A stretch of DNA of 64,000 nt from Phycisphaerales bacterium. GTDB lineage: Bacteria; Planctomycetota; Phycisphaerae; Phycisphaerales; UBA1924. The notes below the pieces were generated by a model that searched no databases, had not been told where the DNA came from, and worked only from the letters and a program-made list of their open reading frames with translations. Location: positions 62,001-126,000 of the forward strand of contig JADLFE010000020.1 in assembly GCA_020845755.1 (NCBI GenBank), read 5' to 3'. Positions 1-64,000 of the stretch are shown piece by piece. A program made the translations under genes and the position numbers. Numbering within the stretch: the stretch's first letter is position 1; each line of letters begins with the position of its first letter.

Positions 1-2
1 TC

Positions 3-182
3 TATGCCGCCAAAATCCTTGACGCCGCCAAGCCCGCCAAGGACGGCTGGGGCTCCGACCTCATCTACTCGCCGCAGGGCCTCAACGGCCAGGACTTCAC
101 GCTCCGCTCTTCCGGGCCCGACAAGCAATCCGGAACGCCCGACGACATCGACTACTTCACCATGAACAAACAGGGCCAGTAG
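3..182 (+). CDS. gspG: Type II secretion major pseudopilin GspG, C-terminal end (5' partial)
   Basis: The window opens inside this gene; only the last 59 residues are visible, ending at a TAG. The visible part has the hallmarks of the GspG C-terminal domain: a D-G-W-G segment near residue 13 of the fragment, a Y-S-P-Q-G stretch, an S-S-G-P-D-K loop and a G-T-P-D-D-I-D acidic loop, which in the family binds calcium. GspG is the major pseudopilin of the type II secretion system. It lies 105 bp before a run of coupled minor pseudopilin and assembly genes on the same strand, which supports the call. The prepilin leader and transmembrane helix lie outside the window. Confidence 0.85.
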   Translation, partial: YAAKILDAAKPAKDGWGSDLIYSPQGLNGQDFTLRSSGPDKQSGTPDDIDYFTMNKQGQ

Positions 183-187
183 ACCCA

Positions 188-203
188 GAGTCGTGAGTCG
201 TGA
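188..203. repeat. Short tandem heptamer GAGTCGT
   Basis: Two full copies and a partial third of GAGTCGT sit in the gap between the gspG end and the next gene. The same heptamer, read on the other strand as ACGACTC, forms four copies at 38353-38383. Related GACTTCGT octamers occur at 29453 and 43279. Function unknown. Confidence 0.6.
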
Positions 204-287
204 TGGATCGTCCACCTGCGGACACCCTGAGTCATGTTCCCAAAGTTTGCTCTGTGCGATGTGCTCATTGAGATTTGAGATTCTTCC

Positions 288-950
288 ATGCCCTCCCGCC
301 GCGGCCTGACATTCCTGGAAACGCTCTTCGCCTCGGCGCTCCTGGCGCTCGTCGCGGCCGCGGTCTTCGGAGCACTTTCCTTCGTCCTCGGGCGTCAGCA
401 TCACGAGCAGCGCACACTCGCGGCCTATGAACTCGCCAATCGCATCATCCTCCAGTATCTTGACGATCCAGATCAACTCCCCGATCAGGCGCTCCCGCTG
501 GAATACGGTAAGGACCGATTCCGCTGGACACTCACCATCGCGCCCGTCACGGTCACCGCGGCCAACGAGGCGCCCAAGGACGCGGCCGAGACCCGGCGTT
601 CGCTGCTCGACCGGGTCACGCAGATCTCGGTTCGCGTGTGGCTGGGCGAGGAGTCCGGGGGCTCGCGCGATTTCGAGCCCGATTCGCCGATGCCCAGGGC
701 CGCCCTCTCCCGCATCATGTACCCGATGGCGTATCGGAATCCGGATTCGTTCGATCGCCTCATCAACACCGACGCCGGACGCCGACGCCTCTTCGACGAC
801 ATGACAGGCGGGAGCGACCGATCGACCCCGGCCGGGGCGCGTCCGAGTTCGCCCTCTCAGCCCGCCACTCCCAGGGGCGCCACGCCTACGTCACCTCCCA
901 AGCCGGTCGGAACACGCCCCAGGACCCGCCCGTCGGGAGGTGGCACGTGA
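288..950 (+). CDS. Prepilin-like minor pseudopilin (GspI-like)
   Basis: A 220-residue protein with a classic class III signal: basic start, then G6|L7 with Glu at mature position 5 (LTFLE), followed by one hydrophobic helix to about residue 34. Such proteins are cleaved and N-methylated by a prepilin peptidase and incorporated in the pseudopilus. The first gene after gspG and directly before gspJ- and gspK-like genes is the usual gspH/gspI slot. The last 50 residues are rich in Pro, Ser and Arg and likely disordered. It ends in a GTGA overlap with the next gene, so translation is probably coupled. The subunit assignment (I rather than H) rests on position only. Confidence 0.7.
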   Translation: MPSRRGLTFLETLFASALLALVAAAVFGALSFVLGRQHHEQRTLAAYELANRIILQYLDDPDQLPDQALPLEYGKDRFRWTLTIAPVTVTAANEAPKDAAETRRSLLDRVTQISVRVWLGEESGGSRDFEPDSPMPRAALSRIMYPMAYRNPDSFDRLINTDAGRRRLFDDMTGGSDRSTPAGARPSSPSQPATPRGATPTSPPKPVGTRPRTRPSGGGT

Positions 951-1987
951 GCCGCTCGTCCCATCGATTCGCGCGCGGCTTCACGCTGCTTGAGGTCATT
1001 CTGGCCTCGTCGATCGGCGCGCTGGTCCTGATCGGCGCGCTCGGTGTGCTCATGACGCTGCAGCGCAGTGACCGCCTCGCCGGAGCGAGATTCGAACGCA
1101 TCACCGAGTCCGAGCGCCTCCACAAGATTCTGGCCCGGGCGTTCTCGAATCTTCTTATGTCCTCGCGCCCGGCCGCGAACAACCGCGCGGGCGAGAACGA
1201 CCCGAACGCGGCCCCCCCCGCGCCCCCGCCACCGCCCCGCCTGATCCTCTCGCGCGATCCTCAGTTGGCGGGGGTTCTCCTGCGGCGCTCCGACAACAGC
1301 CAGGGCGGCCCGGGTGCGGGCGTGGCGCAGCGAGTCGAGATGGTCCTGTCGCGCTCACCGGTGCCCGTGCGCTCCAAGGCCGAGGATGTCGCCTACGCCA
1401 CGCTGCGCGAGAACGAGGACAGCATGTTCGCGGACAACGACACAGACTCGGGCGTGATGTCCAAGTTGTCGCAGTCCACCGCCGGCGTGTCCCAGGCCTA
1501 CCGGGGCGTGCTCGAACTCCGTCCGACGCTGGATCCGCGCGATCCGGGCGAGCTTGCCCCGGACCGGCCGCAGACCTACTCGCTCTGGTGGCGCCCGCTC
1601 CCCTCCTTGGGAGACGACGGCACGCCGGTCGGCACGGCGCCCCCTCCGCCGGTCGAGTTGATGGACCGCCTCGTCTATTTCCACGTGCAGATGTTCGACG
1701 ATTCGCAGATGAAGGATGAACTCATCGGCACCGGCGAGCGCGACCTCCCCGGCTATGTCCAGGTCGAGATCGAGAGCGTCGAGGGCCTCTGGCGCAAGTG
1801 GATGTTCGAGGTGGACTGGAACAGCGGGAGCGAAGTTCGCGGCGCCACCGGCGCCGACGAGGGGGGCGACAACGCGGAGAACGCAGGCAATCAACCAGAC
1901 GGATCGGGCAACCAGGGCGGCTCGCCCCTCAACCCCGGCGGCTCGAAGAACGCACCCCAGAGCCCCGGGAAGGCTGGCAAGGAATGA
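947..1987 (+). CDS. gspJ: Minor pseudopilin GspJ-like
   Basis: I place the start at a GTG overlapping the previous stop (GTGA), because the prepilin leader begins there: basic residues, G11|F12 and Glu at mature position 5 (FTLLE), then a hydrophobic helix to about residue 36. An upstream in-frame extension to 638 is just the shadow of the previous gene. The protein has 346 residues, longer than a typical GspJ (about 200); the surplus includes a Pro-rich stretch near residues 85-100 and a Gly/Asn-rich tail. The segment about L-V-Y-F-H-V-Q-M-F-D is typical of GspJ-like folds. GspJ joins GspI and GspK at the pseudopilus tip. Stop and next start overlap as ATGA. Confidence 0.7.
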   Translation: MSRSSHRFARGFTLLEVILASSIGALVLIGALGVLMTLQRSDRLAGARFERITESERLHKILARAFSNLLMSSRPAANNRAGENDPNAAPPAPPPPPRLILSRDPQLAGVLLRRSDNSQGGPGAGVAQRVEMVLSRSPVPVRSKAEDVAYATLRENEDSMFADNDTDSGVMSKLSQSTAGVSQAYRGVLELRPTLDPRDPGELAPDRPQTYSLWWRPLPSLGDDGTPVGTAPPPPVELMDRLVYFHVQMFDDSQMKDELIGTGERDLPGYVQVEIESVEGLWRKWMFEVDWNSGSEVRGATGADEGGDNAENAGNQPDGSGNQGGSPLNPGGSKNAPQSPGKAGKE

Positions 1988-2787
1988 ACATCGCCCGATC
2001 CAGAGCCTTCGCGCTCCCGATGGTCGTCATGCTGACCGCGATCGCCGGCATCATGATCGGTGTGCTCCTCGACCGCCAGAGCGCCCAGGCACTCTCCGTC
2101 AAACGCCAGGCCGACGATTATCGAGAGCACCACTTCGGACGCGGCGCCAAGGAGATCATCGATTACTGGCTGCGAACCCGCGGCAACAAGCCCGTTCGCG
2201 AACTCCTCGACGAATCCGGCAAGGCCCTCGACGTCACCCTGGCCGACGGCACGGTCATCTCCCTCCGCCTCTTCGACGCCCAGGGCACGCTCAACGCGGA
2301 TCGAGCCACCCTCGCCGCCGCCGGCTTGCCAGCCCCGCGCCGGGCCTATGACGAACTGGCCGCCACGGCTGGCCCACGCCTGCAGTCCCTGACTCGCAAA
2401 CTCGGCCCTGTCGAGGTAAGCCTCGGCACAGCATCGCCCGAGGTCATCGCCGCGATCGTCAACGCAAACATCTCTCCCGAAAAGCAATCGGACCTGACCG
2501 CGGCGCTCCTGGACCTGCGCGGGCGTTCGTCGATCGCCGGCGAGGACCTGAGCGAAGCACTCAGCGGCCTGGGGCTCGACAACCCCGAACGTGACGCCAT
2601 CACACGGATGGTGGCCGTCGATCCCACTTTTTTTCGAGCGATCCTGGAGGCACGCACGCCCGACGGACGAATCGTCGCACGCTACGGCGGCTACGCGGTG
2701 ATCGGGAGCATGGCCCAACGCGGCAAGTCCGACAGCGGCGGCCGTCGCACCTCCATCCTCGCGTGGACCAAGTTGCAAGTTCGATAG
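1984..2787 (+). CDS. gspK: Minor pseudopilin GspK-like
   Basis: A 267-residue protein starting at an ATG that overlaps the gspJ stop. The N-terminus is of the GspK kind: a short basic leader, A-L-P at the predicted cleavage region, and one hydrophobic helix to about residue 28, without Glu at position 5, as is known for GspK. The rest contains D-A-Q-G-T-L-N-A-D near residue 99, typical of the GspK domain in which D-x-x-G-x-x-N is conserved, and helical segments that may match the family's helix-hairpin-helix region. GspK caps the pseudopilus tip. It closes the coupled I-J-K block; a 77-bp gap follows. Confidence 0.72.
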   Translation: MNIARSRAFALPMVVMLTAIAGIMIGVLLDRQSAQALSVKRQADDYREHHFGRGAKEIIDYWLRTRGNKPVRELLDESGKALDVTLADGTVISLRLFDAQGTLNADRATLAAAGLPAPRRAYDELAATAGPRLQSLTRKLGPVEVSLGTASPEVIAAIVNANISPEKQSDLTAALLDLRGRSSIAGEDLSEALSGLGLDNPERDAITRMVAVDPTFFRAILEARTPDGRIVARYGGYAVIGSMAQRGKSDSGGRRTSILAWTKLQVR

Positions 2788-2864
2788 ACTGATGTCACCG
2801 GCGGGCGAACGATCGACCGCCGGCGTCCCGACCAGGGCGTCGTGGAACGCACCAAGGAGCGGCG

Positions 2865-3572
2865 ATGAGCGCGCGGAACCTGACCCAGAGAGAAGCCCGC
2901 AAGGCCCGACGCATCGCTCAGATCGCCGCGACCGGCGGCGGCGTGCTCGCGCTGGCGGCGCTGCTCTCACGCCTGCCCGGCACCGGCGACAGACCGAGCG
3001 GCCCCGAGCCGATCAAGTGGCCCGATCCCAAGCCCCCCGCCGCCACCACAAACGAAAAACGCGAACTCCATGACATGAACGCCGCCGCGACTCGCCTGGC
3101 GCTGGTATCCAACAAGCCCAAGCCCGCCGCACACAGCGTCGATCCCTCGGAGGTGTCTACGCCCGACCAGATCGGCGCGGTCGAGGTCAGGTACCTCGGC
3201 GCGGTGCTGGAGCCGACCCGCAAGGTCGCCCTCCTCCGCGTGGGCGAGAAGCAGCGCATGATCGCGCAGGGCCACGCCGTTTCGCTGGCCGACGGCGGAA
3301 CGCTCGAGGTCGTGTCCGTCGACGCCGATGGGTGCATCGTTCGCGACGGTCAGGGCGAGCGGCGTATCGAGAAATCACCCCGCACGGCGTCGGCTGTCAC
3401 GACAATCACCGACGGCGCCGGCAACGCCGCGGGCGTGCCCGCGATCCCCCCGCCCTCGGACGGCTCGGCGGAGGGGCAGGGAGCCGATGACATGCAGCGT
3501 CGGCGCATCGAGGCCGAGGGACGGATGAAGGCGCTCCGCGAGCGAGCCAAAGCGGGAGGCGCCAAGCAGTGA
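2865..3572 (+). CDS. Inner-membrane assembly protein, GspC/PilP-like
   Basis: A 235-residue bitopic protein: cytoplasmic basic N-terminus, one transmembrane helix at about residues 20-38, a Pro-rich linker, and a periplasmic domain around residues 95-175. That domain runs G-A-V-E-V-R-Y-L-G-A-V, then K-V-A-L-L-R-V-G and later I-A-Q-G-H-A-V-S-L, which resembles the homology region of GspC or the PilP/GspC fold that binds the secretin. In the T2SS, GspC links the inner-membrane platform with the outer-membrane secretin. The call rests on topology, this weak pattern and the neighbours, not on a clear motif. The C-terminus is charged and likely coiled. It overlaps the next gene by GTGA. Confidence 0.5.
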   Translation: MSARNLTQREARKARRIAQIAATGGGVLALAALLSRLPGTGDRPSGPEPIKWPDPKPPAATTNEKRELHDMNAAATRLALVSNKPKPAAHSVDPSEVSTPDQIGAVEVRYLGAVLEPTRKVALLRVGEKQRMIAQGHAVSLADGGTLEVVSVDADGCIVRDGQGERRIEKSPRTASAVTTITDGAGNAAGVPAIPPPSDGSAEGQGADDMQRRRIEAEGRMKALRERAKAGGAKQ

Positions 3573-5218
3573 GTTCGCGCGTCGCGTATCTCGAACGAAC
3601 CGAGCGGGGCATCGTCACTCGGCGCGTACGCCTGGTCGGCCAGCGTTCCGACGAGGTCTTCGATCTCCCCGCCAGCGGATCGGATCAACTGGACATGGCC
3701 GCCGCCTCGCTCTGGCTGAGTGAGCACCTCCCCAAGGACTCGCCTCGCGAACGCGCGCTGGATCTCCTCTGCCTGGACGCCCAGGGACTGACGTGCGCCT
3801 GGGTCAATACGCCCAGCGCCGATCCTTCCGTCGTGCGCGCCATGGCGCTCGCGGGCTCCATGGTCGAGGGCAACGAGGCTGGCGCCGGCGTGCTGGGCAT
3901 CTACGCCTCGAACCCCATGGACTCGTCACTCCAACCCCTGGGCGCCGATGCCCCGGGCGGGCGGATCGCCAAGAAGGGACAACAGCCCGCGAGCGTCCGG
4001 CGTCGCATGGGCGTGCTCGCGGGTTCCGACCTGGCCGGACGCATGCTCGTCGACGCGCTCGACGCGCGCGGCCTGGGCGTCGGCGCGGCCTGCTCGCTCT
4101 GGCACGCCATGGCCCGCGCCTGGGACCCCGCCGCGGGAACCTCGCCGCACGACGCGGTCGCCACCATCACGACCGGCGTCATCATCATCGAGCCGGGCGC
4201 CGCGCCCCGCCAGCACTGGGTCTGGTCGCGCCACGGCGAACTGCTGGCCGGCGGCACGGCGCGCGTCGCCTCAGGAACCACCGGGGCGCCCAAGTTGCAC
4301 GAGAGCGACGCCTCACGACTCGCCTCAGACTGGCTCGCGTGGGCGGCCCAACTCGGCCTGAGCCCGTCTCGCCTCGTCGTCGTCATCCCAGAGCCCGATC
4401 CGGAGGGCGACACGTCCGCCGCATTCGGCGCCGCCCTCGGACGCGCCTGGCCCGGAGCCGCCATTGATCTGGCCGTCGATCCTGATCCCGTCGGCGCAAC
4501 GCTCACACGCTGCGCCGCCGCCATCGACCACGCGCGAGAGAAGGGAGATGATCCGACCGATTCGATCGCCACCCGCGGAACGGGCGGCCTGCCCTCGCTC
4601 TCGGCGCGTCCGGGTCGCCAGCATCGCCATCTGTACTTGTGGGCGGGCGGCGCGATCGCCGCCATCGCCGCGGCGCTCGGAGTCGCGGCGTATCGCGTCG
4701 GGAATCACGCGTCGGACCTGAGCGGACAGGCGACCTCGCTCGACAAGTCCTGGCGCGACGAACTGGCCGCCCTCAAACTCCCCACCGCCCCCGTGCCAGG
4801 CCTCGAACTCGACTATCTCAACGCCGAGATCGCCAGGCGTGAGAAGGAACTCGCGCCGCCCGAGGCCGGCGAGGCGACGATGCCGATGCGCGAGGAACTG
4901 GAAACCATCAGCCTCGTGGTGGGCATCGAGGACGTCGAGTTGCTCGACCTCTCGCTCTCACCCACGCTCGGCGCCAAGGTCGAGGTCACCGTCGCCGATC
5001 TCACCCGTGCCGAAGAGTTGTACGACGCCCTCTCGCGCGTGGGCGGATCGGCGCTGGGCCCGTGGTCGCGGCAGTTCAGCGAGGTGAGAGTCCCGCCCGT
5101 CAACGCCGCCTCCGGCGCCAATTCGCCCGCGACCGGGCCCGCTACGCGCGTTCGCTGCTCGTTCTCGGCCAAGTGGGCCGTGCCCCCCAAGCCCCCGGCG
5201 GGAGGGAAGACCTCGTGA
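3569..5218 (+). CDS. GspL/PilM-PilN-like assembly platform protein
   Basis: A 549-residue protein with a large N-terminal cytoplasmic part (about 1-350), one transmembrane helix at about residues 353-373, and a periplasmic part of some 175 residues. This is the layout of GspL, or of PilM and PilN joined, whose actin-like cytoplasmic domain binds the secretion ATPase and whose periplasmic part has a small ferredoxin-like fold. After the helix comes a helical stretch (about 375-430) and then the segment V-E-L-L-D-L-S-L-S-P, which fits a PilN/GspL C-terminal domain. The start is a GTG in a GTGA overlap with the gspC-like gene; the stop overlaps the next gene likewise. Sequence conservation is low, so identity is inferred from topology and context. 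Confidence 0.55.
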   Translation: MSSRVAYLERTERGIVTRRVRLVGQRSDEVFDLPASGSDQLDMAAASLWLSEHLPKDSPRERALDLLCLDAQGLTCAWVNTPSADPSVVRAMALAGSMVEGNEAGAGVLGIYASNPMDSSLQPLGADAPGGRIAKKGQQPASVRRRMGVLAGSDLAGRMLVDALDARGLGVGAACSLWHAMARAWDPAAGTSPHDAVATITTGVIIIEPGAAPRQHWVWSRHGELLAGGTARVASGTTGAPKLHESDASRLASDWLAWAAQLGLSPSRLVVVIPEPDPEGDTSAAFGAALGRAWPGAAIDLAVDPDPVGATLTRCAAAIDHAREKGDDPTDSIATRGTGGLPSLSARPGRQHRHLYLWAGGAIAAIAAALGVAAYRVGNHASDLSGQATSLDKSWRDELAALKLPTAPVPGLELDYLNAEIARREKELAPPEAGEATMPMREELETISLVVGIEDVELLDLSLSPTLGAKVEVTVADLTRAEELYDALSRVGGSALGPWSRQFSEVRVPPVNAASGANSPATGPATRVRCSFSAKWAVPPKPPAGGKTS

Positions 5219-5808
5219 CCACCGCCGCCATGAACCAGACCGAGATGTCCACGGACGAACGACGCGCCACGATGGCGGCGCACGCCGCACGCACCGAACG
5301 CGCCAACCGGCCGATCCACCTGGTCGCGCTGGCCTGTGTGCTTCTGATCGTTGCCGCCGGCGCGCTCATGCTGGCCTGGGGCCGCCTCAACTCCGCCAAG
5401 GCTCAGATCTCGAACGCCGCCGCCCAGCGTGAACGATTCATCGAGTTGGGAACGCGCTGGCGCGAGATCGCCGCCCGCGCCTCGATCGACCAGGGGCCCA
5501 AAGCCGGCGAGTCCATCACCACGCTGGGAAGTCGCATCCAGGGACAGGCTAGCCGCGCCGGCATGGTCAATTCGCCCGGCGTCCCCACGCCCCGCGACGT
5601 ATCCCGCCCGGGCCAGCCGACCAAGCGCGCCATCATGTCCTTCACGAACGTCAAGGACCCGGATCTTTCGGCGCTCCTCCGCTGGATCGACCTCTCGCTC
5701 GAAGAGGTCCCGGGTCTCGAACTTTACTCGCTCACGCTCAAGGTCGAGGGAGATCAATGGAACCTCAGTTCGGTCCAGTTCTCGCGTTGGGAAAGGGTGA
5801 GTCCATGA
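5215..5808 (+). CDS. GspM/PilO-like assembly protein
   Basis: A 197-residue bitopic protein with a cytoplasmic N-terminus of about 34 residues, a transmembrane helix at about 35-54, a helical region with many Ala and Arg residues, and a C-terminal domain from about 135 on. The layout matches GspM or PilO, which pair with GspL or PilN in the inner membrane. The GTG at 5215 overlaps the previous stop; an ATG at 5230 is an alternative start that changes only five residues. It ends in an ATGA overlap with the TPR lipoprotein gene, completing an unbroken coupled series from 2865. Confidence 0.5.
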   Translation: MTTAAMNQTEMSTDERRATMAAHAARTERANRPIHLVALACVLLIVAAGALMLAWGRLNSAKAQISNAAAQRERFIELGTRWREIAARASIDQGPKAGESITTLGSRIQGQASRAGMVNSPGVPTPRDVSRPGQPTKRAIMSFTNVKDPDLSALLRWIDLSLEEVPGLELYSLTLKVEGDQWNLSSVQFSRWERVSP

Positions 5809-6440
5809 CGCTCCGCGTGAATCGCGTGACATCAGCCCCAGGCCTCCGGCGTCTGGGCGCGTGCGGCGTGCTCGCCGTCGCGTCGCTCGTCGGCTGCGCC
5901 GGGCACACGTCGCCCCCGTCGAACGACGACGCGGCCGCACGGCGCGCCGAGGCCATGCGCCTCCTCGCCGAGGCACAGAAGGCACAGAACGCCGGCAAAC
6001 TCACCGAGGCTCAGGACCTGTATGTCGACGCCCTGAAACTCGAACCATCCGCCGGCGCCGGCTGGAACAACCTGGGGCTGGTCTTCATGAAGCAGGGCAA
6101 AGCGCTCGAAGCCGCCGAAGCCTTCAAGCAGGCCGCCGATCGATTGCCCGGTGATCCCCGCCCGTACGAGAACCTCGGGCTGCTCTACGGCGAACGCTCG
6201 CACGCCGATGACTCGCTCAAGTACTACATGCTCTCCCTTGAGCGCGATCCCAACTGGCTCCCCTCCCTCCGCGGCATGTCGCTCCAGACACGCAAACTCG
6301 GGCGCGCCGACCACACGATCCTCGACGCCCTCGACCGCGCCGTCATGCTGGAGAACGACTCCGGCTGGAAGCCGGTGATCGAGCGAGAACGCATGCGCGT
6401 CCGCGCCATGGTCGACGCCCGCGAAAAATCTGACAAGTAA
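5805..6440 (+). CDS. TPR-repeat lipoprotein (PilW/PilF-like)
   Basis: A 211-residue lipoprotein: N-terminal signal peptide with the lipobox L-V-G-C, then two to three tetratricopeptide repeats between about residues 45 and 145 (patterns such as G-W-N-N-L-G-L-V-F and Y-E-N-L-G-L-L-Y) and a helical tail. Small outer-membrane TPR lipoproteins (PilF/PilW) pilot the secretin in type IV pilus and T2SS-like systems; that role is inferred here from position at the end of the coupled gsp-like operon. The ATG chosen overlaps the previous stop by ATGA; an earlier in-frame ATG would put 16 residues of the neighbouring gene before the signal peptide. Confidence 0.65.
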   Translation: MTLRVNRVTSAPGLRRLGACGVLAVASLVGCAGHTSPPSNDDAAARRAEAMRLLAEAQKAQNAGKLTEAQDLYVDALKLEPSAGAGWNNLGLVFMKQGKALEAAEAFKQAADRLPGDPRPYENLGLLYGERSHADDSLKYYMLSLERDPNWLPSLRGMSLQTRKLGRADHTILDALDRAVMLENDSGWKPVIERERMRVRAMVDAREKSDK

Positions 6441-6443
6441 CGC

Positions 6444-9400
6444 TCAACGCGCCGACGCCATCACCGGAACATCCTCGGAAATCGCGCTCGCTCTCCGTCC
6501 CGCTGCCTGCCCAGCCGCGCGCCCGGACGATCGGCTCCGGATTTTGTCGAGATACACATAGAAGACCGGCGTCGCAAATAGCGTGATGAGTTGCGAGAAG
6601 AGCAGGCCGCCGACAACCGCCAGCCCCAGCGGACGGCGTGACTCCGCCCCGGCGCCCGCGCCCAGCGCGATCGGGAGCGTCCCGATCAACGCCGCCATCG
6701 TCGTCATCATGATCGGGCGGAATCGCACCAGGCACGCGTTATAGATCGCGTCACGCGCCGAGACATCGGCGTTCTTCCGCTGCTCGATCGCAAAGTCGAC
6801 CATCATGATGCCGTTCTTCTTCACCAGACCGATCAGCATGATGACGCCGACGAACGCGAACAGCGAGAGTTCGACATGGAAGAAAGAGAGCGTCACCAGC
6901 GCGCCAAATCCCGCGAACGGCAGCGCCGACAGGATCGTGATCGGATGGATGAATGACTCGTAGAGAATGCCCAGGATCAAGTACATCACCACCAACGCCA
7001 TCACCAGCAACACCCCCAGCCCACCCAGCGAAGACTGGAACGCCTGGGCCGTCCCCTGGAAACTCGTCGAGATGCTCGGCGGCAGGGTCTCACGCGCCAG
7101 CCGCTGCACTTCGGAGACCGCCGGGCCCAGCGACGCGCCCGGCGCGAGGTTGAACGAGATCGTGACCGACGGCAACTGCCCCACATGATTCACAGACAAG
7201 GGACCATGGGTCTTCTTCAGCGATGCGACCGCCGTCAATTGGATCAACTTGCCCGACGAGCCGCGAACATACAGCGCCTCGAGCGCCGACGGATCGGTCT
7301 GGAATTGCGGGAGTAGTTCGAGAATCACGTCATAGTCGTTCGTCGGCGCATAGATCGTCGAAACCTGGCGCGTCCCGAACGCGCTCGAGAGCGCCGACTC
7401 GATCTGCAGCGGCGTGACGCCCACCGCCGCGGCCTTGTCGCGATCGATGTCGACCAGCAATTGCGGGTTGTTCAGTTGAAGATCGGTGGTCACATCCTGC
7501 ACGCCCGGGATCGCCCTCATCCGCTCCGCCAGCACCGGGGCCGACTGATACATCCCGTCCGTGTCCGGGCCCTGGAGCGTGAACTGGTACAGGCTCTTGG
7601 TGATCTGCCCGCCCACGCGGATCGTGGGCGGGTTCTGCAGGTACGCGCGCACGCCCGCGACCTGCGCAAACTGCGGGCGCAGTTCCTGGATCACCTGATC
7701 GACCGTCTTGGTCCGCCCGTGCTCGCCCTTGGCGCGCAGTTTGAGGAACAGCGTGCCCGTGTTCGTGCCCGTCGCCTGCCCGCCGCGGGCACCGATGCTC
7801 GACATGAACGCCTCGACTTCGGGGTGTTGCGACGCGATCTCGACCAGCGCCTGCTGGTACTTCACCATCTGCGCAAACGAAGTCCCTTCCGCGGCCTCGG
7901 TCGTCGCGATGATGCGCGACTGGTCGTCCGTGGGCAGGAATCCCTTAGGAATGGCCTGGAACAGATACACCGTGCCCGCCATGATCGCGGCCGAGACCAG
8001 CAGCGTCAGCGGCTTGGTGCGCAGCACGCCTCGCAGGATCCACGCGTACAGCCTCAAGATCCGCTCGAAGATCTTCTCCGACAGGTTGTAGAGCGCGCCG
8101 TGCGAATGGTGCGGGCTCTTCAGGAACCGCGAACACAGCATCGGCGTCAGCGTCAGCGACACCACGCCCGAAACCAGGATCGCGACCGCGATCGTGACGG
8201 CAAACTCGTTGAGCAGCCGCCCCACCAGCCCGCCCATGAACAGCACGGGCAGGAACACCGCGACCAGCGAGAACGTCATCGAGAGGATCGTGAAGCCGAT
8301 CTCGCCCGAGCCGTCGAACGCCGCCTGACGCGCCGGCTTGCCCATCTCCATGTGGCGGATGATGTTCTCCAGCACCACGATCGCGTCATCAACAACGAAT
8401 CCCACCGAGAGCGTGAGCGCCATCAGCGAGAGATTGTCGAGCGAGAAGCCCAGCACCTTCATCGCCGCGAATGTGCCGACGACCGAGATCGGCATCGCCA
8501 GGCTCGGGATGATCGTCGCCCTCACATTCCGCAGGAATACGAAGATCACCATCACCACCAGGCACAGCGTGAGGACCAGCGTTTCCTTCACGTCCGTGAT
8601 CGAATCCCGGATCGACACCGAGCGGTCATAGAGCTTGGCGATCGAGATCGACGGCGGCAACTGATCGCGGAATGTCGGGATCAATCGGTCGATCGCCGCC
8701 ACCACGTCCATCGTGTTCGTGCCCGGCTGGCGCTGGATCGCCAGCACGATCGCCCGCTCGATATCCCGCCCGCTCTCCCGATACCACGCCGCCGTCCGGT
8801 CGTTCTCCACGCCGTCGACCACGCTCGCGAGTTGGCTCAGGAGCACCGGATTCCCGCTGCGATACGCCACGATCGCGTCACGGTACTTCGACGCCGAGAG
8901 CAACTGCCCCGTCGATTCGAGCGTGATCGCCTGGCGCGGCCCGTTGATCACGCCGACCGGCAGGTTCACGTTCCGCTCCTGCACCGCCCTGGCGACCTCG
9001 TCGATCCCGATGTTCATCGACGCCAGCCGCTGCGGATCGACCTGCACACGCACCGCGTATTTCTGCGACCCGTACACCACCACCTGCGCCACTCCCGGCA
9101 GTTGGCTGATCCGCTGGCTCATCAGCGTCTCGGCGTACTCGTCCAGCGTGTACAGCGGGAGCGTCGGTGACGTCACCGCAACGAACAGTACCGGCTGGTC
9201 CGCCGGATTCACCTTCTTATACGACGGCGGGCTCGGCATCTCGGGAGGCAGGCGGCTGGCCGTGCGCGCGATCGCCGCCTGCACGTCCTGCGCCGCCGCG
9301 TCGATGTCCCGATCCAGCGAAAACTGCAGCGTGACCTGCGTACTCCCCTGTAGGCTCACCGAACTCATCGAGTCGATGCCCGCGATCGTCGAGAACTCTC

Positions 9401-9605
9401 GCTCCAGCGGCGTCGCCACCGACGACGCCATCGTCTCCGGCGATGATCCGGGAAGCGACGCGCTCACCTGGATCGTCGGAAAGTCCACGTTCGGCAGGTC
9501 GCTCACCGGCAACTGGCGATACGCGAACCAGCCGAACACGCAAAACGCCAGCATCACCAGCGTCGTCATCACGGGACGCCGGATAAACGGTGCGGAGATG
9601 TTCAT
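6444..9605 (-). CDS. RND multidrug efflux transporter, inner-membrane pump (MdtB/AcrB type)
   Basis: A 1053-residue protein of the hydrophobe/amphiphile efflux RND family, of normal length. The start M-N-I-S-A-P-F-I-R-R-P-V, the first transmembrane helix and the D-L-P-N-V-D-F-P-T-I motif after it are diagnostic, as are A-T-P-L-E in the porter domain, the D-D-A-I-V-V-L-E-N segment in TM4 that carries the proton-relay acidic residues, and a second set of helices near the C-terminus. Such pumps form trimers that export drugs, detergents or dyes with a periplasmic adaptor and an outer-membrane channel. The start is the ATG at 9605, which overlaps the stop of the adaptor gene by four bases. No TolC-like gene is adjacent. 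Confidence 0.93.
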   Translation of the reverse strand: MNISAPFIRRPVMTTLVMLAFCVFGWFAYRQLPVSDLPNVDFPTIQVSASLPGSSPETMASSVATPLEREFSTIAGIDSMSSVSLQGSTQVTLQFSLDRDIDAAAQDVQAAIARTASRLPPEMPSPPSYKKVNPADQPVLFVAVTSPTLPLYTLDEYAETLMSQRISQLPGVAQVVVYGSQKYAVRVQVDPQRLASMNIGIDEVARAVQERNVNLPVGVINGPRQAITLESTGQLLSASKYRDAIVAYRSGNPVLLSQLASVVDGVENDRTAAWYRESGRDIERAIVLAIQRQPGTNTMDVVAAIDRLIPTFRDQLPPSISIAKLYDRSVSIRDSITDVKETLVLTLCLVVMVIFVFLRNVRATIIPSLAMPISVVGTFAAMKVLGFSLDNLSLMALTLSVGFVVDDAIVVLENIIRHMEMGKPARQAAFDGSGEIGFTILSMTFSLVAVFLPVLFMGGLVGRLLNEFAVTIAVAILVSGVVSLTLTPMLCSRFLKSPHHSHGALYNLSEKIFERILRLYAWILRGVLRTKPLTLLVSAAIMAGTVYLFQAIPKGFLPTDDQSRIIATTEAAEGTSFAQMVKYQQALVEIASQHPEVEAFMSSIGARGGQATGTNTGTLFLKLRAKGEHGRTKTVDQVIQELRPQFAQVAGVRAYLQNPPTIRVGGQITKSLYQFTLQGPDTDGMYQSAPVLAERMRAIPGVQDVTTDLQLNNPQLLVDIDRDKAAAVGVTPLQIESALSSAFGTRQVSTIYAPTNDYDVILELLPQFQTDPSALEALYVRGSSGKLIQLTAVASLKKTHGPLSVNHVGQLPSVTISFNLAPGASLGPAVSEVQRLARETLPPSISTSFQGTAQAFQSSLGGLGVLLVMALVVMYLILGILYESFIHPITILSALPFAGFGALVTLSFFHVELSLFAFVGVIMLIGLVKKNGIMMVDFAIEQRKNADVSARDAIYNACLVRFRPIMMTTMAALIGTLPIALGAGAGAESRRPLGLAVVGGLLFSQLITLFATPVFYVYLDKIRSRSSGRAAGQAAGRRASAISEDVPVMASAR

Positions 9606-10765
9606 CGCCGAGCGCCCCCGTCGGTGTTCTTGATCTGAACCTTCGCGCCCGGCCCGAGCCGGAGTTGCCCGTCGGTCACGACGACCTCTCCCGCCGAGAC
9701 GCCCTTGTCGATGATGCTCTTCCCATCGACCGAACGCCGAACGCTCACGCCGCGCACCTCGACCGTCTGGTCCTGCTTCACCACGAACACGCCGGGCCCC
9801 GATTGCGTCGCCTGGATCGCGCTGTCGGGGATCTGCACGCACCCGGGCTCAACACCCAGCACGAGCGTCACGTTCACGAATCGCCCAGGCCACAGCCGCT
9901 TGTCCGAGTTGTCGAATGTCGCCTTGAGCCTGATCGTTCCCGTGTCGGTGTCGACCTTGGTATCGATGAAACTCGCTTTCCCCACGATCGGCGCGCCGGT
10001 GTCGCCGCTAGGCACCACCTCCACCCGCAGCGAGCGCCCCATCGGGTCCGCTGCCGAGGCGAGGTACGCCTCGCGGATCGCGGGAAAACGCTCCTCGGGA
10101 ACGTTGAACGCGGCATCGATCGGATCGATCTGGCTGACCTCGACCATCTCGGTCTCGCTCGACTTCACGATCGCGCCGGGCTTCACCAGAAACTGACCGA
10201 GCCGCCCGTCGAACGGCGCGCTGATCGTGCAATACTCGAGATTGAGCCTGGTCGCGTCCAGGTCCGCCTGCTTGGCCGCGACCAGCGCGTCCGCCGCCGC
10301 AACCTTCGCCTGCGCCTCCTCATACTCGCGCTGCGACAACGCCGCCGACGCCAGCACGCTCTTGTTTCGAGCTTCAAGATTGTGCGCATCCAGCGCCAGC
10401 GCCTTGCTCTGCCCAAGCGCGCCCTCCGCCTGCGCCACCGCGGCCTTGAACATCGCCTCGTCCAGCCTCGCCAGCGCCTGCCCAGCCTTGACCTCCGCCC
10501 CTTCCTCCGCGAGCACCGCCGCCACCCGCCCCGTTACCTGCGGCTTCATCACCACCGACGCCTTCGACTGCACCACGCCGATCGTGCGGATCAGCACCGG
10601 CGCGTCCGCCTGCTCGGCCGTCGCGACCACCACCGGCACCGGGGGCGGCGCGCTCGGCGCCGCGGTTGCCGCTGGCTTCTCGCAACCGATCACCAACAAT
10701 TCCGCCGCCACAAACAGGCCCGCGGCCGACATCACAGTCCATGCTTTCCACATCGGGCTTCTCAT
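9602..10765 (-). CDS. RND efflux membrane fusion (periplasmic adaptor) lipoprotein
   Basis: A 387-residue adaptor with a signal peptide and lipobox V-I-G-C near residue 28, so it is probably a lipoprotein like AcrA/MdtA. It has the usual order: a barrel-sandwich start (G-V-V-Q-S-K and P-Q-V-T-G-R-V), an Ala-rich helical hairpin at about 95-175, the returning half of the barrel (I-S-A-P-F-D-G-R-L-G), a beta-barrel and a membrane-proximal domain. It couples the RND pump to an outer-membrane channel. Start and stop both overlap neighbours by four bases, so tetR, adaptor and pump form one transcriptional unit. Confidence 0.92.
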   Translation of the reverse strand: MRSPMWKAWTVMSAAGLFVAAELLVIGCEKPAATAAPSAPPPVPVVVATAEQADAPVLIRTIGVVQSKASVVMKPQVTGRVAAVLAEEGAEVKAGQALARLDEAMFKAAVAQAEGALGQSKALALDAHNLEARNKSVLASAALSQREYEEAQAKVAAADALVAAKQADLDATRLNLEYCTISAPFDGRLGQFLVKPGAIVKSSETEMVEVSQIDPIDAAFNVPEERFPAIREAYLASAADPMGRSLRVEVVPSGDTGAPIVGKASFIDTKVDTDTGTIRLKATFDNSDKRLWPGRFVNVTLVLGVEPGCVQIPDSAIQATQSGPGVFVVKQDQTVEVRGVSVRRSVDGKSIIDKGVSAGEVVVTDGQLRLGPGAKVQIKNTDGGARR

Positions 10766-11502
10766 GCCTCATTCTCCCCGCGAGCGCTCGCACGCCGCTT
10801 CCGCTCGCGATCCGTCAGCAGCCCGTTGAACGCCAGATCAAGAATCCCCTCGGCCTGATTCACCAGACTTCTCTGCCGACCCGCGATGTAGTTCGTGAAC
10901 ATCGTGCCGTAGATCAGGTCCCCCAAGACGTCCGTGATCCGCTCCACGGGCATCTCGCGCACCCGCCCGTCGCGGATCAGGCCGCGATAGAGTTCGTGCC
11001 AGCGAGCCACGTTCGCCTCGCGGTGCGTGAAATACGTCGGCTTCTTCCGCTCGCGGAACTCCGATCGCTCCTGGATCAGCAGTTCCACGTTCTCCGGGTG
11101 ATCGTGGAAGAACTTCAGATACCGCCGGATCGCCACCTCGATCTTCTCGAGCGGGTCATCCACCGCCTGGATCGCCGCGTCGATCGCGCGACGCATCGTG
11201 ATCATCACGTGATCCACCGCGCCCTGAAAGAGCGCGCCCTTCGACGGGAAGTACCGGTACAGCGTCCCCTTCCCCACGCCCAGTTCGTCCGCCACATCCT
11301 GCAGGTCCGTGCCCGCAAAGCCGTCCCGCGCAAACAGACGCGTCGCGACCTCGATGATCTCCTCGCGCCGCCGCGCGGGCAATTCGGGATCCCGCGGCCG
11401 CCCAGGGCCCGGGCGCGTCACATTCTCCCGCGCCCCTCCACGCGCCGCTCGCTCGCCCGTCGCTCGCTTGGTCTTGATCGCCACGTCGAACTCCACGCTC
11501 AA
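10762..11502 (-). CDS. TetR family transcriptional repressor of the efflux operon
   Basis: A 246-residue regulator with a basic, probably disordered N-terminus of about 40 residues and a TetR helix-turn-helix at about 47-95 (A-T-R-L-F-A-R-D-G-F, then V-G-K-G-T-L-Y-R-Y-F). The rest is the all-helical ligand and dimer domain. First gene of the operon with the adaptor and RND pump. The start as given is TTG at 11502; GTG codons at 11496 and 11484 are alternatives. A palindrome of the TetR operator type lies 6 bp upstream of the TTG, directly after a promoter, so autorepression relieved by a pump substrate is the likely control. The inducing ligand cannot be read from the sequence. Confidence 0.92.
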   Translation of the reverse strand: MSVEFDVAIKTKRATGERAARGGARENVTRPGPGRPRDPELPARRREEIIEVATRLFARDGFAGTDLQDVADELGVGKGTLYRYFPSKGALFQGAVDHVMITMRRAIDAAIQAVDDPLEKIEVAIRRYLKFFHDHPENVELLIQERSEFRERKKPTYFTHREANVARWHELYRGLIRDGRVREMPVERITDVLGDLIYGTMFTNYIAGRQRSLVNQAEGILDLAFNGLLTDRERKRRASARGENEA

Positions 11503-11508
11503 TTAGCG

Positions 11509-11524
11509 GACTGACTGGTCAGTC
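11509..11524. promoter_or_regulatory. TetR-type operator palindrome
   Basis: GACTGAC-TG-GTCAGTC: two perfect 7-bp inverted arms around a 2-bp centre. It lies one base downstream of the -10 box and just before the tetR start, where a bound dimer would block transcription initiation. Arms of the GACTGAC/GTCAGTC kind are common for TetR repressors of efflux pumps. Confidence 0.8.
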
Positions 11525-11525
11525 T

Positions 11526-11553
11526 ATTATTCCGACCCCGTCACCCCGGTCAA
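11526..11553 (-). promoter_or_regulatory. Sigma-70 type promoter of the tetR-RND operon
   Basis: Read on the minus strand, TTGACC (11553-11548) is followed by a 16-bp spacer and AATAAT (11531-11526). Each box matches the consensus at five of six positions. The operator follows immediately, so the 5' UTR would be very short or the transcript leaderless. Confidence 0.75.
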
Positions 11554-11597
11554 TCCGAGTCCCGCCGGGGGCTTCCCCCATCGCCTCGCCAAAAACG

Positions 11598-11628
11598 AAA
11601 AAAGAGCGGCGCTGCTCGCACCGCCCTC
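11598..11628 (-). terminator. Probable Rho-independent terminator of the 11675-12313 gene
   Basis: On the minus strand a GAGGGCG / CGCC-G-CTC stem with one bulged base is followed directly by six T. It is about 45 bp downstream of the stop codon of the unrecognised gene. Confidence 0.5.
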
Positions 11629-11647
11629 AGGAGGAACCCCGCGTTGT

Positions 11648-11670
11648 CTGGCCGGTGATTCGCCGGCCAG
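11648..11670. other. Perfect hairpin just after the stop codon
   Basis: CTGGCCGG, a 7-base loop and CCGGCCAG form a perfect 8-bp stem four bases beyond the stop codon of the minus-strand gene at 11675. It has no T-run of its own and precedes the terminator at 11598. It could protect the 3' end of the mRNA. Confidence 0.5.
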
Positions 11671-11674
11671 TCAC

Positions 11675-12313
11675 TCAACGAAGGGAATCAATATGGAATC
11701 GCATCGTCGGCGGACGCTCGACGCCCGTGACGACCTGCCAGAACGGTTCTCCCTGCCCATCCTGATACCACGAACGCATCGGGCCGCTTTCATCCTCCGC
11801 GTGCAGGTCCAAGAGCGGCCCGCCCACGAAGATCGCCCGATGAACCAGAAGCAGATCATCACTCACATACTCGCTCTCGGCCGCAACGCCCATGAACGCG
11901 TCCGCCAGCCGCGCAAACAGCGCCCGGTCGTGCTTGAGCAGCGTGTCGGCGTCGTGCCAGAGGTAATAGCGATACTTCGCGTTGGCCCGCCCGCGATAGC
12001 GCTGGCGTGTGCGCAAGAGCGAGACCACGCCGCCCGGGCCGTCGATCTGCCGCTCCAGCACCGGACCGGGCAACGCCCGTTCCAACTGAGAACAGAACGA
12101 CTCGAGGTCCGTGATGTCGCGCCCGTGGAGCACGCACAATTCGGCGTACGGCAGGCCAGCGAGAAATTGGCCTAGCGTCGCGCCGAACTGCACCCGCAAA
12201 CGGGGCGCGGCCGACCACGCCGTCAGATGATGTTCGTCGAGGAGCTGAGTCACGTCCGCCGGCCAATCTTTGGCGGCGAACAGTGAGCCCGGCCCGCGAG
12301 CAACGGTGCTCAT
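11675..12313 (-). CDS. Hypothetical protein, function not recognised
   Basis: A 212-residue, apparently cytoplasmic protein; no signal peptide or membrane helix. I start at the ATG at 12313; the longer in-frame reading to 12403 adds 30 residues without any ribosome-binding logic. Visible features are a mixed alpha/beta pattern, an R-Y-R-G-R-A-N-A-K-Y-R-Y-Y-L-W-H-D-A-D segment in the middle, a D-D-L-L-L-V-H-R-A-I-F-V-G-G region and a C-terminal E-P-F-W-Q-V-V-T-G. I do not recognise the family. It stands alone, with a hairpin and a likely terminator downstream and a 660-bp intergenic region upstream. Confidence 0.65.
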   Translation of the reverse strand: MSTVARGPGSLFAAKDWPADVTQLLDEHHLTAWSAAPRLRVQFGATLGQFLAGLPYAELCVLHGRDITDLESFCSQLERALPGPVLERQIDGPGGVVSLLRTRQRYRGRANAKYRYYLWHDADTLLKHDRALFARLADAFMGVAAESEYVSDDLLLVHRAIFVGGPLLDLHAEDESGPMRSWYQDGQGEPFWQVVTGVERPPTMRFHIDSLR

Positions 12314-12431
12314 GGAACCACCGAAATGTCCCGGTTGCTCGGCACGCCGGACCCACCATGGGTCCCCCCGGAAAAAGCGCGCCAACCCCCCGGTCACATC
12401 CAATGTGCCTCAAATCGGGCCTCATGCCAGT

Positions 12432-12462
12432 TACAGACGACACATTTCCTACAGACGACACA
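12432..12462. repeat. Direct repeat TACAGACGACACA x2
   Basis: Two exact copies of the 13-mer start at 12432 and 12450, an 18-bp period. The spacing, just under two helical turns, would suit an activator binding in tandem, but no regulator is known for it. Confidence 0.55.
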
Positions 12463-12521
12463 CACAGACCGCGTTCTCGGGCCGTTTTTGCCGAACGCCC
12501 GCCGTAAGAACGATGCCTGTT

Positions 12522-12566
12522 CGGGTTAAACCCGCTCCTTGACACTCGATACCCCGGCGATACGCT
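12522..12566 (+). promoter_or_regulatory. Candidate promoter with adjacent operator-like palindrome
   Basis: CGGGTT-A-AACCCG (12522-12534) is a perfect inverted repeat with 6-bp arms. Four bases on is TTGACA (12539-12544), a perfect -35 box, with TACGCT 16 bp further as a weak -10. It would read toward the secreted-protein cassette, whose first start is about 410 bp downstream. Confidence 0.35.
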
Positions 12567-12973
12567 GGCGATGTCGTTGGTGCCGCGGGTTTGCCGCGGC
12601 TGAAACGGGAAGTGCGGTGACGATCGCCACGCGATCCAATCCGCCGCGGACGCGCCGCCGTAAGGGGTGCCGACGCGTGAACGACGGGCGAACAGCCCGG
12701 GCTCGGCCAATCGCCGGGCGCCACTGACGCGGCACGCGTCGGGAAGGCCGATCACGCCGAGCCCCAAGCCGGAAGACCGACCACGACCGCCGGGCCAGCG
12801 CCCGGTCGCTGGGCTGCCCTCGCGAGATGGGGCGACCGGCGAGGCCGCGTGCCGCCCCCGGCGTCGGTCCCTCGCCTCTCGCCGATCCGCTCCGATGGGC
12901 CCGTCGTTCACCACGGGGGTCGTCCCGCGCGATTCGGGACGGGTCGCACGCGCCGCGTGCGGAAGGGCTCGTT

Positions 12974-13855
12974 GTGGTTGACATCGTTTCGTCTCGGCGT
13001 GCGTTGCTCGTTTGTGCCGCGGCCTTGCAGTGCGGCATCGCACTCTCGCCCGCGATTGCCTCTGATCCCTGGGCAGATCGCGTCGTGTCGTTCGACGCCG
13101 GAACAGGCGGGAGCGACGGCTACGACCTCACGCCCTCGGCGCTCGGGAGCCCGACGCGATTCACGGGAGTTTCCTTCGGCTTTCCGTCGGCTGTCACGCC
13201 CTTCAGCCCGCCCTTTGAGCCGACCGACATCGTGTCGCTCGGCATCGGCGGGCAGATCACCGTCGCGTTCGATGAGCCCGTGACAAACGACGCCGCCAAC
13301 CCGTTCGGCATCGATCTGCTTCTCTTCGGCAACTCCTTCTTCTACGACGCCGATTGGCCCAACGGACGCGTGGGCGGCTTCGCGGGCGAGGGCGGCCTGA
13401 TCGAAGTGTCCGTCGACGGCCTCGTCTGGCACGCCGTTCCCTTCCTCGCCGCCGACGCCGGGTACCCGACCCTCGGCTACCTCGACCTCGCCACGCCCTA
13501 TAGCGATATTCCCGGCCTCGTCGAATCAGACTTCACACGCCCGGTTGATCCGTCATTCGATGCAAGCGACAAGACCTATGCCGAGATCGTCGCGGCGTAC
13601 CAGGGCTCAGGCGGCGGGCTGGGTGTTGATCTCGCGTCTGTGGGCCTCCATGCGATCTCGTTCGTGCGCGTCAGCAACCCCGACGGCATCGGCGGAACGC
13701 CGGAGATCGACGCCTTCGCCGATGTCTCGCCCATCCCATCGCCCGGCGCGGCCTGGATCGGCGCAATGGGCGTGCTCGCGTGCGGACGCGTCACACACCG
13801 ACGCAATGGACAACTCGCCGCACCGCGCTCACCCGCTACGGGAGCGCGGGCATGA
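12974..13855 (+). CDS. Secreted cell-surface protein with PEP-CTERM-like C-terminus
   Basis: I start at GTG 12974, preceded by GGAAGGG at a good distance; the frame is open further up but without a ribosome site. The 293 residues begin with a signal peptide (hydrophobic to about residue 27, A-I-A cleavage). The body is rich in Gly, Asp and aromatic residues and looks like a beta-sandwich, with F-G-I-D-L-L-L-F-G-N-S-F-F as its most striking stretch. The C-terminus (P-I-P-S-P-G, a hydrophobic stretch, then R-R) resembles a PEP-CTERM-type sorting signal, so it may be processed and retained at the surface. It overlaps the next gene by ATGA, so the pair is probably co-translated. Function is not recognised. 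Confidence 0.7.
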   Translation: MVDIVSSRRALLVCAAALQCGIALSPAIASDPWADRVVSFDAGTGGSDGYDLTPSALGSPTRFTGVSFGFPSAVTPFSPPFEPTDIVSLGIGGQITVAFDEPVTNDAANPFGIDLLLFGNSFFYDADWPNGRVGGFAGEGGLIEVSVDGLVWHAVPFLAADAGYPTLGYLDLATPYSDIPGLVESDFTRPVDPSFDASDKTYAEIVAAYQGSGGGLGVDLASVGLHAISFVRVSNPDGIGGTPEIDAFADVSPIPSPGAAWIGAMGVLACGRVTHRRNGQLAAPRSPATGARA

Positions 13856-15450
13856 CTCCCTCCCGCGCGATCTTGCTGTCGCTCATCGCCGGCGCATGCT
13901 TCTCCCCCACCGCCTTCGCGCAGGGGTGGACACACTTTGCCGGCGCCCCGTCGCGCTCGTCAACGAGCGCGAGCATGCTGGCGCCGAACGCCGGCGTGCT
14001 CGCCTCGCCGCTCTGGGCGCTGTCGCAGGATGTGCAAGGGCGCGCGATCACGTTTGTCGGTCAATCAACGCCCGTCGTCTCTCCCACGCACGTGCTGGCG
14101 ATCGGCTCGGTCCAGGTCACGTCCAGGCAGTTCAGTCTCTACGCGGTCGATCGACGCACCGGTGTGATTGCATGGGCCGCCCCGATCGCGTCGCCGGTCC
14201 TTGACTCGTGGTCCTCGCCCGCGCTGGATCTCGAGCACCACGCGGCGATTGTGGCGTCGGGCACGACGCTCGCGTCGTTTGATCTCTCGACCGGCGCGCT
14301 GAAATGGTCGCGGACGCTCTCGGGCCCGGTGGTCAACGCCTCGCCGGTCGTGACGGACGACCTGCTCATGCGCGATCGCGTGCTCATCACCGAGTACGAC
14401 GGCTTTGCGGGCAATGCACGACTCGTGTGCGTGAACATCGATCCGTTCGATGCGGCGCTCAACCCGCACCAGGCTGGCGCGATCGTCTGGACGTATCAAC
14501 TCGGCATGTCCTCGGGCGACACGGTCGCGTATGACCAGGGACACGCGTACGTCGCCACGATGGGCGATCCCGGCTATGCGCCCGGCTCGATCCTGTGCTT
14601 TGATGTCGTCGCCGGGCCCACGCCGCTCTGGTCGTTCGACAATGTCATCGACGAGGGTTTCTTCGCCGCGCCGGGAGTGCATCATCCCCTCGGACGCGGT
14701 GCGCTGGTCTTCGCGGCGTCCTATGCCTTCAGCGGTGGACGTGAATCAGCGAACCTCGTGAGACTCGACGCACGCACCGGCGACATGCACTGGTCCGTAC
14801 CGTGCAATCGCACCGGCTCCACGCCGATCGTCCTCCCCGATGGCCGCATCGCGCTCTCGGGCGGGCTCAAGGGCTACGGCACGCTCCCGACGCTGCAACT
14901 CTTCGCGGATCACCAGGTGTGGGCCGAGCCATTGTGGGATTCGGCCTTCAACACCTGGACCGACAGCAACCACAACGGACAGATCGATCTTGGCGAGTTC
15001 GTGGTCATGGGAGGCTGGACGCACCAGCCCGCCCTCGCCGCCGGGCACAACATCCTCTTCATCGGCGCGACGCCGACCAGCGGCAGTTCATACGCGCCGT
15101 GCACCGACCTCTACGCGCTCGACATCACCAAACTCCCCACCGGTGTCGGCAACGCCCAGCCCGGCTTCATCGCGGCCCAGAGATCGGGCGTCGGCAGCGC
15201 GCCCGCGCTCGACACCGGCAACCTCTACAGCATCGGCGCGAGTGGGCTGCAGGCGTTCGGCCCGCCAACGACGCACACCGATGTCAACGCCGACGGCGTG
15301 ACCGATATCGAGGACCTGTATTGCTGGGAACAGGCGCGCGGCGATCGCGATGTCAACCGCGACGGCACGATCAACGACCTCGACCACACCGAACTCCTCC
15401 GCGTCCTTCGCGCCGACGAACGCGAGGATATCGCGAGAAATCGGCCATGA
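13852..15450 (+). CDS. Secreted PQQ-type beta-propeller protein with dockerin-like C-terminus
   Basis: A 532-residue protein with a signal peptide (A-F-A-Q cleavage near residue 24). Repeated units such as [13 protein letters not shown] and [10 protein letters not shown] are PQQ-propeller blades (about residues 40-470). The last 60 residues hold two EF-hand-like loops, [13 protein letters not shown] and [12 protein letters not shown], as in type I dockerin domains; they should bind calcium and may dock to a partner. No cohesin gene is seen in the window. Likely a surface-exposed or periplasmic binding or structural protein; catalytic activity cannot be inferred. It is coupled by ATGA overlaps on both sides. 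Confidence 0.78.
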
Positions 15451-16376
15451 CCCACGTGTGCCACACACCCCGCTCATCGCTCACGCCACTCAGGCCTGGT
15501 CGCACGCGCATCACCCGGACTCCTCGCCCGCCAACGCCTCGATGCTCACCTGTGATCATCTGCTCATGTGCATCATCGCCCCGCGCCTTCACGCTCATCG
15601 AACTGCTCGTCTCTATCGCCATCATCGCGGTTCTGATCTCGCTGCTCATGCCCGGGCTTCGCGGGGCGCGCGATGCGGCCCGTTCGGCGTCGTGCCTCTC
15701 CAATCAACGCCAACTCATCACCGCCTGGAATCTCTACGCCAACGCCAATCGCGAGCGCGCCATGCCGCTGGCGTACTGGAGCGCGGAAGACATCGCCGAC
15801 GGGCCGCAGGTCTTCTGGTGGGGAAGTTACGGCGAGGCGTCCGCTCCGACCGAGTACGCCCGCGGGTTTCTCGCGCCCTACCTCGACGCAACACTCTCGC
15901 CGCGCTCGGTGCTCGAGTGCGCCGCACAGCCCTGGAACTCGTATCGCCCGCAAGGCGGATCGTCGTCACCCACCAGCACCTACGGCTACAACGGCTATTA
16001 CCTCTCGCCCGCTAAAACTCCAGGCTGGGGCGAGTCGATCGGCTTCCGCTCGTGGAAACGCATCTGCGACATCACGCACCCCGCGAATCTCCTCGTGTTT
16101 TCGGACGCCATGGTGGTTGTTTCGGGAAGACTTCGAAACTGCGCGCTCCTCGATCCTCCACGCATTTTTTCAGATGACGCGTGGGTCGAAAATCCGAGCC
16201 CGACAACTTCGTTCCGTCACCCGGGGTTTTCCTCTATCGTCGCCCGCGCCGACGGATCTTCGCGCATGTTCTCGCACGATGGAAACACGTTTCTTGATCC
16301 GCTTTTCCGCATTGGATCGTTGAGCGCCGAAAACGACCCTTGGTACATTCCAGATTGGCGTGCCTGGCGCCGATAG
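15447..16376 (+). CDS. Prepilin-like protein with N-terminal cleavage/methylation domain
   Basis: A 309-residue protein if started at the ATG overlapping the previous stop (ATGA); a GTG at 15552 is an alternative giving a leader of more usual length. The class III signal is R-A|F-T-L-I-E with Glu at mature position 5, followed by a hydrophobic helix. The mature part has C-L-S-N-Q-R-Q, a Trp- and Tyr-rich globular region and a C-terminal D-G-x-S-R-M-F-S-H-D stretch, all typical of the large planctomycete family of prepilin-like proteins. Such proteins form or decorate pseudopili. It is the third gene of the cassette that begins at 12974. Confidence 0.8.
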
Positions 16377-16422
16377 TTGTTGTAGTATCGTGGAGAATCC
16401 ACGAACGACACGGGGCGCTGGA

Positions 16423-16698
16423 ATGCCGATCGACCGCTGCGTTTGCCGACAGATCCAGTTCGAAGAACTCCGCGACATCGCGGCCGAGGAGTCCCTCGGA
16501 TTCGAAGCGCTGCTCGACAGCACCGGGTGTGGTTCGTCCTGCGGCCTGTGCGTGCCCTATATCCAGGCCATGCTCGCCACCGGACGAACCTCCTTCCCCG
16601 TCATGTCGCCCCGCGAACTCGAACGCATGTGCAAGGGTGCGGCCACGACCGAAGTCAAGCCCGACGGCACCTCACAGTCGGCGTCGAAACAACAGTGA
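16423..16698 (+). CDS. BFD-like [2Fe-2S] protein (bacterioferritin-associated ferredoxin type)
   Basis: A 91-residue protein with the four cysteines of the BFD fold: C-V-C near the N-terminus (residues 6 and 8) and C-G-S-S-C-G-L-C about 30 residues later. This pattern holds a [2Fe-2S] cluster in Bfd, which releases iron from bacterioferritin, and in similar modules of nitrite reductase and other enzymes. I start at ATG 16423 because the motif then begins properly. A short perfect hairpin (CGTGGA-GAA-TCCACG) lies just upstream. No bacterioferritin gene is close, so the partner is unknown. Confidence 0.75.
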   Translation: MPIDRCVCRQIQFEELRDIAAEESLGFEALLDSTGCGSSCGLCVPYIQAMLATGRTSFPVMSPRELERMCKGAATTEVKPDGTSQSASKQQ

Positions 16699-16855
16699 TC
16701 ACAAGCGGCAGATCCGTCCTCATATAACGTATTGCCGCGGCCGCCCTCCGCACTCGCAACACCATAGCCCACGCCATTCACCGCTCGCGCGGTTGCTTTG
16801 GTCGCGCCCCGGCGCCGCTCCACCCGACATCTCTCCCGGACGACCATCGCCCGCG

Positions 16856-17386
16856 TCAGTACCGTATCACCAGGTCGTCACGCAGCCGCGCCCCAGCCGA
16901 CGCAGTTTCCCCATCCTTCGCCTGCGGCACATACTCCGCACGCAATCGCATCGACCCCGTCGTCGCTCGCTCCGTCCATGCCGGAAGGTCCAATTGCACC
17001 CGATATGTCCGTGTCACCGGATCAAACCACCGCGCGTTCGCCTCCAGGTCCGTCAGGTCCACGGTCCACTTCGCGACCTGCTCGTCCATCCCCGGCGCCG
17101 CGCTCCCGCGATACAACTGCACCTCCACAACCCCGCACGCCTTCACCGAGTCGAACCACCGATCCTGAAACTCCGCGTGGCATACCAGCCGCTTGGGAAG
17201 CCCCGCCTCGTCGCGATCCAGGTGCGACAAGGGATGCAGCCGCAGCCGCGCCGGCGCGAATGGCCCCAAGGTCGCGTCACCCTCCCAGCGCTCGGCCCCG
17301 ACGATCACACCGCACCCGCCCACGACCGACACGCCCAGCAACAACGCGCCAAGCACCACGCCGCACGCCGCGCGTCGGAACGCCAT
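16856..17386 (-). CDS. Lipoprotein of unknown function
   Basis: A 176-residue protein whose signal peptide ends in the lipobox V-V-G-G-C at about residue 25, so it is probably lipid-anchored. I start at ATG 17386, which follows GGAGG by ten bases and gives a normal-sized leader; an ATG at 17437 is possible. The mature part shows an H-P-L-S-H-L-D-R-D-E-A segment and a beta-rich C-terminal half (Y-R-V-Q-L-D-L-P-A-W). I do not recognise the family. Divergent from dnaB. Confidence 0.6.
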   Translation of the reverse strand: MAFRRAACGVVLGALLLGVSVVGGCGVIVGAERWEGDATLGPFAPARLRLHPLSHLDRDEAGLPKRLVCHAEFQDRWFDSVKACGVVEVQLYRGSAAPGMDEQVAKWTVDLTDLEANARWFDPVTRTYRVQLDLPAWTERATTGSMRLRAEYVPQAKDGETASAGARLRDDLVIRY

Positions 17387-17630
17387 GCGCCGCTTCCCTC
17401 CAACGCCCCCCGCCGGCAGTGCCGCCTCATATCGCATCTGTTCTCGTCTCACGTCCTCAGTGTACACCCCGCCTCGGACACCCCCTCCGCCCTCACCCTG
17501 CCGGGGCGCCGGCGGCTTCACGCTCGCGCCCCGGTGTCACGCCCGCCCATCTTCGTTGATTCACCGTGGTTTTCCTGTCTGTAGCGCCCCCGGACTTGCT
17601 GCTGATCCACGGACATGCAACCCTGTCCCC

Positions 17631-19256
17631 GTGCCCAGCGACCACGAGAATCCCCGTCCGAACCGCGACCGCCGCGACCCGCGCTTCGTTGAGCCGCTCC
17701 AGAAGCTCTTCGATCGACTCCCGCCTCACTCCCTCGAGGCCGAGATGTCGCTGCTGGGCTCGATGATCCTCGATCCGCAGGTCATCGCCGACGTCATCGC
17801 GATCGTCCGCCGCCCCGAAGACTTCTACGACGAGAAGCACACCCACATCTACAAGGCCATCGTCGACGTCTTCGACGCCCACCACTCCGGCGACCTCGTC
17901 CAACTCGGCGACCTGCTCAACACACGCGGCGTGCTCGACGCCATCGGCGGCGGCGACTACCTCGTCAAACTCGCCGAGAGCGTCCCCGCCGCCATCAACG
18001 CGCCACACTACGCACGCCTCGTCGCCGAAAAAGCCAAACTCCGCCGCCTCATCGACGCCGCCGGTCAGATCCTCTACGACGCCTACCACACCGGCGACCT
18101 CGGCCCCGACGGCGCCCGCGAGGTCCTCGACCGCGCCGAGACCTCCGTCTTCGACATCGCCCAGGAAGCCATGGTCAGCGATCCACAGGCACTCGCCGAC
18201 CTCCTCCAGATCGAGATCGACCGCATCGAAGCCTCCGAAGGCAAGGGCATCAGCGGCATCTCCACCGGCTACCCCGACATGGACCGCTACCTCAGCGGAC
18301 TGCAAAAGGGCGAGATGGTCATCCTCGCCGCTCGCCCCTCCATGGGCAAAACCGCCCTCGCGCTCAACCTCGCCGAACAGATCGCCTTCGGCGGACACCC
18401 CGCCAAGATCGCCCCGCGACAGCGCTCGAACGTCGGCGTCGGCGTCTTCAGCCTCGAAATGAGCAAGTCCGCCGTCACCCAGCGCCTGCTCTCCGCCTCC
18501 TCCGGCATCGACAGCAAGAAGATCCGCGAAGGCACGCTCTCCGACGCCGAGTTCCGCGAAGCCCTCCACTTCGCCGGCCTCCTCGGCGACGCGCCCGTCT
18601 ATATCGACGACACCCCAGGCCTCACCGTCCTCAACCTCCGCGCCCGCGCCAGACGCATGGTCGCCCAGCAGGGTGTTCAGGTCCTCATCGTCGACTACCT
18701 CCAGTTGCTCACCGCGCCGGGCTCCGCTCGCGAAAGCCGACAAGTCGAGGTCTCCGCCATCAGCCGCGGAATCAAGTCCCTCGCCCGCGAACTCAACGTC
18801 CCCGTCATCTGCCTTTCCCAGCTCAACCGCGCCAGCGAACAACGCACCGGCAACCGCCCACGCATGAGCGACCTCCGCGAGTCCGGCTCCATCGAACAGG
18901 ACGCCGACGTCATCATGCTCCTCCACCGCGAGGACTACTACCACATCGACGACCCCGAATGGCAGGACGCCAACCCCGATAAGGTCGGCGTCGCCGAAAT
19001 CATCATCGCCAAGCAGCGCAACGGCCCAACCGGCGTCGTCGAACTCATGTGGGACTCTCACACCACCCGCTTCAAAAGCCTCGGGCACAACGCCCCGCCC
19101 GCCTACCAGCCCCCACCCGTCAACATCCCCCAGTCCATGCATCAGCCGCCCGCGTCCGGCTTCGCGCCCGGCAAGAAATCCGGCCCGATCTCCGATCATC
19201 GCGACGGCGGCGGACCCGACCGCGATTCCTTCGACGATCCCGGCGTTCCGTTCTAG
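17631..19256 (+). CDS. dnaB: Replicative DNA helicase DnaB
   Basis: A 541-residue hexameric helicase that unwinds DNA at the replication fork. The N-terminal domain (P-H-S-L-E-A-E-M-S-L-L-G-S-M, about residues 30-140) is typical. The RecA-like domain follows with Walker A A-R-P-S-M-G-K-T-A at about 234-242, Walker B L-I-V-D-Y-L-Q-L and the D-L-R-E-S-G-S-I-E-Q-D-A-D block. The start is GTG 17631, chosen because the conserved region begins soon after; the frame extends far upstream without homology. The C-terminal 60 residues are Pro-, Gly- and Asp-rich and poorly conserved. About 35 residues between motifs H1 and H1a (I-A-F-G-G-H-P-A-K-I-A-P-R-Q-R) form a small extra loop. Confidence 0.95.
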   Translation: MPSDHENPRPNRDRRDPRFVEPLQKLFDRLPPHSLEAEMSLLGSMILDPQVIADVIAIVRRPEDFYDEKHTHIYKAIVDVFDAHHSGDLVQLGDLLNTRGVLDAIGGGDYLVKLAESVPAAINAPHYARLVAEKAKLRRLIDAAGQILYDAYHTGDLGPDGAREVLDRAETSVFDIAQEAMVSDPQALADLLQIEIDRIEASEGKGISGISTGYPDMDRYLSGLQKGEMVILAARPSMGKTALALNLAEQIAFGGHPAKIAPRQRSNVGVGVFSLEMSKSAVTQRLLSASSGIDSKKIREGTLSDAEFREALHFAGLLGDAPVYIDDTPGLTVLNLRARARRMVAQQGVQVLIVDYLQLLTAPGSARESRQVEVSAISRGIKSLARELNVPVICLSQLNRASEQRTGNRPRMSDLRESGSIEQDADVIMLLHREDYYHIDDPEWQDANPDKVGVAEIIIAKQRNGPTGVVELMWDSHTTRFKSLGHNAPPAYQPPPVNIPQSMHQPPASGFAPGKKSGPISDHRDGGGPDRDSFDDPGVPF

Positions 19257-19314
19257 ATCACGCTCGCGACGACAAACTACCCAGTTCAACATCCGTGGCG
19301 TTTCAGACGACGAC

Positions 19315-19341
19315 GAAGCCCTTTTCCCCTCAGGGCTTTTC
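19315..19341 (+). terminator. Probable terminator after dnaB
   Basis: GAAGCCC, an 11-base loop and GGGCTTTTC form a stem of six to seven pairs with four T within its 3' arm, about 60 bp after the dnaB stop. Confidence 0.55.
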
Positions 19342-19563
19342 TCCACCCAAATCATCGCCGAACTTGGCCGTGAACTGTTGACGTCCGGAATTATTTCAGC
19401 GACGATCAAAAAATCGTGGGGATTCGCGCGCAGGGAAATTTCCTCGGTCTCTCTTGTTCTCGGTCGACGCATGGGGTCGATGGAGGGCCCTCCGTGCGCG
19501 AGTTATCCGACTGCGCGGGAATCTGTTTGAGATCCGATTGACCTGAACTCTTGGGAGAATGGA
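19342..19563. other. Leader region of the secreted dockerin protein
   Basis: About 220 bp with no gene. It is less GC-rich than its surroundings, has an A-rich stretch (six A near 19408) and the 10-bp palindrome GGAAATTTCC near 19434. TTGACG near 19376 is a possible -35 box, but no matching -10 could be assigned. Confidence 0.4.
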
Positions 19564-21279
19564 ATGCGCAAATCAGCCTCCATGTGGGCCGCGTTGGTCG
19601 CCTTGGTCGGAGCCGCGTCAATCGCGTCCGCCGCGGATGAAAAGGCGAGCGTTCAAGTCGAGCCGGTCTCGTGTGTGGAAGATGACGCCGCGGTCTTGGC
19701 GCGCATGGCGGTCACGCCATACGAGTTGGCGCGGACCCACCGTCCGCTCCCCGAGTTGTACGCGTCCCTCCACGCCGCCACCTTCGAGGGTGGGATCGAC
19801 AACGGGTGGCACAACGATGACATGAGCCCCCTCAACGAGGGCAACGGATTCGACAGTTTCTCCGGCGACTTCCTCTTCCCCGCCAACACGACGTTCGCCG
19901 TCGGTAACGGCTATGTCGTCACCGGCACCAACGCCGGAATCCGGTACCACTCGTCCTTCGGGCAGGAACTCTTCAGCGCCTCCTGGAGCACGTTCTTCGG
20001 CTCGGTGAACACCGGATGGGACTTCGTCGCCCAGCCCACGATCGTCTTCGATCGGTGGTCCAACCGCTGGTTCGCCGTGCTCCCCGCCATCCGCTCCATC
20101 GACACCTACACCTGGTTCCTTGTCGCCGTCTCCGACGACGCCAACCCGCAGGGAACCTGGAAGAAGTGGTGCATCGACTCGACGGTCAACGGCACGCAGG
20201 CCACCGGCAACTGGTCCGACTGGGCGCGCCTCGGCGTCGATAAAGACGCGATCGTCGTCACCGCCAACATGTACTCGCGCATCGGCGATGTCTTCCAGTA
20301 TTCCAAGATCCGCTGCTTCAAGAAGTCCGACCTCACTTCCTTCGCGTCCAAACTCAACTACTCCGACTTCTGGAACGTCGTGAACCCCGACAACACCAAG
20401 GCATTCTCGATCGTCCCCGCCGAGCACCTTCCGGGCGGTTCGCCCGACAACCAGGTCTTCTTCACCGCCAACAACCAGACCAGCGGCAAGATCAACCTGA
20501 TCGGCGTCGCCAATGCCTCTACCACCAACCCCTCCCTGGTCAAGCAGACCATCAACGTCCTGCCCTACGCACGCCCCAACTTCGCCAGGCAGATGGAATC
20601 CGCCGTCCAACTCGATTGCGGCGACGGACGCATCCAGAACCTGCTCTGGAAATACAACGTCCTCTCCACCGCCTACTCGGTGGGACAGGAAGGCGTCACC
20701 GCGATCCGCTGGCACCAGGTCTCCGCCAGGAACTTCCCCGCCGCCTCGCTCCGCGCCTCGGGGAGCATCTTCCAGCCCGGCGTCTGGCAGTGGTATCCCT
20801 CGATCGCCGTTAATAAGTTCGGAACGCTGGCCGTCGGCTTCTCACGCTCGTCCGCCAGCGAACGGATCGGGATCGGGTATTCCTACCGCGCCCCCAATGA
20901 CCCCGCCGATTACATGTCCCCCACCACCATCGTGAAGGCCGGCACCCGCGATTACTACGGCGAGGGAGGTTCGCCCATCCGCTGGGGCGACTACACCGGC
21001 ACCACCGTCGATTCACGCGACGACGCCACCTTCTGGCACTACAACGCCTATCCCAACGGCGAGTGGGGCGACACCTGGAACACCTGGGCTCAGCCCTTCA
21101 ATGTCGGCGCCGCACTCGTCGCCGATACCAACGCCGATGGGTTCATCAACGGCAACGACTACGACCTCTTCGCCGATTGGTTCGAGTCCGGCGACCAGCG
21201 CAGCGACATCGACCACGACACCTTCATCACCGGCAACGACTACGACCTCTTCGCCGACGCCTTCGAGAACGGCTACTAG
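19564..21279 (+). CDS. Large secreted protein with C-terminal dockerin-like repeats
   Basis: A 571-residue protein with a strong upstream GGGAGA and a signal peptide (A-S-I-A-S-A-A, cleavage near residue 23). The body is rich in Trp, Tyr, Asn and Ser, as in beta-propeller or beta-sandwich exoproteins; segments such as F-D-R-W-S-N-R-W-F-A-V-L-P and W-Y-P-S-I-A-V-N recur and suggest propeller-like blades. The last 50 residues hold two calcium-binding loops, D-T-N-A-D-G-F-I-N-G-N-D-Y-D-L-F-A-D and D-H-D-T-F-I-T-G-N-D-Y-D-L-F-A-D, a dockerin-type pair. Monocistronic, with its own strong terminator. The substrate or partner is unknown. Confidence 0.75.
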   Translation: MRKSASMWAALVALVGAASIASAADEKASVQVEPVSCVEDDAAVLARMAVTPYELARTHRPLPELYASLHAATFEGGIDNGWHNDDMSPLNEGNGFDSFSGDFLFPANTTFAVGNGYVVTGTNAGIRYHSSFGQELFSASWSTFFGSVNTGWDFVAQPTIVFDRWSNRWFAVLPAIRSIDTYTWFLVAVSDDANPQGTWKKWCIDSTVNGTQATGNWSDWARLGVDKDAIVVTANMYSRIGDVFQYSKIRCFKKSDLTSFASKLNYSDFWNVVNPDNTKAFSIVPAEHLPGGSPDNQVFFTANNQTSGKINLIGVANASTTNPSLVKQTINVLPYARPNFARQMESAVQLDCGDGRIQNLLWKYNVLSTAYSVGQEGVTAIRWHQVSARNFPAASLRASGSIFQPGVWQWYPSIAVNKFGTLAVGFSRSSASERIGIGYSYRAPNDPADYMSPTTIVKAGTRDYYGEGGSPIRWGDYTGTTVDSRDDATFWHYNAYPNGEWGDTWNTWAQPFNVGAALVADTNADGFINGNDYDLFADWFESGDQRSDIDHDTFITGNDYDLFADAFENGY

Positions 21280-21331
21280 TCACATCACGTCACGAACCCC
21301 TCGGCTGCACCAGCCACAGCCAAGGGGATGC

Positions 21332-21370
21332 GCCGGATCGGGCCCACGCACCCGATCCGGCTTCTTTTTT
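21332..21370 (+). terminator. Strong Rho-independent terminator
   Basis: GCCGGATCGGG, an 8-base loop and CCCGATCCGGC form a perfect 11-bp stem, followed by TTCTTTTTT. It is about 50 bp beyond the stop codon of the secreted dockerin protein. Confidence 0.9.
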
Positions 21371-21387
21371 GCGCCGCCGACCTCGCA

Positions 21388-22842
21388 CTACGCCGCCCTG
21401 GCGCCCAGGCTTCCCGCGACTCCCGACGCGCGGGACGCCTCGCTCCGCCGCGACCGCTCGATGGCGCGGAAGACATCGATCAGCAGCGCCCGCTCGGTGT
21501 CGCGCCCGACCAGCCAGCCCGAATACCGCATGTCCTCCAGCAGATCGTCGCGGAGGTACGCCAGCCGCTCGGTCGGGCTCGACGCGCACAGCAGACAGAT
21601 CCCCGCCGCCACACGCCCCAGCGTCATGGGCGAGTACGGCCCGTGCTCGAGTTCGCACGACAGCATCGACGCCTGCTCCGACGAGATGTGCGTCTCACGC
21701 TCACGCAGAAGCCTGTCGCCCGCCACGATCGCTTCGATCCCGCTCTCGTCCTCCATCGACGCAAGACGCACCGCGGCCAGACGCAGCATCGTCTCGGGCT
21801 CGTCGCCGATCAACTTCGCCACGCACTCCATGAGCGACAGCCGCTTGACCTGATCGATCGGGCCCGTCGTCGCCAACCAGGCGCTCACCGCCCGGCACGC
21901 AACGCGATCCGCCGGAGAAAGTTCCGACGGATTCGTGTGCGTCTGGATCTGCTCGGCCATCCGCTCCATGCACCCATCCAGCGATTCAAGCGCGCCACGC
22001 CCACGCGATTCGCCGACGGGACGCCGCCCGTTCAGCCGGTCGTGCAGCGAAAGACGCGACGCCGAACGCGAGAAAAGCGCGGCGGCTCGCACGATCTGCG
22101 AGAGCATCGCGGAGGAACCCATCGGCACGCCGCTCCGATCGGTGATCGTCACCTGCTCCGGATCGATCCGCACGGGGAAGAGCGAGAGATAACTCAGCGG
22201 ACGCTCCGCGCCCCAGTCAAACCACGCGGCGTCACGCGCATCGGTCGCGCCGGTCCGCACGCACACGCCACCCTCGGCCGGCATGACCACCCCGTCGAAC
22301 GACTCGTCGCGCGTGTCCGCGTCACAATGCACAAACTCGATCCCCGCCGCGCCCGGCCCGTGCATGATCAGGTTCGCCGGCTCGCCTTCGACGGCAAGCC
22401 CCACCCGGAGCGGACGCTCGGGCCACGCGATCGAATCGTGCCACGACGCGACCCCCTGCGCATCGATCCCCAGGATCCCGCACGCACGCTCGACGACCCC
22501 CGCGCCCAACCGCAGCACCCCCGAGAACAACGATGATCGCGGCCATGTCCAGCCGCGATGATCGACGCGCCCCGCAGCACGACGCCGACGCTCACGCAAC
22601 GACCGCGCCGCCCCGTTCCACGCGCCCGCGAGCGCCACGACCCACACACCCATGGGAAGTCCCAGCGATGTCTGGGTGAGCCACTCGGCACCCAGATAGC
22701 GAGCCGTCGCGACGCAGGCGCATGCGGCGAGAACCGTCACCGCCGTCCCCGCGCGAACCCTGAGCAGAGCGGGTGTGTTGGAGAGGTCCGAGAGCGAGTC
22801 CGAGACCTGAGAAAACGTGCGGCTTTCGTGGCTCATCGCCAT
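21388..22842 (-). CDS. Membrane-anchored protein of unknown function
   Basis: A 484-residue protein started at ATG 22842 (another ATG two codons on). It has two hydrophobic segments near the N-terminus (about 28-45 and 55-72, the second followed by an R-E-R-R-R-R cluster), and then a long hydrophilic part. The middle has beta-strand patterns (P-L-R-V-G-L-A-V-E-G-E-P; F-D-G-V-V-M-P-A-E-G-G-V), and residues from about 230 on look helical. I recognise no catalytic motif. It stands convergent with the secreted dockerin gene and upstream of sdhB on the same strand, though 118 bp downstream of the sdh operon end. Confidence 0.6.
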   Translation of the reverse strand: MAMSHESRTFSQVSDSLSDLSNTPALLRVRAGTAVTVLAACACVATARYLGAEWLTQTSLGLPMGVWVVALAGAWNGAARSLRERRRRAAGRVDHRGWTWPRSSLFSGVLRLGAGVVERACGILGIDAQGVASWHDSIAWPERPLRVGLAVEGEPANLIMHGPGAAGIEFVHCDADTRDESFDGVVMPAEGGVCVRTGATDARDAAWFDWGAERPLSYLSLFPVRIDPEQVTITDRSGVPMGSSAMLSQIVRAAALFSRSASRLSLHDRLNGRRPVGESRGRGALESLDGCMERMAEQIQTHTNPSELSPADRVACRAVSAWLATTGPIDQVKRLSLMECVAKLIGDEPETMLRLAAVRLASMEDESGIEAIVAGDRLLRERETHISSEQASMLSCELEHGPYSPMTLGRVAAGICLLCASSPTERLAYLRDDLLEDMRYSGWLVGRDTERALLIDVFRAIERSRRSEASRASGVAGSLGARAA

Positions 22843-22960
22843 CACATCGACGAGGGCGAGCAAGGCCCTGAGCCCCAACACCCCCCGCCGATCCGACGCG
22901 CGACGTCCGCGCCACGCAGGCCACGCAGCCCGTACAGGCGTTACAGGCACACGTCGGACC

Positions 22961-23785
22961 TCAGCCCCGGAACCACCTGGCGACGGCGTGGATGGTGACG
23001 GAACGGCCAATCGTGGCGATCGATTCGGTGAGCGGGATGTGCTTGGGGCAGACCTGCACGCAGTTCTGGGCGTTGCCGCAATCGTTCACGCCGCCCTCGC
23101 CCATGAGCGTATCGAGACGCGCACCCTTGAGCACCGCGCCGGTCGCGTGCTCGTTGAAGAGGCGGGCCTGGTTCATGGCGTGGGCGCCGATGAACGAGGT
23201 GGGCCACTTCTCGGGGTTTTCTTCGATCTGGTACTGCGGGCAGGCCTCGAGGCAGCACCCGCACGACATGCAGGTCGACATGACATACCGCGACTCGGAC
23301 TGCTCCGCACTCTCGCGCGGCCCGGCGCCGAGCGAGTATGTGCCGTCGATCGGCACCCAGGCCTTGACACGCTTGAGGGCGTCGAACAGGCGGGCGCGGT
23401 CCACCCACAGGTCGCGCACGACGGGGAACTTGCTCATCGGTTCGAGCGTGATCTCGTCGCCCTCGTTGGGCGCGTATTCGTCGATCAGGCACGAGCAACT
23501 CTGCCGCGTCTTGCCGTTGATCACCATCGTGCAGGCGCCGCACACCTCCTCGAGGCAACCCGAGTCCCACGCCACGGGGGTGGTCTTCTGCCCGTCGACG
23601 GTGATGGGGCTGGCGGCGATCTGCTGAAGACACGAGATGATGTTCGCGCCGGCCTCGGGCTTGACGGCAAACGTCTCCCAGCGGACCGGCTTGCCCGGGC
23701 CGTCGCAGCGCTTGATGCGGAAACGGACGGTGCGGCCGGGCTTGGCCACGGGGCGGGCGGGCAGGGCGTGCGATGCATGGGTCAT
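22961..23785 (-). CDS. sdhB: Succinate dehydrogenase iron-sulfur subunit
   Basis: A 274-residue subunit that carries electrons from FAD to quinone in complex II. All three cluster motifs are present: the [2Fe-2S] ligands in C-L-E-E-V-C-G-A-C with a further Cys in S-C-S-C, the [4Fe-4S] set C-M-S-C-G-C-C-L-E-A-C-P, and the 3Fe-4S set C-G-N-A-Q-N-C-V-Q-V-C-P. I start at ATG 23785, with AGAGGA nine bases upstream. It is the last gene of the sdh operon, only 12 bp after the inserted nucleotidyltransferase-like gene. Confidence 0.95.
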   Translation of the reverse strand: MTHASHALPARPVAKPGRTVRFRIKRCDGPGKPVRWETFAVKPEAGANIISCLQQIAASPITVDGQKTTPVAWDSGCLEEVCGACTMVINGKTRQSCSCLIDEYAPNEGDEITLEPMSKFPVVRDLWVDRARLFDALKRVKAWVPIDGTYSLGAGPRESAEQSESRYVMSTCMSCGCCLEACPQYQIEENPEKWPTSFIGAHAMNQARLFNEHATGAVLKGARLDTLMGEGGVNDCGNAQNCVQVCPKHIPLTESIATIGRSVTIHAVARWFRG

Positions 23786-23797
23786 GATCAAAGTCCT

Positions 23798-24439
23798 CTA
23801 GATCGCGGCACGCCGTCGGGGCGTGGCGAGTTTGGGGGCGCGCTTGGCGCCGTACCTGGCGAAGTACTCTCTCGACGAAATCGGTGGAACGGGGCTGCCG
23901 CGCTTCCCGTGTACCTGTTCGACCAACTCCTTGAACGCCGAGCGCAGACGCGTCGGCAGCCTGGCGGCAAAGTCTTTCTTGAGCGGGATGCGCTCGATGA
24001 GATCGACGACGTGGGCGATGTCCTTGTGGCGCTTCACGTCGTCGAGCCCGAGCGTGAGCTTGACGCGGACGAGATCGGCAAGGCCCACGACGCGCACGCC
24101 GCGGATGGTCGAGACCCGCGACGGCGGGCCGCCGAACTGCTCATCGCCGACCATGTGGACGGGCACGCCGTCGATGACGTGCTCGCGGCGCTGAGAGTTC
24201 CAGAGGATCCCGGCGTCTTCGAGGCGCTGGTGGGTGGCCCACAGATCGGGCGTGTAGATGTCGATGTCACTGGTGGCGCGACCGCCGCCGTGGAGGATCA
24301 CCGCCACGCCGCCGACGACGGGAGCGCCTGAGGCATCGCTCACGCGCTTGGCGAGCGCAACGAGGCGCTCCTCGCCCGGAGCCGGGCCGCGGTCCGGCGG
24401 GTGCTTTCCCGAAGAGGATGGGGTCTTTCGCGTCGCCAT
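23798..24439 (-). CDS. Nucleotidyltransferase-fold protein inserted in the sdh operon
   Basis: A 213-residue protein started at ATG 24439; the longer frame upstream is inside sdhA. The segment V-A-V-I-L-H-G-G-G-R-A-T-S-D-I-D-I-Y has the G-G plus D-x-D pattern of nucleotidyltransferase-fold proteins of the minimal or AbiEii/DUF6036-like type, which include antitoxins, toxins and tRNA- or protein-modifying enzymes. A V-R-V-V-G-L-A-D-L-V-R-V-K-L segment follows, as is usual in this group, and a basic C-terminal tail. It lies 22 bp after sdhA and 12 bp before sdhB and must be co-transcribed with them. No toxin- or antitoxin-like partner is next to it. The link with complex II is unexplained. Confidence 0.7.
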   Translation of the reverse strand: MATRKTPSSSGKHPPDRGPAPGEERLVALAKRVSDASGAPVVGGVAVILHGGGRATSDIDIYTPDLWATHQRLEDAGILWNSQRREHVIDGVPVHMVGDEQFGGPPSRVSTIRGVRVVGLADLVRVKLTLGLDDVKRHKDIAHVVDLIERIPLKKDFAARLPTRLRSAFKELVEQVHGKRGSPVPPISSREYFARYGAKRAPKLATPRRRAAI

Positions 24440-24461
24440 GGGCGAGTGGGGCTTGCTCCGC

Positions 24462-26432
24462 TTACGAGCCCGCGCCGGCCATCGCGGGCTTGGCGGCGGG
24501 CTTGTCGTCCTTCTTGCCGTAGGTCCGGGCCGTCGGCAGGATGAGCGACGCGTCGATGGGGATGAACTCCAGGGTGGTCGCGCCGCCCTGGTGCTTGGCA
24601 AGGGTGGTCTTCATGAAGTTGGCGTCGTCGCGATCGGGGAAGTCGGTGCGGTAGTGGGCGCCGCGGCTTTCCTTTCGCTCCATCGCGCCCTTGGCGATCG
24701 CCTCGGCGAGCACGAGCATGTCGCCCAGGGCGCGGGCGTAGCCCATCGCCTGGTTGGACCAGGACGCGCCGTCGGCGAGCATGGCCGAATCGTGACGCTC
24801 GCGCAGTTCGCCGAGTTTCCCGGCGCACTGAGCCAGCCGCGTCTGGTGGCGCACGACCGTGCAGGCCGCGGTCATCTCGTCACCCAGTTCCTTGCCGATG
24901 ATGTAGGGGTTGGTGCGCGGCTCGGCGGCGCCGGCGCTGGCGGAATCAACCCACCGCTTCACCTTCTGCTGCTCCTGGGCGACCACGCGGTCATAGCCCG
25001 CGGAGGAAAGGTCGCCAGCGGGGGCCTTGGCGGGCGCGCCGTCGCGGACGTAGTTGACGACCGACACGCCGCAGAACAGCCCGTCGAAGATGCACGAGAG
25101 CAGGGCGTTGGCGCCGAGGCGGTTGGCGCCGTGATAGCCGAAGTTGACCTCGCCGAAGGCGTAGAGCCCGGTGACGTTGGTCTGGGCGTTGTTGAGCGCG
25201 CCCAACTGCATCCCCTGCCCGACCTCGGCGACGATGGGCGGGCGGCTGCCGCTCTTGTGCTTGGTCCGCGGGGCGTCGGGGTTGTACGAGCCCTTGGTGA
25301 AACTCGTCCACAGGCCCCCCATCGAGTAGTGCACGGCCGGGAAGATCTTCATGGGCTCGTGGCGCGGATCGACGCCGACGAACTTCTCGTAGATCTCGAG
25401 GATGCCGCCGAGTTTCTTGGTGAGGTACTCGGGGTCCTTGTGGGTGAGATCGAGGTAGACCTGGTTCTCTCCGGCGACGCCGAGCCCGTCGTTCACGCAG
25501 ATGCTGAAGATCTCGCGGGTGGCGATGTCGCGCGGCACGATGTTGCCGTACGCCGGGTACCGCTCTTCAAGGAAGTAGTACCGCTCGGCTTCGGGGATGT
25601 CGCGCGGCGGGCGGCTGTCGCCCTTCTTGCGTGGAACCCACACACGCCCGCCCTCGCCGCGGGCCGATTCGCTCATGAGGCGCAACTTGTCGGCGCCGGG
25701 GATCGCCGTCGGGTGGACCTGGATCATCTCGGGGTTGCCGTACCACACGCCCGCGCGGAAGCACCGGGCGGCGGCGGCGCCGGTGCAGATGATGGAGTTG
25801 GTGGACTTGCCGAACACCAGCCCGCACCCACCCGTCGCCATCACGACGGCGTCGCCGCGGAAGGCGCGGATCTGCATGGTCCGCATGTCCTGGGCGGCGA
25901 TGCCGACGCAGCGCTGGCCCTGGGCGGTGTCCTCGATGATGGGCCAGAGGAACTCCCAGAACTCGTACTTGGTGATCTGGCCCTCGCTCTCGTAGCGACG
26001 GACCTGTTCATCCAAGGCGTAGATAAGCTGCTGGCCGGTGGTCGCGCCGCTGAAGTGCGTCCGCTTGAAGAGCGAGCCGCCGAAGAGGCGGAGATCGCGG
26101 TAGCCCTCGCTGGTGCGGTTGAAGGGCACGCCCATGCGGTCGAGCAGGTCGATGATGCGCGGGGCCCAGTTGGCCATCTCCAGCACGGGGTGCTGGTCGG
26201 CCAGGAAGTCTCCGCCGTAGATCGTCTCGTCGAAGTGCTCGTACTCGCTGTAGCCCTGCTGACGCGCGACCTCGTTGCAGGCGTTGATGCCGCCCTGGGC
26301 GCACACGCTGTGGCTGCGCTTCACGGGGACGAGGGAGAAGAGGTCGACGGGAACGCCCGCCTCGGCGATCCGCGCGGCGGCCGCCAGACCCGCGAGCCCA
26401 CCACCCACGACGATGACGCGATGCTGTGCCAT
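24462..26432 (-). CDS. sdhA: Succinate dehydrogenase flavoprotein subunit
   Basis: A 656-residue flavoprotein that oxidises succinate to fumarate. It has the FAD-binding start V-V-G-G-G-L-A-G-L-A-A-A near residues 8-19, the R-S-H-S-V-C-A-Q-G-G-I-N segment whose His binds FAD covalently in the family, a G-G-C-G-L-V-F flavin segment, H-P-T-A-I-P-G substrate-site residues, and S-E-S-A-R-G-E-G-G-R with the catalytic Arg. The length and the neighbouring five-helix SdhC point to the Bacillus/Wolinella type rather than the E. coli type. It is followed closely by the nucleotidyltransferase-like gene. Confidence 0.95.
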   Translation of the reverse strand: MAQHRVIVVGGGLAGLAAAARIAEAGVPVDLFSLVPVKRSHSVCAQGGINACNEVARQQGYSEYEHFDETIYGGDFLADQHPVLEMANWAPRIIDLLDRMGVPFNRTSEGYRDLRLFGGSLFKRTHFSGATTGQQLIYALDEQVRRYESEGQITKYEFWEFLWPIIEDTAQGQRCVGIAAQDMRTMQIRAFRGDAVVMATGGCGLVFGKSTNSIICTGAAAARCFRAGVWYGNPEMIQVHPTAIPGADKLRLMSESARGEGGRVWVPRKKGDSRPPRDIPEAERYYFLEERYPAYGNIVPRDIATREIFSICVNDGLGVAGENQVYLDLTHKDPEYLTKKLGGILEIYEKFVGVDPRHEPMKIFPAVHYSMGGLWTSFTKGSYNPDAPRTKHKSGSRPPIVAEVGQGMQLGALNNAQTNVTGLYAFGEVNFGYHGANRLGANALLSCIFDGLFCGVSVVNYVRDGAPAKAPAGDLSSAGYDRVVAQEQQKVKRWVDSASAGAAEPRTNPYIIGKELGDEMTAACTVVRHQTRLAQCAGKLGELRERHDSAMLADGASWSNQAMGYARALGDMLVLAEAIAKGAMERKESRGAHYRTDFPDRDDANFMKTTLAKHQGGATTLEFIPIDASLILPTARTYGKKDDKPAAKPAMAGAGS

Positions 26433-26497
26433 AGTGATCCGATTCCGTCAGAAGTCGCCCGAATGTCCTGCCTGCCCGCGAGATTCAGAGATGTTGA

Positions 26498-27346
26498 TCA
26501 GTGCCCATCTGCGACCGAGCCCGCGGGCGCAATACGCGATTCGCCGCCCGCAGACTGGTGGACCTGGGTCTCGATCCGCTTGGCGTCGTCGTGCTTGACG
26601 GCCAGGGCGCCGAAGAGCGACATCCAGGCCATGAGCATCAGGGCCGCACCCAGGCCGGTGCAGACATAGCCCCAGCGGCGCTGGGCGGCGCGGGAGATGG
26701 TGAGACCCCAGGTGATCGCCGCGGTCCACAGCCCGTTGGCGAAGTGGAAGACCAGGAGCGAGACGCCGACGAAGTAGAAGAGGGAAACGACGACGCCCAT
26801 CGTGGTCAGGCCGGCGGTCGAGCCGTGGAGCGCGGCGGCGAGCGTGGAAGCGCTGAAACGGAAGGACCACTCGGTGCCGCCGGGGATCAGGAAGGTCCAG
26901 CCCCAGCGGAGGGTGGCGATGTGATAGAAGATGAAGAGGAAGCCGAGGTAGCCGGAGAGCCGCTGCACGCGATATCGCCAGTTGCCCTGGTAGGGATAGC
27001 GATCCGTATTGGCGCTCCCGGTCTTGGCGTAGACGATGCCCAGTATCGCGTGGAACGCCAGCGACACCCAGAGCGTGATCTCGATGAGCAGGAGGTGCGG
27101 CACCTGGGTGTTGATCCAGGCGACTTCCTCCTGGAAGTACGCGATGCCCCGGTCGCCGAAGGGCGCATCGTGCATTCCCTCACGCAGCGCCGCCCCACCC
27201 CACACGACCGATGAGTTCGTGAGCAGGTGCGCGATCAGGAAGACGCCGATGGGAACGATGCCCGTCAGCGAGTGGAGACGACGAAGCAGGAAGTGGTTCT
27301 TTTCGATGAAACTCGGCACGGTGTGGGCCTCCGCCGATGCGATCAC
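26498..27346 (-). CDS. sdhC: Succinate dehydrogenase cytochrome b membrane subunit (five-helix type)
   Basis: A 282-residue integral membrane protein with five predicted helices, the single large di-heme anchor of type B complex II (as in Bacillus SdhC and Wolinella FrdC); no separate SdhD is needed. Likely heme-ligand His residues occur in L-I-A-H-L, A-F-H-A-I-L, F-Y-H-I-A and L-V-F-H-F-A-N-G. The start is GTG 27346. First gene of the operon sdhC-sdhA-nucleotidyltransferase-sdhB. The C-terminal 30 residues are hydrophilic. Confidence 0.9.
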   Translation of the reverse strand: MIASAEAHTVPSFIEKNHFLLRRLHSLTGIVPIGVFLIAHLLTNSSVVWGGAALREGMHDAPFGDRGIAYFQEEVAWINTQVPHLLLIEITLWVSLAFHAILGIVYAKTGSANTDRYPYQGNWRYRVQRLSGYLGFLFIFYHIATLRWGWTFLIPGGTEWSFRFSASTLAAALHGSTAGLTTMGVVVSLFYFVGVSLLVFHFANGLWTAAITWGLTISRAAQRRWGYVCTGLGAALMLMAWMSLFGALAVKHDDAKRIETQVHQSAGGESRIAPAGSVADGH

Positions 27347-27398
27347 CGGAATTCGTGATCGCCAATGATCCGATCGCCAGAAAATACCGTGAAATCCG

Positions 27399-27941
27399 TC
27401 AACTCGGGAAGTGCAGGTTCCCGCCGCCCCCCCCGGGAGCGATCACGCCGCCGCCAGGACCGATACCGCCCCCGGTGCCGCCTCCCGCGCCGGACATCGG
27501 CACGCTCTGCACGCGCCCTTCCTGCACGGCCTTGGCGACTTCGCGTGAAATCTCGACGAATTCCATCCGCAGTTCGCTCACCGCACGGGTCAGAAGCGTG
27601 GATTCGTCGGTGGTCAGGTTGCCCTTGGTCTTTTCCTCGAGCACACCCAGCATGTCGATGTAGACCTTCGCCAGGTCGAGGGCCACCATCGCCCGCCCGG
27701 TGCGCGGGTCGGGGAACGCGCCCATGGCCGAAAGAGCCTGGGAAATCAGCAAACTCAGCACATCCTTGAACCCGATCGGCTCGCCCGGCTGACGCCCGCC
27801 CTCGCCCGTGTCGCCCGCGGGGGCGCTGCCCGGGGGCGGCGTGGCGGGCTTGCTGGCAGCGGCCAACCTTTCCTTCTCCGCCTGGGCCTGCGCCTTCCAG
27901 TCGCTGTCGATGATAATCTTCGGTTGTTCCTCGCCGGCCAT
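27399..27941 (-). CDS. DUF1844 domain protein
   Basis: A 180-residue protein started at ATG 27941. Residues about 60-130 (V-L-S-L-L-I-S-Q-A-L-S-A-M-G, then A-L-D-L-A-K-V-Y-I-D-M-L-G-V-L-E-E-K-T-K-G-N-L) match the small helical DUF1844 domain found in planctomycetes, acidobacteria and deltaproteobacteria; its function is not known. The N-terminus is charged and Pro-rich; the C-terminal 30 residues are almost only Gly with some Pro, probably disordered. Divergent from the SurA-like gene. Confidence 0.85.
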   Translation of the reverse strand: MAGEEQPKIIIDSDWKAQAQAEKERLAAASKPATPPPGSAPAGDTGEGGRQPGEPIGFKDVLSLLISQALSAMGAFPDPRTGRAMVALDLAKVYIDMLGVLEEKTKGNLTTDESTLLTRAVSELRMEFVEISREVAKAVQEGRVQSVPMSGAGGGTGGGIGPGGGVIAPGGGGGNLHFPS

Positions 27942-28110
27942 TGGACCTCGCGTTCGCCGGGACGGGGACGTGGAATTCCCTCGCCGCCGCCCGGTTGGCG
28001 ATTCTAGGGAAGCCTTTGGGCGCCGTCGGCCCTGGAATGCAATTCCGGGACGGTGAATCCCGAAGTCCGCTCTGTGCCGCGGGCCGAACCTTCCGCCAGG
28101 AGTTTGAGGC

Positions 28111-29370
28111 ATGTCCAGCCGATCCCCCGCACGACACGCCGACCCCCGCACGCACGCCACCCTCGCCCTCGTGGCGATCGGACTATTCACCCTGGCCGGG
28201 TGCGTCTCCACCAAGGCCCCGGCCAACGCCTCACTCCGACCCACCGACTTCGTCGATCCCTCCGCGCCCGCAACGCCCGCGACGACACGCAACACCGAGC
28301 GCAGCATCACCCGCACCGGCCCGATCGCCGCCTCGGAATCCATCATCGATCTCGAGGCCCGCCCGGGAGACCCCAACCTCCCCGTACAGAGCGCGCCCAT
28401 CGCCGACGCCGCGTTCATCGACGCCAAGATCGGCGACGTCAACAACCGCCCCGTGTATGTCTCGGACTTCCTTTCACCGCTCGAAGACCGCCTGCGCACC
28501 GAGGCCGCCAAACGCCCCAGAGACGAATGGATCCAGATGGCCCGGAAGGACATCCGCGATCGCCTGGTGACGTTCGTCGAAGACGAACTCCTCCGGGCCG
28601 AAGCGCTCAATCGCCTCACGCCCGACCAGCGCTCGGGCGTGGTGACGTTCATGCGACAGTTGCAGACGGCAGAGGTGAGCAAGTCGGGCGGTAACCGCAC
28701 CGCGGCCGATGAACGCATCCGCGAAAAAACCGGGCAGAGTTTCGACGACTACATGGAGTCGGAGAAGGAAAAGAACCTGATCCAGTACGAACTGCGCGGC
28801 ATCTTCCGCAAGATCAACGTGTCGTGGCACGACATCGAACTCGCGTATGAAAAGAACTACGAGATCTTCAACCCCAATCCCACGGCCTTCCTCGGCATCA
28901 TCCGCGTCGCAAAGGACGACACCGCCGACGTGCAGGTGATCAACGAGGCGTTCGGCGCGGGCAAGGACTTCGACGAGGTCGCGTCGATGGAGCAGAACCG
29001 CTACCTGCCGGAGAAGGCGGGCATGAACGCCAAGGAGTTCACGGGGAACTTCGAGACGTCGGAGTTCTTCGCGTACGAAGACCTGAACGACGCCGTGCGC
29101 AAACTGACGCCGGGCGCCAAGGTCGGGCCGATCGAGGCCGGCGGCTCGGTCTGGTGGATCAAACTGCACCGCATCGAACAGAAAGTGATGGGGCTGTACG
29201 ACGCGCAGTTGGGAATCTCCGAGAGCATCACGAAACTCCGCCAGAACGAGGCACGCCAGAAGTACATCCGCAAACTGCAGGAACGCGCCAGCGTGAGCGA
29301 CATCGACGAGATGACCGACGCGCTCCTGGCCGTCGCGGTGGAGCGGTACTTGGACGGAAAGACGCGGTAG
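28111..29370 (+). CDS. SurA-like foldase/peptidyl-prolyl isomerase lipoprotein
   Basis: A 419-residue protein with a signal peptide and lipobox L-A-G-C near residue 30, then a low-complexity linker. From about residue 105 it has a SurA-type N-terminal pattern (I-G-D-V-N-N-R-P-V-Y-V-S-D-F; F-V-E-D-E-L-L-R-A-E-A) and from about 255 to 360 a parvulin-like region (L-G-I-I-R-V, F-D-E-V-A, G-P-I-E-A-G-G-S-V-W-W-I-K-L). SurA-like proteins chaperone outer-membrane proteins. Whether the isomerase site is active cannot be judged. Confidence 0.75.
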   Translation: MSSRSPARHADPRTHATLALVAIGLFTLAGCVSTKAPANASLRPTDFVDPSAPATPATTRNTERSITRTGPIAASESIIDLEARPGDPNLPVQSAPIADAAFIDAKIGDVNNRPVYVSDFLSPLEDRLRTEAAKRPRDEWIQMARKDIRDRLVTFVEDELLRAEALNRLTPDQRSGVVTFMRQLQTAEVSKSGGNRTAADERIREKTGQSFDDYMESEKEKNLIQYELRGIFRKINVSWHDIELAYEKNYEIFNPNPTAFLGIIRVAKDDTADVQVINEAFGAGKDFDEVASMEQNRYLPEKAGMNAKEFTGNFETSEFFAYEDLNDAVRKLTPGAKVGPIEAGGSVWWIKLHRIEQKVMGLYDAQLGISESITKLRQNEARQKYIRKLQERASVSDIDEMTDALLAVAVERYLDGKTR

Positions 29371-29452
29371 AAATATCGCCAAAGTTCAAATCACCCAAAT
29401 CTCTCAACAAAGCAGCGTAAAGCCAGACAACATGCGTATCGGCGGAGTACCT

Positions 29453-29474
29453 GACTTCGTGACTTCGTGAGTTC
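29453..29474. repeat. Tandem octamer GACTTCGT x2
   Basis: Two copies of GACTTCGT followed by GAGTTC, directly before and overlapping the GTG start of the yraN gene. Related to the repeats at 188, 38353 and 43279. Confidence 0.5.
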
Positions 29475-29919
29475 CCGCACTTCACTCAATCCCTGGCGGC
29501 GGTACTGGGCGGCGCTGATCGTCCGTTGGAAGCGGCGCGGCACGCTCGGCGCTCGCGGCGAGCGGGCGGCGGCCGCGTTCCTGCGCCGCGCGGGGTATCG
29601 CGTTCTCGGCAAGAACCTGCGCACCAACGTCGGCGAACTCGATCTGCTCTGCCTCGCACCGGACGATCGCACGATTGTGTTTGTCGAGGTCAAGACTCGG
29701 CGCCGCGCGATGGATCAGCCAGCCAAGAGTGCGGCCGCCACGCCGGAGGATGCGATCACGCGGCACAAACGCGGCAAATTGATCGCGGTCGCGCGGGGGC
29801 TGGTACGTGCGAATCACTGGGAAGCGCGCCCGAGCCGGATCGATGTGGTGGCGATCGAATGGCGCGACGATCAGAGGCCGCAGATCAGGCATCATGTGGA
29901 CGCGGTGAGGGGGAGGTAG
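29467..29919 (+). CDS. yraN: YraN family (UPF0102) nuclease-like protein
   Basis: A 150-residue protein with the YraN core: G-A-R-G-E-R-A-A-A-A-F-L, G-Y-R-V-L-G-K-N-L-R-T-N-V-G-E-L-D-L-L-C and V-F-V-E-V-K-T-R-R. The G-E-L-D and E-V-K residues are the catalytic pattern of the Holliday-junction-resolvase/endonuclease fold. Biological role unsettled in the family. The start as given is GTG 29467, which sits in a short repeat; the conserved part begins about 28 residues later, so the true start could be inside. Confidence 0.85.
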   Translation: MSSRTSLNPWRRYWAALIVRWKRRGTLGARGERAAAAFLRRAGYRVLGKNLRTNVGELDLLCLAPDDRTIVFVEVKTRRRAMDQPAKSAAATPEDAITRHKRGKLIAVARGLVRANHWEARPSRIDVVAIEWRDDQRPQIRHHVDAVRGR

Positions 29920-29963
29920 GACTCAACGACACCGATCTGATGCACCCGCGATCACGCGCGACA

Positions 29964-31562
29964 TCACACCCACGCTTTCCTCCCCGACAGCGTGCCGCGG
30001 AACTTGGCTTCCAGCGCGGTCTCGGCCGAGTGGGTCGGGTCGTATTCGACGGGCAGGATGAGGCTGAACATCGAGCCGCGCCCGATGTCGCTGACGAGCT
30101 GGATCTCGCCCTGGAGGATGGTGGCCAGTTCGCGGGCGATGGAGAGGCCAAGGCCCGTGCCGCCCTGGCCGCGGGTGTGCCCGCCGTCGAGCTGGTGGAA
30201 CTTATCGAAGATGCGGGCGTGCTCTTCGTGGGGGATGCCCGGGCCGTTGTCGATCACGCTGACGCGGACGCGCTCGGGGTCGGACGAGGCGAGGCGCTCG
30301 ACGCGGACGATGATGGTCGGCGTCTTGCCGCCGGGCGCAGCGGCCTCGGTGAACTTCACCGCGTTCGACAGGAAGTTGAACACGATCTGCTGGAACTTCT
30401 TCACGTCCGTCGACACCATCGGCACGTCGTCGCTGGCCTCGAGTTTGACCTGGATGCTCTTTCGCTCGGCCTGGGGCCAGATGAGCCCGATCAGCCCCTC
30501 GCACGCGTCACGCAGCGACACCTTCTGCGCGTGGACCTCGACCTTGCCCGCCTCGATCTTCGCCATCTCAAGCAATTGGTTGATGAGTTCGAGCAGCCCG
30601 CGCCCGGCGGTCAGGATGCGATCCACATACCGCAGTCGCTTGGCCTGCACCGGCGTCGGCTCGGTCTCGCCCACCTCGGCCTTGACGATCTCGCCCAGGA
30701 GTTCCGCAAAGCCGATGATCGAGTTGAGCGGCGTGCGCAGTTCGTGGCTGATGTTGGCCAGGAACTCGCCCTTGACGCGGGCGGCGTCGTAGAGCGCGAC
30801 GTTGGCCTCGCGCAGCTCGTTGATCTTGAGGTCCAGGGCCGCGTTGATGCCGCGGAGCTGTTCCTGCCCCGCCTGCAGGTCCGACAGCATGACGTTGAAC
30901 GTGTCGGCGAGTTCCTCGAATTCATCGCCGGTCTGGATATCGGAGCGGATGGTGAGGTTGCCCTCGCGCACGCGCTCGGCGGTGTCCTTCAGCGCTCGCA
31001 CGGGGCTCAGGATCAGGCGGTGCGTGATGAGATAGAACGCCAGCATCGCCACGCCCAGCACCACCGAGCCGGCGCTGATGAGGTACGCGCCGTTGATGAG
31101 CAGGAGTTCGGTCGCGGGGATGGAGCGACGCTGCAGGAGGACGATGCCGTCGAGACCTTCCTTGCCGCGGACGGCCAGTGCATATCGGTACTCGCGCGTG
31201 AGGCCTTCCCATCGCGGGCCGTGCAGTTCGTCGACGTTCGCGTTCTTCTCGAAGGTGTCGACGGCGCGGGCGATGAACTCATCTTCGCCGGCGCGGGCGC
31301 GTGCCTGGTCGATCGAGATGCGCCGGGCGCTGATGCCGGCCCGCTCGGACGGAGTTTCGCTGTACGCCGCCAGGCCGCCGGTCGAATCTCGGTCGAGGCG
31401 ATCCCAGATCTGCGCCATGCGTCGCGAGAGCTCGAGCTGCCCGTCGTCAACGAGGTTGTTCATGCGGAGCCAGGGCGCGGCGGCGGTGGCGAGCACGGTG
31501 AGCACGACCGCGCCGCCAAAGAGGAGCAGGCACTTGTTGGCCAGGGAGATCCGACGCCGCAT
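29964..31562 (-). CDS. Orphan sensor histidine kinase
   Basis: A 532-residue membrane kinase. Order: first helix about 8-28, an extracytoplasmic sensor region to about 160, second helix about 165-185, HAMP about 187-240, a short coiled coil, HisKA with F-L-A-N-I-S-H-E-L-R-T-P-L-N-S (phospho-His near 272), and a HATPase_c domain with N box (F-N-F-L-S-N-A-V-K-F-T), G1 (V-I-D-N-G-P-G-I-P) and G2 (G-Q-G-G-T-G-L-G-L-S). All catalytic blocks look intact. No response regulator lies beside it, so its partner is elsewhere; the signal is unknown. Starts at an ATG just before the FNR gene on the opposite strand. Confidence 0.92.
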   Translation of the reverse strand: MRRRISLANKCLLLFGGAVVLTVLATAAAPWLRMNNLVDDGQLELSRRMAQIWDRLDRDSTGGLAAYSETPSERAGISARRISIDQARARAGEDEFIARAVDTFEKNANVDELHGPRWEGLTREYRYALAVRGKEGLDGIVLLQRRSIPATELLLINGAYLISAGSVVLGVAMLAFYLITHRLILSPVRALKDTAERVREGNLTIRSDIQTGDEFEELADTFNVMLSDLQAGQEQLRGINAALDLKINELREANVALYDAARVKGEFLANISHELRTPLNSIIGFAELLGEIVKAEVGETEPTPVQAKRLRYVDRILTAGRGLLELINQLLEMAKIEAGKVEVHAQKVSLRDACEGLIGLIWPQAERKSIQVKLEASDDVPMVSTDVKKFQQIVFNFLSNAVKFTEAAAPGGKTPTIIVRVERLASSDPERVRVSVIDNGPGIPHEEHARIFDKFHQLDGGHTRGQGGTGLGLSIARELATILQGEIQLVSDIGRGSMFSLILPVEYDPTHSAETALEAKFRGTLSGRKAWV

Positions 31563-31710
31563 GGGAGAAGTCTAAACCACCCGCGCGTCCGCGAATGGAA
31601 ATCAGCGGACCTTCAGGGTCGGGAACTTGCCGGTGGATTGCGTACTCCAAAGTCCGCGCTCGGAGGCCCGTCGCCGCTTGCCCAACCATTTCCCTCGGGA
31701 ACAATCCCGC

Positions 31711-32676
31711 ATGAAGACCGAAACCGGCCCGGTGATGCCCGACGTCAAGATGCACCTGGCGGCGCCCGCCAACCCGGTGACCGCGACGGTCGTGGAAACG
31801 TCGCGCTGCACGCTGGGGACGGGTCGCGGCGGGGCGGCCAAAGCCGCGGGCGTCGTGAGGCACATCTCGTTCGACATCACCGGCACGCCGCTGGCGGGCT
31901 CGTTCCGCTCGGGCCAGTCGTTCGGCGTGATCCCGCCGGGCGTTGACACCAAGGGCTCGCCTCACAAACTACGACTCTACTCGCTCAGTTCGCCCTCGCG
32001 CGGCGAGGACGGCCAGGGCAACGTCGTCGCTACCTCCGTCAAACGCGTCGTCGACGAAGAGTGGGAAACCCACAAACTCTTCATCGGTGTGTGCAGCAAC
32101 TACCTCTGCGATCTCAAGCCCGGCGACAAGGTGCTCCTCACAGGCCCGAGCGGCAAACGCTTCGTGCTCCCCAAGAACCCGAGCGATCACGACTATGTCT
32201 TCTTCGCCACGGGCACCGGCATCGCACCCTTCCGCGGCATGGTGATGGACCTCCTGGATTCCGGGGCCGCGTCAAAGGTCGTGCTGATCATGGGCTCGGC
32301 GTACTCATCCGACCTGATCTATCACGAGCAGTTCGAGGCCATGGCCGCCAAGCACACAAACTTCACATACCTCCCAACCATCTCTCGCCACATCGGCCCC
32401 GCGGCCAATCGCACGCTCTATGTCCAGGACCGCCTCACCACCCACCGCGATCTGCTCACGTCACTGCTCTCGTCGGAACGCGGGCTGATCTATGTCTGCG
32501 GCATCGCGGGCATGGAGATGGGCATCCTCAAGGGGCTGCAGGCGTCGCTCTCCCCCGACGCTTTCGCCCAGTACCTCAGGACCGATCCGGAATACCAGGA
32601 CCCCAAGACCTGGGACCGCAAACTGCTGAGCCGCAAGATCAACCCGACCCGCCGCGTCTTCCTCGAGGTTTACTAG
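31711..32676 (+). CDS. Plant-type ferredoxin-NADP(+) reductase
   Basis: A 321-residue flavoprotein transferring electrons between ferredoxin and NADP(H). The FAD site R-L-Y-S-L-S-S, the G-V-C-S-N-Y-L-C-D-L-K-P-G-D segment, the G-T-G-I-A-P-F-R nucleotide loop and the Y-V-C-G-I-A-G-M-E motif are those of plastid and cyanobacterial FNR, and the chain ends in L-E-V-Y, with the C-terminal Tyr that stacks on the flavin in that group. I start at ATG 31711; ATG 31735 is possible. The first 40 residues are not conserved. No ferredoxin gene is adjacent. Confidence 0.88.
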   Translation: MKTETGPVMPDVKMHLAAPANPVTATVVETSRCTLGTGRGGAAKAAGVVRHISFDITGTPLAGSFRSGQSFGVIPPGVDTKGSPHKLRLYSLSSPSRGEDGQGNVVATSVKRVVDEEWETHKLFIGVCSNYLCDLKPGDKVLLTGPSGKRFVLPKNPSDHDYVFFATGTGIAPFRGMVMDLLDSGAASKVVLIMGSAYSSDLIYHEQFEAMAAKHTNFTYLPTISRHIGPAANRTLYVQDRLTTHRDLLTSLLSSERGLIYVCGIAGMEMGILKGLQASLSPDAFAQYLRTDPEYQDPKTWDRKLLSRKINPTRRVFLEVY

Positions 32677-32721
32677 GCCTCAAGGCTTGTCCCCCGCGGG
32701 TGATTTGGCTCTACTGACGCG

Positions 32722-33891
32722 ATGTCGATCGTTCCTGGCATCATTCGGCGCGCGCACGCGATGGCGCATCGCGCGGGCATCGTGCGCGATCCGTTCCGGC
32801 GCGTCGGCAATCGACTCGATCGCCTGCTCGCCGAGGACATCCCGGCGATGTTCGATCGATCAAACGTGCCGGGAATGTCGGTCGCGGTGCGATTCGACGC
32901 CGGGCCGTTGATCGAGCGGTCCTTCGGAGTCGCCTCGATCCACTCGGGCGATCCGCTCACGCCACGCACGTCGTTCCTCGTGCTCTCGCTCAGCAAGGCC
33001 GTCACCGCCATGACGGCCCTCCTCCTGGCGCAGCGCGGCGCCTTCTCGCTCGACACGCCCGTCCTCTCGCTCGCCGCCGACTATGCGATCCCGCCCGAAC
33101 GCCTCGGCGGCGTCGACCCATCACTCATCACGGTCCGGCGCATCCTCTCGCACACCAGCGGCCTGAACCGCACACGCTTCGACTGGCGCGCCGATCCCAC
33201 GCCGATACCGGCTCTGGACATCCTCCACGCCGCCGACTCCTCTCCCGAGCCTTTGGCGATCACGGGACACTTCGGCCGCGGACCCGTGTATTCCAGCGGG
33301 TCGTTCCTGCTGCTCCAGCACGCGATGGAACGGATCACCGCCCGACCTTTCGCATCGCTGGCCGAGGAACTCGTCCTGCGCCCGCTGAACATGGCCGACA
33401 GCACCTTCGACCCCCGCGCCGCCCCCTCGGTCGCGCTCGCACACCACGACGCCGCGTCCCAGCGCCAGAGACTCTGGCCGACGTGCGAGGCCTCGGGTGG
33501 ACTGATCAGCACGCCACGCGACCTCACACGGTTCTTCGTCGCGCTCCTCCCGACGCCTCGTTCCCCGCACCCGGAACTCTCCCCCGCTTCGGCTTCGCTC
33601 ATGACCTCGCCCGCCGCCGCCGACCCCGATCGGGGCTCCTGCTCGCTGGGGCTCTTCCTGCACCGCAGGCGCTCCGACACAGAGTTTTTTCACGCCGCAT
33701 TCAAAGAAGGCTGGTGGTCCTGGGCCGAGGGATTGCTCCGCCGAAGGGTCGCCTTCGCCGTATGCACCAACGCCGACTCGGGCAAGGAACTCGTCCGGAA
33801 GACATCCATGCTCATCCGCCAGACGATCCTCGACTCGGCCCTGGAAATCCGCCCGATCTCGGCCCCGAACGCCCACGCGAATTCGGTTTGA
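32722..33891 (+). CDS. Serine hydrolase of the beta-lactamase class C / esterase family
   Basis: A 389-residue protein without a clear signal peptide. S-L-S-K at residues 89-92 is the S-x-x-K catalytic motif; L-S-H-T-S-G-L follows at about 137-143, as in this family, and Y-S-S-G near 193 takes the place of the usual Y-x-N, with Ser where Asn is common. An H-A-A-F-K-E-G-W stretch near 328 may be the third motif. The members hydrolyse beta-lactams, D-Ala peptides or simple esters; the sequence does not tell which. It follows the FNR gene by 45 bp on the same strand. Confidence 0.82.
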   Translation: MSIVPGIIRRAHAMAHRAGIVRDPFRRVGNRLDRLLAEDIPAMFDRSNVPGMSVAVRFDAGPLIERSFGVASIHSGDPLTPRTSFLVLSLSKAVTAMTALLLAQRGAFSLDTPVLSLAADYAIPPERLGGVDPSLITVRRILSHTSGLNRTRFDWRADPTPIPALDILHAADSSPEPLAITGHFGRGPVYSSGSFLLLQHAMERITARPFASLAEELVLRPLNMADSTFDPRAAPSVALAHHDAASQRQRLWPTCEASGGLISTPRDLTRFFVALLPTPRSPHPELSPASASLMTSPAAADPDRGSCSLGLFLHRRRSDTEFFHAAFKEGWWSWAEGLLRRRVAFAVCTNADSGKELVRKTSMLIRQTILDSALEIRPISAPNAHANSV

Positions 33892-33984
33892 TGCCCACAT
33901 TCCGGGATCGGTCGCAACCGCCCTTCCAAGGGCGACGGATCAACTCTGCGTCTGTGTTCGGGATACCGACCGAACCCCGATCGT

Positions 33985-34013
33985 TTGACCCCTGTCGTGG
34001 GCGTTGGTAGGTT
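33985..34013 (+). promoter_or_regulatory. Candidate sigma-70 promoter
   Basis: TTGACC (33985-33990), a 17-bp spacer and TAGGTT (34008-34013). The -35 box matches at five of six positions, the -10 only at three. It lies 84 bp before the ATG of the next gene. Confidence 0.4.
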
Positions 34014-34097
34014 GCCACGCCTATCGTCGGTTTCGTGAAACGCCCGGGCCAGCGCCGGGACGTCCGCTTTGGCCTCTCTCGTTGGCGCGATATCACC

Positions 34098-35237
34098 ATG
34101 ACGACTCAGTCATTTCTTCAGCGGCATATCGGATCGGGTCTCGGGCTGCGCCGCGTGCTCCCGCCAGTCGCGGCGATCCTGCTTTCACTCGCGGGCCCGA
34201 CCCTCGCCCAGAACAACGACCTTCCACCCACCCTCGTCCGCGCCACATCGTCGCTTTCCATCAGCGACGAGGACGCGCTGAAGAAGTACGTCGATCTCTC
34301 CATCAAGGACCTCTCGAGCGACGACCCCGCCAAGGTTCGACGCGCACGCACCGAACTCCTCAAGCCCCTGACCGACTCCGAGGTCGGCGCGCCGTTCCGC
34401 CTCTCGTATTCCAAGGTGCTCGAGCCATCGCTCGCGCCGCTGGTCAAGGACAAGCGCGAACTCGTCGCGGGCAATTCCCTGCGCATCGCCGGCGAGGTCG
34501 CATCGACCTCGTGCGCCGCCCTCGTCCTCTCCCAACTCGATCGCCCGGAGCCCGCCGTTCGCTTCCTGGCGGTGCTGGCGCTCTCTCGGACCATCGAGGC
34601 CGTCGGACGCACCACCCCAGCGATCGACCTGGAGACCTGCAACCGAATCATGGGCGAAGTCGGATCGCGTCTGGAAAAGGAAAAGGACGCATGGGTCGCC
34701 GACATGATGGTCCGCACGCTGGTCGCGGGCGTGAATGTCTCTCGACCCAAGTTCGAATCGCTCCCAACCAAGGCCCTCGGCGAACTCTGCAAACGCACGG
34801 GCGATCGCACGCTCACCCTGTGGAACGGCGAACTGGATGAATCCTGGGCCGACACCCTCGTCATCGCGGGTTCCGCGGTCCGCGATCGCATCACCACCGT
34901 CGGCGCCGCGGCACTCACGAACGACGCCCGCACCGACTCGCTCCGTCTTGCCGGCGACATGCTCGCCTACCTCAAGCAAGCCATCGACGCCAAGTCCCTC
35001 CCCGCCGGACAGGCCGACGCTCGCGAACGCCCGCGACAGATCGCCGCCCTGTCAGAAGCAATCATCGCGCTGGCGGCCTCAAACGTGGGCTCCACGCAGT
35101 CGATGGCGGACCTGATCAAACGCGCCGACACCACCGGGGATGCCGGTTTCCTCGACGCCGCCTCCCAGTTGATCGGACCCGAAGGCGCGCTCATCAAGAA
35201 GTATGGACTGCCCGCCTCGCGTTTCACGAAGAAATAA
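34098..35237 (+). CDS. Secreted helical-repeat protein of unknown function
   Basis: A 379-residue protein started at ATG 34098, which gives a normal signal peptide (cleavage after L-A-Q near residue 36). The mature part is mainly helical: S-S-D-D-P-A-K-V-R-R-A-R-T-E-L-L, P-A-V-R-F-L-A-V-L-A-L-S-R-T-I and similar segments look like HEAT- or ARM-type repeats. It lies 54 bp before the peptide-binding protein gene on the same strand and may be transcribed with it. No enzyme motif is seen. Confidence 0.65.
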   Translation: MTTQSFLQRHIGSGLGLRRVLPPVAAILLSLAGPTLAQNNDLPPTLVRATSSLSISDEDALKKYVDLSIKDLSSDDPAKVRRARTELLKPLTDSEVGAPFRLSYSKVLEPSLAPLVKDKRELVAGNSLRIAGEVASTSCAALVLSQLDRPEPAVRFLAVLALSRTIEAVGRTTPAIDLETCNRIMGEVGSRLEKEKDAWVADMMVRTLVAGVNVSRPKFESLPTKALGELCKRTGDRTLTLWNGELDESWADTLVIAGSAVRDRITTVGAAALTNDARTDSLRLAGDMLAYLKQAIDAKSLPAGQADARERPRQIAALSEAIIALAASNVGSTQSMADLIKRADTTGDAGFLDAASQLIGPEGALIKKYGLPASRFTKK

Positions 35238-35290
35238 GGCCGCGCCACCGCTCGATCGCCCGCGGACGCCGCGCCGGAGTCGATCGCACC

Positions 35291-37207
35291 ATGTGGAGGC
35301 TCGTTCTTCCGCTCATCACGCTGATCGCCGCGATCGCGCTCTCCGCCGCCGCCGATCGCCCGCTCCCTCGGGCCGATTTCACGTTCATCAACCGCGGCGA
35401 CGTCACCACGCTCGACGTCCACCAGATGTCGTGGATGATGGACCTACGCATGGCCCGCCTGCTCTGCGAGGGACTCGTCCGCCCAAACATCTTCACGCGT
35501 GAATACACGCTCGAGCCCGCCGCCGCCGAATCGCTCCCCGAAATCTCGCCCGACGGACGAACCTACACGTTCCACCTCCGCCAGAACGCCAGGTGGTCCA
35601 ACGGCGAGCCCGTGACCGCCCGCGACTATCTCTTCTCGTGGCGCCGCGCCATGCTCCCCGAGAACTCCACGGACTACACCACGCTCTTCTGGCTGATGGA
35701 GGGCGGACGCGAGTTCTTTGACCTGCGAACCGCCGATCTCAAGGCCCACGCCGAGCGGGCCAAGAGCCTGTCCGCGGTCGAGCGCCATGCCGCGGCCCAG
35801 GCGCTGTGGGAAAAGTCCTGCGCCGACTTTGATCGCCTGCTGAACCTCCACGCGCCCGACGACCACACGCTCGTCTTCTCGCTCACCCGACGCGTCCCCT
35901 ATTTCCTCGACCTCATGTCCATGCCCGTCTTCTATCCCGTCTACCCGCCGCTGGTGACGGCACACGACTCGGTCGACCCCGATTCCGCGCGCGTGAAAAC
36001 CGATCCATCATGGACCAAGGCGGGAACGTTCATCACCAACGGCCCGTTCCGGCTCAGCGTCTGGCGCTTCAAGCGCGACATGCGCCTCGAAGCAAACCCG
36101 CACTACTGGAATCTCGCGGCCCTCAACGTCCGGACCATCGCGATCCCCACCGTCGAAGACCCCAACGCCGCCGTCATGGCCTTCCGCACCGGCGCGGTCG
36201 ATTGGGTGAGCGACGTCAACACCGGCTATCGCGGCGAGTTGATCTCCCAGAAGGAGGCCTACTACGCGGACCATCGCGCGGAGTATGCGCCGCTCGCCTC
36301 GCAGGCCCTCGACCCCATCGAGATCGATCGGCACCTCCCGCCCGACCCGCGCGCGACAATGCACGCGTACCCGGCGTTCGGAACGTATTTCTACAACTTC
36401 AACTGCCGCCCGAAACTCCCCGACGGGCGCGCCAATCCCTTCGCCGACCCCAAGGTCCGGCGCGCGTTCGCGATGTCGATCGACAAGCAAGTACTGGCAC
36501 GCGACGTGCGCCGCTCGGGCGAGGTCGCGACCGACGTGCTCATCCCCCCGGGCTCGATCAACGGCTATCGATCGCCGCGCGGATTGTCCTTCGACCCCGC
36601 GCAAGGCCGGGCACTCCTGGCCGAGGCGGGCTATCCCGACCCCGCGAAGTTCCCCGCGGTCGAAATCCTGTTCAACAAAGACTCAGGCCACGACCTGATC
36701 GCCGAGTTCATCGCACGCCAGTGGCAATCAAACCTCGGCGTGCCCGTGCAACTCCTGACCAAGGAGATCAAGGTCTTCCGCGACGACCTGCGCAGCGGAA
36801 CCTTCATGACCAGCCGCGCCGGCTGGTACGGCGACTATGGCGACCCCACCACCTTCCTCGAGATCAACCGCACCGCCGACGGCAACAACGACCGCGGCTA
36901 CAGCAACCCCGCCTACGACGCGCTCCTCGATCGCGCCGAGAGCGAGCGCGACGCGGGCGCACGCCTCGAACTGCTCCACGAGGCCGAGCGGATGATCGTG
37001 GAGGATGAGGTGCCGCTGATCCCGCTGTTTGTGCAGAACAACTTCTACCTCTTCGACGCCCACAGGCTTTCGGGCATCAGTTCGCACCCGCGCAGCGAGC
37101 AGCAACTCTTCCGCGTGGATGTGCTGGGAGACGGCAAGGGCGCGGACAAGGCGCTGGCGCTGCCGCCCAGGAAGCCGATGGTGAATGACAACGGACGCTC
37201 ACCATGA
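35291..37207 (+). CDS. Oligopeptide ABC transporter substrate-binding protein (OppA type)
   Basis: A 638-residue exported binding protein with a signal peptide (A-L-S-A-A-A, about residue 21). It shows the family-5 solute-binding pattern: L-D-V-H-Q-M near the mature N-terminus, T-Y-T-F-H-L-R-Q-N-A-R-W-S-N-G-E-P-V-T-A-R-D (the lineage signature), and later F-Y-N-F-N plus V-R-R-A-F-A-M-S-I-D. About 100 residues longer than typical OppA; the extra residues lie around the middle of domain I. Its stop overlaps the permease start by ATGA. Confidence 0.9.
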   Translation: MWRLVLPLITLIAAIALSAAADRPLPRADFTFINRGDVTTLDVHQMSWMMDLRMARLLCEGLVRPNIFTREYTLEPAAAESLPEISPDGRTYTFHLRQNARWSNGEPVTARDYLFSWRRAMLPENSTDYTTLFWLMEGGREFFDLRTADLKAHAERAKSLSAVERHAAAQALWEKSCADFDRLLNLHAPDDHTLVFSLTRRVPYFLDLMSMPVFYPVYPPLVTAHDSVDPDSARVKTDPSWTKAGTFITNGPFRLSVWRFKRDMRLEANPHYWNLAALNVRTIAIPTVEDPNAAVMAFRTGAVDWVSDVNTGYRGELISQKEAYYADHRAEYAPLASQALDPIEIDRHLPPDPRATMHAYPAFGTYFYNFNCRPKLPDGRANPFADPKVRRAFAMSIDKQVLARDVRRSGEVATDVLIPPGSINGYRSPRGLSFDPAQGRALLAEAGYPDPAKFPAVEILFNKDSGHDLIAEFIARQWQSNLGVPVQLLTKEIKVFRDDLRSGTFMTSRAGWYGDYGDPTTFLEINRTADGNNDRGYSNPAYDALLDRAESERDAGARLELLHEAERMIVEDEVPLIPLFVQNNFYLFDAHRLSGISSHPRSEQQLFRVDVLGDGKGADKALALPPRKPMVNDNGRSP

Positions 37208-38211
37208 CCCGCCTCATCCTCACACGCCTGGCCCAACTCCCCCTCGTGCTCCTGGCGGTGTACACGCTCACGCTCGCGCTGGCGTGGGCGATCCCGGGCA
37301 ACCCGCTCGAAAACTCCGAGCGCCGTCCGCCGCCCGAGGTCGAGGCCGCCATGAAGGCCCAGTACAACCTCGACAGTTTCGCCTCGTTCTATTGGTCCTA
37401 TCTCGACAGCGCCACCGGCCTGCGGGCCGCCCGCGATCACTTCAGCGGTCGCAGCGACGCCGAACGCCAGCGCCTCGCCGACCTTCACCTGGCACCGCCG
37501 CCACGCCGTGTCTTTGACCTTGGCCCATCGCTCCAATACCGCGACCAGCGCGTCTCCGAGATCATCGCCGGCTCGCTCCCAGTCTCGGCTCAACTCGGCG
37601 TCATCGCCATCATCCTCGCCATCCTCATCGGCACGCCCGCGGGCGTCCTCGGCGGCGTGCGCCCCGGCACTTGGATCGACTCCCTCTCCCTCGCCATCGC
37701 ACTCATCGGCATCAGCCTCCCCAGTTTCGTCACCGGCACACTCCTCGTCCTGGTCTTCCCCGTGTGGCTCGGGCTCGGAAAGGTCGGCGGCTGGGGATCA
37801 CTCTCCCAGATGCTCCTCCCCGCGCTCACCCTCAGCCTCCCCTTCGCGGCCTACATCGCGCGCCTCACGCGCATGGGCATGGTCGAGGCCATGTCGAGCG
37901 ACTACGTCCGCACCGCCCGCGCCAAGGGCCTCCCCGAATCCGCCGTCGTCATGCGCCACGCGCTCAAGAACGCGGCCCTGCCCGTCGTCAGTTACCTCGG
38001 GCCCGCGTGCGCCATGGCGATGACCGGCTCCTTCGTCGTCGAACGCGTCTTCAACGTGCCGGGATTGGGACAGCACTTCGTCAACGCCGTGCAGAACAAG
38101 GACCTCTTCCTCATCATCGGCGTGGTGCTGGTCTTCTCCACCATGCTCGTGCTCTTCAACCTCGTGGTCGACGTGCTCTATCGCTGGATCGACCCGAGGA
38201 TCAAGGTTTGA
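37204..38211 (+). CDS. Oligopeptide ABC transporter permease (OppB type)
   Basis: A 335-residue permease. It starts with the T-R-L-I-L-T-R-L-A-Q-L-P-L-V-L helix, has five further helices, and the conserved E-A-M-S-S-D-Y-V-R-T-A-R-A-K-G-L-P EAA loop that contacts the ATPase. A W-S-Y-L-D-S-A-T-G loop of about 80 extra residues after the first helix is periplasmic. The second permease (OppC) and the ATPases (OppD/OppF) expected downstream are absent here: a gap with a tandem repeat and an oppositely oriented gene follow. Confidence 0.9.
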   Translation: MTRLILTRLAQLPLVLLAVYTLTLALAWAIPGNPLENSERRPPPEVEAAMKAQYNLDSFASFYWSYLDSATGLRAARDHFSGRSDAERQRLADLHLAPPPRRVFDLGPSLQYRDQRVSEIIAGSLPVSAQLGVIAIILAILIGTPAGVLGGVRPGTWIDSLSLAIALIGISLPSFVTGTLLVLVFPVWLGLGKVGGWGSLSQMLLPALTLSLPFAAYIARLTRMGMVEAMSSDYVRTARAKGLPESAVVMRHALKNAALPVVSYLGPACAMAMTGSFVVERVFNVPGLGQHFVNAVQNKDLFLIIGVVLVFSTMLVLFNLVVDVLYRWIDPRIKV

Positions 38212-38352
38212 AGTTCTGCCAAGCGACATCGAGGCGCAAGAGCAAACTGAAGACGTGAAGAAGAGCGTGGCGAGGTAAGTGAGCCTCACCGTCAGCGCCC
38301 CCCTTTCCGCATGTTCCCTCTCCCACAACGCGCCGTTCCCGAGATTCTCTCC

Positions 38353-38383
38353 ACGACTCACGACTCACGACTCACGACTCACG
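38353..38383. repeat. Tandem heptamer ACGACTC, 4.4 copies
   Basis: Four perfect copies and a partial fifth in the 195-bp gap after the permease gene. The reverse complement GAGTCGT is repeated at 188-203. Confidence 0.8.
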
Positions 38384-38406
38384 GAGAATTCTCTTCGTGA
38401 CGTCCT

Positions 38407-38982
38407 TCACATCGCGTACCCACGGATCGCCAAGAGCACGCACATCGCGTTGTACCCGCCGTGCAGCACGATCGCCGCCAGCAAGAATGGGAGCGCCGCC
38501 ATCGCACCGCCACGCTCCCCGCGCCGCGAGAGTTCCCACGACTCCGCAAGCCCGATCGCCGCCATCAGCGAGCACGCCGCGTGCAGCACCACGCACACCG
38601 TCCAGCGATACCACACCAATTCCGCCGCCGCCGCCTCTAGCGATCGATGCGTATACATCATCGCCTCCACCGCCGCAAAGCACACCCCGGACCACGCGCC
38701 CGACAGCAGGATCTGATCGCGATCAACAAAGAGCCTCGGGCGGCGATCCACCACCCCCGCCACCAGGCACGACTTCAGAACTTCCTCCAGCGCCGGCCCG
38801 AACACGATCAATAGCCACGGCGTCCACCCGCCCGGCTTCATCGAGCCCAGCCACGCCGCCATCGTCGCCATCGGCCCGCCCAAGAGCGCCAGCGCGATCG
38901 CCACCAGCCACCCGCTCCGCGCGGTCACCACGCCTCGTAGCGCCTCACACTCCTCACCGTCATGTTCGTGCGATGCACCCAC
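38407..38982 (-). CDS. PrsW-like intramembrane metalloprotease
   Basis: A 191-residue membrane protein with five to six helices. The E-E-V-L-K motif in F-G-P-A-L-E-E-V-L-K-S, the A-A-V-E-A-M-M-Y segment and two His-containing helices (V-V-L-H-A-A-C-S and V-L-H-G-G-Y-N-A) match the PrsW/CPBP type of membrane protease, in which Glu and His residues bind zinc. PrsW cleaves an anti-sigma factor in Bacillus; here the substrate is unknown. The start is GTG 38982. It is separated from the sigma factor gene at 41050 by three genes. Confidence 0.7.
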   Translation of the reverse strand: MGASHEHDGEECEALRGVVTARSGWLVAIALALLGGPMATMAAWLGSMKPGGWTPWLLIVFGPALEEVLKSCLVAGVVDRRPRLFVDRDQILLSGAWSGVCFAAVEAMMYTHRSLEAAAAELVWYRWTVCVVLHAACSLMAAIGLAESWELSRRGERGGAMAALPFLLAAIVLHGGYNAMCVLLAIRGYAM

Positions 38983-39099
38983 GGCCCAGCGCCCCCGCTG
39001 AAACCTCCGGCACCTTCATCCACAACACTCGCGCACAACCACGCCACGCAAGCCGATCAGGCCGCCCATTGAACTCCACCGCTCCATTCGCGGCCAGCC

Positions 39100-39549
39100 T
39101 TACGCCGGTTGCTCGGGCGTCAGCGTCGCGCCGTCCAGCACGTCAAAGCTCACAAACTGCCCCGGCTCAAACTGCGACGCCGACTGCCGCCCATCCGTCA
39201 ACGCACACACCAGCGGCACACCAGCGTTCACCGTGATCGAGTTCGTGCTCGTTTCGGCCGAAACGACGTGACCCTGCACACGCCGCGGCCTGCCCTGCAC
39301 CGGCTCCACATACCGCCCGCCGCTCTGCACCACGTCCACTCGCCGCGCCTTGGCACGGATCACCCCGATCACCTTCTTGCCCACCGGCGTCGAAACGCCC
39401 GCCGTCGGCACCAGGTGCAGGCGATAACTCGTGTCCGGGAACGCCACAACAACGTACGCGCCCTTGGTCGCCGTCTCCGGCACAACCTGCTCGAGCACGC
39501 CGCGGCAGAGATACGGGGCAATCTTCGTGGTCGGCGAGGGAGTAATCAT
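39100..39549 (-). CDS. Hypothetical protein
   Basis: A 149-residue protein started at ATG 39549; the long frame upstream is a shadow of the sod gene. Mainly beta-strands: V-V-V-A-F-P-D-T-S-Y-R-L-H-L-V, K-K-V-I-G-V-I-R-A-K-A-R-R-V-D-V-V, V-S-F-D-V-L-D-G-A-T-L. It may be a small barrel. No signal peptide, no known motif. The gene lies 95 bp downstream of sod on the same strand. Confidence 0.6.
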   Translation of the reverse strand: MITPSPTTKIAPYLCRGVLEQVVPETATKGAYVVVAFPDTSYRLHLVPTAGVSTPVGKKVIGVIRAKARRVDVVQSGGRYVEPVQGRPRRVQGHVVSAETSTNSITVNAGVPLVCALTDGRQSASQFEPGQFVSFDVLDGATLTPEQPA

Positions 39550-39644
39550 GGTCCAACAGATTAGCGCCCGAGACCCCCGCGTGCCACGCAACACGCGCCC
39601 CTCCATCCTCTCGTTCGCTTCGTCCCACGTCCCCGACGCGTCGC

Positions 39645-40280
39645 TTACTTCGCCACGCCCGCGAACAACTCGCCGACCTTGGCCCAGTTCACCACGTTCC
39701 ACCACGCGCCGACATAATCCGGACGCCGGTTCTGGTACTTCAGGTAGTACGCGTGCTCCCACACGTCCAGCCCCAGCACCGGCGTCCCCTCGCACCCGGC
39801 GATCGCCTTGCCCATCAACGGGTTGTCCTGGTTGGCCGTCGACACGATCTCCACCTTCCCGCCGTTCACCACCAGCCACACCCACCCAGAGCCGAAGCGC
39901 CCCGCGGCCGCCGCGGCGAACTTCTCCTTGAACCCCTCGAACGTGCCGAACGCCGCGTTGATCGCACTGGCCAACGCCCCCGTCGGCGCCCCGCCACCAC
40001 CGTTGCCAGGCGCCGCCATCAGCGTCCAGAACATCGAGTGGTTCACGTGCCCACCCACGTTGTTCCGCGCCGGGCCTCGCTTGTCGTCCGGAAGTGCGGC
40101 CAGGTTCTTGATGATCTCGATCGGGTCCTTCTCCGCAAACGCGGTCCCCTCCAAGGCCTTGTTGCCGTTGGTCACATACGCGTTGTGGTGCTTGCCGTGA
40201 TGAATCTCCATCGTCTGCGCATCAATGTGCGGCTCAAGGGCATTGGAGGGGTACGGCAATGGCGGCAGCATCATGGGCAT
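39645..40280 (-). CDS. sodA: Superoxide dismutase (Mn/Fe family)
   Basis: A 211-residue enzyme that converts superoxide to hydrogen peroxide and oxygen. The metal ligands lie in [15 protein letters not shown], and [17 protein letters not shown] and S-T-A-N-Q-D-N-P are of the manganese type, so Mn is more likely than Fe, but this is inference. No signal peptide, so cytoplasmic. The stop is followed by a small hypothetical gene. Confidence 0.93.
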
Positions 40281-41049
40281 CGCTTTTCTCCGGATCAGTC
40301 GGTGGCTCGCTCAGAGCACTGATCGTCATGCAAGTGTAGGCACTCATCCAAACATGATACGAATATCGCTTATTCGGACCCTGTTCAGAGTTGGCTTGCG
40401 TCGGGCGAACCGGTCTGGTATATTGTGGCCCCAGCGTCCAAGTTCGGGGTGTGGACTCTCTGTTCCCCCGACTCTTTCGTCGTCTGGGTTCGGGCGCGAG
40501 GCAGGAATAGGTTAGGTTATCCGGCCCGAATGCAAGGTCAATCGCCGAGCAAGACGCTTGGCGGGTGTGCGGCTTGACGTTCGCGGAGCGAGATCAAGCC
40601 CTGGGGTCGATGGGAAGCCAGGCAGGCACTGTCGGCGAGGCACGGGCGGCAGCGCGTTCTGACGTGGGTGTTACACGGGAATCGCGCTGAAACCCGAAAC
40701 AAGTGGGGCGTGAAGACGTACAAACACTCGACTGCCGGGCGATCGGGAGCGCGTCCAAAACGGGGCTCCTGAGACGGGCGGGCGGCTTGGGGCCGCATTG
40801 CCGATGTTGGCCAAGGCGGTCGGACGAGTGAGGAAACTGCACGGGTCCCGCAAAGCCCGAGGGTGGGCCAGCGGAGGGGGATTTCCCCGGACCCCGAAAA
40901 GTGGCACGGACGGATCGGTGAGGTAGGCTGCAAACGACTTTGGACGGAATCGAACGCGCGTGGAAACCAAACCCGTTCCGGGTGAATCCAATCGCGAAGA
41001 GAGAGCGGATGCAGGCAGCAGGCCGCGGCCTGAAAGGGCAAGGACCATC
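40281..41049. other. Long intergenic region upstream of the sigma factor gene
   Basis: Almost 770 bp between the divergent sod and sigma factor genes with no plausible coding frame; the open frames here have no family pattern. The left 140 bp are clearly less GC-rich and hold a good plus-strand promoter at 40396. The following 600 bp are GC- and G-rich with many short self-complementary stretches, so a long leader or a separate non-coding RNA is possible. I compared it by eye with RNase P RNA, tmRNA and SRP RNA core motifs and found no match. Confidence 0.4.
40396..40424 (+). promoter_or_regulatory. Sigma-70 type promoter 600 bp before the sigma factor gene
   Basis: TTGCGT (40396-40401), a 17-bp spacer and TATATT (40419-40424). 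The -10 box matches at five of six positions, the -35 at three. It points toward the sigma factor gene but starts some 620 bp before its ATG. Confidence 0.6.
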
Positions 41050-42201
41050 ATGACCAACGGAGACATCAAAAACACGCTGAGCCCCCTCGAGCAGGTGCGA
41101 CGTAAGCACCGCGTCGGTGTGGCTCCGGCCGCGGGAACCGCAGACACCGCAAAGAAGTCGGGCAAGCCGGTGGTGCGCAAGCGCCTCAGTTCCGACGATG
41201 AGAAACTCCTCAACGCGCTCATGGCGTCGGAGCAAGACTTCATCGACAGCCCGGCCTTCTACGAGAAGGCGGCCGACAACAAGATCTACGACGAGGCGCC
41301 CGACATCGCTAAGCCCGATACATCTTGGTATCACCCCGTGATGGACGACCTCTCGGCATCACGCAGCCGCACCGTTAAGTCGGCCCAGCAGGTCATCCTG
41401 ACCGGCGCCGAAGAAAAGGTCCTGTTCCACCAGTTCAACTACGCCCGCTATCGCGTCTGGAAACTCCAGCAAGACGTCTGGGCGACCGACGCCCGCCAGC
41501 CCACGCCCGAACAGGCCGACGAAATCCTTCGTTGGCACCGCGTGTCGGAACGCGTGCGCGAGCAGATCGCCGAAACAAACCTGGCACTCGTGCTGGCGAT
41601 GGCCAAGCGCACCCGCATGAGCGAGGTTGATTTCGCGGACCTGGTCAGCGAGGGCAACATGGCGCTCCTCCGCGCCGTCGATAAGTTCGATGCGGGACGT
41701 GGCTACAAGTTCTCGACCTACGCCTGCCGCGCAATCCTCAAGGCCTTCAGCCGCCAGGGCATGAAACTCAGCAAGTACCGCCAACGCTTCCCAACCGACT
41801 TCGACCCCAAGCTCGAGCGCTCCAACTTCCTGGAGACCAAGCGAGCCGGGTTCGAGAAGGACGCGGCCGAAGAGGTCAAGCGGATCGTCCTCGACAACCG
41901 CGCCGACCTCACCGACGTGGAACGCACCGTGATCGAGCACCGCTTCGGCCTTGAGGCCGGCGAGAATGAAAAGCCCATGACGCTCGAGCAGGTCGGGCAG
42001 ATCATCGGTGTGACCAAGGAACGCGTCCGCCAGATCCAGAACAAGGCCATGGAGAAGATCCGCCTGCAACTGGAGGCGAACTTCCTGGGCAACCGTGCCG
42101 CGGCCGAGGCGGCGGCGGAAGCGGCGGCCCTGGAGGCCGAGCAGCAGGCGTCGCTGGAGGTCAAAACCCCACAGCGCCCCCGCGTGCCCACGCTGAACTG
42201 A
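41050..42201 (+). CDS. Sigma-70 family RNA polymerase sigma factor without clear domain 3
   Basis: A 383-residue sigma factor started at ATG 41050 after an AGGACC site. The first 160 residues are not conserved. Region 2 follows at about 165-235 (L-A-L-V-L-A-M-A-K-R; D-L-V-S-E-G-N-M-A-L-L-R-A-V-D-K-F-D; G-Y-K-F-S-T-Y-A-C-R-A-I). Region 4 is at about 290-345 (L-T-D-V-E-R-T-V-I-E-H-R-F-G-L; V-G-Q-I-I-G-V-T-K-E-R-V-R-Q-I-Q). Only about 50 residues link them, so region 3 is lacking or strongly altered, and region 2.4 has R-A-I-L-K-A-F instead of W-I-R-Q-A. The tail is Ala/Glu-rich. A strong terminator follows. Confidence 0.85.
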   Translation: MTNGDIKNTLSPLEQVRRKHRVGVAPAAGTADTAKKSGKPVVRKRLSSDDEKLLNALMASEQDFIDSPAFYEKAADNKIYDEAPDIAKPDTSWYHPVMDDLSASRSRTVKSAQQVILTGAEEKVLFHQFNYARYRVWKLQQDVWATDARQPTPEQADEILRWHRVSERVREQIAETNLALVLAMAKRTRMSEVDFADLVSEGNMALLRAVDKFDAGRGYKFSTYACRAILKAFSRQGMKLSKYRQRFPTDFDPKLERSNFLETKRAGFEKDAAEEVKRIVLDNRADLTDVERTVIEHRFGLEAGENEKPMTLEQVGQIIGVTKERVRQIQNKAMEKIRLQLEANFLGNRAAAEAAAEAAALEAEQQASLEVKTPQRPRVPTLN

Positions 42202-42227
42202 ACCCTGATTCCAGTCCAGTAACTCCC

Positions 42228-42257
42228 AAGCGGGGCGAGATGTCGCCCCGCTTTTTT
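42228..42257 (+). terminator. Strong terminator of the sigma factor gene
   Basis: AAGCGGGGCGA, the tetraloop GATG and TCGCCCCGCTT form a perfect 11-bp stem, and six T follow from within its end. It begins 26 bp after the stop codon. Confidence 0.92.
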
Positions 42258-42315
42258 CATTGGCTGCACGGTTCGCGTCCTGGATGGGTCAATATGGATA
42301 TGAATGACCGGTTGA

Positions 42316-42525
42316 GTGTTGGGTGCAACAGATAGCCGATCGGCCGAGATTGCGCCTTTCGGCCGGATTTCGCTGGCCGGGCGGGGGGTGGGCGGCAAGG
42401 ATTTCATCACCGGGGGACATGTGCAGAAGGGCAAGACGGCCAAGGCCGATTTGCAGGAGCGCGTTGGGAACCGGTTTGAGATTGACTGCGAAGAGATCTA
42501 TGTCCTGATCCCGCCGGTGGTGTAG
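42316..42525 (+). CDS. Small charged protein, unknown (candidate gene)
   Basis: A 69-residue frame from a GTG; a second GTG at 42388, after a G-rich stretch, would give 45 residues. The C-terminal part (G-G-K-D-F-I-T-G-G-H-V-Q-K-G-K-T-A-K-A-D, then F-E-I-D-C-E-E-I-Y-V-L-I-P-P-V-V) has a protein-like pattern with alternating charged and hydrophobic residues. A strong terminator starts 21 bp after its stop, and the sigma factor terminator lies 59 bp before it, so this is a separate transcription unit. No family recognised; it could also be a non-coding RNA. Confidence 0.4.
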   Translation: MLGATDSRSAEIAPFGRISLAGRGVGGKDFITGGHVQKGKTAKADLQERVGNRFEIDCEEIYVLIPPVV

Positions 42526-42545
42526 AGCGGAATCAGTGTGTGCTC

Positions 42546-42583
42546 CAAGACCCCCCGAACCCTCCGGGGGTCTTGTTGTTTTT
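42546..42583 (+). terminator. Strong Rho-independent terminator
   Basis: CAAGACCCCC, a 10-base loop and GGGGGTCTTG form a perfect 10-bp stem, followed by TTGTTTTT. It closes the small gene at 42316-42525. Confidence 0.88.
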
Positions 42584-42776
42584 GGGAAGAAGGCACTGGG
42601 CACAGGGCATTGAACGAACGAAGTGGGAAACGACGTTCGGCATTCGGGAGTGCCGTCGGGCGGAGTTGGCCGTTCATTCAGAGGTGTTCACACGCGAGGT
42701 CTGGCTGGGCGTGCCGGAGCCGACCCGGTAGAGTGGCGGCGTGGGAAGCATCGACACGCAAGGTGAGAAGGTCTCT

Positions 42777-43070
42777 ATGCGGCATGCTCCGCGCCTCGTG
42801 CGCGCGATCGCGGCGATGCTGGTGGTCACGCTGCTGGGGCTCGCGTCCCGGGCCGCGACCAACACGGGCATGTGGTGGGGAATCGACGGCCTGGTGCTTG
42901 TTTCCAGCCTGGTCATGGGCTCGTTCGCGTGGTTCGCAAGCAAGCACGGCACGGACGCACGCGACTGGCGCGCGTCGCTGGTCTCGATGGGCGTGGTGTG
43001 GGTACTTCTCTTGCTCGCGTGGGCGGCGTATGTCGTGCTGTTCGATGTGATGGGGATGGTCGCGGCATAG
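42777..43070 (+). CDS. Small membrane protein of unknown function
   Basis: A 97-residue protein with three predicted transmembrane helices (about 9-26, 36-54 and 70-93) and short polar loops. I start at ATG 42777, with GAGAAGG five bases upstream; a GTG at 42741 is less likely. No motif recognised and no evident operon partner. Confidence 0.55.
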   Translation: MRHAPRLVRAIAAMLVVTLLGLASRAATNTGMWWGIDGLVLVSSLVMGSFAWFASKHGTDARDWRASLVSMGVVWVLLLLAWAAYVVLFDVMGMVAA

Positions 43071-43278
43071 CCCGGCGCACGACATGCCAGACTCAAGCGC
43101 CCTCCGAATCCCTCCACCCTCGCTCGTACGTCGGGTTCGTCACGAGCCCTGCCGCGCGATGCACGCATGTCGCATGTTCTTTCACCACTCGACCACTTCA
43201 CTTCGCCTGTTCATCACTTCCGTGTCACAAATCGCGCCTTCCTCGGCGCGACTCGCCACTCACGATTCACGCCCTCTT

Positions 43279-43302
43279 GACTCCGTGACTTCGTGACGTC
43301 GT
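43279..43302. repeat. Tandem octamer GAC(T/G)(C/T)CGT-like, three copies
   Basis: GACTCCGT, GACTTCGT and GACGTCGT follow one another, between the small membrane protein gene and the stop of the next gene. Same type as the repeat at 29453. Confidence 0.5.
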
Positions 43303-43310
43303 GCCTCCCC

Positions 43311-44843
43311 CTACCTCTTCCCCCTCACATCCACCACCACCGGCCGGTGGTCCGTCGCCAGGCTGTCGCTCCTCGAAAGCCCCGCCGCGTTCAGCGCCGC
43401 GTCCGACAGGCGCGACGTGTCCAGCACAAAGCTCCGCACCAGTTCCGTGCTCGCGTCGCTGTACACCAGGTAATCAAGCCGCCCCGGCGTGAACGTCGTG
43501 CTCCAGTCGACCCACGTATACATAGCGTGATCGCCCGACACCACCGGGTCGACGACGCTCATGTCCGATCCGTCGGAGTCGCCGCCCGCGCGGATCGCAT
43601 CCAGCGGCGGGCGCGAGCCGACCAGGTTCAGGTCGCCGCCCATCACGCGCACCTTCACGTCCTTGGCCGCCGCCGCAAACGTCGCGCTGATCGCCTTGGC
43701 CTCGCGCACGCGCAACTGGTCTTCCCACGAGTCCGCGCTCCCGCAGCACTTGAGGTGCACCGCGGCCACCGCGACCGGGCCGATCGGCGAGTTCACCTTG
43801 CCCGCGACGTACCGCACCTTCCAGTCGCTCCCGTCGTCCTTCTTCACGCCCTCGACCGGGCCGCCCAGCGCCGTGATCGGATAGCGCGACGCGATCGCGA
43901 CCGACGAGCCCGCGGGCTTGAGCACGTGCCAGCCCGATTCGGATTTCACCAGCGTGGTGAACCACGCCTGCACGCTCGTCGCGTCGCCCTCGTCCCACTC
44001 CTCCAGCAGCACCACGTCCGGCGTGGCGGCGTTCAGCAGGCGAGCGAACGAATCGGGCCTGGTCACCGGCCCGCTCTTGAGCACGTTCAGCGTCATCACC
44101 CGCAGCGTGCCGTTCGGACGCACCGGAACCACGCCCGCGCCGACGTCACCCGCCGCCACCGGCTCATTGGCCTTCCGCGCCGGCGGCAGGATGATCCCGA
44201 ACGGATCGGCCCACGCCTCGATCTCGCCCGCCGAATCGGTCATCACCACCACGCCCCGCGCTGTCCCGCCCGCGTCGCTCGCGGCCAGCGCCGGGATCGC
44301 CGCGCTGCGCTTGATCCGCGCCTCGTACCACTCCGACGCGTACGTCGGCGAGAACGAAACATCGAGGGCCGAATTATCGATCTTGGTGCGCGTACCGTCC
44401 GCCGCGACCGCAAAGCACGCCACGCCCTTGGTCGGCGCGCCGCCGCTGGGGTCCAGCGGCGAGCACTGGATCTCCAGGTCAACGCCGATCCCGCCCGTCG
44501 GCTCCTGCGTGCCCGCCATGCCCGTCGACGCGCTCCCGTCGGCATCGAGCAGGATCGCCACGGTCTTGGGCGCCGATTGCAGCGTGAACCGCTCGTTCTC
44601 GACCGTGAAACGCAGGTAGATGTAATCCTGGTCGGCCCACGCGACGCTCTCGCTTGGCCACTCGCGGATGTCGCCGTCGAGCATCACGCTGAACTCCGCG
44701 GTCGCCAATTCCGGCTGGGTTGTCGTCTTGGAGCCCCCTTTGGAACCCTGCTGACAACCCACAGAAAAACCGGCCACGGAAAGCCCCGCCACGAGCGCCA
44801 GTGCCATCGTCAACGCTGGAAATGCACGGCAAAACGCGAGCAT
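43311..44843 (-). CDS. Lipoprotein of the endonuclease/exonuclease/phosphatase superfamily
   Basis: A 510-residue protein with signal peptide and lipobox S-V-G-C near residue 30. An N-terminal beta-rich domain (about 45-230) includes L-D-G-D-I-R-E-W and Y-I-Y-L-R-F-T-V-E, like carbohydrate-binding module 9 domains. From about 245 comes the EEP fold: L-R-V-M-T-L-N-V-L, V-V-L-L-E-E-W-D, A-V-H-L-K, G-G-D-L-N-L, D-Y-L-V-Y and T-D-H-R-P-V-V-V, with all the Asn, Glu, Asp and His residues of the catalytic set. It could be an exported phosphodiesterase, nuclease or sphingomyelinase-like enzyme; the substrate is not evident. Confidence 0.8.
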   Translation of the reverse strand: MLAFCRAFPALTMALALVAGLSVAGFSVGCQQGSKGGSKTTTQPELATAEFSVMLDGDIREWPSESVAWADQDYIYLRFTVENERFTLQSAPKTVAILLDADGSASTGMAGTQEPTGGIGVDLEIQCSPLDPSGGAPTKGVACFAVAADGTRTKIDNSALDVSFSPTYASEWYEARIKRSAAIPALAASDAGGTARGVVVMTDSAGEIEAWADPFGIILPPARKANEPVAAGDVGAGVVPVRPNGTLRVMTLNVLKSGPVTRPDSFARLLNAATPDVVLLEEWDEGDATSVQAWFTTLVKSESGWHVLKPAGSSVAIASRYPITALGGPVEGVKKDDGSDWKVRYVAGKVNSPIGPVAVAAVHLKCCGSADSWEDQLRVREAKAISATFAAAAKDVKVRVMGGDLNLVGSRPPLDAIRAGGDSDGSDMSVVDPVVSGDHAMYTWVDWSTTFTPGRLDYLVYSDASTELVRSFVLDTSRLSDAALNAAGLSRSDSLATDHRPVVVDVRGKR

Positions 44844-44989
44844 GAAAAGGTCTCCACATCAAAGAGCGCGACACCAAGGCGGGGTGTGAATATCCTCAAC
44901 GTGCCCCGCCGGGCGAGTGCGCCCGCCCGCGAGGGTACCAGACTTGTCAGGACACGTCCTCAGCACGCTTGGCGCACCCGGAGAGTCCT

Positions 44990-47044
44990 ATGCACGCCGC
45001 CGCCGGACAGTCCGCTCACCCCACGCCAGACCACGCCAGCCACGCCCGACCGGGCATGTCGACCGAGCGCGTGCCCGTCACCGTCTACGCCAGCAGCAGC
45101 GCCGCCAGCCAGGCCGTCGCCGCCGAGATCGCCGATCTCATCCGCTCCCGCGCCGCCCAGGGAAAAAAGGCGGTGCTCGGCCTTGCGACCGGCTCCACGC
45201 CCCACGGCGTCTATGAAGAACTCGTCCGCCTCCACAAGGAAGAGGGCCTCTCCTTCAAAAACGTGGTCTCGTTCAACCTCGACGAATACCACCCCATGAA
45301 CCCCGATGAGTTGCAGAGCTACCGACGCTTCATGCGCGAGTATCTCTTCGATCGCGTCGATATCGATCCCAAGAACGCCAACGTGCCCGACGGCACTATC
45401 AAACGACAGGACGTCCAGGCCTTCTGCGAGGAATACGAGCGCAAGATCAAGGAAGCCGGCGGGATCGACCTCCAGATCCTCGGCATCGGCCGCACCGGAC
45501 ACGTCGGCTTCAACGAGCCCGGCTCGCCGCGTAACTCGCGCACACGCCTCATCACGCTCGACTCGGTCACACGCGGCGACGCCGCCAGCGACTTCTTCGG
45601 CGAACGCCACGTCCCGCGCACCGCCATCACCATGGGCGTCGGCACCATCCTCGACGCCAAGAAAGTCCTCCTCATCGCCTTCGGCGAGCACAAGGCCCCC
45701 ATCGTCAAACGCGCCGTCGAAGGTGAAATCACCAGCACCGTCGCCGCCAGTTTCCTCCAGGAACACCCCTGCGCACGCTTCGTCCTCGACCCCGCGGCCG
45801 CCGCGGAACTCACCCGCATCAAGACCCCATGGCTCCTGGGTGGCCTCGATCAGTTCGGCCTGGCCTGGGACGACTCCCTCACCAAGCGCGCCGTCATCTG
45901 GCTCGCACAAACCCTCCGAAAGCCCATCCTCAAACTCACCGAAGAAGACTACAACGAGCACGGCCTGCAGGAACTCCTCACCACCCGCGGCAGCGCCTAC
46001 GACATCAACATCGCCGTCTTCCGCGCCATGCAGCGCACCATCACCGGCTGGCCCGGCGGCAAACCCGGGCGACCAAAGTTCATCCCAGGCAAAGGCGTCG
46101 ATGAGGCCGGCACCCCCGACACATTCCCCAAACGCGTCCTGGTCTTCAGCCCCCACCCCGACGATGACGTCATCTCCATGGGCGGCACCCTCATCCGCCT
46201 CTGCGACCAGGGGCATGAGGTCCATGTCGCGTATCAAACCTCCGGCAATATCGCCGTCTTCGACGACAACGCGCTCCGCCATACCGATTTCGTCGTCGAA
46301 CTCTTCGAATCGCTCAAACTCGGGCACGGTCTCGACGCAGTCCGCACGCTCTCGGGCGAACTTCATAAGTTCGCCGCCACCAAACGCGCCGGCCAGATCG
46401 ACATGCCCGAACTCCAGACCATCAAGGGCCTGATCCGCCGCACCGAGGCCCGCGCGGGCGCGCGCTACTCGGGCGTGAAGCCGGAGAACACGCACTTCCT
46501 CGACCTGCCGTTCTATGAAACAGGCGCGGTCCGCAAGAAGCCCCTGGGACAGGACGATGTCCGCATCACCGTCGAACTGCTCCGCAAGATCAAGCCGCAG
46601 CAGGTCTACGCCGCCGGCGACCTCTCCGACCCGCACGGCACCCACCGCGTCTGCCTTAAGGCCATCGTCCAGGCGATGCGCGCCGTCGCCAATGACCCGT
46701 GGGCGGCCCAGTGCGAGGTCTGGCTGTACCGCGGCGCGTGGCAGGAATGGGGCCCCCACGAGATCGAAATGGCCGTGCCGCTCTCGCCCAGCGAGGTCGA
46801 ACGCAAGCGCATGGCGATCTTCAAGCACGAGTCGCAAAAGGACAAGGCGCTCTTCCCGGGCGTGGACTCACGCGAGTTCTGGCAACGCGCCGAAGAACGC
46901 AACCGACACACCGCGCAACTCTACGACGCCCTCGGACTCCCCGAGTACCAGGCGATCGAGGGCTTCGTGTCCTGGAAAGTCTCGCCCACCGACCCGGGCG
47001 TCGTCGAGGCCTACGGCAAGGGCGGCAAGGGCGCGAAGGCGTAG
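44990..47044 (+). CDS. nagB: Glucosamine-6-phosphate deaminase fused to a PIG-L deacetylase domain
   Basis: A 684-residue two-domain protein. Residues about 23-290 are NagB-like: L-A-T-G-S-T-P-H-G-V-Y near 64, F-N-L-D-E-Y-H near 92 and G-I-G-R-T-G-H-V-G-F-N-E-P near 164, with the catalytic Asp/His/Glu region. Residues about 380-640 are PIG-L/LmbE-like: F-S-P-H-P-D-D-D-V-I with the zinc-binding H-P-D-D and, later, D-P-H-G-T-H. Thus one chain may deacetylate an N-acetylglucosamine-type sugar and deaminate glucosamine 6-phosphate. Fusions of this order occur in Bacteroidetes and planctomycetes. Start at ATG 44990; ATG 45056 is possible. A dehydrogenase gene follows. Confidence 0.88.
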   Translation: MHAAAGQSAHPTPDHASHARPGMSTERVPVTVYASSSAASQAVAAEIADLIRSRAAQGKKAVLGLATGSTPHGVYEELVRLHKEEGLSFKNVVSFNLDEYHPMNPDELQSYRRFMREYLFDRVDIDPKNANVPDGTIKRQDVQAFCEEYERKIKEAGGIDLQILGIGRTGHVGFNEPGSPRNSRTRLITLDSVTRGDAASDFFGERHVPRTAITMGVGTILDAKKVLLIAFGEHKAPIVKRAVEGEITSTVAASFLQEHPCARFVLDPAAAAELTRIKTPWLLGGLDQFGLAWDDSLTKRAVIWLAQTLRKPILKLTEEDYNEHGLQELLTTRGSAYDINIAVFRAMQRTITGWPGGKPGRPKFIPGKGVDEAGTPDTFPKRVLVFSPHPDDDVISMGGTLIRLCDQGHEVHVAYQTSGNIAVFDDNALRHTDFVVELFESLKLGHGLDAVRTLSGELHKFAATKRAGQIDMPELQTIKGLIRRTEARAGARYSGVKPENTHFLDLPFYETGAVRKKPLGQDDVRITVELLRKIKPQQVYAAGDLSDPHGTHRVCLKAIVQAMRAVANDPWAAQCEVWLYRGAWQEWGPHEIEMAVPLSPSEVERKRMAIFKHESQKDKALFPGVDSREFWQRAEERNRHTAQLYDALGLPEYQAIEGFVSWKVSPTDPGVVEAYGKGGKGAKA

Positions 47045-47131
47045 CGTGCCCACCATCGACACTTCGCACTGAACCACACGGCGCATGAAGAGTGCGGCCG
47101 CACCCACCCGACACCACAGGCGAGCCAATCC

Positions 47132-48175
47132 ATGAGCACCACATCTCCCATCGGCGTCGGCGTGATCGGACTTGGCTTCATGGGCGCAACGCACATCCGC
47201 GCCTACGCCGCCGCGCACGCCGCGGGGTTCAACTGCCCGCTCATCGCCGTCTGCGACCAGGCGCAGGATCGCCTCACCGGGCGCGTCGTCACCAGCGGCA
47301 ACATCGCCACCGGCACCTCGGAACACCTCTTCGACCCCGCGAGGGTCCACGCCACCTCCAACCTCGATGAACTCCTCGCCGATCCCAACGTGCAACTCGT
47401 CAGCATCTGCACGCACACCGAGTCGCACGTCGATACCGCGATCCGCGCCCTCTCGGCAGGAAAACACGTCCTGGTCGAAAAACCGATCGCCGTCGCGCCC
47501 GACGATGTCGAACGCCTCGCGCTCGCCGCCCGCGCCGCGGCGTCGCGCGGCCTGCTCTGCATGCCCGCCATGTGCATCCGCTTCTGGCCCGGCTGGAACT
47601 GGTTGAAGGAACGCACGGCCGACGCTTCGCTCGGGCGTGTCAAGTCCGCCGTGTTCCAGCGCCTCGGCACGCCCCCCGCGTGGAGCCCGCAGTTCTATCG
47701 CGACAGCGAACGCACCGGCGGCGCACTCGTCGACCTGCACATCCACGACACCGACTTCGTGTACCACCTCTTCGGACGCCCCGACGCCGTCACCTCCGCG
47801 GGCACGCTCGACCACGTCACGACGCTCTATCACTACTCCGCCCCGCACGCCCCCTCACACGTCGTCGCCGAGGGCGCGTGGGACCACACCCCGGGCTTCA
47901 GTTTCCGCATGCGCTTCATCGTTGTCTTCGAACGCGGCACGGCGGATTACGACCTCGGACGCACCCCGCAGTTGCTCCTCTGCCGCGATGGAAAGCAGGA
48001 AACGATCGCGCTGGAGCCCGGCGCGGGCTACGACTTCCAGGTCCGCGAGGTAATGAGCGCGATCCGCGAAAAGCGGGCGGCACGCGCGACGATCGATGAG
48101 GCGCTCCAGGTCGCACGCCTCCTCGACGCCGAACGTCGCAGCCTCCGCCAAGCCTCACGCGTCACCACGCCGTAG
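47132..48175 (+). CDS. Gfo/Idh/MocA family oxidoreductase
   Basis: A 347-residue NAD(P)-dependent sugar or cyclitol dehydrogenase. The Rossmann part starts G-V-I-G-L-G-F-M-G-A-T-H near residue 10, E-K-P-I-A at about 116 is the family's Lys-Pro motif, and D-L-H-I-H-D-T-D-F near 200 carries the catalytic Asp and His. It lies 87 bp after the NagB-PIG-L gene on the same strand, so a role in amino-sugar breakdown is a fair guess. The exact substrate is unknown. Confidence 0.88.
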   Translation: MSTTSPIGVGVIGLGFMGATHIRAYAAAHAAGFNCPLIAVCDQAQDRLTGRVVTSGNIATGTSEHLFDPARVHATSNLDELLADPNVQLVSICTHTESHVDTAIRALSAGKHVLVEKPIAVAPDDVERLALAARAAASRGLLCMPAMCIRFWPGWNWLKERTADASLGRVKSAVFQRLGTPPAWSPQFYRDSERTGGALVDLHIHDTDFVYHLFGRPDAVTSAGTLDHVTTLYHYSAPHAPSHVVAEGAWDHTPGFSFRMRFIVVFERGTADYDLGRTPQLLLCRDGKQETIALEPGAGYDFQVREVMSAIREKRAARATIDEALQVARLLDAERRSLRQASRVTTP

Positions 48176-48179
48176 CACA

Positions 48180-49343
48180 TCAATCCGACTCGGCTGACGC
48201 AGCCGCCCCGCCCGCCGAATTCGTGATGTCCACGAATCGCCGCTTGCGGATGTGCTCGCTCCCCAACTGCCCGCACGCGCCCATGAGGTCCCGCCCCTTC
48301 GTGCGCCGCCGCTTGACAAACACCCCCCGCTCCGCGAGTTCGCCCATGAACGCGTCCACCTCCGCGTCGCTCGGCGCCGCCCACGGCGAATCACGCCGCG
48401 GGTTGTACGGGATCAGGTTGATCACGCACCGCGGCGAGGTGTTCCGCGACGTCGTGTTGATGTCGCCCACGAACCGCGCAACCTCCGCTGCGTGACCCGC
48501 CAGGTTGTTCACGCCCGGGATCAGTACATACTCCAGACACAGTTTCCCGCCCCCATACACCGGCCACGACATCAGCGTCCGCTTCAACGCCTCCATCGGC
48601 ATCCCGCGATTCACCGGCATGATCCGCGATCGCACCTCGTCGTTCGGCGCGTTCAGCGACACCGCCAGGTTCAGCCGGTGCCACCCCGGCGTGTGCAACT
48701 GCTCCGACAGCCGCGCCAGCCCGTCCAGCCGCCCAACCGTCGAAACCGTCACCTTGCTCACCGGCATGTGCGCGCCGTTGTGGTCGATCAGCACCGCGAT
48801 CGCACGGATCACGTTGTCGATGTTGTCCAGGGGCTCGCCCATCCCCATGAACACCACGTTCTTCGGACGGTGTCCCAGCGCGTGCGTCGCCGCCCACCAC
48901 TGCTGCACAATCTCCGCGGGCGTCAGCGATCGGACCAGACCCATCTGCGCCGTCTCGCAGAAGGTGCAGCCCATCGCGCACCCCACCTGGCTCGAGACAC
49001 ACAGCGTGTGCGTCGTCGCGCCCGTCCGCCCGATCATCGGAATCAGCACGGACTCCGTCGCCAGTGACTTGCCCCCAAGTCGCTCCGCCACCCCCGATTC
49101 ACCCGCCGGAACGTGCTGCACAAACTTCAGCACCTTGCCCTCGAACGAATCCTCCGTCAGCACCGCCTCCACCCCCGACGGCGACGCCAGAAAATCCGCG
49201 ATTTCCCCCGCTCGAAACAGGTTTTTATAGGCCGATTCCGCCGCCGGACGCCTGACGCCCAGGTGCTCCCGCGCCCACGGGACGAACTGATCGAACGTCA
49301 TCCCGAGGGGGTGATTTAGTAAAGTCGCATCCACTTGACGCAT
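48180..49343 (-). CDS. rlmN: Dual-specificity RNA methyltransferase RlmN
   Basis: A 387-residue radical SAM enzyme that methylates C2 of adenine 2503 in 23S rRNA and A37 in some tRNAs. It has C-A-M-G-C-T-F-C (the C-x3-C-x2-C cluster motif) near residue 112-119, [13 protein letters not shown] near 155, and the R-R-x-x-G-x-D-x-x-x-A-C-G-Q-L block near 350 whose Cys resolves the intermediate. The start is ATG 49343; the conserved part begins at the second Met (M-T-F-D), so the 14 leading residues may not be real. Faces the convergent Gfo/Idh/MocA gene with a gap of four bases. Confidence 0.93.
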
Positions 49344-49386
49344 TCACCTGAATACTAGGTGCAACCCACGCTCATCGCTGTTTTGC

Positions 49387-49415
49387 TTGGTGCTCTGGAT
49401 CGAAGTCCCTATACT
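49387..49415 (+). promoter_or_regulatory. Candidate promoter of the prepilin-like gene
   Basis: TTGGTG (49387-49392), a 17-bp spacer and TATACT (49410-49415), a -10 box matching at five of six positions. It lies 61 bp before the ATG. Confidence 0.5.
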
Positions 49416-49476
49416 TGCAAGGTCCATTCTGGACCCGCCGCGGTGCTCGTGCCGTGTGGCGACGACGGAGGCTCCA

Positions 49477-50346
49477 ATGAAGTTCTGGTCTGGATATCGA
49501 CGGTCCGCGTTCACGCTGATCGAACTGCTCGTCGTGATCGCCATCATCGCCCTCCTCATCGGCATCCTCCTCCCGGCCCTGGGCAAGGCCCGCGCCAGCG
49601 GACGCCAGGTCGCCTGCATGTCCAACGTCCGCTCCATCACCCAGGCCGCCCACTTCTACGCCTCCTCCAACAAAGACAAAATCTGGGCTCAACGCAAGTT
49701 CTTCCGCGAAAAAGTCTCCGGTAACATCTACGAGGCCGGCACCCTCTACAAGTTCCTCAACAACGCCCACAGCGTCATGGGTTGCCCCGAAAACCGCCGA
49801 CGCGGCGTCAACGCCGACACCACCGCCGACTCCGACAGCCTCTTCGGTTCCAAACTCAACTTCGACTACACCATGCCCTGGTGCGTCCAGGGCGCCCGCG
49901 TCGGCCTCGAAATCCGCACCGCCTACATCAAGGACGGCAAAACCGCCCGCCCCCTCACCCTCACCGCCGAACGCGTCCCCAGCCTCGTCTCCATGAAGGG
50001 TCTCCCCATCTTCGTCGAGGAAAGTACCGTCTGGTACAACGCCTCCGTCCGCGACGGCATGTGGGGCAACGACGATCAGGTCACTCCTCGACACCTCGGC
50101 GGCGGCCACATGGGCTACCTCGACGGCTCCGTCCAGCACTTCAAGTTCCCCACCGACGGCGTCGAAGAAACCCAGAGCGCCACCGACTTCGAGTGCAACG
50201 ACCTCTACGTCTCAACCAAAGGCTCCGATAAATCCTGGATCAAACTCTACCACGCCTACCACCAGGGCAAGTACGGCTGGATCAACGCCCCAGACGCCAA
50301 AAACCACAGCACCGACGCCGACTGGGATATGCACCTCGAAGACTGA
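49477..50346 (+). CDS. Prepilin-like protein with C-terminal H-x-DG motif
   Basis: A 289-residue protein after a GGAGG site. The leader is S-A|F-T-L-I-E at residues 10-16 with Glu at mature position 5, then a hydrophobic helix to about 33. Further on come [12 protein letters not shown] and, near residue 210, [12 protein letters not shown], the H-x(n)-D-G motif of the large prepilin-like family of planctomycetes. Probably exported through a type II secretion or pilus-like machine such as the one at 1-6440. Monocistronic by appearance. Confidence 0.85.
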
Positions 50347-50421
50347 TCCATCCCACTCCTCGCCCGGCCTCGCTCACCAACCCCTCGGCTACCATCCCCA
50401 TTCTCGCAGGAGGATGTGGTT

Positions 50422-51894
50422 ATGTCGTGGCTGAAAGTCTCTGATGCGTTCAAAGCCCCCGTCGGCTCCCCCGTCACCATCAAGGGCTGGGTCCGCACCA
50501 ACCGCGACAGCAAGGCCGACGGCGGCCTCTGCTTCGTCGCCGTCTCCGACGGCACCTGCTTCGACCCCATCCAGTGCGTCGTCAAGGCCGCCGGAAACAA
50601 CGCCACCACAAACTTCCCCGATGTCCAGAAACTCACCACCGGATGCGCCGTCGAAGTCGACGGCACCCTCGTCGCCAGCCAGGGAAAGGGCCAGTCCGTC
50701 GAAGTCCTCGCCTCAGCGGTTCGCATCCTCGGACTCGTCGAGCACCCCGACTCATACCCCGTCAGCAACAAGCGACACACCTTCGAATACCTCCGCGAAG
50801 TCGCTCACCTCCGCGTCCGCACCAACACCTTCGGCGCCGTCGCCCGCGTCCGCCATTGCTTGTCCATGGCCGTCCACCGCTTCTTCCACGAACGCGGCTT
50901 CTTCTACGTCCACACGCCCATCGTCACCGCCAGCGATTGCGAGGGCGCCGGCCAGATGTTCCGCGTCAGCACCCTCGACATGATGAACCCGCCACGCGTC
51001 GCGCCCGAAGACGCCAAGCCCGGCGCGCCCGTCGACCCCGCGGCCCCCGTCGACTTCTCCAACGACTTCTTCGGAAAAGAAGCTCACCTCACCGTCTCGG
51101 GACAACTCAACGTCGAAACCTACTGCTGCGCGCTCTCACGCGTCTACACCTTCGGCCCCACCTTCCGCGCCGAGAACAGCAACACCAGCCGCCACCTCGC
51201 CGAGTTCTGGATGATCGAGCCGGAGATCGCGTTCGCAAACCTGCAGGTCGATTCGGAACTCGCGGAAGACTTCATCAAGTACCTGACCAAGACCGTGCTC
51301 GACGAACGCCCCGACGACATGAAGTTCTTCGACGAGCGGATCGAGCCGGGTCTGCTCAAGCGGCTGCAGCATGTGCTCGAGACGCCGTTCAGGCGCTTGC
51401 CCTATACCGAAGCGATCAAGATCCTCGAGGACGCGATCAAGAAGGGTAAGAAGTTCGAGTATCCCGTAAAGTGGGGCACCGACCTGCAGAGCGAGCACGA
51501 GCGGTTCCTGACCGAGGAGCACTTCAAGCAGCCGGTGATCCTGATGAACTATCCCAAGAACATCAAGGCGTTCTACATGCGCCTCAACGACCCCGGCACC
51601 GACGGCGCGCCCGGCGACACGGTGGCGGCGATGGACGTGCTGGTGCCCGCGATCGGCGAGATCATCGGCGGGAGCCAGCGCGAGGAGCGCCTGGACGTTC
51701 TCGACCGGCGCATCGAGGAGATGAGACTCCCTGCCAAGGAATACTGGTGGTACCGCGACCTGCGCCGCTACGGCACCGTGCCGCACGCGGGGTTCGGGCT
51801 GGGCTTCGAGCGCGCGATGATGTTCCTGACGGGGATGCAGAACATCCGGGACGTGATCCCGTTCCCCCGCGCGCCCAAGCAGGCGGAGTTCTAG
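50422..51894 (+). CDS. asnS: Asparaginyl-tRNA synthetase
   Basis: A 490-residue class IIb synthetase that charges tRNA-Asn. An OB-fold anticodon domain (about 15-110; [10 protein letters not shown]) is followed by the catalytic domain with motif 2 ([26 protein letters not shown]) and motif 3 (G-F-G-L-G-F-E-R). The asparaginyl form rather than aspartyl form is shown by R-A-E-N-S. I start at ATG 50422, eight bases after AGGAGG. About 25 residues longer than usual owing to an Ala/Pro-rich loop near 190-210. Confidence 0.95.
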
Positions 51895-52190
51895 GCGGCC
51901 TGACCTGCCTCGAGTCCTGTTTGATGGAGTTCGCTGACGCCGGTCGTTTGTCGGCAGGTCGCGAAGAAGTCGACTGCCGAGATGTTTCGCGATCGGCGCG
52001 AGATCGACAAGGCCGTGAAGCGGCGGTCGCGCGAGTGATCACCGAGAACGCAAAGCGGCAGCGCAAGCGTATCATGGAGCGGTGATTCGGCTTTATGCGC
52101 GACGCACACTCGTAGCGCGTCGCCCTGGCCTTCCTCGCGAACTCGTCACGATCGGCGTCGAGTGTCGCCGAGATTGGCGTGAGCCCGCCC

Positions 52191-53762
52191 CTACTCCTCA
52201 ATCGCCCGGTTCTTGGTCTCGCGGATGAGGATCGTGCCGACGGCGAGGGTCATGGCGGCGATGGTCATGGGGTAGAGCAGGCCGACGAACATCGGGCCGC
52301 CGGCGAGGTCGGCCAGCATGCCGCCCTGCTTGGCGACGGACGACGATGCGAGCCAGGTCGCGATGAACGGCACCAGCCCGCCGAAGACGCCGTTGCCGAT
52401 GTGATAGGGGAGCGACATCGACGTGTAGCGGATTCGAGTGGGAAAGAGTTCGACCAGGAACGCGGCGATCGGGCCGTAGACCATCGTGACGTACAGCACC
52501 TGCACGAACACGAGCAGCCCGAGCATGAAACTCGACGACCGCCCGGGCTTGATGGTGGTGGCGGTGGTGGACTTGGAGTCCGTGCCGTCGATCTTGCTCG
52601 TGGTTGTGATGGTGGTGAGGGCCTGCGTTCCGTCGGTGTACGTCTTGGTTGATTTGTTGATGACGGTCTTCTGGTCCCTGGCGTCGTCGGTGGTGGTGGT
52701 GCTGGACGTGAGCCCCGGGGCGGGCTCGGCGGAGGAGGCGACAACCTCGGTCTTCGTGGAGAGATCAACGGCCCTTGCCATCGCGTGATAGATCGGCAGG
52801 TAGGTGAGGATCGCCAGCAGGCAGCCGACCATCATGATGGGCTTGCGGCCGATGCGGTCGGAAAGCCCGCCGAATACAATGAAAAACGGCGTGGCGACGA
52901 CGAGCGCGCCGGCAATGATCGTGTTAGCCGCGACCATGTCGACGCTCAGAGATTTCTGCAGAAATGTGAGCGCGTAGAACTGGCCGGTGTACCACACGAC
53001 GCCCTGCCCGGCCGTGGCTCCGAAGAGCGCCAGGAGTACGAGCTTCAGGTTGGCCCAGTTGCCGAACGATTCGCCCAGCGGGTTCTTCGAGCCCTTGCCC
53101 GCGGCCTTCATCTTCTGAAACAGCGGCGACTCGCGCAACTTCATCCGCAGGATGTAACTGAGCAGCACGAGCACGATCGACAGGATGAACGGCACGCGCC
53201 AGCCCCACGAGGCAAACTTGTCCTCGCCCATGCTGAGACGGCATCCCAGAATCACACCGAGCGACACAAACAGCCCGAGCGTCGCCGTGGTCTGGATCCA
53301 ACTGGTGTAATAGCCGCGCCGGTGGTCGGGTGCGTGCTCGGCGACGTAGGTTGCGGCCCCGCCGTATTCCCCCCCGAGCGCGAGCCCTTGCAGAAGCCGC
53401 AGCAGAAGCACGATGATCGGCGCAAAGACGCCGATCGTGTCATAGTCGGGCACCAGCCCGATCGCGAACGTCGAGCCGCCCATGAGCAGCAGCGTGACCA
53501 GGAACGTGTACTTGCGCCCGATGATGTCGCCCAGGCGACCGAAAAAGATCGCCCCGAACGGGCGAACCACGAACCCCGCCGCGAACGTCGCCAGCGTCGA
53601 CAGAAACGCCGCCGTGGGATTGTCCTTCGGAAAAAACTGCGTGGCGATGATCGTCGCGAGCGAGCCGAAGATGTAGAAGTCGTACCACTCGATCAGCGTG
53701 CCGGCGGACGAAGCGCCGATGACGACGAAGAGATTGTGCTTGGATTCGACTTCGTGAGACAT
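52191..53762 (-). CDS. MFS transporter of the metabolite:H+ symporter (ProP/KgtP-like) type
   Basis: A 523-residue membrane protein with 12 predicted helices. Early W-Y-D-F-Y-I-F-G, R-P-F-G-A-I-F-F-G-R-L-G-D-I-I-G-R-K-Y and G-L-A-L-G-G-E-Y-G-G-A are typical of the MHS subfamily; G-G-L-S-D-R-I-G-R-K-P marks the second half. Residues about 338-408 form a Thr-, Ser- and Lys-rich loop of 70 residues between two helices. MHS members with a longer loop at this site are known, but here it is low-complexity. Substrate unknown (organic acid or osmolyte). Start at ATG 53762; longer frame upstream discarded. Confidence 0.87.
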   Translation of the reverse strand: MSHEVESKHNLFVVIGASSAGTLIEWYDFYIFGSLATIIATQFFPKDNPTAAFLSTLATFAAGFVVRPFGAIFFGRLGDIIGRKYTFLVTLLLMGGSTFAIGLVPDYDTIGVFAPIIVLLLRLLQGLALGGEYGGAATYVAEHAPDHRRGYYTSWIQTTATLGLFVSLGVILGCRLSMGEDKFASWGWRVPFILSIVLVLLSYILRMKLRESPLFQKMKAAGKGSKNPLGESFGNWANLKLVLLALFGATAGQGVVWYTGQFYALTFLQKSLSVDMVAANTIIAGALVVATPFFIVFGGLSDRIGRKPIMMVGCLLAILTYLPIYHAMARAVDLSTKTEVVASSAEPAPGLTSSTTTTDDARDQKTVINKSTKTYTDGTQALTTITTTSKIDGTDSKSTTATTIKPGRSSSFMLGLLVFVQVLYVTMVYGPIAAFLVELFPTRIRYTSMSLPYHIGNGVFGGLVPFIATWLASSSVAKQGGMLADLAGGPMFVGLLYPMTIAAMTLAVGTILIRETKNRAIEE

Positions 53763-53946
53763 GCGGGGCTCCGGGTGCGCGCAGAGGATACAGAAACCAC
53801 GGGTGACGCGCCGTCCGCACCGCACGACCCCTCGCCCCGACCATGAATGCCGGGACAATGGAACACCGGCGCACACGCCCGAAATGCGGACAATCCCGTC
53901 GGAGACGCCCGGCCGCGGGTGCGGACGCTTCTCCTACCCTCCGCCC

Positions 53947-54411
53947 ATGCCCAAAGGACCGATCGCCCTCGATATGTCCTGCCTCGCGCTCGCCATGATC
54001 GCCGGCGTCGTGACGGCATACCAGCCCGGCGTCAACGCCAAGTTCGCCGCTCACGCCGGCGCCAGCGCCTGGGGCGGGTTCATCAACTTCGCCGTCGGCC
54101 TCGTCGCCATGACCATCGTCGTGCTCGTCTTCCGCCCGGGATTGCCCGATGCCGCGAAACTCGCCGACGGCCCGTGGTGGATGTGGCTGGGAGGACTCTG
54201 CGGCGCGTTCTTCGTCACCCTCGCGCTCATCCTGGTGCCGAAAATGGGCTCCGCCAGTTACCTGACCGCCATGGTCGCAGGCCAACTCGTCGCCTCGCTC
54301 GTCATCGACCACTTCGGGCACATGGGCCTGGATCCCCGCGCCATCACCCCGGGACGCGTCGCCGGCATCCTCCTGGTTATCGCCGGCGTCCTCATGGTGA
54401 GAAAGTTCTGA
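53947..54411 (+). CDS. DMT family transporter, DUF606/YdcZ type
   Basis: A 154-residue protein with five hydrophobic helices. The pattern of A-G-V-V-T-A-Y-Q-P-G-V-N-A-K near the start and W-W-M-W-L-G-G-L-C-G-A-F-F-V plus G-Q-L-V-A-S-L-V-I-D-H-F-G further on is that of the YdcZ/DUF606 half-size transporters, which act as dimers. Started at ATG 53947. Divergent from the MHS transporter gene; an MFS gene follows after 61 bp on the same strand. Confidence 0.82.
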   Translation: MPKGPIALDMSCLALAMIAGVVTAYQPGVNAKFAAHAGASAWGGFINFAVGLVAMTIVVLVFRPGLPDAAKLADGPWWMWLGGLCGAFFVTLALILVPKMGSASYLTAMVAGQLVASLVIDHFGHMGLDPRAITPGRVAGILLVIAGVLMVRKF

Positions 54412-54472
54412 TGATCTGCCCGGTGGTCCCCCGATTCCCGCGGCATGATCGGGCTCCGCACCGAAGCGTGAG

Positions 54473-55750
54473 ATGTCATTGAAGACTGATTCGACTACAA
54501 CCCCGACCACCATCCCCGGCGACGCCAGAGTCTCCCTCCCCCTGGCCGCCCTGCACCTGCTCGGCGTCGGACTCATCCAGTCCACCGCCATGGCCGTCAT
54601 GTTCATGCTCCCAGTCCTGGCACGCAGAGAGTTCGACGCAAACAAACTCGAAACCCTCGTCGTCACCGCCGCTCCCACCATCCTCTTCAGCCTCTCGATC
54701 TTCTGGAACGACTACTTCTCACGCCGCTCGCTCTCACGCTACCTCCTCGTCTACTGGGCCGTCGGATGCCTCCCCATGGCCCTCGTCGCCTTCGCTCACT
54801 CCTATTGGCAACTCCTCGTCCCGCACCTCATCGCCAGCATCGGCGGCGCGGGATTCCACCCCGCGGCCGGCGGACTCCTCCGCTCCCTCTACCCCGAACG
54901 CGTCCGCGGACGCATGTACAGCCTCCTCTGGGGTGGCTCCATGGTCGTCAGCGCTCTCATGGGCTACGCCGTCGGCGAATGGATGAGCCGCGACCCGCAG
55001 GCGTTTCGTGTCTATCTCCCCCTGATCGCGGCCCTGCAACTCCTGGGCGTCCTCGTCTTCATCTGGGTCTCCCACCTCTCCGGACACGCCGGCGATCGCG
55101 TCCTCAAACACGCCGACGAACGCGGACGCTTCAAACGTCTCGTCGAACCCGTCGCTCACATGAGCCACATCCTCAAGGCCGATCCCGTCTTCGCTCGCTA
55201 CGAAGCCGCCTACATGACCTACGGCGTGGGATGGATGATCTGCTACGCCCTCCTCCCCCTCCTCGTCACCGACAAACTCAACCTCCCCTACGACAAGGTC
55301 GCCGAATCAACCCACGTCGCCTACCTCGCCGCCATCGTCGTCATGCTCTACCCCGCCGGTCTCCTCATGGACCGCCTCGGCGCCGTACGAAGCACCGGAC
55401 TCTCCTTCGCCCTCCTCACCATCTACCCCATCGGTTACATGCTCGCTCGCAACGACCACGACCTCCTCATCAGCAGCATCCTCTACGGAATGGCGCACGC
55501 CGGCGCCTCCGTCGGCTGGATGCTCGGACCAGTCTCCCTCGCGCCCTCACCTGACAAAGTCCCCCAGTACGTCGCCATCCACGCAACACTCGTCGGTATC
55601 CGCGGCAAAATCTTCCAGGGACTCGGCGTCCTCCTCTACGCCGTCTTCGGTCGGTTCGAAGTCCCGCTCGCGCTGGCGGCCGCCGCCTACGCCTGGTCCG
55701 CGCTCCAGATGTGGAACCTGCACCGCCGAATGAAGTCACCACCGCAATAG
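54473..55750 (+). CDS. MFS transporter
   Basis: A 425-residue protein with 11 to 12 predicted helices. Signatures are modest: G-G-A-G-F-H-P-A-A-G-G-L-L in the middle of the first half, and a central loop (about 200-230, G-D-R-V-L-K-H-A-D-E-R-G-R). Y-G-V-G-W-M-I-C-Y-A and G-M-A-H-A-G-A-S-V-G-W are in the second half. Substrate unknown. It may share a transcript with the DUF606 gene before it. Confidence 0.8.
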   Translation: MSLKTDSTTTPTTIPGDARVSLPLAALHLLGVGLIQSTAMAVMFMLPVLARREFDANKLETLVVTAAPTILFSLSIFWNDYFSRRSLSRYLLVYWAVGCLPMALVAFAHSYWQLLVPHLIASIGGAGFHPAAGGLLRSLYPERVRGRMYSLLWGGSMVVSALMGYAVGEWMSRDPQAFRVYLPLIAALQLLGVLVFIWVSHLSGHAGDRVLKHADERGRFKRLVEPVAHMSHILKADPVFARYEAAYMTYGVGWMICYALLPLLVTDKLNLPYDKVAESTHVAYLAAIVVMLYPAGLLMDRLGAVRSTGLSFALLTIYPIGYMLARNDHDLLISSILYGMAHAGASVGWMLGPVSLAPSPDKVPQYVAIHATLVGIRGKIFQGLGVLLYAVFGRFEVPLALAAAAYAWSALQMWNLHRRMKSPPQ

Positions 55751-55908
55751 CCAGGCCGCCGGACACAGTCCTTGCCCGATACGCACCAGCCCAAACGCCT
55801 CACTCAAGAACATGGTGCGCACGCAGACGTGAAATCCCGCCGCCTCGAACAATCCCGCCCCATCGCCTCGTCTGACCTGCCGCTCCCTCCGCGGGTAGAC
55901 TCCGCGCC

Positions 55909-56475
55909 ATGACAGAATCACACTCGCACGCCGGCGTCGTGGTCGCCGAGTTCAACCCCCTCTACCGACCCTACCTCGTCGTCACCATCGGTCTCACTCT
56001 CATCTGCACGATCGTCGGCATCCCCCTGGCCGTCGCGTGGTTCTGCGGCGCGGGCCAATGGTGGGCGGGCCACTACTTCCACAAACTCTCCTGCCGCCTC
56101 GACGGCAAGACGCTCCGCTTCCGCAAGGGAATCCTTTTCCAGGTCGAGAAGACGATCCCCCTGGAAAACATCCAGGATGTCACCTTCATCGAGGGGCCCA
56201 TCCTCAAGAAGTACCACCTCGCCACCCTGAAGTTCGAAACCGCGGGGCACAGCGCAGGACAAGCACACGACATGCACCTCACGGGCATCATCAACGCGCA
56301 CGAGTTCCGGAACCGCATCATCGACGCCCGCGAGGCACTCCGACAGCAACTCGCCGGACACGCCACGCCCAACGCCGCCACCCCCGCGACCGCGGACTCG
56401 CACATGCTCGCCAAAATCTCGGCGCAACTCGACGAAATCGCCGCACTCCTGCGCGAAGGTCGCGACTCCCGCTAA
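55909..56475 (+). CDS. Membrane protein with bacterial PH domain
   Basis: A 188-residue protein with two helices joined by a short loop (about residues 22-58), then a bPH2/YdbT-like domain at about 60-140: L-D-G-K-T-L-R-F-R-K-G-I-L-F and K-T-I-P-L-E-N-I-Q-D-V-T are characteristic. The last 40 residues are helical and probably coiled (I-S-A-Q-L-D-E-I-A-A-L-L). Such proteins sit at the inner membrane; function is poorly known. Confidence 0.8.
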   Translation: MTESHSHAGVVVAEFNPLYRPYLVVTIGLTLICTIVGIPLAVAWFCGAGQWWAGHYFHKLSCRLDGKTLRFRKGILFQVEKTIPLENIQDVTFIEGPILKKYHLATLKFETAGHSAGQAHDMHLTGIINAHEFRNRIIDAREALRQQLAGHATPNAATPATADSHMLAKISAQLDEIAALLREGRDSR

Positions 56476-56509
56476 CAACACGCTCGACGCGCGCCGCCGC
56501 CAGGTCGCG

Positions 56510-56950
56510 CTACTTCGCGCATATCGTCGCGCCGACCTCGCACGCCTTCCCCGCTCGGACATAGCCGATCACGAGGCTCTCGCCCTCACGCTTCGATCGT
56601 ACCGCCTCACGCACCGCCGACGGCGTCGCCCAGTCCCTGCCGTCCAGGTGCGTGATGATGTCGTACTTCTGCAGGCCGGCATGCTCCGCGGCAGAATTCG
56701 GTACGACATGCGTGATGATGCTGGTGCGCGATGCGTCCACACCCGCCTGCGTTGCCGTCGCGCCCGAGACCGACGAGAGATCGACGCCGAGCATCGACGC
56801 TCGACGACCCGAATACCCGCCGTCCAGATCCTCGTAATGATCGCCGGCGACAATGATGCACCCGGGGAGCGCAACCCCCGCGCCCAGCGCCAGCCCGAGC
56901 ACCGCGGGCATGAGCAAACGACCAGCAAGCGAACAGCGATTGAGATTCAT
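56510..56950 (-). CDS. PDZ-domain lipoprotein
   Basis: A 146-residue protein, signal peptide with lipobox L-P-G-C near residue 28. From about residue 55 it holds a PDZ-like domain: I-I-T-H-V-V-P-N-S-A-A-E-H-A-G-L-Q-K-Y-D-I-I-T is the usual ligand-loop and strand pattern. No protease domain is attached, so it may act as an adaptor. I start at ATG 56950 after GGGGGA; ATG 56962 is an option. Confidence 0.75.
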   Translation of the reverse strand: MNLNRCSLAGRLLMPAVLGLALGAGVALPGCIIVAGDHYEDLDGGYSGRRASMLGVDLSSVSGATATQAGVDASRTSIITHVVPNSAAEHAGLQKYDIITHLDGRDWATPSAVREAVRSKREGESLVIGYVRAGKACEVGATICAK

Positions 56951-57004
56951 GATGTCCCCCATCTCTCCACCGGAGACGCCCGCGTGCGCACGCCCGGTAG
57001 ACAT

Positions 57005-57013
57005 GTTATACCA
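57005..57013 (-). promoter_or_regulatory. Candidate extended -10 promoter of the PDZ lipoprotein gene
   Basis: On the minus strand TGG-TATAAC: a TATAAC -10 box preceded by the TGn extension, 55 bp before the start codon. No good -35 box was found. Confidence 0.35.
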
Positions 57014-57152
57014 CACTAACTTCGCCGGGTTTCACGCCACGCCCCGCATTTCACGGAGAATCTCCATCCCGATCGTCGCCCAAACCCGACGGGCCACGCT
57101 CGCGTACGCCCGAACCGCATCGTCGAAGTTGCGTCCCGGTACCATTGGGATA

Positions 57153-58358
57153 ATGCGACCACGCGCTTCACACAACCGCCTCCTGGCCCCGTCACTCCTG
57201 ATCCTGCTTCACGCCGGCGTCGCTACCGCCGCCCAACCTCCAGCGCCGCCGGGCGCGATCTCCTCACACGCACCGCTCCCCGCCGCCGATCGCGCCGCGA
57301 TCGAAGCAACGCTCTCGTCGATGGCCTCCGCGGCGGTCCGCGCCGACGCCGACGCCTTCCTCGAGAACGTCGTCTTTGTTGATCCGCAGTTCGAACGCGA
57401 AATGCGCAACATGGCCAAGGACCTGACCCTCCACGCGCCCTCCCGCGTCGAGTTTCGCATGGCCGAGCAGGGCGAGGCGAACGCCGATCGCGCCCGCGTC
57501 GCCTTCACAATCGACTTCGACATGCCGTTCGATCAGAACGGCGCCAGGATCGACGGCCCGCCGCGACGCGCCCGCGCCCCCTACCCGCACTGCGAATTCC
57601 GTCGCGACCAGAGCGGCAAGTGGCGCTTCGCCGGCGAAGTCTGGAAAGAGATCAAGGGCGACGCCTTCGTGGTGCGCTATCTCGACGACAACTCCCTCGC
57701 CACCGCGGAAATCGTCCACCGCGTCTTCCCCATCGCCAAGGCACACGACGACGAGGGCTTCGGCATCGCCGGTACCCCCGCCGCCAACCGCCACCAGATC
57801 ATCAAACTCTACGAAAACATGGACCACCTCAAGGCAACCGTCTACCTCTCGATGCCCGACCCCGTCCTCGGCGGCTGGAACGAATCCGGCGAGTCGATCA
57901 AGTTCATGTCGAACTACACCCAGGGCGAACACAGTTGGACCCGCGCCTTCGCCCATGAATATGGCCACGTCGCGACCTGGGCCCTGGGCGATCGCGCCAG
58001 CGAGTTGCCCTGGTGGGTCGCGGAAGGCGCCGCGGAACTCGCCGCGGAAAAGTGGGACCCCCAGGGAAGCAACGACCGACAGGTCCGCGCATTGGCAAAG
58101 GCCGGAAAACTCGCCGCGTGGCGCGACATCGCCGTCTATCACGACACCCGTCAGGAACTCAAGTTCCTCGCCTATGTCCAGGGACACCACCTCATGGGCT
58201 ATGTCTCCGAACACTTCGGACGCGACAAACGCAACGCCTGGATCGCGGCGGCGGCCTCCGGCAAGCCCATCGACGACGCCACGATCGATGCCCTGAACAT
58301 GTCTTTCGATCAACTCGATCGCGACTGGCGCGATTCCCTCATCCCCGAGCGGAAGTAG
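57153..58358 (+). CDS. Secreted gluzincin-type metallopeptidase, first of a tandem pair
   Basis: A 401-residue protein with signal peptide (cleavage near residue 27, V-A-T-A-A). A SnoaL-like or helical N-terminal region (about 45-175) precedes the peptidase part. H-E-Y-G-H at 268-272 is the zinc motif and W-W-V-A-E-G at 287-292 supplies Glu 291 as third ligand, as in gluzincins (peptidase MA type). Downstream G-H-H-L-M-G-Y-V-S-E-H-F-G is shared with the next gene. The paralogue at 58367 starts nine bases after its stop, so the two are co-transcribed. Substrate unknown. Confidence 0.82.
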   Translation: MRPRASHNRLLAPSLLILLHAGVATAAQPPAPPGAISSHAPLPAADRAAIEATLSSMASAAVRADADAFLENVVFVDPQFEREMRNMAKDLTLHAPSRVEFRMAEQGEANADRARVAFTIDFDMPFDQNGARIDGPPRRARAPYPHCEFRRDQSGKWRFAGEVWKEIKGDAFVVRYLDDNSLATAEIVHRVFPIAKAHDDEGFGIAGTPAANRHQIIKLYENMDHLKATVYLSMPDPVLGGWNESGESIKFMSNYTQGEHSWTRAFAHEYGHVATWALGDRASELPWWVAEGAAELAAEKWDPQGSNDRQVRALAKAGKLAAWRDIAVYHDTRQELKFLAYVQGHHLMGYVSEHFGRDKRNAWIAAAASGKPIDDATIDALNMSFDQLDRDWRDSLIPERK

Positions 58359-58366
58359 GACCACGC

Positions 58367-59656
58367 ATGAGAACCGACCCGCTGACGCTGACGCCGATCT
58401 CCCCCTGCTCGATTCGTCGCCCGCTCGCACGCACCACGACGGGCGCTCTCCTCGTCGCGGCCTGCTCGCTCCTTTTCCTCCACCCCGCGACGGCTCAGGA
58501 TGCACAATCGCCCGCATCGACGAACACGCCCGTCCTCTCCCCCACCAGGACCGACGCCGTCCCCGCTTCCCCTCCCGATCCGATCCCCGCGACCGACGCC
58601 GACGTCGCCACGCTTCACACCCTGATCGACCGCATGACCAAGGCCGTGCTCGCGACCGATGTCGCGGGATACACCTCCTGCGTCGATACGTCCGACCCGA
58701 TCTTCCTCCAGGAACAGAAGAACTGGGCCAAGGACCTCGAACGCAAGCCCGTCGAAGTGTTCTCGATCAAGGCCGAAAACATCCGCACTCTCAACCAACA
58801 CCAGGTCATCGCTGATCTCACGATGAACTGGAAGATCAAGGACGCCGGATCACCACGCTTCCTGAAGTTCGTCGCACGCTTCGTCGACCGCAAGGGACAA
58901 CTCCTCTACGCCGGCGAACACTGGAAAGTCCTCGAACGCGAGGGCGTACGCGTCTTCTTCGACGCCGGCCGCGAGAACATCGCGTCCATGATCTGTGACA
59001 TCATGCCCGACATCCGCAAGCATGTCCACAACGGCTTCGCCCTCACCATCGATCGCGCCCAGGAAATCAAACTCTACTCGTCCATGTCGCACCTGCAGCA
59101 GTCGATCTACCTCAGTTACACCGACGGCCTGTCCGGATGGAACGAGCCCGGAGAGTCCATCAAGATGATCGCCTCCGCCCACCCCGATAAGGAAGGCATG
59201 ACCAGCGTCCTCGCGCATGAATACGGGCACGTCTGCACCTTCGAACTCGGACCCAGGGCCAACGACGCGCCGTGGTGGGTGCTCGAGGGCGTCGCCGAAT
59301 TGTCCAGCGAGTTCTACGACGACAACGGACAATTCGCGCAACGCGCCGTCCGCCGCATGGCCAAGAACGGCCGCCTCCGCGACTGGGCCTCGCTCAGCGA
59401 CTTCCACAACACCAAGCAGGCCGATATGCAGATGGTCTACACCCAGGGCCACGCCATGCTCGGCTACATCTCCGAACGCTTCGGACGCGAGAAACGCATC
59501 GCGTGGCTTCGCGCCATGGCCACGGGCTCATCCATCGACGACGCCTGCATGGCCATCTTCGATCTGTCCTTCGCGGACCTCGATACGCAGTGGCGAGACG
59601 CCCTGAAACCAAAGGAAGAAGCGCCCACCCCCGCCGAAACCCCCTCGAAAGAGTGA
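58367..59656 (+). CDS. Secreted gluzincin-type metallopeptidase, second of a tandem pair
   Basis: A 429-residue paralogue of the preceding protein. The signal peptide ends near residue 45 (P-A-T-A-Q) and a Pro/Ser/Thr-rich linker follows. The zinc motif H-E-Y-G-H is at 284-288 and W-W-V-L-E-G at 303-308 with Glu 307. W-N-E-P-G-E-S-I-K and Q-G-H-A-M-L-G-Y-I-S-E-R-F-G-R also match the first copy (W-N-E-S-G-E-S-I-K; G-H-H-L-M-G-Y-V-S-E-H-F-G). The C-terminus is Pro/Glu-rich. All ligands appear intact in both copies, so both may be active. Confidence 0.82.
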   Translation: MRTDPLTLTPISPCSIRRPLARTTTGALLVAACSLLFLHPATAQDAQSPASTNTPVLSPTRTDAVPASPPDPIPATDADVATLHTLIDRMTKAVLATDVAGYTSCVDTSDPIFLQEQKNWAKDLERKPVEVFSIKAENIRTLNQHQVIADLTMNWKIKDAGSPRFLKFVARFVDRKGQLLYAGEHWKVLEREGVRVFFDAGRENIASMICDIMPDIRKHVHNGFALTIDRAQEIKLYSSMSHLQQSIYLSYTDGLSGWNEPGESIKMIASAHPDKEGMTSVLAHEYGHVCTFELGPRANDAPWWVLEGVAELSSEFYDDNGQFAQRAVRRMAKNGRLRDWASLSDFHNTKQADMQMVYTQGHAMLGYISERFGREKRIAWLRAMATGSSIDDACMAIFDLSFADLDTQWRDALKPKEEAPTPAETPSKE

Positions 59657-59671
59657 CCGCCACCCCGCGGC

Positions 59672-60046
59672 TCACCCCGCCATCCGCCTGAACAACGCCT
59701 TGTACCCCACGCTCCACGCACGCCCACGCGACACCGCCGTCTCTGTGTACGAGATGAACGTCATGTCCGTCCACGTGCGCCCCGCGTTGTCCACCAGCGT
59801 CCCCGCCGTCGGCCAGTGCGACAACTCCGCCGTCACCGCGTCACGCAGCGCCCACAACGCGCTCTCGCTCGCCGCCACCAACCGCCCCTCCACCGTCACG
59901 TTGAGTTCCAGCAGCCCCAGCAGCGTCGACCCCGCGTCACCAATCCCGAGCGATATGTTCAACGGCGCCAACTCCCCCTGCACACCCATCACAAACACGT
60001 TCGGCCCGCTCCCGAACAGATTCTTCGACTTGAACGAACTCGCCAT
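59672..60046 (-). CDS. Phage-like small structural protein (tail or tail-completion type)
   Basis: A 124-residue protein started at ATG 60046, with GGGAGG nine bases upstream. A Gly-rich N-terminus (F-G-S-G-P-N-V-F-V-M-G) is followed by a strand-rich region and a G-T-L-V-D-N-A-G-R-T-W turn. Strands of this kind are common in phage tail-associated proteins, and the gene is the last of a four-gene run that begins with a SU10-like capsid gene. I know no named family for it; the phage assignment is by position. Confidence 0.5.
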   Translation of the reverse strand: MASSFKSKNLFGSGPNVFVMGVQGELAPLNISLGIGDAGSTLLGLLELNVTVEGRLVAASESALWALRDAVTAELSHWPTAGTLVDNAGRTWTDMTFISYTETAVSRGRAWSVGYKALFRRMAG

Positions 60047-60145
60047 CACTCACCTCCCACGCTCGACCCGCTCGCTTGTCCCGCTGCCTTCCTCTTCTTC
60101 TTCCAATGCCGAATCCCGAACACCGCCCCGACTCCTCCCCACTCC

Positions 60146-60214
60146 CGTCTTCTCTTCCTCCGCGTCCTCTGCGTTGAGAGTCTTTGGCTTTTCTTCCTCG
60201 TGCCCAGCGCCCAT
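60146..60214. repeat. Interspersed repeat, copy 1
   Basis: Segment in the gap between two phage-like genes that resembles 60649-60726: both run CGTCTTCTCTTCC, then a C/G-rich part with CTCTGC, GTTGAG, GTCTT and GTGCCCA. On the minus strand it contains the string CGCAGAGGACGCGGAGG. Confidence 0.55.
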
Positions 60215-60217
60215 TCC

Positions 60218-60613
60218 TCAACTCACACTCACCGGGTCCGAGTGCCCATCCGCCGACAGCGCGACAAACTCCACGACCCGCGTCGCGCCACGCGCGTTCA
60301 CCTCGTGACGCACGCTCGTCACCACCGCCTGCATCGAGATCGTCTTCTTCTCCGCCCCCGACGCGCCCAGCGACGTCACGAACAGCAGCACCGCGCTCTG
60401 CCCCGGCCGCGGCCCGCCAGGATCGCTCTCGTTCATCTCACGCACCACCCTCACGTTCACCCTCACCGACGGCACATCCGCGAACACCACCTCCGCGCCG
60501 CCCTCGCCACGCTCCGCGATCACCTCCTCCGCCACGCGATCGACCGACACGCTCCGCACGCTCCTCCACACCTCGCTCGCAAACACCACCTCGCTCGGAT
60601 TCAACACCAGCAT
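60218..60613 (-). CDS. Phage-like small protein, unknown
   Basis: A 131-residue protein, ATG 60613 with AGGAGG nine bases upstream, much better than any earlier start in the frame, whose upstream part runs through a repeat. Strand-rich (A-E-V-V-F-A-D-V-P-S-V-R-V-N-V-R-V-V; K-K-T-I-S-M-Q-A-V-V-T-S-V). It may be a tail-tube or head-completion protein, but no family is recognised. Lies between two other small genes of the phage-like run. Confidence 0.5.
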   Translation of the reverse strand: MLVLNPSEVVFASEVWRSVRSVSVDRVAEEVIAERGEGGAEVVFADVPSVRVNVRVVREMNESDPGGPRPGQSAVLLFVTSLGASGAEKKTISMQAVVTSVRHEVNARGATRVVEFVALSADGHSDPVSVS

Positions 60614-60648
60614 CACACCCTCCTCCTTGCTCCACCGCTCCCCGCCCT

Positions 60649-60726
60649 CGTCTTCTCTTCCGCCGCGCTCTCTGCTTACTCCGCGTTGAGCGTCTTCGGA
60701 TTGTCTCCCCGTGCCCAATGCCTCAT
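60649..60726. repeat. Interspersed repeat, copy 2
   Basis: Diverged second copy of the element at 60146-60214, in the next gap of the same gene run. Confidence 0.55.
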
Positions 60727-60732
60727 GCCTCT

Positions 60733-61371
60733 TCAGCCCCTGACGAACCACACCACGTTCATCCGCCGCGTCGCGTCCGCCACGCCGTCGCCGTCGGTGT
60801 CCACCCGCGCCGCCGCCGTCTGCCGCTCGGCCGCGAAACGCCGCCTGTACATCTCCGACCGCTCCCACAACGCCGATCCCGGCCCGGACAACGACCCCGC
60901 GGCTGCATACACCAGGTGCAGCGCGCCCAGCGCCTCGACCCGTGCCAGCGACGCCCCGTTCACCACCGCGCCCTCGCCCAACGACCCCACGACCTCCCCA
61001 CTCTCAAGACCCAGCAGTCGCAGCACCAGGTCGTGCGTCATGCCCACCTGCGGCCCGAAGGTCCGCACCTCCACGCTCGCGCCCGTCGTGTCCGACGGCC
61101 ACACCGCCGCCGCGTCCACGCTCGCCCGACACCGCGACACCTCGACCTCCGTCGCGCTGATCCGCTCCACCACTTCGTACGCGATGTTGTTGACGACGAC
61201 GACATGCCCCGCGTCAACCCCCGCCCCGACAAAGTCGCGGTCGTACGTGACCAGCGCCAGCACGCCGTCCTCCAGATCGCCACTCCCCTTCACCAGACGC
61301 TGCCCGATCCACGAAACTTCATTGAACACGTTGGGCTCGATCGCCAAGAGATCACGGTCGTGTGCGAACAT
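60733..61371 (-). CDS. Phage-like protein, possible head-tail connector
   Basis: A 212-residue protein, start ATG 61371 after CAGGAG. The middle is rich in strands (D-A-G-H-V-V-V-V-N-N-I-A-Y-E-V-V-E-R-I), and the C-terminus carries D-T-D-G-D-G-V-A-D-A-T-R-R, a calcium-binding-type loop, followed by M-N-V-V-W-F-V-R. It is the first gene after the capsid gene, which is where head-completion or connector proteins usually stand. Its role is inferred from that position. Confidence 0.5.
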   Translation of the reverse strand: MFAHDRDLLAIEPNVFNEVSWIGQRLVKGSGDLEDGVLALVTYDRDFVGAGVDAGHVVVVNNIAYEVVERISATEVEVSRCRASVDAAAVWPSDTTGASVEVRTFGPQVGMTHDLVLRLLGLESGEVVGSLGEGAVVNGASLARVEALGALHLVYAAAGSLSGPGSALWERSEMYRRRFAAERQTAAARVDTDGDGVADATRRMNVVWFVRG

Positions 61372-61393
61372 CGAAGTACTCCTGTGAATGACG

Positions 61394-61479
61394 CGCGCAA
61401 AGCGCGAAACTCCGGCCCGGGACTTTCATCCCGGGCCGGACTCCCCTCCCGCCGGGCGACGCCCTCACAACGCCCGGCG
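61394..61479 (-). terminator. Cluster of three hairpins after the capsid gene
   Basis: In the 116-bp gap lie CGCCGGGCG/CGCCCGGCG (61450-61479, 9 bp), TCCGGCCCGGGA/TCCCGGGCCGGA (61411-61440, perfect 12 bp, loop of 6) and CGCGC-AAA-GCGCG (61394-61406). None has a long T-run, so partial termination or mRNA protection is as likely as full termination. Confidence 0.4.
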
Positions 61480-61487
61480 AATCCACG

Positions 61488-62546
61488 TCAGGTCGTCGAC
61501 AGGCCGCGAACCAGCCCGTGCGCGTTCTCGTTGCGGAACTCCAGCGTGTACTCACCGACCACCATGCCCGCGGCGCGGTCGCCCTGCGCGCCCATCGCCT
61601 GGTACGCGAAACTGCGCCCGCGCAGCGGCATCACCTCCACGCGCGAACTGTCCAGGAACAGCACCGTGTCCGCCGGCACCCAGCGGCTGACCACCACCTT
61701 GCACACGCCAAAGTCGCTCTCGTACACGCTCACCAGGTCACGGAACTTGGTGTCCTCGGGCGCATACGCACGGCTCGAACTGACCAGTTGATTGATGCGG
61801 CGCTTCTGCAGCCCGCCGCACACGATCGTGTCGATCCGCCCCGAACTCTGCTCCCAGACCGTCCGCAACGCCGCGTTGAGCACCACGTCGTTCAGGTCCG
61901 TGCCCCCGCCGCCCCCCGACGGGAACCCGTTCTGCCCGGGTGTGAACTGGTTGGTCGTCACCTGGCGGATGATCCCGTTCATCGAACGTCGCACGCTGGC
62001 CGAGCCCTGCGGCGTGCCCGAGGGCGCCGTGCCGTTGATCACCGTGTTCTCCAGGTCGCGCAGCAGTTCGCGCATCCGCTCCTGTCTCTGGAAGTCCAGT
62101 TCGTCGGATGCGCCGTAGACACGTGCGGCCCGCATCGAGCCCGAGACCTCGACCGACGCGGCGAAGATCTGCGTGTAGTTCTGGCGGCGCGAGCGCGAGG
62201 TGAAGCGCGACGCCGGCGCGTCACCACCTTCCAGGGCCGCGTTGCCCACGATCGTGACCTTGAGCCCGTTGGAGAGGCTCGATGCCGCCGTCCCGCCGTA
62301 ACGGCGCACCACGGTGAGCGTGTTGGTCGAGACCGCGGTGACCTGCATGATCTCGGTCGCGTTGCCGGGGCGCACCAGGTCGCCGACCTGGAAGCGCGAT
62401 CCGTTGTTGACCGTAACGCTGGTCGCGTCCTGCGCGTTGGGCGTGAAGGTCGTCTGGTTGATGGTGTCGGTGTTGGGCAGGAGCGTGTCCACGCTGCTTA
62501 CCCGTCTGACGACGCTCTCATTTGTCTGGAACGAGGGCCAGATCAC
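61488..62546 (-). CDS. SU10-type phage major capsid protein (DUF5309), probably 5'-truncated
   Basis: A 352-residue frame from GTG 62546. V-D-T-L-L-P-N-T-D-T-I-N, V-T-V-N-N-G-S-R-F-Q-V-G-D-L-V-R-P and E-I-M-Q-V-T-A-V are the inserted strand domain of the family. R-R-Q-N-Y-T-Q-I-F-A-A-S-V-E-V-S-G-S followed by D-E-L-D-F-Q-R-Q-E-R-M-R-E-L-L-R-D-L-E is its most conserved block. The protein forms the phage head shell. The usual first 40 or so residues (the P-x-x-T-P-F-type arm) are missing: a stop codon lies 6 bp upstream and there is no ribosome-binding site, unlike the other three genes of the run. No portal, terminase or protease gene follows. Confidence 0.75.
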   Translation of the reverse strand: MIWPSFQTNESVVRRVSSVDTLLPNTDTINQTTFTPNAQDATSVTVNNGSRFQVGDLVRPGNATEIMQVTAVSTNTLTVVRRYGGTAASSLSNGLKVTIVGNAALEGGDAPASRFTSRSRRQNYTQIFAASVEVSGSMRAARVYGASDELDFQRQERMRELLRDLENTVINGTAPSGTPQGSASVRRSMNGIIRQVTTNQFTPGQNGFPSGGGGGTDLNDVVLNAALRTVWEQSSGRIDTIVCGGLQKRRINQLVSSSRAYAPEDTKFRDLVSVYESDFGVCKVVVSRWVPADTVLFLDSSRVEVMPLRGRSFAYQAMGAQGDRAAGMVVGEYTLEFRNENAHGLVRGLSTT

Positions 62547-62740
62547 CGCTCAATAGCGAGACCCGCCTTGGTGCTCGGTCCAACAGGGCTGCAGCACGGT
62601 GGACAACCCAGTCAATCGTCCAGCGCGATTCCGAGGGATCGCGTACGATGGGCCTCGTCGACGTCAATCAGTTGGGCGATGGAAAGACCAGGGCACTACC
62701 CCTAGAGTCCCACGCACGTTCGTATTTGGTATGGGTACTC

Positions 62741-64000
62741 ATGAAGCTGATCCAACACGTCAACTCTGACAAACTCCGCGGTGGCTACTACACCCCCGAT
62801 TCCGTCGTGGACTGGTGCGTCGATCAAGTGATGCGACTCATGCGCCCGGACGCTCCTGGAACCTGGCTCGAGCCCTCTGCTGGCGATGGTGCATTTCTCC
62901 GGGGGATCGCGCGTCTCCAAAAGCGGCACTCCGCCTCGAAGCCTGAGATTCATGCCGTCGAGTTGATTGAAGACGAGGCGGCAAAGTGCGAGCGGGTGCT
63001 TGAGTCCTGCGGTCTTGCGGGTCAGGTCACTCCGGGGAGTTTCTTCGAGTGGGCCCGCGAGTGTCGAACAAAGTTCGATGCGGTTGTTGGGAATCCTCCC
63101 TATGTCCGGTACCAGTTCGTCCCGACGCAGGACCGGATACTGGCTGAGGGGCTTATGGCGGATCTCGGAATTGAACTCCGAGGCGTATCCAATCTCTGGA
63201 TCCCATTTGCTGTTCTGAGCATCGCCGCGCTCCGCCCCGGCGGAGCGTTCTCACTCGTCCTGCCCAGTGAGTTGTTTTCGACGGTGTCCGGCGGCCAGTT
63301 CCGGGCGTTCGTCGTTCGGGAGTGCACTTCACTACGCGTGGACCTTTTCCCAAGAGACACATTTCCAGACATCCTTCAAGACGTCGTGGTCGTCAGCGGC
63401 GTGCGCGGCAAACGCCCGGCGGATCGTCGAACGGTGATCTTCTGCGAACATCGGGGAGCAGAGCCGACGGAGTGGAAGCACACCGTCGAGGCTTCTCCAG
63501 AATCGTGGCTTCGTCATCTGCTCACAAAAGACGAAATCTGGGCATACTGCGAAGCCAATCGATTGGCAGGCTTCTACGCACTCGGCGATGTCGCCAAGAT
63601 CGGCGTTTCCATCGTTACCGGCGCAAACCCGTTCTTCACTATTGACGATGCCACAGTAGAAGAGTTCGGTCTGCAAGCATGGACTCGGCCTTTACTAGCG
63701 CGGACCTCGGACTGCCCAGGCGTCGTGTTCACTGACGAGGACCATGCGGCAGCCCGTCGCTCAGGCAGCCGCGCGTGGCTGCTTGATTTCTCTGACGAGA
63801 GACCATCACCGTCAAGTCGGACAGGAGCCAGTCGATACCTGCGCGACGGTGAGGCTCAAGGCCTGCCACAGCGATTCAAGTGCCGGATACGAACGCCGTG
63901 GTACCGAGTACCGCAGATCAAGTCTGGGCGCTTGATGATGACGAAGCGGGCGCATCATTATCACCGCCTTATCCTCAATGAAGCCAATGTGTTCACCACA
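62741..64000 (+). CDS. N6-adenine DNA methyltransferase, Eco57I-like (3' partial)
   Basis: An open frame from ATG 62741 runs 420 codons to the window edge without a stop. G-Y-Y-T-P at 15-19, the SAM-binding motif I E-P-S-A-G-D-G-A-F at 44-52 and the catalytic N-P-P-Y at 118-121 identify a class I N6-adenine methylase of the Eco57I/type IIG-related sort. After about residue 280 comes a target-recognition-like region. Codon use differs from the neighbours: TTA, CTA, AGA, ATA and GTA occur, and GC is visibly lower, which suggests horizontal transfer. It may belong to a restriction-modification system whose nuclease lies beyond the window. No clear ribosome-binding site precedes the ATG. Confidence 0.88.
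   Translation, partial: MKLIQHVNSDKLRGGYYTPDSVVDWCVDQVMRLMRPDAPGTWLEPSAGDGAFLRGIARLQKRHSASKPEIHAVELIEDEAAKCERVLESCGLAGQVTPGSFFEWARECRTKFDAVVGNPPYVRYQFVPTQDRILAEGLMADLGIELRGVSNLWIPFAVLSIAALRPGGAFSLVLPSELFSTVSGGQFRAFVVRECTSLRVDLFPRDTFPDILQDVVVVSGVRGKRPADRRTVIFCEHRGAEPTEWKHTVEASPESWLRHLLTKDEIWAYCEANRLAGFYALGDVAKIGVSIVTGANPFFTIDDATVEEFGLQAWTRPLLARTSDCPGVVFTDEDHAAARRSGSRAWLLDFSDERPSPSSRTGASRYLRDGEAQGLPQRFKCRIRTPWYRVPQIKSGRLMMTKRAHHYHRLILNEANVFTT

Follow-up and report, generated by a model that had tools for sequence, protein, structure and literature searches.

A probable phage-satellite-like element integrated into the capsid gene of a gene-transfer-agent-like cluster in Phycisphaerae

The window, the whole stretch of 64,000 nucleotides that was analysed (C20:62001-126000), came from a genome assembly of 64 contigs. 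Contig C20 ended 2.4 kb to the right of the window, and the bases there were also read. The features at this end, given in positions of the window unless a contig is named, were as follows:

59672..60049, minus strand: open reading frame (ORF) of 125 aa, comparable to the 126-aa gene that relatives carry towards the end of the conserved cluster (by position, the copy itself not being aligned)
60733..61371, minus strand: ORF of 212 aa after the capsid gene, placed like a connector-region gene conserved in relatives (by position, the copy itself not being aligned), without a match in Pfam and PHROG profile scans
61488-62546, minus strand: capsid ORF (SU10_MCP, PF17236, E 1.1e-70), the profile being covered only from about position 56
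61488..62489, minus strand: C-terminal part (about residues 56-389) of a major capsid gene of the SU10 type in the conserved host cluster, frame intact
62488..62489, no strand: core dinucleotide of attR, where host and element meet, TC on the plus strand and GA in the capsid sense
62490..62510, no strand: end of the element, attachment-site arm GTCAGACGGG in the capsid sense, with an inverted copy at the other end, on contig C33
62511..62740, no strand: element sequence from the attR arm to the methylase start, from which the capsid ORF takes its alternative start, GTG 62546
62741..64000, on to C20:126399, plus strand: DNA adenine methylase of the Eco57I type, 552 aa, start ATG 62741, restriction-modification cargo
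C20:126412-127692, convergent to the methylase: PLD/NgoFVII-like nuclease of 426 aa, by Pfam

The capsid part aligned to residues 57-387 of an intact homologue. Most capsid relatives aligned only from residue 19-20 of the ORF onward, and those that aligned from an earlier residue also carried an insert. An earlier note on this DNA had seen the capsid gene lose its 5' part at 62490, and the last capsid base indeed lay just left of that position, at 62488-62489. A capsid profile search of the same genome revealed the N-terminal piece on contig C33, 1.6 kb from the contig end. Upstream of this piece were a portal gene (SPP1 Gp6-like) and a 171-aa gene, and downstream, abutting it on the opposite strand, was a large serine recombinase with Resolvase, Recombinase and zinc-ribbon domains. 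The insertion that the note had suspected at the border was therefore real, with the integrase it had proposed to look for at the other end of the insert. When the two halves were joined in silico at the GA core, an open capsid of 389 aa was obtained. Over 387 residues it shared 92.0% identity with the intact gene product of G200, an uninterrupted relative of the same genus, such as the note had hoped to compare. Among the other inserts whose halves could be paired, leaving out G211, the joined frame was open in nine of ten, with a stop in G213. Taken alone, the window would also fit plain loss of the capsid 5' end by deletion, or a defence island of the chromosome lying next to a degraded prophage, and contig ends are nearby. 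This explanation can practically be dismissed, because the capsid 5' end still exists on C33 and fits in frame, and relatives show the element closed; the N-terminus on C33 ruled it out.

The junctions were compared at attR in 17 genomes and at attL in 15. On each side the host letters varied up to GA, which is part of the Asp codon of residue 56, and the letters on the element side were nearly constant, TGCGCTCGTATCCCGTCTGAC at attL and GTCAGACGGGTAAGCAG at attR, with small changes in some genomes. The exception was G169, with a differing element end and a recombinase only 62% alike. Because GAA instead of GAG preceded the core in G207, the core was narrowed to GA. Flanking direct repeats had also been suggested for the border; no long ones were found at the element ends, and only the 2-bp core was repeated. 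A short core without long direct repeats is expected for serine recombinases. The junctions, the GA core, the inverted-repeat ends, the capsid frame restored on removal and the use of the same site in 17 family genomes and further genomes of the class were all evident from the compared genomes. An assembly chimera of the metagenome bin, for which the 64 contigs and the contig ends on both sides of the insert could be cited, was very improbable, since the same junctions occurred in independent assemblies, including the single-contig G036 and a large contig of G091. The independent single-contig inserts led us to reject an assembly artefact.

The complete element was found with the same gene order within single contigs, a one-contig chromosome among them. 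The order was capsid C-part, cargo, 172-aa gene, sigma-like gene, protease-capsid fusion, 121-aa gene, AAA ATPase, HARE-HTH gene, recombinase, capsid N-part and portal. In the source genome, the end of C20 overlapped C55 exactly over 127 bp; C55 is 4.9 kb long and carries the sigma-like gene, the protease-capsid fusion (used as a query in its stop-to-stop frame, in which some 90 residues precede the likely start) and the AAA ATPase. The link between C55 and C33 was absent from the assembly, so that the element of this genome was seen in three pieces and their order was taken from the relatives. Pfam assigned the domains Phage_capsid_4, Sigma70_r2, AAA_25 and HARE-HTH to the element genes, and PHROG assigned “major head and protease protein” and a primase-like function. 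No match to a portal, terminase or tail gene was found among the scanned genes of two complete elements, in which the small ORFs were partly scanned. The structure model of the 172-aa gene product was confident (pLDDT 93), with no significant fold match, the best being a MerR-type regulator at E 0.05. The insert measured 10.5-11.6 kb in G002, G036, G213, G260, G190, G017, G169 and G091 (eight inserts), and 6.9 kb in G268.

We conclude that an approximately 11-kb phage-satellite-like element was very probably inserted by its large serine recombinase into a major capsid gene that belongs to a conserved gene-transfer-agent-like cluster of Phycisphaerae. It is a small integrative element with an integrase, and a full set of virion genes was absent among the genes scanned. 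The idea of an inserted defence gene in the earlier note was right with regard to the restriction-modification gene, but the insert was a whole phage-like element with its own capsid gene, in which the methylase is exchangeable cargo. The protease-capsid fusion of phage type, the primase/helicase-like AAA protein and the sigma-like gene would also suit a decayed small prophage that lost its portal, terminase and tail. Such an origin is unlikely, considering that the 11-kb copies of many genera had the same reduced gene set and size, with recombinases mostly 91-98% identical, and that diverged relatives in viral contigs kept the gene order; decay would not stay so uniform.

P4 satellites are about 10-12 kb in size with a tyrosine integrase, and PICIs are recognised by a tyrosine integrase, an AlpA-type regulator and the PICI gene order. 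The satellite-like element described here has a serine recombinase and thus departs from PICIs in integrase type. P4-like satellites and PICIs, capsid-forming ones included (PMC9122126; see also PMC10803314 and PMC10690885), are among the closest known systems. The shared features are a size of about 10-12 kb, an integrase, few genes, an own or altered capsid and a small defence slot. Unlike these systems, the element has a large serine recombinase, a protease-capsid fusion without portal or terminase, an attachment site inside virion genes, and a slot that mostly holds restriction-modification systems.

The earlier note had also claimed a change of composition at the border. The GC content of 62751-63750 was 0.597, below every 1-kb window of 1-62000 (mean 0.661, sd 0.023, minimum 0.602), and GC3 fell from 0.92 in the capsid part to 0.65 in the methylase. 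The change applied to the methylase-nuclease cargo but not to the remainder of the element, which was host-like in GC (0.65-0.69) and GC3 (0.82-0.88). Foreign composition as a mark of the entire island was ruled out, as the cargo alone deviated. The note had further held that the same capsid-methylase order in relatives without a composition change would speak against its view; the order proved common to relatives, which is half of that observation, and it recurs because the same kind of element lies there with other methylases.

The methylase was assigned as the note had supposed, by the Pfam profiles M_Eco57I_C (PF22837, E 1.8e-38) and Eco57I (PF07669, E 3.1e-10) and by the PADLOC profile Type II MTase (E 1.2e-117). 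Its translation contained GNPPY, with the NPPY motif of adenine methylases. The nuclease was located to the right, where it had been predicted. It scored 25.2 bits against the NgoFVII profile PF09565 (cut-off 23.8) and 26 bits against the PLD-like profile PF13091, just under the cut-off of 27. The residues H103, K105, G121, S122 and N124 of an HKD-like motif (H.K...GSAN) were invariant in all three nucleases. A sequence search of solved structures in the PDB gave no match, and the AlphaFold model of the nuclease had a mean pLDDT of 48.5. The convergent pair was also found in G069, another genome of the taxonomic order (59% identity for the methylase and 35% for the nuclease), and viral contig L169 has it too (65% and 40%), in the corresponding slot of a related element. 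With an Eco57I-type methylase, an adjacent PLD-family nuclease and conservation of the pair elsewhere, the two genes most likely form a Type II restriction-modification pair, as predicted from their sequences. Similar to NgoFVII and BfiI, the nuclease has one HKD-like motif, a match to the NgoFVII profile and a methylase neighbour; it differs from them in scoring only 25.2 bits to that profile, with no sequence match to a solved structure.

The cargo slot, defined as the interval from attR to the 172-aa gene, was examined with PADLOC profiles, and the cargo ORFs were picked by a rule of thumb on GC3. The contents were as follows:

G000: methylase and PLD nuclease (PADLOC/Pfam)
G002: methylase-specificity fusion (Pfam) and REase_II (E 7e-92)
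G036: REase_II (5e-17) beside an N6-methylase-like ORF, the latter by ORF only
G017: methylase and REase_II (4e-25)
G057: methylase, specificity and REase_II (1e-88); G205 alike by ORFs alone
G191: methylase and weak REase_II
G261: methylase and a partner without a recognised profile
G260: methylase and partners without a recognised profile; G211 alike by ORFs alone
G190: methylase-specificity fusion
G213: PglX-like methylase
G207: one large methylase
G169: trypsin-like protein

No restriction-modification gene was found in the slot of the G169 element (recombinase 62%). Judged by these gene contents, the slot next to attR evidently holds an exchangeable restriction-modification system. It resembles the hotspot of P4-like satellites, a slot between conserved genes that exchanges anti-phage systems, according to part of PMC9122126. 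The slot between attR and the conserved 172-aa gene could serve as a handle for mining new restriction systems.

The intact-capsid query matched in 147 of 163 family genomes, including 109 of the 112 good ones, and the capsid was split at residues 53-57 in 17 of these 147. A recombinase of at least 85% identity was present in 14 of the 17 split-capsid genomes; identity was 68% in G017 and 62% in G169, and in G261 the cargo and attR were visible with no close recombinase found. A recombinase scan of named genomes returned 18 loci, mostly from Phycisphaerales, Phycisphaerae and Phycisphaeraceae, with a few from Planctomycetota, Planctomycetaceae and uncultured sources. In a class-wide sample the capsid was found in 132 of 298 genomes. 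Outside the family the same capsid site was occupied in G091 and G268, and in G074 the capsid N-part adjoined a 58% recombinase, the remainder of that capsid being rearranged. When G017 and G169 were left out of the 14 taxa compared, mean identity over the other 12 was 93% for the recombinase versus 70% for the host part of the capsid (65 pairs, the figure for the partial recombinase of G057 being distorted by its short length) and 58% for the host portal (55 pairs). Between G000 and G057, which belong to one genus, the shared recombinase piece had a dS of 0.09, the capsid part one of 0.39 and the portal one of 0.32. The AAA gene was a mosaic, with G000, G190 and G218 96-98% alike and about 73-75% alike to most others. 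Since the recombinase is about 93% identical where the host capsid is 70% identical, the comparison establishes horizontal movement of the element.

The interrupted capsid had been regarded as a phage remnant, which did not hold, since its gene set was conserved through the family and much of the class. The portal, the capsid and several small genes kept their order in 9-10 of 10 other loci. The terminase of this set (C33:68957-70468 in the source genome) was first seen as a weak match and then recognised by PHROG, and it was present in 150 of 163 family genomes and 107 of the 112 good ones. A reading without terminase, suggested by PF03237 scoring over its cut-off in only one of 18 genomes, was rejected because the family terminase query found the 150 of 163. 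All 42 intact capsids were without internal stop, all seven multi-member genera were monophyletic in the capsid tree, and dN/dS was 0.04-0.25 in pairs with estimable dS. These data indicate that the host capsid is inherited vertically and is under purifying selection. No relatives of it were found in viral contigs by a scan that reaches close relatives only, and a PHROG scan of the genes after the capsid gave no clear match to tail genes. As no tail genes were identified in the conserved cluster, “gene transfer agent” denotes a likeness only. The conserved set, known here from its genes, looks like a gene transfer agent in that head and packaging genes are conserved and vertically inherited. 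It resembles RcGTA, for which part of PMC7947584 describes purifying selection on terminase, portal, scaffold-like and capsid genes that are conserved and passed on vertically, and differs from it in having an SU10-type capsid and an SPP1-type portal and in being known from head and packaging genes alone. The literature search returned no description of a planctomycete gene transfer agent or of a terminase-portal-capsid set in Phycisphaerae. The conserved set is a candidate gene transfer agent.

Particle genes of other kinds also held related recombinases. Nine viral contigs (L160-L168) had a recombinase of 40-47% identity joined in frame to a phage terminase resuming at residue 320, and in L160, L161 and L164 the terminase N-part up to residue 320-321 was present at the other end, at a distance of 10-11 kb. 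The independent cases are fewer than nine, since L163 and L164 seem to be one virus. PHROG confirmed the terminase part of L163, and also the terminase, portal and capsid of L156, in which a 56% recombinase cut a phage protease-capsid gene after about residue 427. In L169, a gene of this type runs to residue 633 and the element follows. In G438, a 46% recombinase was located in the same SU10 capsid gene at residue 324, with an insert of 10.9 kb. The recombinase tree separated the residue-56 group (14 members, support 0.98), the terminase group (nine members, support 1.0) and the residue-324 copy, its deeper nodes being poorly supported. Of the 17 visible recombinase 3' ends of at least 85% identity, counted without the fragment G205:C41, 14 were in the capsid and three elsewhere (L075 of G225, and L176 and L177 of G034, both genomes having an intact capsid). 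Strict capsid specificity was rejected on account of these three.

These targets bear on what the insertion does. With attP and attB as its substrates, the recombinase would integrate the element, and together with a directionality factor it could excise it and restore the capsid gene. The protease-capsid fusion would build or redirect capsids using the portal, terminase and tail of a helper, the restriction-modification cargo would guard the cell and the element against other phages, and the integrated element would keep the host's particle switched off. We tentatively propose, at somewhat less than even confidence, a clade of hyperparasites with serine recombinases adapted to virion genes as targets, whose integration would be a reversible lock on the particle assembly of a rival or helper. 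The targets would be the capsid of a class-wide gene-transfer-agent-like system (two sites), the phage terminase and the phage capsid. Integration would disable the other particle, the element would bring its own capsid and an exchangeable restriction system, and precise excision could return the gene. If this is true, the host's own DNA-transfer particle in Phycisphaerae would be locked and could not cure the element by recombination.

A rather doubtful but serious alternative, which concerns the function and not the insertion itself, is that the capsid site is a convenient conserved attachment site in a dispensable gene and that damage to the particle is an unselected side effect. Serine recombinases frequently target conserved coding sites, the attB region encodes a conserved EWxED.LLPN stretch, and the off-site insertions in G225 and G034 also agree with such a choice. 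However, a divergent recombinase of the same clade lies at residue 324 of the same capsid gene in G438, and other relatives lie in phage terminase genes (nine contigs) and phage capsid genes (two contigs); if conserved genes, of which there are thousands, were picked neutrally, such a recurrent choice of particle genes would be improbable.

Prophages and islands integrate into the competence genes comYC, comFA, comEC and comK, according to parts of PMC4774983 and PMC12637031. A portion of PMC4774983 reports two comFA sites used by integrases 34.1% identical, in an argument that selection favours elements which block transformation. Applied here, that reasoning suggests that shutting down the particle of the host may benefit the element. 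Similar to the competence-gene prophages, it interrupts a gene of the presumed DNA-transfer machinery of the host, and two sites in the capsid are used by recombinases 46% identical, as two comFA sites are by the 34.1% identical integrases; unlike in those prophages, the target is a virus-derived particle gene set, read from its genes alone. The literature search revealed no account of such elements in gene-transfer-agent-like capsid, phage terminase and capsid genes. The serine recombinase, the satellite-like backbone and the restriction-modification slot are of known kinds, and it is their combination with integration into particle genes that the search did not turn up. The proposed lock would extend the attack of mobile elements on host DNA-transfer machinery from competence genes to virus-derived particles, and would name a group of elements living inside phage virion genes. 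Among the remaining relatives with assigned targets, which leave out L072 and G035, the recombinases of L157/L150 and L158 adjoined genes without a PHROG match, and that of L159 was joined to a DNA methylase.

The gene for the terminase large subunit was located at 68957-70468 of contig C33 of the source genome (G000) and was present in 150 of the 163 genomes of the family. It showed conservation similar to that of the SU10-type capsid, but occupied its own locus apart from the capsid. With the PF03237 profile, the family terminase scored below the cut-off in 17 of the 18 genomes tried. The terminase, portal and capsid together suggest a gene-transfer-agent-like system in Phycisphaerae. Beside the capsid cluster, the window contained a further pair of genes, whose first protein, judged by eye, resembled the second:

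56853-59656, + strand: two adjacent proteins, the second with a Peptidase MA domain

Recombinases with 85-92% identity to that of the element were found at insertion sites outside the capsid in genomes G225 (locus L075) and G034 (L176 and L177). In these three insertions the element end was the same up to the core, and the capsid was intact in both genomes. The same capsid gene was occupied at residue 324 by a distinct member of this clade of elements (L199, G438:C103, 4445-15345), oriented in the direction of capsid reading. In L200 (G074:C41, 4138-8296), the C-part of the capsid was inverted and separated from the N-part, which still adjoined a recombinase; this split arrangement is a rearrangement, perhaps later than integration. 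In viral contigs L160-L168, L156 and L169, relatives of the recombinase had integrated within phage genes for terminase (at residue 320) and for capsid.

The AAA_25 gene of the element occurred as two sharply distinct alleles, 96-98% identical within and about 73-75% between groups. G000, G190 and G218 formed the 96-98% group, and the remaining parts of the elements were similar; this split reflects modular exchange within the backbone. A conserved small element protein of 172 aa (L002:12865-13380) gave a confident predicted model with only a weak match, to MerR-type; it may serve as the element's regulator or its directionality factor. Elsewhere in G000, a further related methylase (30%; C47:1337-2689) and two additional serine recombinases (37-38%; C6 and C53) perhaps belong to other elements.
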